From: Desulfovibrio sp.
GTDB taxonomy: Bacteria > Desulfobacterota > Desulfovibrionia > Desulfovibrionales > Desulfovibrionaceae
Direction of reading: 5' to 3'
Assembly: GCA_020217165.1 (NCBI GenBank)
Contig: JAIWOE010000102.1
Location: 1 to 13,549 of the forward strand
DNA: 13,549 nt
The translations under genes and the position numbers were made by a program. A model generated the notes under the pieces. That model searched no databases, had not been told where the DNA came from, and saw only the letters and a list, made by a program, of their open reading frames with translations. Positions 1 to 13,549 of the stretch are shown here, piece by piece; position 1 is the first letter of the stretch, and each line of letters opens with the position of its first letter.

Positions 1-1401
1 CGCATCATGCAGGAGCTGGGCGAGGCCACGGGGGACAGGGGCCTGCAGCGGGCCGGGCTGCTGGCGGACATCACCGCCCAGGCCGAGGCCCTCACGCTGC
101 TGGCGAAGTCTGCGGAAGAATTTGACCTCATCCAGCGCCAGGCCACCCTGAAGGCCGCCCAGACCCGGCGGGACACGGCCGAGGATTTTGCCGAATACTG
201 GCGCGTGAGCATGGACGAGCTGGGGGCCATATCCAAGGCGGCCGGCGATCAGGAACAGGCCATCTGGGGCGAGGTGCTGCAGGAATGGCTGACGAATTCC
301 GCCACCATGGCCGCTGCGCGGGAGGCCGCCTATGGCCGGGTGATTGAGGCGGCGCAGGCTGCCGGCGATGCGGAGCTGGCCGTCATGGCCCAGGTGGCCA
401 GGGAATCCGCCGCCCTGGAGCGGCTGCAGGCCATCCAGCAGTACGGCGACCCGACTGCGGCGTTTTTGGCCCGTTTGTCCGAGGGCCTACGGGAGTATCA
501 GAGCGAGGCCACCAAGGCCCGGGAAGCGGCTGTCCAACTGGCGGACGGCCTGTTGCAGCTCAAGGCTGATGCAGAGTCCGCCCTGGGCCAGTTCGCCGGG
601 GATTGGGTGTACGGCTTTCTGACCGGGACGGCCACCGTGGAGGACGCCTGGGAAAACATGCTGGACAACATGGCTCGTGCGTTTTCCGACTGGGTAGCCA
701 GCCTGACCACGGACTGGACCAAGGACATCCTGGACATGGGCCTGTCACTGCTCAAGGGCGGGTTGTCCGGCCTGTTCAACTCCCATTCCCCCAACATCAG
801 CGCCCTGATCAATGCGCCCATCGTGGCCAAGGCCAAGGGGGATGTGATGGGCGCGCCCGGCCTATCTGCCTATCGCAACCGCATCGTGTCCTCCCCCACG
901 TTCTTCCCCTTTGCCACGGGCATTGGCCTCATGGGCGAGGCCGGCCCTGAGGCCATCATGCCCCTGCTGGGCGCTGCCGGGGCGCATCGCGTGCGGGCCG
1001 TGCTGCCCAATGGCCGGGAAGACGCGGTGGACCTGACCCGCACGGCGTCCGGGCACCTGGGCGTGCAACTGCCCGCGTGGCTGGCCAACGTGCAGCCCTG
1101 TGCCGAGGGCTGGGCGCCCCGCGTGCTCTCGCCGTCGCACACGCCCCTGGCGCCCCTGGCTCCCCTGCCCGACGTGCAGGCCGGCGTGCGATCTGGCGCG
1201 CAATCTGGCGGGTCCGTGAAGGGCGGGGATGGGGCGGCGGCTCCCGTCATGCACGTCACCGTCCACAACAACGCCGGGGCGGATGTGTCGGTGCAGCAGT
1301 CCGCTGACGGCATGAACTTCGATATTCTGGTGGAAAAGGTGGCGCACGGCATTGCAGGCCAGGCGCGCCGGGGCAAAGGCCCGTTTGCGGGGAGGTTGTA
1401 A
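1..1401 (+). CDS. Phage tail tape measure protein, C-terminal part (gene cut by window edge)
   Basis: The frame is open from base 1, so the first ATG in the window (base 7) is unlikely to be the true start; about 466 residues of a longer protein are visible. The first ~200 residues are Ala/Glu/Gln-rich and helical, as in the rod of tape measure proteins, which set tail length and are ejected with the DNA. A stretch around residues 195-255, counted from the ATG at base 7, resembles the lambda-family tape measure C-terminal domain (FAGDWVYGFLTG, then AWENMLDNMARAFSDW). The hallmark GLMGEAGPEAIMPL lies at 307-320. The tail end is Pro/Gly-rich and low in complexity. The stop TAA shares its last base with the next ATG, so the genes are probably translationally coupled. 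Confidence 0.9.
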   Translation, partial: RIMQELGEATGDRGLQRAGLLADITAQAEALTLLAKSAEEFDLIQRQATLKAAQTRRDTAEDFAEYWRVSMDELGAISKAAGDQEQAIWGEVLQEWLTNSATMAAAREAAYGRVIEAAQAAGDAELAVMAQVARESAALERLQAIQQYGDPTAAFLARLSEGLREYQSEATKAREAAVQLADGLLQLKADAESALGQFAGDWVYGFLTGTATVEDAWENMLDNMARAFSDWVASLTTDWTKDILDMGLSLLKGGLSGLFNSHSPNISALINAPIVAKAKGDVMGAPGLSAYRNRIVSSPTFFPFATGIGLMGEAGPEAIMPLLGAAGAHRVRAVLPNGREDAVDLTRTASGHLGVQLPAWLANVQPCAEGWAPRVLSPSHTPLAPLAPLPDVQAGVRSGAQSGGSVKGGDGAAAPVMHVTVHNNAGADVSVQQSADGMNFDILVEKVAHGIAGQARRGKGPFAGRL

Positions 1402-1793
1402 TGGCCCTGGTCCCCTGGCCCGCCACGCTCCCCCAGACCATCGCCTTTGAGTACGAGGGCGAGCCGGTCAATGGGCTGGCCGACGTGGAAGAGACGCGCA
1501 ATCGGCTGCGGCTGCGGACGTATCCCGAGGAGCGGTTTCCCTTCGTCTTCCCGCTGCTCACCGGGGCGCAATGGCGGGAGCTGCAACGGTTCGTGCGCGA
1601 AGACCTGCTGGACGGCTGCAGGCCCTTCAGTGCGCCGTGGTTGCCCCTCATGGGCTACACGCACCACTGTTGCCGGATGCTGGGGACGTTGCAGGGCGAG
1701 CACCTGCAAGGGGACTGGTGGCGGGCCACCATGACCGTGGAACTGATCGCCCTGCCGGTGATGACCAACGGCACGCCGTCTGTCTGGATGTAG
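1401..1793 (+). CDS. Minor tail protein, tail-tip module
   Basis: This encodes 130 residues. The start ATG overlaps the tape measure stop by one base, and GGAGG at 1391-1395 sits five bases upstream, so the start is secure. No catalytic motif, signal peptide or membrane segment is seen. A WPATLP N-terminus, a central stretch ending FSAPWLPL, and a beta-like ending (ATMTVELIALP) match by eye the first ~120 residues of the next gene, suggesting that the two are paralogous tail-completion proteins. The position just after the tape measure is where siphovirus distal tail or minor tail proteins (lambda gpM/gpL slots) are encoded. The structural role is inferred from context; the exact family is not identified. 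Confidence 0.72.
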   Translation: MALVPWPATLPQTIAFEYEGEPVNGLADVEETRNRLRLRTYPEERFPFVFPLLTGAQWRELQRFVREDLLDGCRPFSAPWLPLMGYTHHCCRMLGTLQGEHLQGDWWRATMTVELIALPVMTNGTPSVWM

Positions 1794-1801
1794 GAGCGCG
1801 C

Positions 1802-4800
1802 ATGGCAGTTACCTGGCCAGATTCGCTTCCCGCGCCCCTCAAGGGGGTGAAGGTGACACAGGGCGCCAACGTGGTGCGCATGAAGACGCAGTCCGGGCGG
1901 GACCGCGTGTACCGCTTCGGGGCGGGCGCGCCGGATCGCGTGGCCGTGCAGTTTCGGATGTTGCACGAGTTTGTGCCCCTGTTCCGGACCTTCTACCAGC
2001 TCACCTGCAACGGCGGGGTGAACTACTTTGCGGCCGCTTGGCTGGATGACCTCAACCTGCCCTATGCCGATCCCGTGGCCTGCTTCGGGACGTATCCCAA
2101 GCTGGCGGGCTATGGGCGGATTTATTCGGACTTCACTTGCACCTTGCTGGTGCGACCCCTGGCCGATGCGCCGGCAGACACCTTCTGGCCCCGCGTGGGG
2201 CCGGCGCCGCAGCCTCCCAAGGCCAACCCGGACACGGCCACGGTGGCGGAGAACGCCACGGTTTCCGGCAACGTGCTGGCCAACGATACGGACGATTCCC
2301 TGAGCCTGACCGTCTCCATGGTCAACGGCTCTGCGGCCAACATGGGCGTAGCCGTGGCCGGCAGCAATGGCGGCATCTTTACCATAAGGCCGGACGGCTC
2401 CTGGACCTTCGACCCCAACGGCGAGTTCAACGCCCTGGCGTCCGGCCAGAGCGCCACGACGCAGGTGGCCTACACGGCCTTTGACGGCATTTACGAGGAC
2501 AGCACCACGTTGACCGTCACCGTCACGGGCCTGTCCGTTGCGCCCACGGCGGGGGCGGATACCGGCAGCACCACGAAGATTGCGGCCACCTCCGGCAATG
2601 TCTTGACGAATGATACCGCCAACAGCGGCGGCGCCCTGACCGTGGCCCAGGTCAACGGCAGCGCCGCCAATGTGGGAACGGCGGTGGCGGGCAGCAATGG
2701 CGGGGTGTTCGTCATCAACGCCAATGGGGCCTGGACGTTCTCCCCCGGCAACAGTTTCATGGGGCTGGGGGAAGGCCAGAGCGCCACCACCAGCGTCACC
2801 TATGGCGTGGCCGAATACGGCGTGGTGGCCACCACGACGTTGACGGTGACGGTGCACGGCGTGACCGTGCCGACGGTGGTTACCGCGGACACCGGCGCTG
2901 TGAACGCGAATGGGGAGGCGCAGGGCAACGTGCTGACCAATGACAGCACCGGCTACGGCGCCCTGACCGTGGTGGCCGTGAACGGCAGCGCGTCCAATGT
3001 GGGCGTCCCTGTGGCCGGCTCCAATGGCGGTCTGTTCACCGTGAGTGCCAACGGCATCTGGTACTTTACCCCGCATGGCGAGTTCGACGGGCTGTTCCTC
3101 GGCCAGACCGCCACAACCCAGGTGACGTACACGGCCAGCAATGGCGATACCCAGGCCACCACTACGCTCACCGTGACGGTGACGGGGGTGAAAGAAAACG
3201 ATCCGCCGGTGACGAGCCCTGATGTGGTCACCACCACCAAACGGCTGCCCGTGACAGGCAACGTCCTGGACAACGATGAGGACGTGGAAGAGCTGACAGT
3301 CTCCATGGTCAACGGTTCTGCCGCCAACGTGGGCGTGGCCGTGGCCGGGACCAACGGCGGCACGTTCACCATTGAGGCGGACGGCACGTTCACCTTCAGC
3401 CCCAACGGCGAGTTCAACGCCTTGCTGGACGGCCAGAGCGCCACCACCAGCGTCACCTACCATGCCAATGATGGCATGTACGACACCCTGGGCACCCTGA
3501 CCGTCACCGTCCAGGGCGTGACAATTGTGCCGACGCTGACGGCGGATACGGGCGCAACGGATGCTGAAACCACCACCTCCGGCAACGTGCTGACCAACGA
3601 TGACGCCGGCTACGGCACGCTGACTGTGGTGGCCGTGGCTGGTGAATCCTCCAACGTCGGGGTGGCCGTGGCAGGCAGTAACGGCGGCATGTTCACCATC
3701 TACGCGGGCGGGGCCTGGTCCTTTGACCCCGCTGGCGATTTCGGCACGTTGTACGAAGGACAATTCACGGCCACGACGGTTACGTACACGGCAGCCAACG
3801 CAGACGCGCAGTCCCAGGCTGTTTTGACCGTGACCGTGGAAGGCGTGCTGACCAACGAAGCGCCGGTGGCGGTGGATGACACGGCGACCACCACGGAACT
3901 GGCTACGGCGTCCGGTAACGTGCTGACCAACGACAGCGACGAGGACGAAGACACGCTGACTGTCTCCAGGGTGAACGGCAGTGCCGACAACATTGGCGGG
4001 GAAGTGGCCGGCAGTGGCGGCGGGGTGTTCACCATTGCGGCCAATGGCGATTGGACCTTTGACCCCAACGGCGAGTTCAAGGCGCTGCTGTACGGCCAGA
4101 GTGCCACCACCAGCGTCACCTACCATGTGACGGATGGCATCGTGGAGTCCACGGCTACCCTGACCGTCACCGTGACCGGCACGCAGGACGTGACCCCGCC
4201 GACGGTGGCAGATGACACCGGGGCCTGCCTGAACACGGGAACCGCCTCTGGCAACGTGCTGGCCAACGATACGGACGCCGAAGGCGTGCTGACCGTCTCC
4301 CAGGTCAACGGCAGTGCCACCAACGTGGGCGTGGCCGTGGCCGGTAGTAGCGGCGGGGTGTTCGTGGTCAACGCCGATGGTGATTGGGCCTTTGATCCGA
4401 GCGATGATTTCGACACCCTGGCCACGGGGGCAACGGCCACCACCAGCGTCACGTACCATGCGTCCGATGGCGTGAACGAAAGCGAAGGGACGCTGACCGT
4501 GACGGTGGAAGGCGTGGAGTTCGGGTTCTCGGGCGTGCCGGTGAAGCAAGCCAACCCCGCCACGCTACCGACGGGCACATCCTACAGCTGCGCCTTTTCC
4601 CCTGATGGCAAGTACCTTGCGGTGGCGCACGGCAGTAGCCCCTTTGTCACCATCTATTCTGTCAGCGAAGCCGGGGTGTTTACCAAGATCGACAACCCCG
4701 CCACGCTACCGACGGGCACTGGCAGATGCTGCGCCTTTTCCCCGCACGATGGCGGGGTTCGCCTTGCGGTGGGGCACAACAGTAGCCCCTTTGTCACCAT

Positions 4801-4810
4801 CTACAAGTAG
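1802..4810 (+). CDS. Tail protein with seven VCBS/Ig-like repeats and two WD40-like propeller repeats
   Basis: This encodes 1002 residues. The ATG at 1802 has AGGAG at 1792-1796 five bases upstream; the longer open frame from 1571 overlaps the previous gene and is not used. Residues 1-~135 form a tail-tip domain similar in pattern to the preceding protein (WPDSLPAPL, NYFAAAWLDD). Residues ~141-903 hold seven repeats of ~105 residues, starting near 141, 248, 357, 468, 577, 686 and 798. Each shows SGNVLxND, then VNGSAxNVGxxVAGSNGG, then WxFxPxGEF, then GQSATTxVTY, then TLTVTVxGV, which matches VCBS/bacterial cadherin-like repeats. Residues ~916-1002 hold two propeller-type repeats (CAFSPDGKYLAV; SSPFVTIY). 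Such repeats usually extend adhesins and bind carbohydrate or partner proteins. The protein is probably displayed at the tail tip to aid host binding. Two blades cannot form a complete propeller. Confidence 0.85.
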   Translation: MAVTWPDSLPAPLKGVKVTQGANVVRMKTQSGRDRVYRFGAGAPDRVAVQFRMLHEFVPLFRTFYQLTCNGGVNYFAAAWLDDLNLPYADPVACFGTYPKLAGYGRIYSDFTCTLLVRPLADAPADTFWPRVGPAPQPPKANPDTATVAENATVSGNVLANDTDDSLSLTVSMVNGSAANMGVAVAGSNGGIFTIRPDGSWTFDPNGEFNALASGQSATTQVAYTAFDGIYEDSTTLTVTVTGLSVAPTAGADTGSTTKIAATSGNVLTNDTANSGGALTVAQVNGSAANVGTAVAGSNGGVFVINANGAWTFSPGNSFMGLGEGQSATTSVTYGVAEYGVVATTTLTVTVHGVTVPTVVTADTGAVNANGEAQGNVLTNDSTGYGALTVVAVNGSASNVGVPVAGSNGGLFTVSANGIWYFTPHGEFDGLFLGQTATTQVTYTASNGDTQATTTLTVTVTGVKENDPPVTSPDVVTTTKRLPVTGNVLDNDEDVEELTVSMVNGSAANVGVAVAGTNGGTFTIEADGTFTFSPNGEFNALLDGQSATTSVTYHANDGMYDTLGTLTVTVQGVTIVPTLTADTGATDAETTTSGNVLTNDDAGYGTLTVVAVAGESSNVGVAVAGSNGGMFTIYAGGAWSFDPAGDFGTLYEGQFTATTVTYTAANADAQSQAVLTVTVEGVLTNEAPVAVDDTATTTELATASGNVLTNDSDEDEDTLTVSRVNGSADNIGGEVAGSGGGVFTIAANGDWTFDPNGEFKALLYGQSATTSVTYHVTDGIVESTATLTVTVTGTQDVTPPTVADDTGACLNTGTASGNVLANDTDAEGVLTVSQVNGSATNVGVAVAGSSGGVFVVNADGDWAFDPSDDFDTLATGATATTSVTYHASDGVNESEGTLTVTVEGVEFGFSGVPVKQANPATLPTGTSYSCAFSPDGKYLAVAHGSSPFVTIYSVSEAGVFTKIDNPATLPTGTGRCCAFSPHDGGVRLAVGHNSSPFVTIYK
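2222..4510 (+). repeat. Seven in-frame VCBS-like repeats, about 315-321 bp each
   Basis: The coding sequence repeats a ~105-107-residue unit seven times. DNA-level echoes recur, for example GGCGAGTTCAACGCC near 2420 and 3410, and GCCACCACCAGCGTCACCTA near 2784, 3440 and 4104. Units 1, 4 and 6 resemble one another most (SMVNGSAAN, DPNGEFNALL), and units 3 and 5 also pair (GYGxLTVVAV), suggesting duplication of multi-unit blocks. Such an array can gain or lose units by recombination. Confidence 0.88.
4547..4807 (+). repeat. Two tandem copies of a ~141-147 bp propeller-blade unit
   Basis: A 27-base segment beginning CAACCCCGCCACG occurs at 4552 and again at 4693, an offset of 141 bases. CTGCGCCTTTTCCCC occurs at 4588 and 4729, the same offset. 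AGTAGCCCCTTTGTCACCAT occurs at 4634 and 4781, an offset of 147; the six extra bases encode two added residues in copy two. The high DNA identity points to recent duplication or to recent contraction of a longer array. Confidence 0.88.
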
Positions 4811-4816
4811 GAAGTC

Positions 4817-5293
4817 ATGGAATACTCCGCAGCCATGCGCGAGGCCTACGCCAACGCCACGCCGGCCACCTACTATGCCACCCTGGAGTTCAGCTGTGCG
4901 GACCTCACGGAGAGCATCAGGGTGGTGGACAGCGACCGGGAGCTTGTCACCGCAGACGCCGGAACCTTCGTGCCCGTGCATTTCGAGGTCTACCTGCCCG
5001 AGACGGAAGGCGGGGTGCGCGGGGAGCTGAAGATTGACGTGACCTGCCTGCCACGGGAAGCCATCGAGGCCCTGCGGGACATCTCCGGGGCCACCGCGCC
5101 CATCTACATCCAGTACCGGGAGTATTTGGCCCCGAACCAGGCGGCCAGCGCCTGGCTGCCCACGCAGCCCCAGGTGTCGGAGATTGTCCGCACCTTCACC
5201 GGCGTCACCATCACGGCCCGGCTGCCCGATCTGGTGGGCGCCAAGGGCCCGCGTCGGATGATGACCGCCGCCACCTTGCCGGGGGCGGTGTGA
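4817..5293 (+). CDS. DUF1833-type phage tail protein
   Basis: This encodes 158 residues. It starts six bases after the previous stop; AGGAAG at 4809-4814 is a close-set ribosome binding site. The protein resembles the DUF1833 family in length and pattern: it opens YSAAMREAYAN, has an early beta-rich half with FVPVHFEVYLPE, and a second half with PIYIQYREYL and ending in beta strands. The family is found in siphovirus-type tail-tip gene clusters between the minor tail gene and the NlpC/P60 gene, as here. No enzyme motif or membrane segment is seen. By position it probably helps form the baseplate or hub (the slot of lambda gpL). Its stop TGA shares one base with the next ATG. Confidence 0.8.
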   Translation: MEYSAAMREAYANATPATYYATLEFSCADLTESIRVVDSDRELVTADAGTFVPVHFEVYLPETEGGVRGELKIDVTCLPREAIEALRDISGATAPIYIQYREYLAPNQAASAWLPTQPQVSEIVRTFTGVTITARLPDLVGAKGPRRMMTAATLPGAV

Positions 5294-5709
5294 TGACCGC
5301 CTCCCCCCTTGTACACTGGTCCCGGCAGTACCTGGGCCGGCCCTGGACCACCGAACAGGACTGCCTGTGGTGGTTCCGCTTCTGGAGCCGGGAGCATTTT
5401 GGCCGGGACGTGCCGGATACGCTGGTGGACCATTCCAGGCTGGTGCAGAGCGCGGCCCGGATCATGGACGACAGACCCGGCGTGGCGGCGCACTTCGGCT
5501 ACCATCCCACGGACACCCCGCAGGAGGGGGACGCCGTGTTCCTCTCCCAGCGCCGGACCCCGCACCACATTGGCATGTGGGTGCTGCCCGGCGGGGAGCC
5601 GCACATCCTGCAGGCCGTGGAGCAGGCCGGCGTCATCTGCCCGGACCTGCTCACCTGTTCCGTGCATGGCTGGCAACTGAAAGGATTTTGGACCTATGGA
5701 CCACTGTAA
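5293..5709 (+). CDS. NlpC/P60-type cysteine peptidase of the tail tip
   Basis: This encodes 138 residues from the ATG at 5293; an in-frame GTG at 5290 is an alternative start, and the purine run at 5281-5285 serves either. NlpC/P60 features are present. The nucleophile is Cys24 in an EQDCLWW setting, a GDAVFL turn lies at 79-84, the catalytic His is His92 in HHIGMW, and the third polar residue is probably His104. These enzymes cut peptide bonds in peptidoglycan; tail-tip versions (lambda gpK slot) act in tail assembly or local wall digestion during DNA entry. No signal peptide is seen, which fits a structural protein of the particle. It overlaps the following gene by 14 bases. Confidence 0.8.
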   Translation: MTASPLVHWSRQYLGRPWTTEQDCLWWFRFWSREHFGRDVPDTLVDHSRLVQSAARIMDDRPGVAAHFGYHPTDTPQEGDAVFLSQRRTPHHIGMWVLPGGEPHILQAVEQAGVICPDLLTCSVHGWQLKGFWTYGPL

Positions 5710-8700
5710 GCCCGAGTGTGTGCAAGCCGAGCGGTTTCCGACCCTGGCCGAAGCCCTGAAAGACGGTCCTCGTGTGACCGTGGCCATGGAGTTCAACCCC
5801 CTGGCCCTGCGGCCCAACCCGCATGTGCAGGTGCTGGAAGACGGCCTGACCCCGAATCAGATCATCGCGCGTCTGGACCTCCAGTTCACCTTGCCCTTTA
5901 TTCTCATCGTGAACGAAGAGGCGGTGATGCGGGCGGATTGGGACACGCCGCTGCCCGCTGGCGCGGATTGCCGCTTTCTGGAGCTGCCACGCGGGGGCGG
6001 GGGCGGCAAATCCGACCCCCTGCGCGTGCTGGCGACGGTGGCTGTGGTGGGCGCCTCCATGATTGTGCCGTGGGCGTTTTCCCTGACGGGCATCACCGCG
6101 TCCCTGGTGGGCATGGGAATCATGGCCGGCGGGATGCTGGGCGTAAACTACCTGTTCCCGCAACGGGGCGGCTCTGGGGCCTTGGCCAGCGGCGGCACGT
6201 CCACGGACTCCCTTACCCTGTATTCCCTCACGGCCAACTCCAATGCCGTACGCCTGGGCCAGCCCTTTGTGGAGCATTACGGCCGCATGATCGTCTACCC
6301 GGACATGGCCATGGGCAGTTACGTGCGGGTGGAAGGCAATGATGTCTATATGTACTTCCTGGGCATCATCGGTGTGGGGCATTATCAGGTGGAGCGGATT
6401 TGCATCGCGGATACCCCCATCGGTGACTACACCGGGGTGCAGTTTAACATCCTGCAGCCCGGCGCTACGCCGACACTCTGCCCCGCGCTGGTGTACACGT
6501 CTTCGGAAATCTCCGGCCAGGAGATGGAAGATTACGACTGGATCACGGCCACGGTGAACCCCGCAGGCACAAGGATCCATTCCATCGAGTTTGACGTGGA
6601 ACTTCCCAACGGGCTGGTGGCCTATTCGGAACAGTCCGCCGTGCCCATGTTCTGGCGCATCGATGTGGCGGTGGAGGCCCGGGCCATCGATGACAACGGC
6701 GAACCGCTGACGGATTGGGTATCCCTGGCCGTGGCGCCCTTCATCTTCAACGTGACCATCCCCCTGCGTTTTTCCCACGCCTATCAGGTGCCGTTCGACT
6801 CGCCCCGTTGGCAGGCCAGGTTCCGGCGCACCGTGCCCAAGCAGAACAACAGCCTGTACGTGGAGACGATACGCCTGACGGGGTTGCGCGGCTATGGCGA
6901 CCCGCACCCCGACTATGGCGACGTGACCATGTTCGAGTGCAGGGTGAAGGCCTCGGAGCAGCTCAACGGCGACATCTCCCGGCAGATCAACATGGTGGCC
7001 ACGCGCTACCTGCCCATCGTCACGGCCACCGGCTTTGCCGACCAGTGGCAGCCGTCGCGCTGCCCCGTGGACGCGGCGGCGCACATGGTCACCAACGCCA
7101 ACATGGGCCGGCTGCCGCAGTCGGTGCTGGACTTCCCCTCCCTGTACGCCGTCAAACAGGAGCTAGCCGCCGCCGGCTATACCTTCGATTGGCGGGTGAC
7201 GTCCAAGGACTCCGTCATGAATCTCATCCAGAACCCGGCCCGCTGCGGGCGGTGCATTGCCTGCATGCCCGGGGGCAAATTCGTGCTGATCCGGGACAAG
7301 GTCCGCCCGGTCTCGTTCACGTTCACGGAAGACCACTATTCCGAGGAAGGGTTGACGGTGACGGACCTGCCGCGCACGGACGACGCCCCCACCTGCTACC
7401 TGATCCGCTACGTGAACCCGGTGACGTGGCAGGAGGAATCCGTCTACTGCTACGACGAGGACGGCAGTCAGGACAACCCCGAAGAAATTGACCTCATCGG
7501 CTGCACCTCTCGGCAGCAGGCCTGGGAAATCGGCATGTACCTGTACTGGGATGACCGGCACAACCGCCGCTCTGTGGAGTTTTCCTGCGGGCTGGAGGGG
7601 CACCTCGCCATGATCGGCAGTTGGGTGGAGGTGACGGACCTGGTGGGCGGGTGGGGCCAGTCCGGGCGCATCGCGGCCATCGACGGCAGCAAGATCTGGC
7701 TCTCGGAGCCCGTGGACTTTGAAGGCGCGTCTGGCGTCCTGTCCCTCATCTCCCCCGCCGGAGAACGCGCCGGCCCGTATGCCGTGTCCCCGTCGCAGGA
7801 TTCGGCCCATTGCGTCATCGACACCACCGGGGCGCTCCCCGCCTGGATTCGCCCGCAAACAACCCATCACACGGAGGCCACGCCCTATGCGTTCACGCCC
7901 GTGCATCGTCCCCTCATGCTCTCGCGCATCACCAAAATCTCCCACCCCAGCCGGGGGCGGGTCCGCATCACGGCCAGCGAGGTCAAGGAGCGCGTCTACA
8001 ACAACCCCGGCCCAGCCCCGCCCGTGAAGGCGATGGCGCCGAGGGGGAATCATGTCCTTTTCAGTCAGTTGACAGGGGATTTTGACGATGCGCTGTACGT
8101 GGGCGTGTTTACCCTCTCCTGGGGCACGTCCGTGGCGGCGGGCGAGGGGGTTGTTGCAGTTACCATAGAAGAGAGACGCCTGAACGCCTCTACCCTTGTG
8201 ACTTCTCTGCAGTTTGACCCAGCCGTACGGGCGCACACGTTTACAACCACATCCGGGGTCGCTTTTTCTGGGATTTATGTGGATTTGCGCTTGTTTGTTG
8301 GGGGTGTCGTCGTTGCACGATCAACGCAAGAGTATAATTACATTAAATATGTTGCCAGAAGCTCCGATTATGTACTCGCAGCGTTTCCGCACAGCGTCGA
8401 ATACCTGCCCAACTCCGTAGAGGTGTTTGTTTCTGGAGATGACTCGACCTGTCCGCTCCGGTGGCGCAGTGAATATGGTGGTGATCGCTGGCTGAACGTA
8501 GAAATACAGAGGAATGGCGTTTCCCAAATTGGCAAGGCAATCTACCCCGGAAAAAACACCGATGGCAGTAACGCAAGTGAGGCGAAGTTTACTATTGACG
8601 AAACCCATGTGGCAGTAGCCGGGTACAGTTGGGGTGATTCCTTCTTTTTGAAGGCGCAAGGCCGGTGGTCAGGGGATCGCACAATTGAGGGCACGTATGA

Positions 8701-9166
8701 ACGGTGCATTGCCGCGCAGAAGAGCCGGCCAGACTACTTCCCCATAACGCCACGATCTTCTGTACCTTTTGTGCGTAGTTTGACATATAGTGGTTCCGGC
8801 AAGGGCAATATTACCCTGGCTGGAACGAAACTCGCTAGCCAGATTAAATGGCGAGTTTATGGTACTGCTTTGGTAATGAGCACAATGGCGTGGAGGCCGA
8901 CCACCTTGGCGCGGGTGGAGGTGCATGCACAATACGGCGCCGTGAACTCGCTGCCGTTGATTGGGGGTCTGCCCCTTGTAGCTCTTTCGGCGGTGTATAA
9001 CCCCAACGTGGGCAGCACGGGCTTTATCCCCTATGACATGACCTTCAATATGCCACTGCCCAGCGCAGGGCAGGTGTTGTTCGTTTATGTCAAAGTGCGT
9101 GACTATGGGTTCCCCCTTGGGGCGGTTATCTGGTCCGCATACGCCTGGGCTACTCCACCGGCATAG
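5696..9166 (+). CDS. Tail tip / host-specificity protein, gpJ-like
   Basis: This encodes 1156 residues. ATG at 5696 lies inside the 3' end of the peptidase gene; AAGGA at 5681-5685 is ten bases upstream. Residues ~1-98 resemble a small beta-grasp-like segment. A glycine run (100-104) and a hydrophobic segment (~109-153) follow, as in lambda gpI, so this may be an I-J fusion. From ~165 the protein follows the gpJ type: SLTANSNAVRLGQPFVEHYG, then GVGHYQVERICI, then long beta-rich hub domains. The product would form the central tail fibre or tip that touches the host receptor. The distal ~270 residues are encoded by much more AT-rich DNA, suggesting a replaced receptor-binding region. The length is near that of lambda J (1132 residues). 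Confidence 0.85.
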   Translation: MDHCKPECVQAERFPTLAEALKDGPRVTVAMEFNPLALRPNPHVQVLEDGLTPNQIIARLDLQFTLPFILIVNEEAVMRADWDTPLPAGADCRFLELPRGGGGGKSDPLRVLATVAVVGASMIVPWAFSLTGITASLVGMGIMAGGMLGVNYLFPQRGGSGALASGGTSTDSLTLYSLTANSNAVRLGQPFVEHYGRMIVYPDMAMGSYVRVEGNDVYMYFLGIIGVGHYQVERICIADTPIGDYTGVQFNILQPGATPTLCPALVYTSSEISGQEMEDYDWITATVNPAGTRIHSIEFDVELPNGLVAYSEQSAVPMFWRIDVAVEARAIDDNGEPLTDWVSLAVAPFIFNVTIPLRFSHAYQVPFDSPRWQARFRRTVPKQNNSLYVETIRLTGLRGYGDPHPDYGDVTMFECRVKASEQLNGDISRQINMVATRYLPIVTATGFADQWQPSRCPVDAAAHMVTNANMGRLPQSVLDFPSLYAVKQELAAAGYTFDWRVTSKDSVMNLIQNPARCGRCIACMPGGKFVLIRDKVRPVSFTFTEDHYSEEGLTVTDLPRTDDAPTCYLIRYVNPVTWQEESVYCYDEDGSQDNPEEIDLIGCTSRQQAWEIGMYLYWDDRHNRRSVEFSCGLEGHLAMIGSWVEVTDLVGGWGQSGRIAAIDGSKIWLSEPVDFEGASGVLSLISPAGERAGPYAVSPSQDSAHCVIDTTGALPAWIRPQTTHHTEATPYAFTPVHRPLMLSRITKISHPSRGRVRITASEVKERVYNNPGPAPPVKAMAPRGNHVLFSQLTGDFDDALYVGVFTLSWGTSVAAGEGVVAVTIEERRLNASTLVTSLQFDPAVRAHTFTTTSGVAFSGIYVDLRLFVGGVVVARSTQEYNYIKYVARSSDYVLAAFPHSVEYLPNSVEVFVSGDDSTCPLRWRSEYGGDRWLNVEIQRNGVSQIGKAIYPGKNTDGSNASEAKFTIDETHVAVAGYSWGDSFFLKAQGRWSGDRTIEGTYERCIAAQKSRPDYFPITPRSSVPFVRSLTYSGSGKGNITLAGTKLASQIKWRVYGTALVMSTMAWRPTTLARVEVHAQYGAVNSLPLIGGLPLVALSAVYNPNVGSTGFIPYDMTFNMPLPSAGQVLFVYVKVRDYGFPLGAVIWSAYAWATPPA

Positions 9167-9350
9167 TGGGGGGAGAAGAGGCAACATCGGATATAAGGCG
9201 AACGGAGGCGCAGGCGGGGTGCTGGCACACCCCACCGGCCCGGTGGGCAAACACCGGACCACGGCCGGAACCGCTGCGCCATGAGGCCCAGAGCGAGACC
9301 CCGGGCGGCATGGACGTAGCAGGAACAGGCCAAACCCACAACCAGAACCC
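9167..9350 (+). promoter_or_regulatory. Non-coding leader between the tail tip gene and com, with competing GC-rich hairpins
   Basis: No gene is supported in these 184 bases. Two inverted repeats overlap: GGGGTG (9216-9221) with CACCCC (9228-9233), and CCCACCG (9231-9237) with CGGTGGG (9241-9247) around a GCC loop. They share 9231-9233, so only one can form fully at a time. Neither is followed by a T-tract, so simple termination is unlikely. No good sigma-70 promoter and no GATC site (the Dam site of the Mu mom promoter) was found. The cassette may be read from the late tail transcript. Confidence 0.45.
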
Positions 9351-9512
9351 ATGCAGGACATACGATGCGGACAGTGCAATAAACTCTTGGCCAAGGGCGA
9401 GGCCCTGAACCTCGCCATCAAATGCCCCCGCTGCGGGGCCATGCATCACGTGCGGGCCGCGAGCCCCAGCCCCGAGGCCCGAGAGGCCCACCAGGGGATA
9501 TCACGTGCATAA
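9351..9512 (+). CDS. com: Com-like zinc-finger translational regulator
   Basis: This encodes 53 residues. The N-terminal IRCGQCNKLL closely matches phage Mu Com, and the two CxxC pairs (Cys6/Cys9, Cys25/Cys28) are spaced almost as in Mu Com, making one zinc-binding site. Mu Com binds mom mRNA and exposes its ribosome binding site. ATG 9351 is the first possible start after an in-frame stop ending at 9284, since no ATG, GTG or TTG lies between. There is no Shine-Dalgarno sequence near it; the nearest AGGA is 26 bases upstream. Its last eight bases overlap the next gene, recalling the com/mom overlap in Mu. The downstream genes suggest that it controls a DNA-modification-type cassette. Confidence 0.85.
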   Translation: MQDIRCGQCNKLLAKGEALNLAIKCPRCGAMHHVRAASPSPEAREAHQGISRA

Positions 9513-9708
9513 CTCGAAGGAAACCGTCGAAATCGCCGCAGGCCACGGCCTGCCGCCCCTCCCCCCGGACGCGCCAGGCAGGCCCAAGGGCACGCGGTAT
9601 CGGGAACAGTTCGGGGTCATCGTGCTGTGCCGGGACGAAGCCGAACACCGGGCAGTCTACGAGGCCCTCACGGCCCAGGGCTACGCTTGCAAGGTGGTGC
9701 GCACATGA
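9505..9708 (+). CDS. Small unknown protein of the com cassette
   Basis: This encodes 67 residues and starts with GTG at 9505, inside the end of com; AGGGGA at 9493-9498 is six bases upstream and supports this start. No other in-frame start exists further in. The N-terminal third is Pro/Gly-rich (GLPPLPPDAPGRPKG) and probably flexible. The C-terminal half (FGVIVLCRDEAEHRAVYEALTAQGYACKVV) reads as strand-helix-strand. From memory it resembles a short motif at the end of some ParB-like or modification-associated phage proteins; this was not checked. The ATGA overlap with the ATPase-GNAT gene implies coupled translation and perhaps roughly matched amounts. It could be an adaptor or RNA/DNA-contacting subunit. 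The function is unknown. Confidence 0.7.
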   Translation: MHNSKETVEIAAGHGLPPLPPDAPGRPKGTRYREQFGVIVLCRDEAEHRAVYEALTAQGYACKVVRT

Positions 9709-10844
9709 ACATTCACATCCACCATCAATGCCCGGACTATGGCAGCTACCGCGCCGCCTGCGTCAAATCCCTGTTCAATGTGGCCGCGGGTAACGAATTC
9801 CAACTGGAGGCGGTGCTGCCCATCGAAGAGCCGGGCTGGCAGATCGGGCTTGTCGTCGGCCCATCGGGCTCGGGCAAGTCCTCCATTGGCCAAGCTTTGG
9901 CCAGGGCAGGCTTTGCCATGCACCAGCCCGGCGGTTGGCCAGAGGACGCGCCCATCATCGACGCCATCGCCCCGCAGGGGGGCTGGCAGGCCGTCACCGG
10001 GGCCTTGTCCGCCGTGGGCCTGGGCGGCGTGCCCGCCTGGCTGCGGCCCTACGGCGTGCTCTCCATGGGTGAGCGCTTCCGGGCCGAGCTGGCGCGCATC
10101 GTCAGCGAACGGCCGGAGCGTGTGGTCATCGACGAGTTCACCTCGGTGGTGGATCGCCAGGTGGCCAAGGCCGGGGCCTGCGCCTTTGCCAAGGCCTGGC
10201 GGCGCGGCCAGGGGCAGGTGGTGCTGCTGAGCTGCCATTACGACATCGCCCCGTGGGTCCAGCCGGATTGGCTGTTTGACACCGCCTCGGGCCAGCTCGC
10301 GCGGGGGCGACTTCAACGACCCGGCATTGCGCTGGAAATTCGTCAAACCGGCTGGGAATGGTGGCCGTATTTTGCGCCGCATCATTATCTGAACCTGCCG
10401 CACATGATCGCGGCCACCTGCTACGTGGGCTTTGTGGATGGCGCACCGGTGGCGCACCTGGCCGTGAGCACGCGCTCCCGGCACGAGGCCCGGGCCTGCC
10501 GGCTGGTGATCATGCCGGAATGGCAGGGCGTGGGCGTGGGGCTGCGGTTCCTGAACAGCGTCTGCGACCTCTGGCGGCGCGGTGAGAACCGCTACGGCCG
10601 GCCCATGCCCACGCTCTTTCACACCTCCCATCCCGGCCTGGCCGCAGCCCTGCGGCGGCATCCGGCCTGGTGCCAAGTCAGCGCCATGTTGCATGGCGGG
10701 AACAAGGCGCGGTCACGCGCGAGCATAGAGCGCAGTAGGGCCAAACGGGGCGATATGGGTGGCGCGACCGGTTACGGCGGCCATTTCCGAGCGGTGCAGG
10801 GGTTCCGGTACCTCGGGGAGTCGCCCAAGGAGGGCTGCGTATGA
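9705..10844 (+). CDS. ABC-type ATPase fused to a GNAT (Mom-like position) domain
   Basis: This encodes 379 residues from ATG 9705 (AAGGTGG at 9691-9697, ATGA overlap with the gene before). Residues ~25-205 form a compact ABC ATPase: Walker A GPSGSGKSS (52-60), signature LSMGE (119-123), Walker B VVIDE (140-144), D-loop SVVD (147-150), switch His178. There is no transmembrane part, so it is not a transporter. Residues ~220-345 look like a GNAT domain: HHYL (226-229), a strand pair VGFVDGAPVAHLAVS, then RLVIMPEWQGVGVGL (276-290), with the QxxGxG acyl-CoA loop. The HHY setting recalls phage Mu Mom, which uses a GNAT fold to modify adenine. The proposed role is ATP-dependent base modification on phage DNA (inference). 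An acetyltransferase acting on RNA or protein is the alternative. Confidence 0.8.
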   Translation: MNIHIHHQCPDYGSYRAACVKSLFNVAAGNEFQLEAVLPIEEPGWQIGLVVGPSGSGKSSIGQALARAGFAMHQPGGWPEDAPIIDAIAPQGGWQAVTGALSAVGLGGVPAWLRPYGVLSMGERFRAELARIVSERPERVVIDEFTSVVDRQVAKAGACAFAKAWRRGQGQVVLLSCHYDIAPWVQPDWLFDTASGQLARGRLQRPGIALEIRQTGWEWWPYFAPHHYLNLPHMIAATCYVGFVDGAPVAHLAVSTRSRHEARACRLVIMPEWQGVGVGLRFLNSVCDLWRRGENRYGRPMPTLFHTSHPGLAAALRRHPAWCQVSAMLHGGNKARSRASIERSRAKRGDMGGATGYGGHFRAVQGFRYLGESPKEGCV

Positions 10845-11428
10845 ATGTGGTCATCATCGGGCAAGGCTGGCTGGCAGCCGAGACCCTGCAGGCCGTGGCC
10901 GCGCTTGCCGGCGTGACGGTGGCGGCCGTGTCCCCGGAGCACTCGGGCGACCGGTTTGAGGAGGCCGCCACCGGCCTTGGGGTGCCGGTGGAACCCGCCC
11001 TGGACCGGCTGCCGGCCTGCGAGGTCATGCTGGCCGCCCATTGCCACCGCTTTGTGCCTGCCGCGGTGCGGGCCAAGGCCTGGCATGGGGTGCTGGCCTA
11101 TCACCCGTCCCTCTTGCCGCGCCACCGCGGCCGGGACGCCATCCACTGGACCCTGGCCATGCGCGACCCCATCGCCGGTGGGACAGTCTATCAAATGGAC
11201 GACGGGGCCGACACCGGCCCCCTGGTCGCCCAGGCTTGGTGTCACGTCCTCCCCGGTGACACCCCGCAATCCCTCTGGCGTAGGGCCCTCGCCCCCATGG
11301 GCGTGCGCCTGCTGACAAAGGCGGTGCAGGATCTGGCGCGCCACGGGACATTGCCCCTGGAGGCGCAAGACGAACGCGCCGCCACCTGGGAGCCATCGTT
11401 GCGGCGGGTGGCGTTGCGGGAGGGGTAA
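10841..11428 (+). CDS. Formyltransferase-fold protein (Fmt/PurN N-terminal domain type)
   Basis: This encodes 195 residues. ATG 10841 overlaps the previous stop (ATGA), with AAGGAGG at 10827-10833. The fold signature is clear: an N-terminal GQGWLA loop, then HPSLLPRHRG (88-97), then GGTVYQMDDGADTG (113-126). Catalytic His88 and Asp124 match E. coli Fmt His108 and Asp144, but the Asn two residues before the His (Asn106 in Fmt) is Ala86. These enzymes move a formyl group from 10-formyl-tetrahydrofolate to an amine. It has only the catalytic domain, lacking the Fmt C-terminal tRNA-binding domain. Position at the end of the com cassette suggests that it adds to or builds a modified base made with the ATPase-GNAT protein. 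This is inference; a nucleotide or sugar substrate is possible. Confidence 0.82.
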   Translation: MNVVIIGQGWLAAETLQAVAALAGVTVAAVSPEHSGDRFEEAATGLGVPVEPALDRLPACEVMLAAHCHRFVPAAVRAKAWHGVLAYHPSLLPRHRGRDAIHWTLAMRDPIAGGTVYQMDDGADTGPLVAQAWCHVLPGDTPQSLWRRALAPMGVRLLTKAVQDLARHGTLPLEAQDERAATWEPSLRRVALREG

Positions 11429-11431
11429 TCT

Positions 11432-11474
11432 GAAAAAAGAGGGGGCGGCGTCACATCAGAATTCGCCGTCCCCT
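11432..11474 (-). terminator. Rho-independent terminator on the minus strand at the phage right end
   Basis: An 11-bp stem pairs 11440-11450 with 11464-11474 around a 13-base loop. Read on the minus strand the stem (with one A-C mismatch) is followed by CTTTTTTC (complement of 11432-11439), a standard terminator layout. On the plus strand the stem has only a G-U wobble but is followed by ATATCG, so termination there would be weak. It would stop transcripts that enter the prophage from the host side. Confidence 0.65.
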
Positions 11475-11501
11475 ATATCGTTACAGTGAACATGTCGCCA
11501 T

Positions 11502-11556
11502 GCGAAGTTGTGCCAAATCCCCCGCAAATTTGTGCCAAATCGCGCGCGAATTTACA
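11502..11556. repeat. Predicted prophage right terminus with two 18-bp transposase-site-like repeats
   Basis: GCGAAGTTGTGCCAAATC (11502-11519) and GCAAATTTGTGCCAAATC (11524-11541) match at 16 of 18 positions, with 12 identical bases in a row, and lie 22 bp apart (about two helical turns). The sequence then runs CGCGCGAATTTACA to 11556; read inward from the end it begins TGTAAATTCGCG. Tandem binding sites next to a TG/CA end are the layout of Mu-like transposon ends. No left end is in the window for comparison. An operator for the following transporter gene is the alternative reading. Confidence 0.6.
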
Positions 11557-11571
11557 TTTACGGCTGAAACA

Positions 11572-12297
11572 ATGTACGACGCGCTACTTCTGAGTTGCAT
11601 TGCCGGGTTCGGGTCATTTACACAGGGTTTGGCCGGTGTGGGGGTGGTGCTGGTAGCCCTGCCCCTCATGGCCCTGGTGCTGGATATCAAGACGGTCATT
11701 GTGCTGGTGAACCTGCTGGCCTTGAGCATCAACATCGTGCTCGGGGCGCAATTGTTCAAGCACATGCGGGCGAGGATTCTGGTGCCCATGCTCATCGGCG
11801 CCGCGCCGGGCATTCCCGCCGGCGTGCTGGTGCTCAAGGCCGTTTCCGCCGAAACCCTACAAATTATGCTGGGCCTAGTGCTGTTGGGATATTGCGCCTA
11901 TGCCCTGTCCGGCAGGCTGGTGCAGCGGGAAACCCGGCCCGTATGGGCGTATGTGGCTGGCTTTTTGGGCGGGTGCCTTGGCGGCGCCATCACGGCGTCG
12001 GGGCCGCCCATCATCATTTACACCGCAATGCAGCCCTGGACCAAGGACCGGCTCAAGGCCACCATGATTGGCTTTTTCCTGGTCACCACCATCGTCATCG
12101 CGGCCATGCATGCGGTTACGGGGATGATTACGCCGGCGGTACTGGCCGGCTATTGCGGCGCCTTCCCCGGCCTGGCCCTGGGCCTGTGGGGGGGGATGCG
12201 TTGCTATGGCCGCATCAGCGAGGTCCTGTACCGGCGCATCATCGTCTATCTATTGCTGGTGCTGGGAGTCGTGCTGCTGGCGAAGGGCGTCCAGTAA
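11572..12297 (+). CDS. TauE/SafE (TSUP) family membrane transporter
   Basis: This encodes 241 residues, nearly all hydrophobic, with about eight membrane segments (roughly 5-37 as one or two, 42-60, 68-90, 95-113, 124-143, 165-183, 187-208, 222-238). The N-terminal GSFTQGLAGVG and the motif SGPPIIIY (143-150) are typical of the TauE/SafE family, which exports sulfite, sulfoacetate or related organic anions; the substrate cannot be read from sequence. ATG 11572 was chosen because membrane segment one begins right after it. A longer frame from 11500 would begin in predicted phage DNA. No clear Shine-Dalgarno sequence is seen. The predicted prophage end is only 15 bases upstream, so native control is probably lost. 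It converges on the next gene with an 18-base gap. Confidence 0.83.
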   Translation: MYDALLLSCIAGFGSFTQGLAGVGVVLVALPLMALVLDIKTVIVLVNLLALSINIVLGAQLFKHMRARILVPMLIGAAPGIPAGVLVLKAVSAETLQIMLGLVLLGYCAYALSGRLVQRETRPVWAYVAGFLGGCLGGAITASGPPIIIYTAMQPWTKDRLKATMIGFFLVTTIVIAAMHAVTGMITPAVLAGYCGAFPGLALGLWGGMRCYGRISEVLYRRIIVYLLLVLGVVLLAKGVQ

Positions 12298-12315
12298 AGG
12301 AGCCCGGACTTGGCG

Positions 12316-13248
12316 TTACGCCGTGGCCCGGGTCAGGATGGTGGAGGCAGCCTGCAGCCCCACGCCAAAGCCGCTCACCAGCATGGTGTTGGCGGTGTCA
12401 TCGGTCAGGTAATCCCGCAGCACCAGGGGGATGGAGGAAGAGACGGTGTTGCCGTAGCCCCGGATGTCAAAGGGGACTTTTTCCGGCGGGATGCCCAACA
12501 GCTTAGTCAGGCCGCCGATGACGTATTTGTTGGCCTGGTGCAGCACAAACAGGTCCACATCGTCCTTGCCGAGGCCGTTGGTCTTCAGGCAGCGTTCAAT
12601 ATTGCGCGGCACCGAGCGCATGACCAGGTTGAAGATCTCCCGACCATCCATGAACAAAGGCTGCCCGGGGCGGCGGATTAAGGCTTCGTGCTTGTCCCCA
12701 AAGGTGTCGAACACGCTGGTGCCGAGGGTCAGCCGGGGGGAGTCCGTGAGCAGGGTCACGGCTGCGGCATCGCCGAATAGCAAGGCCGTGTGCTTGTCCC
12801 GCATGTCCAGGATGCCGGAATAGGGGTCGGCCGTGAACAGCAGGCCGCACCGGAGGCCGTTGGCCTCCATGAAGCTCTTGGCCACGGAGAGTCCGTAGAC
12901 ATACCCGGAGCAGCCCAGGGCCAGGTCAAAGGACGCCACGGCCGCGGGCAGCCCCAGTTTGGCATGCACCACGGCGGAGGTCTGCGGCAGGCTGTAGTCG
13001 CCATTCTGGGTGCAGACGCACAGAAAATCGATGTCCGAAATGGAGGGCGGAGTGTCCATGCCCTCGCACAGGGCGGCAAAAGCCTTGACGCACAGGTCCG
13101 AAGGTTGTTCCTCCGGGTCCTTTTTGGCCAGTCGCTGGATGCCGATTTTTTCCAGAAACGCCACATCGACCCCGAACTGCCGAACGAGGTCCGCGCTGTC
13201 CAGGCCAGCGGCTGGGATGTGGCCGTTCACGGCGGTGATGCCGATCAT
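12316..13248 (-). CDS. 3-oxoacyl-ACP synthase III (FabH-like)
   Basis: This encodes 310 residues, close to the E. coli FabH length of 317. The thiolase-fold triad is intact: Cys113 in ALGCSGYVYGL, His237 in LHQAN, Asn267 in GYGNTVSSS. The end GFGVGLQAAS also fits. The enzyme condenses an acyl-CoA starter with malonyl-ACP in the cytoplasm. The active-site context CSGY instead of the FabH CAGF, and the lone gene setting without fabD, fabG or acpP in view, suggest a specialised synthase, for example for a surface lipid or secondary product, rather than certain housekeeping FabH. The start is ATG at 13248, with AGGAG (complement of 13259-13263) ten bases upstream. The frame stays open upstream to 13512, but the added 88 residues resemble nothing in the family. 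Confidence 0.88.
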   Translation of the reverse strand: MIGITAVNGHIPAAGLDSADLVRQFGVDVAFLEKIGIQRLAKKDPEEQPSDLCVKAFAALCEGMDTPPSISDIDFLCVCTQNGDYSLPQTSAVVHAKLGLPAAVASFDLALGCSGYVYGLSVAKSFMEANGLRCGLLFTADPYSGILDMRDKHTALLFGDAAAVTLLTDSPRLTLGTSVFDTFGDKHEALIRRPGQPLFMDGREIFNLVMRSVPRNIERCLKTNGLGKDDVDLFVLHQANKYVIGGLTKLLGIPPEKVPFDIRGYGNTVSSSIPLVLRDYLTDDTANTMLVSGFGVGLQAASTILTRATA

Positions 13249-13549
13249 ATCCCCGGGACTCCTGATACAAAACGCGGCCAGCCCTTGCGTGCCGGTCGCG
13301 GGGTTCATGCTGCCGTACGCCAAGCAGGCGGCGGCAGCGTGGAGGGTGTTTGGATTTCGACACGAGGCCGGCACGCTGTGCATGCGCGGGGCATGGCTGC
13401 CCGCGTCTGCATCATGTTGCGCGTTGTTCAGGGGGAGCTGAGCGCACACGCCCTGCGGCTGCGTCACACATCCGAGCGCGTTGATTTTGGGATCATTCCG
13501 CGCCGTCTGCATGTAGTGTGTTGGCGTTGGCGCGTCAATGAAAAACCAG
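13249..13549 (-). promoter_or_regulatory. Upstream region of the FabH-like gene with a weak promoter candidate
   Basis: No gene is supported in these 301 bases. On the minus strand TTGACG (complement of 13533-13538) and TACATG (complement of 13510-13515) are 17 bases apart. The first is a good -35 match and the second only a partial -10 match. A start here would give a leader of about 250 bases. The region is less GC-rich near the window edge (CATTGAC next to a T-run), as expected for an intergenic space. The promoter call is tentative. Confidence 0.3.

What the first reader, a model, noticed from the sequence alone, without database searches (positions are those of the whole stretch)
9351..11428. 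Com-led four-gene cassette: zinc finger, 67-residue unknown, ABC-GNAT fusion and formyltransferase as a candidate new DNA-protection system
In phage Mu the right end carries com and mom; Mom is a GNAT-fold enzyme that modifies adenine and blocks restriction. Here a clear Com homologue leads three genes joined by 8-, 4- and 4-base overlaps. mom is replaced by an ATPase-GNAT fusion and a single-domain formyltransferase-fold protein. The gene order and coupling are seen directly. The proposal that they make a hypermodified base, perhaps with a formyl- or acyl-amino group using folate and acyl-CoA donors, is inference. I do not know of a described system with this set, but could not search.
Basis: partly seen in the sequence, partly recalled or inferred. 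Interest (0 to 1): 0.92.

Follow-up and report, generated by a model that had tools for sequence, protein, structure and literature searches.

The report
Com-controlled phage DNA-acylation gene cassette
A Mu-like bacterial virus carries, in the slot where phage Mu keeps its DNA-disguising gene mom, a four-gene set that probably attaches a small acyl (perhaps formyl) group to the virus's DNA to hide it from host enzymes; the switch and the slot are well supported, the chemistry is still a prediction.

Summary
In detail: com (9351-9512), a 67-aa gene, an ABC ATPase-GNAT fusion and a formyltransferase-fold gene overlap by 8, 4 and 4 bases at the inferred right end of a Mu-like prophage. New here: (1) The end of com carries two hairpins with the published Com RNA target CC(N)2-3GAG; 85 of 100 com-led relatives have such a hairpin (8.4 expected), relatives without com only at chance level, and the first hairpin covaries. 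(2) All 70 scorable loci among the 80 best Com matches have a DNA-modification enzyme next: 63 methyltransferases, 2 Mom, 5 this fusion. (3) The 67-aa protein is a free-standing version of the C-terminal tail of a ParB-like protein found in the same place elsewhere. (4) Gene 4 is closest to the hydrolase domain of 10-formylTHF dehydrogenase, which passes formyl to a thiol; the Asn essential for formylating amines is absent in all 268 relatives scored (of 271). I propose that gene 4 makes formyl-CoA for the GNAT. That the ABC-GNAT family acylates DNA was already predicted (Iyer 2013, cited in PMC7824862; not readable here). New variant of a known kind; no modified nucleoside has been shown.

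The parts
9351..9512 (+). com: 53-aa CxxC-CxxC zinc-ribbon RNA-binding translational activator
   Evidence: PF10122 E 2.3e-20; phrog_6417 translational regulator; alignment with Mu Com
9454..9466 (+). hairpin 1, loop motif CCGCGAG with 4-bp stem: predicted Com binding site (RNA)
   Evidence: coordinates; enrichment; covariation; folds in isolation; published Com target CC(N)2-3GAG in PMC6483171
9476..9488 (+). hairpin 2, loop motif CCGAGAG with 4-bp stem, just upstream of the AGGGG/GTG start of the tail gene
   Evidence: covariation of the second hairpin is not significant
9505..9708 (+). 67-aa 'tail' protein: stand-alone version of the C-terminal tail of ParB-like proteins found at the same place in other phages
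   Evidence: tblastn to Gordonia phage ParB-like proteins, E 9e-6 to 2e-3; its profile found in 235 of 242 held records, duplicates included; alignment
9705..10844 (+). 379-aa ABC ATPase (residues 1-204) fused to canonical GNAT acyltransferase (residues about 206-372)
   Evidence: phrog_11143 E 1.1e-140; Walker A, LSxG, Walker B DE, H-loop and GNAT QGxGxG conserved
10841..11428 (+). 195-aa formyltransferase-fold protein of the FDH (ALDH1L1) hydrolase-domain type; predicted 10-formylTHF:thiol (CoA) formyltransferase
   Evidence: PF00551; PDB best hits are FDH, E 1.3e-28 against 3.2e-13 for the best FMT; profile 8.9e-43 against 9.8e-23; missing Asn
11502..11545 (+). two 22-bp-period direct repeats, probable transposase sites of the Mu-like right end
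   Evidence: 'transposase sites' is inference
1..9166 (+). phage tail genes (tape measure, minor tail proteins, NlpC/P60, central fibre J-like)
   Evidence: PHROGs
11574..12297 (+). host TauE/SafE-family gene directly after the inferred prophage end (about 11573)
   Evidence: PF01925; same-genus homologue matches from residue 5, 55% identity; the exact boundary is inferred

Best explanation
The cassette is a Com-controlled DNA-acylation module that protects phage DNA, sitting in the slot where Mu has com-mom. Shown by sequence: com comes first; hairpins of the published Com-target type lie in the 3' end of com just before the tail gene; the tail, ABC-GNAT and FDH-like genes follow as one overlapping unit; in the loci examined the com slot otherwise holds only DNA methyltransferases or Mom. 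Inferred: Com opens translation of the tail gene and, by coupling, of the enzymes. The tail protein, a detached ParB C-terminus, docks on the ABC-GNAT. The ABC dimer uses ATP to hold or open DNA. The GNAT domain moves an acyl group from acyl-CoA to an exocyclic amine of a base. Gene 4 takes formyl from 10-formylTHF onto the CoA thiol and so supplies formyl-CoA, changing the donor from acetyl to formyl. My confidence is about 0.7 for a Com-controlled DNA acyl-modification module and about 0.3 for formyl-CoA as the donor.
For: Com hairpins: 85 of 100 com+tail loci against 8.4 expected from shuffles, two or more in 48 against 0.4; ParB-tail loci 3 of 39 (3.2 expected), tail-only 1 of 19 (1.6 expected). 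Hairpin 1 pairs outside the SELEX motif: 58 of 71 and 55 of 71 paired, reached by 0 of 5000 column shuffles, with the motif in all three frames of com. Com loci with other modification genes: 66 of 68 have the hairpin (4.6 expected), and Mu's own site is recovered. Com slot: 70 of 70 scorable loci have a DNA-modifying enzyme next: 38 N6/N4, 16 D12 and 9 C5 methyltransferases, 2 Mom, 5 ABC-GNAT. ABC-GNAT shares a family with QAX98348.1, named in PMC7824862 as a predicted DNA acyl-modification enzyme; a ParB-like gene stands directly before it in the Gordonia phage and in 4 of 12 more distant phage records read. Gene 4: FDH hydrolase domains are the nearest solved relatives; Asn absent in 268 of 268 scored, Asp kept in 267, His-Ser-Asp invariant in 13 of 13 aligned; FDH I104A keeps about 50% and I104N under 10% of activity, and the FDH/HypX domain is described as passing formyl to 4'-PP or CoA thiol (PMC4388273, PMC6802093, PMC8748788 passages). 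Gene 4 directly follows ABC-GNAT at 9 of 9 places in 348 genomes of the order.
Against: No modified nucleoside is known to me for any member. The GNAT model is structurally nearest to protein and small-molecule acetyltransferases and the fusion shows no profile similarity to Mom. Gene 4 is missing in 18 of 113 loci, 11 of 78 with com+tail, and was not detected in any of the 32 more distant phage records, so the core can work without it. In 8 of the 12 distant phage records read no ParB-like gene is annotated beside the fusion (in one of these, SL25, the tail profile does find one). N6-formyladenosine is described as an unstable intermediate (PMC8997388 passage), so a formyl mark on adenine might not last. 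HypX making formyl-CoA is itself a proposal without direct experiment. The whole 85-nt leader does not fold better than shuffles (z -0.68), and its centroid structure, unlike the minimum-energy one, does not keep the two hairpins. Hairpin 2 covariation is not significant.
Confidence: 0.68

Rival explanations
1. Gene 4 formylates an amine (a base, or an aminoacyl group that the GNAT has put on a base).
For: It has the Formyl_trans_N domain, shared with PurN, FMT and ArnA, which formylate amines.
Against: The Asn of the N-x-H motif that PMC4388273 calls crucial in FMT, ArnA and GART is absent in all 268 relatives scored; nearest solved relatives are the thiol-acting FDH domains.
Confidence: 0.12
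2. Gene 4 is a folate enzyme only (10-formylTHF hydrolase) that helps phage nucleotide synthesis and has no part in modification.
For: The FDH domain hydrolyses 10-formylTHF when a thiol is present; about one cassette in six lacks the gene (18 of 113).
Against: It is tied to ABC-GNAT at 9 of 9 places in the order, and in the phage records it accompanies only the close clade of the fusion (14 of 19 records with 51% identity or more, 0 of 32 with 41% or less).
Confidence: 0.2
3. The ABC-GNAT acylates a protein or RNA (for example RNA polymerase or ribosomal protein), so the cassette takes over the host rather than protecting DNA.
For: The GNAT model matches protein (RimI, Ard1) and spermidine acetyltransferases well; PMC7824862 describes phage GNATs thought to modify RNA polymerase.
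Against: The com slot holds DNA-modifying enzymes in 70 of 70 scorable loci, although 5 of these are the fusion itself; ParB-like partners and terminase neighbours in some phages.
Confidence: 0.15
4. A modifying and restricting pair: the ABC-GNAT marks DNA and a nuclease attacks unmarked DNA.
For: The ParB-like partner is annotated as a nuclease in Gordonia phages; PMC7824862 describes Mom domains fused to nucleases in jumbo phages.
Against: No nuclease family was found for the four proteins; the ParB part itself is absent here.
Confidence: 0.04

Closest known systems
Phage Mu com-mom
   Same: Com homologue leads a DNA-modification gene at the right end of a Mu-like phage; same hairpin target, recovered in Mu at its known site
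   Different: mom is absent; the enzyme is an ABC-GNAT fusion with no detectable profile similarity to Mom, plus two extra genes
Predicted ABC ATPase-GNAT DNA acyl-modification family (Iyer 2013, as cited in PMC7824862; example QAX98348.1)
   Same: Homologous ABC-GNAT (35% identity over 80% of the query to the Aeromonas phage AsFcp_2 protein QAX98348.1)
   Different: Belongs to a subclade with an FDH-like partner; here with a detached ParB tail and Com control. Whether Iyer 2013 lists the formyltransferase could not be checked (not held)
Gordonia phages of the Axumite type: ParB-like gene 1, ABC-GNAT gene 2, formyltransferase gene 3, terminase gene 4
   Same: Same tail, fusion and gene 4 in the same order
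   Different: Tail is fused to ParB, no com found; the group of ParB-tail loci has Com-type hairpins only at chance level; next to the terminase, not at a Mu-like right end
Hydrolase domain of 10-formylTHF dehydrogenase (ALDH1L1) and N-terminal domain of HypX
   Same: FDH is the best sequence match; His-Ser-Asp kept, no Asn
   Different: Single 195-aa domain without carrier, dehydrogenase or CO-forming domains; HypX is a much weaker match (E about 1e-10)

Membership tests
Com (PF10122) | two CxxC zinc ribbon matching the Com profile | tested here: met
   PF10122 E 2.3e-20, 72.2 bits against cut-off 22.9
Com-controlled (com-mom type) operon | CC(N)2-3GAG hairpin before the start of the controlled gene | tested here: met
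   two hairpins at 9454-9466 and 9476-9488; 85 of 100 relatives
Com-controlled (com-mom type) operon | Com binding and translational activation | not testable with these tools
   needs EMSA and a reporter
Mom DNA modification enzymes (PF25680) | Mom domain | tested here: not met
   no Mom hit for gene 3 in Pfam; hhalign probability 0.1%
Mom DNA modification enzymes (PF25680) | carbamoylmethyl-adenine product | not testable with these tools
   needs nucleoside mass spectrometry; product name recalled
ABC ATPase-GNAT predicted DNA acyl-modification family | ABC ATPase fused to GNAT, homologous to the named example QAX98348.1 | tested here: met
ABC ATPase-GNAT predicted DNA acyl-modification family | acylation of a DNA base | not testable with these tools
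   prediction only, here and in the paper
Amine formyltransferases (PurN, FMT, ArnA) | catalytic Asn two residues before the His | tested here: not met
   0 Asn in 153 locus-derived and 115 database relatives scored, of 154 and 117; the two sets may overlap
FDH hydrolase-domain / HypX type thiol formyl transfer | His-Ser-Asp triad with non-Asn at the Ile104 position | tested here: met
   H88, S90, D124 invariant in 13 of 13 aligned; A, G, I, S or C at the Asn position
FDH hydrolase-domain / HypX type thiol formyl transfer | formyl transfer to a thiol | not testable with these tools
   needs purified enzyme
FDH (ALDH1L1) enzyme proper | carrier and aldehyde dehydrogenase domains | tested here: not met
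   195-aa single domain

The most novel reading that the evidence does not exclude
The cassette makes the first known N-formylated DNA: an FDH-like enzyme charges CoA with formyl from folate, an ATP-driven ABC-GNAT machine transfers the formyl to a base, and Com-RNA hairpins time it. Com is then a general translational switch for whatever DNA-modifying enzyme a Mu-like phage carries, and the ParB tail is a portable docking piece that has been cut loose in Mu-like phages.
Probability: 0.22. Interest if true: 0.85.

Novelty: new variant of a known kind. Interest (0 to 1): 0.66.

Why it matters
It ties a large protein family (6,933 of the 7,999 scored candidates matched the fusion), held in PHROGs as 'unknown function', to a specific predicted chemistry and a specific switch, and it names amenable phages in which the modified base could be found. 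It also suggests that Com, described in the paper read here as the activator of mom, is a general switch for DNA-modification genes of Mu-like phages, which a reporter could test directly. If formyl-CoA is the donor, that would be a new role for a metabolite that PMC6802093 says had one reported use before HypX.

Tried and rejected
Rfam at E up to 1 over 9200-11700: only one chance-level snoRNA match. NCBIfam: no curated family at its cut-off for the four proteins. PADLOC: weak matches only (mad3 E 2e-8 over the Walker B region of the fusion); the Gordonia ParB-like partner matches a type II methyltransferase model. Mom against ABC-GNAT by hhalign: no similarity. VIA-align rows do not list Mom, which excludes nothing. 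A first covariation test anchored on C-NN-GA alone picked mixed frames; most of its pairs were at chance level. I then anchored on the SELEX motif, so that test was made after the first had failed. RNAalifold on the gapped MAFFT alignment found only one weak hairpin. Whole-leader folding of the window: the minimum-energy structure forms both hairpins and puts the AGGGG and GTG of the tail gene in stems, but its energy is not unusual (z -0.68; 51 of 200 shuffles as good) and the centroid structure differs. AlphaFold of the 45-residue tail core: pLDDT 86.1, one helix, no strands; no fold search made. Fusions of tail, ABC-GNAT and gene 4 in one ORF: none found in the held loci. Literature: searches listed no paper that I recognised as describing this four-gene set; of the papers they listed I opened only PMC7824862. 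Iyer 2013 is not held, so it may already mention parts of it.

Rows dropped: one search counts 242 records with duplicates (the window twice, contigs found by both scans); one search removed identical fusions (192 left, 146 with both flanks); loci found through gene 4 are excluded from the rates. 'ParB-tail' was called by an open frame of 130 aa or more without com and overcounts: L176, L202 and L206 look like long frames by chance, and Pfam matched ParB_N in 3 of 5 tested, 2 of them above the cut-off. In one search, 20 of 96 leaders were dropped as near-identical. One search dropped 4 duplicate com loci; of 76 distinct, 6 had no downstream ORF of 150 aa or more, and in 6 of the 70 I replaced an overlapping wrong-frame ORF by the one holding the methyltransferase motif. 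One search left out loci on the minus strand, without the tail pattern or with under 170 nt upstream. could not score 3 of 271. Of 14 host-genome loci listed, one protein from each of 10 was scanned. One search gives family totals only; one search linked each of the 70 to a confirmed member.
Full report
What is there. The window is one whole 13,549-bp contig of a draft genome (G000, 340 contigs). Bases 1-9166 encode phage tail proteins. The cassette follows: com 9351-9512, a 67-aa gene 9505-9708, an ABC-GNAT fusion 9705-10844 and a formyltransferase-fold gene 10841-11428, overlapping by 8, 4 and 4 bases. After it lie two direct repeats of period 22 and then a TauE/SafE gene whose same-genus homologue aligns from residue 5. 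I infer that the Mu-like prophage ends at about 11573, so the cassette sits where Mu has com-mom, at the right end (Mu). No transposase gene lies in the window; 'Mu-like' rests on com, the end repeats and the relatives.

How widespread and how tightly linked. The fusion has thousands of relatives (6,933 of 7,999 scored candidates). The locus scans keep the 80 best of 506 viral and 438 host-genome relatives. Of these, 113 are non-duplicate with both flanks held (44 viral, 69 host-genome): 78 have com plus the small gene, 22 have an upstream open frame of ParB length ending in the same tail (an upper bound for real fusions), 12 have the tail alone, 1 has neither; gene 4 is next in 95 of 113. In 348 genomes of the window's order, the fusion is in 10 and gene 4 in 7 (E up to 1e-30); all 9 gene-4 places directly follow a fusion. 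Com and tail precede at least one copy in 9 of the 10 genomes, G009 being the exception (with the window itself). Of 10 host-genome loci sampled (of 14 listed), 8 have a tail, head, terminase or integrase gene nearby, 1 only a phage DNA-binding family, 1 no match. Pseudomonas phage Komp_PAO1_1, a transposable phage, has all four genes in the same order, with com unannotated. Porphyromonas phage011a has tail, fusion and gene 4, and no com was found.

The switch. PMC6483171 (abstract and passages) reports by SELEX and probing, with the zinc finger of Haemophilus sputorum Com, that Com binds 5'-CC(N)2-3GAG-3' in a hairpin loop with a C-G closing pair. In the window, GGGC-CGCGA-GCCC (9454-9466) and GGCC-CGAGA-GGCC (9476-9488) lie in the last third of com, just before the tail gene. 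Such hairpins (stem of 3 or more) occur in 85 of 100 com+tail loci against 8.4 in shuffles, and no more than chance in ParB-tail (3 of 39) and tail-only (1 of 19) loci. Anchored only on the SELEX motif (first motif in each leader), the second and third flanking pairs pair in 58 and 55 of 71 leaders, never reached in 5000 column shuffles (relatedness not removed); the motif falls in all three frames of com (48, 15 and 8), which argues against a coding effect. The second hairpin alone is not significant. The two window hairpins fold as drawn in isolation; in the 85-nt leader they are in the minimum-energy but not in the centroid structure, and the energy is ordinary.

The slot. Of 76 distinct ones, 70 have a downstream ORF of 150 aa or more, and all 70 are DNA-modifying: 38 N6/N4, 16 D12 and 9 C5 methyltransferases, 2 Mom and 5 ABC-GNAT (motifs, frames corrected, Pfam, each member linked). 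Of 68 such Com loci without the fusion, 66 carry the hairpin (4.6 expected), and the scan recovers Mu's own site. So Com looks like a general switch for phage DNA-modification genes, and the fusion is one of its clients.

The 67-aa protein. Its last 35 or so residues match the C-terminus of the ParB-like protein that precedes the fusion in Gordonia phages (E 9e-6 to 2e-3), and more weakly Pseudoalteromonas phage SL25 (6e-3) and Oenococcus phages (0.03-0.04), where the partner is annotated as a DNA methylase. A profile from it is found in 235 of 242 held records, duplicates included; one Cys is invariant in 40 of 40 aligned. Pfam matched ParB_N in 3 of 5 long forms tested, 2 above the cut-off. 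I infer that the tail is the piece that contacts the ABC-GNAT, and that in Mu-like phages the DNA-finding ParB part has been lost. What replaces it is unknown.

Gene 4. The nearest solved relatives are FDH (ALDH1L1) hydrolase domains. In PMC4388273 (passages) the Asn two residues before the catalytic His is crucial in FMT, ArnA and GART but is Ile104 in FDH; I104A keeps about half the activity and I104N under a tenth; His106, Ser108 and Asp142 might act as a triad, and a thiol takes the formyl. PMC8748788 and PMC6802093 (passages) describe formyl carried on 4'-phosphopantetheine in ALDH1L1 and a proposed formyl-CoA in HypX, without direct experiment for the latter. Among gene 4 relatives the H-P-S motif was found in 268 of 271; in these the Asn position is never Asn, and the Asp is kept in 267. 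CoA carries the same phosphopantetheine thiol, so I propose formyl-CoA as product and donor for the GNAT. In the phage records gene 4 was detected only with the close fusion clade (14 of 19 records with 51% identity or more; 0 of 32 with 41% or less), so it would be a later addition that changes the acyl group.

Weak points. No modified base is known to me. The target could be a protein. About one locus in six lacks gene 4. N6-formyladenosine is called an unstable intermediate (PMC8997388 passage), so a formyl mark might sit on another base or be short-lived. The literature searches cover open-licence papers only.

Noticed in passing
L252-L331 (com-led viral loci): com precedes DNA methyltransferases (63 of 70) far more often than mom (2 of 70), with the same CC(N)2-3GAG hairpins; Com may be a general switch of phage DNA-modification genes.
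   Followed up: yes
window 1799-4810: Tail-region protein with about seven cadherin-like/bacterial Ig repeats (Cadherin_4, Big_9), an unusual insertion in a tail gene.
   Followed up: partly
L001 19683-19931 (Pseudomonas phage Komp_PAO1_1): A com gene is present but not annotated in the GenBank record.
   Followed up: yes
L342, L345, L346, L349-L351 (genomes G213, G217): Copies of the fusion are split into two overlapping frames at about residue 99-121 in two genomes; decay or a deliberate split is unknown.
   Followed up: no
L247 5065-5490 (phage Jace): The gene after the ABC-GNAT is annotated aspartate decarboxylase, an enzyme of beta-alanine and CoA supply (role recalled), in a relative lacking gene 4.
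   Followed up: no
L243 (AsFcp_2), PMC7824862: Accession QAX98348.1, given in the paper for Tenacibaculum phage pT24, belongs to Aeromonas phage AsFcp_2 in the record read here.
   Followed up: yes
window 9446-9507: CACGTG occurs twice, the second copy holding the GTG start of the tail gene; the minimum-energy fold pairs them and also hides AGGGG, like Mu's translation inhibition structure, but the energy is not unusual and the centroid differs.
   Followed up: partly
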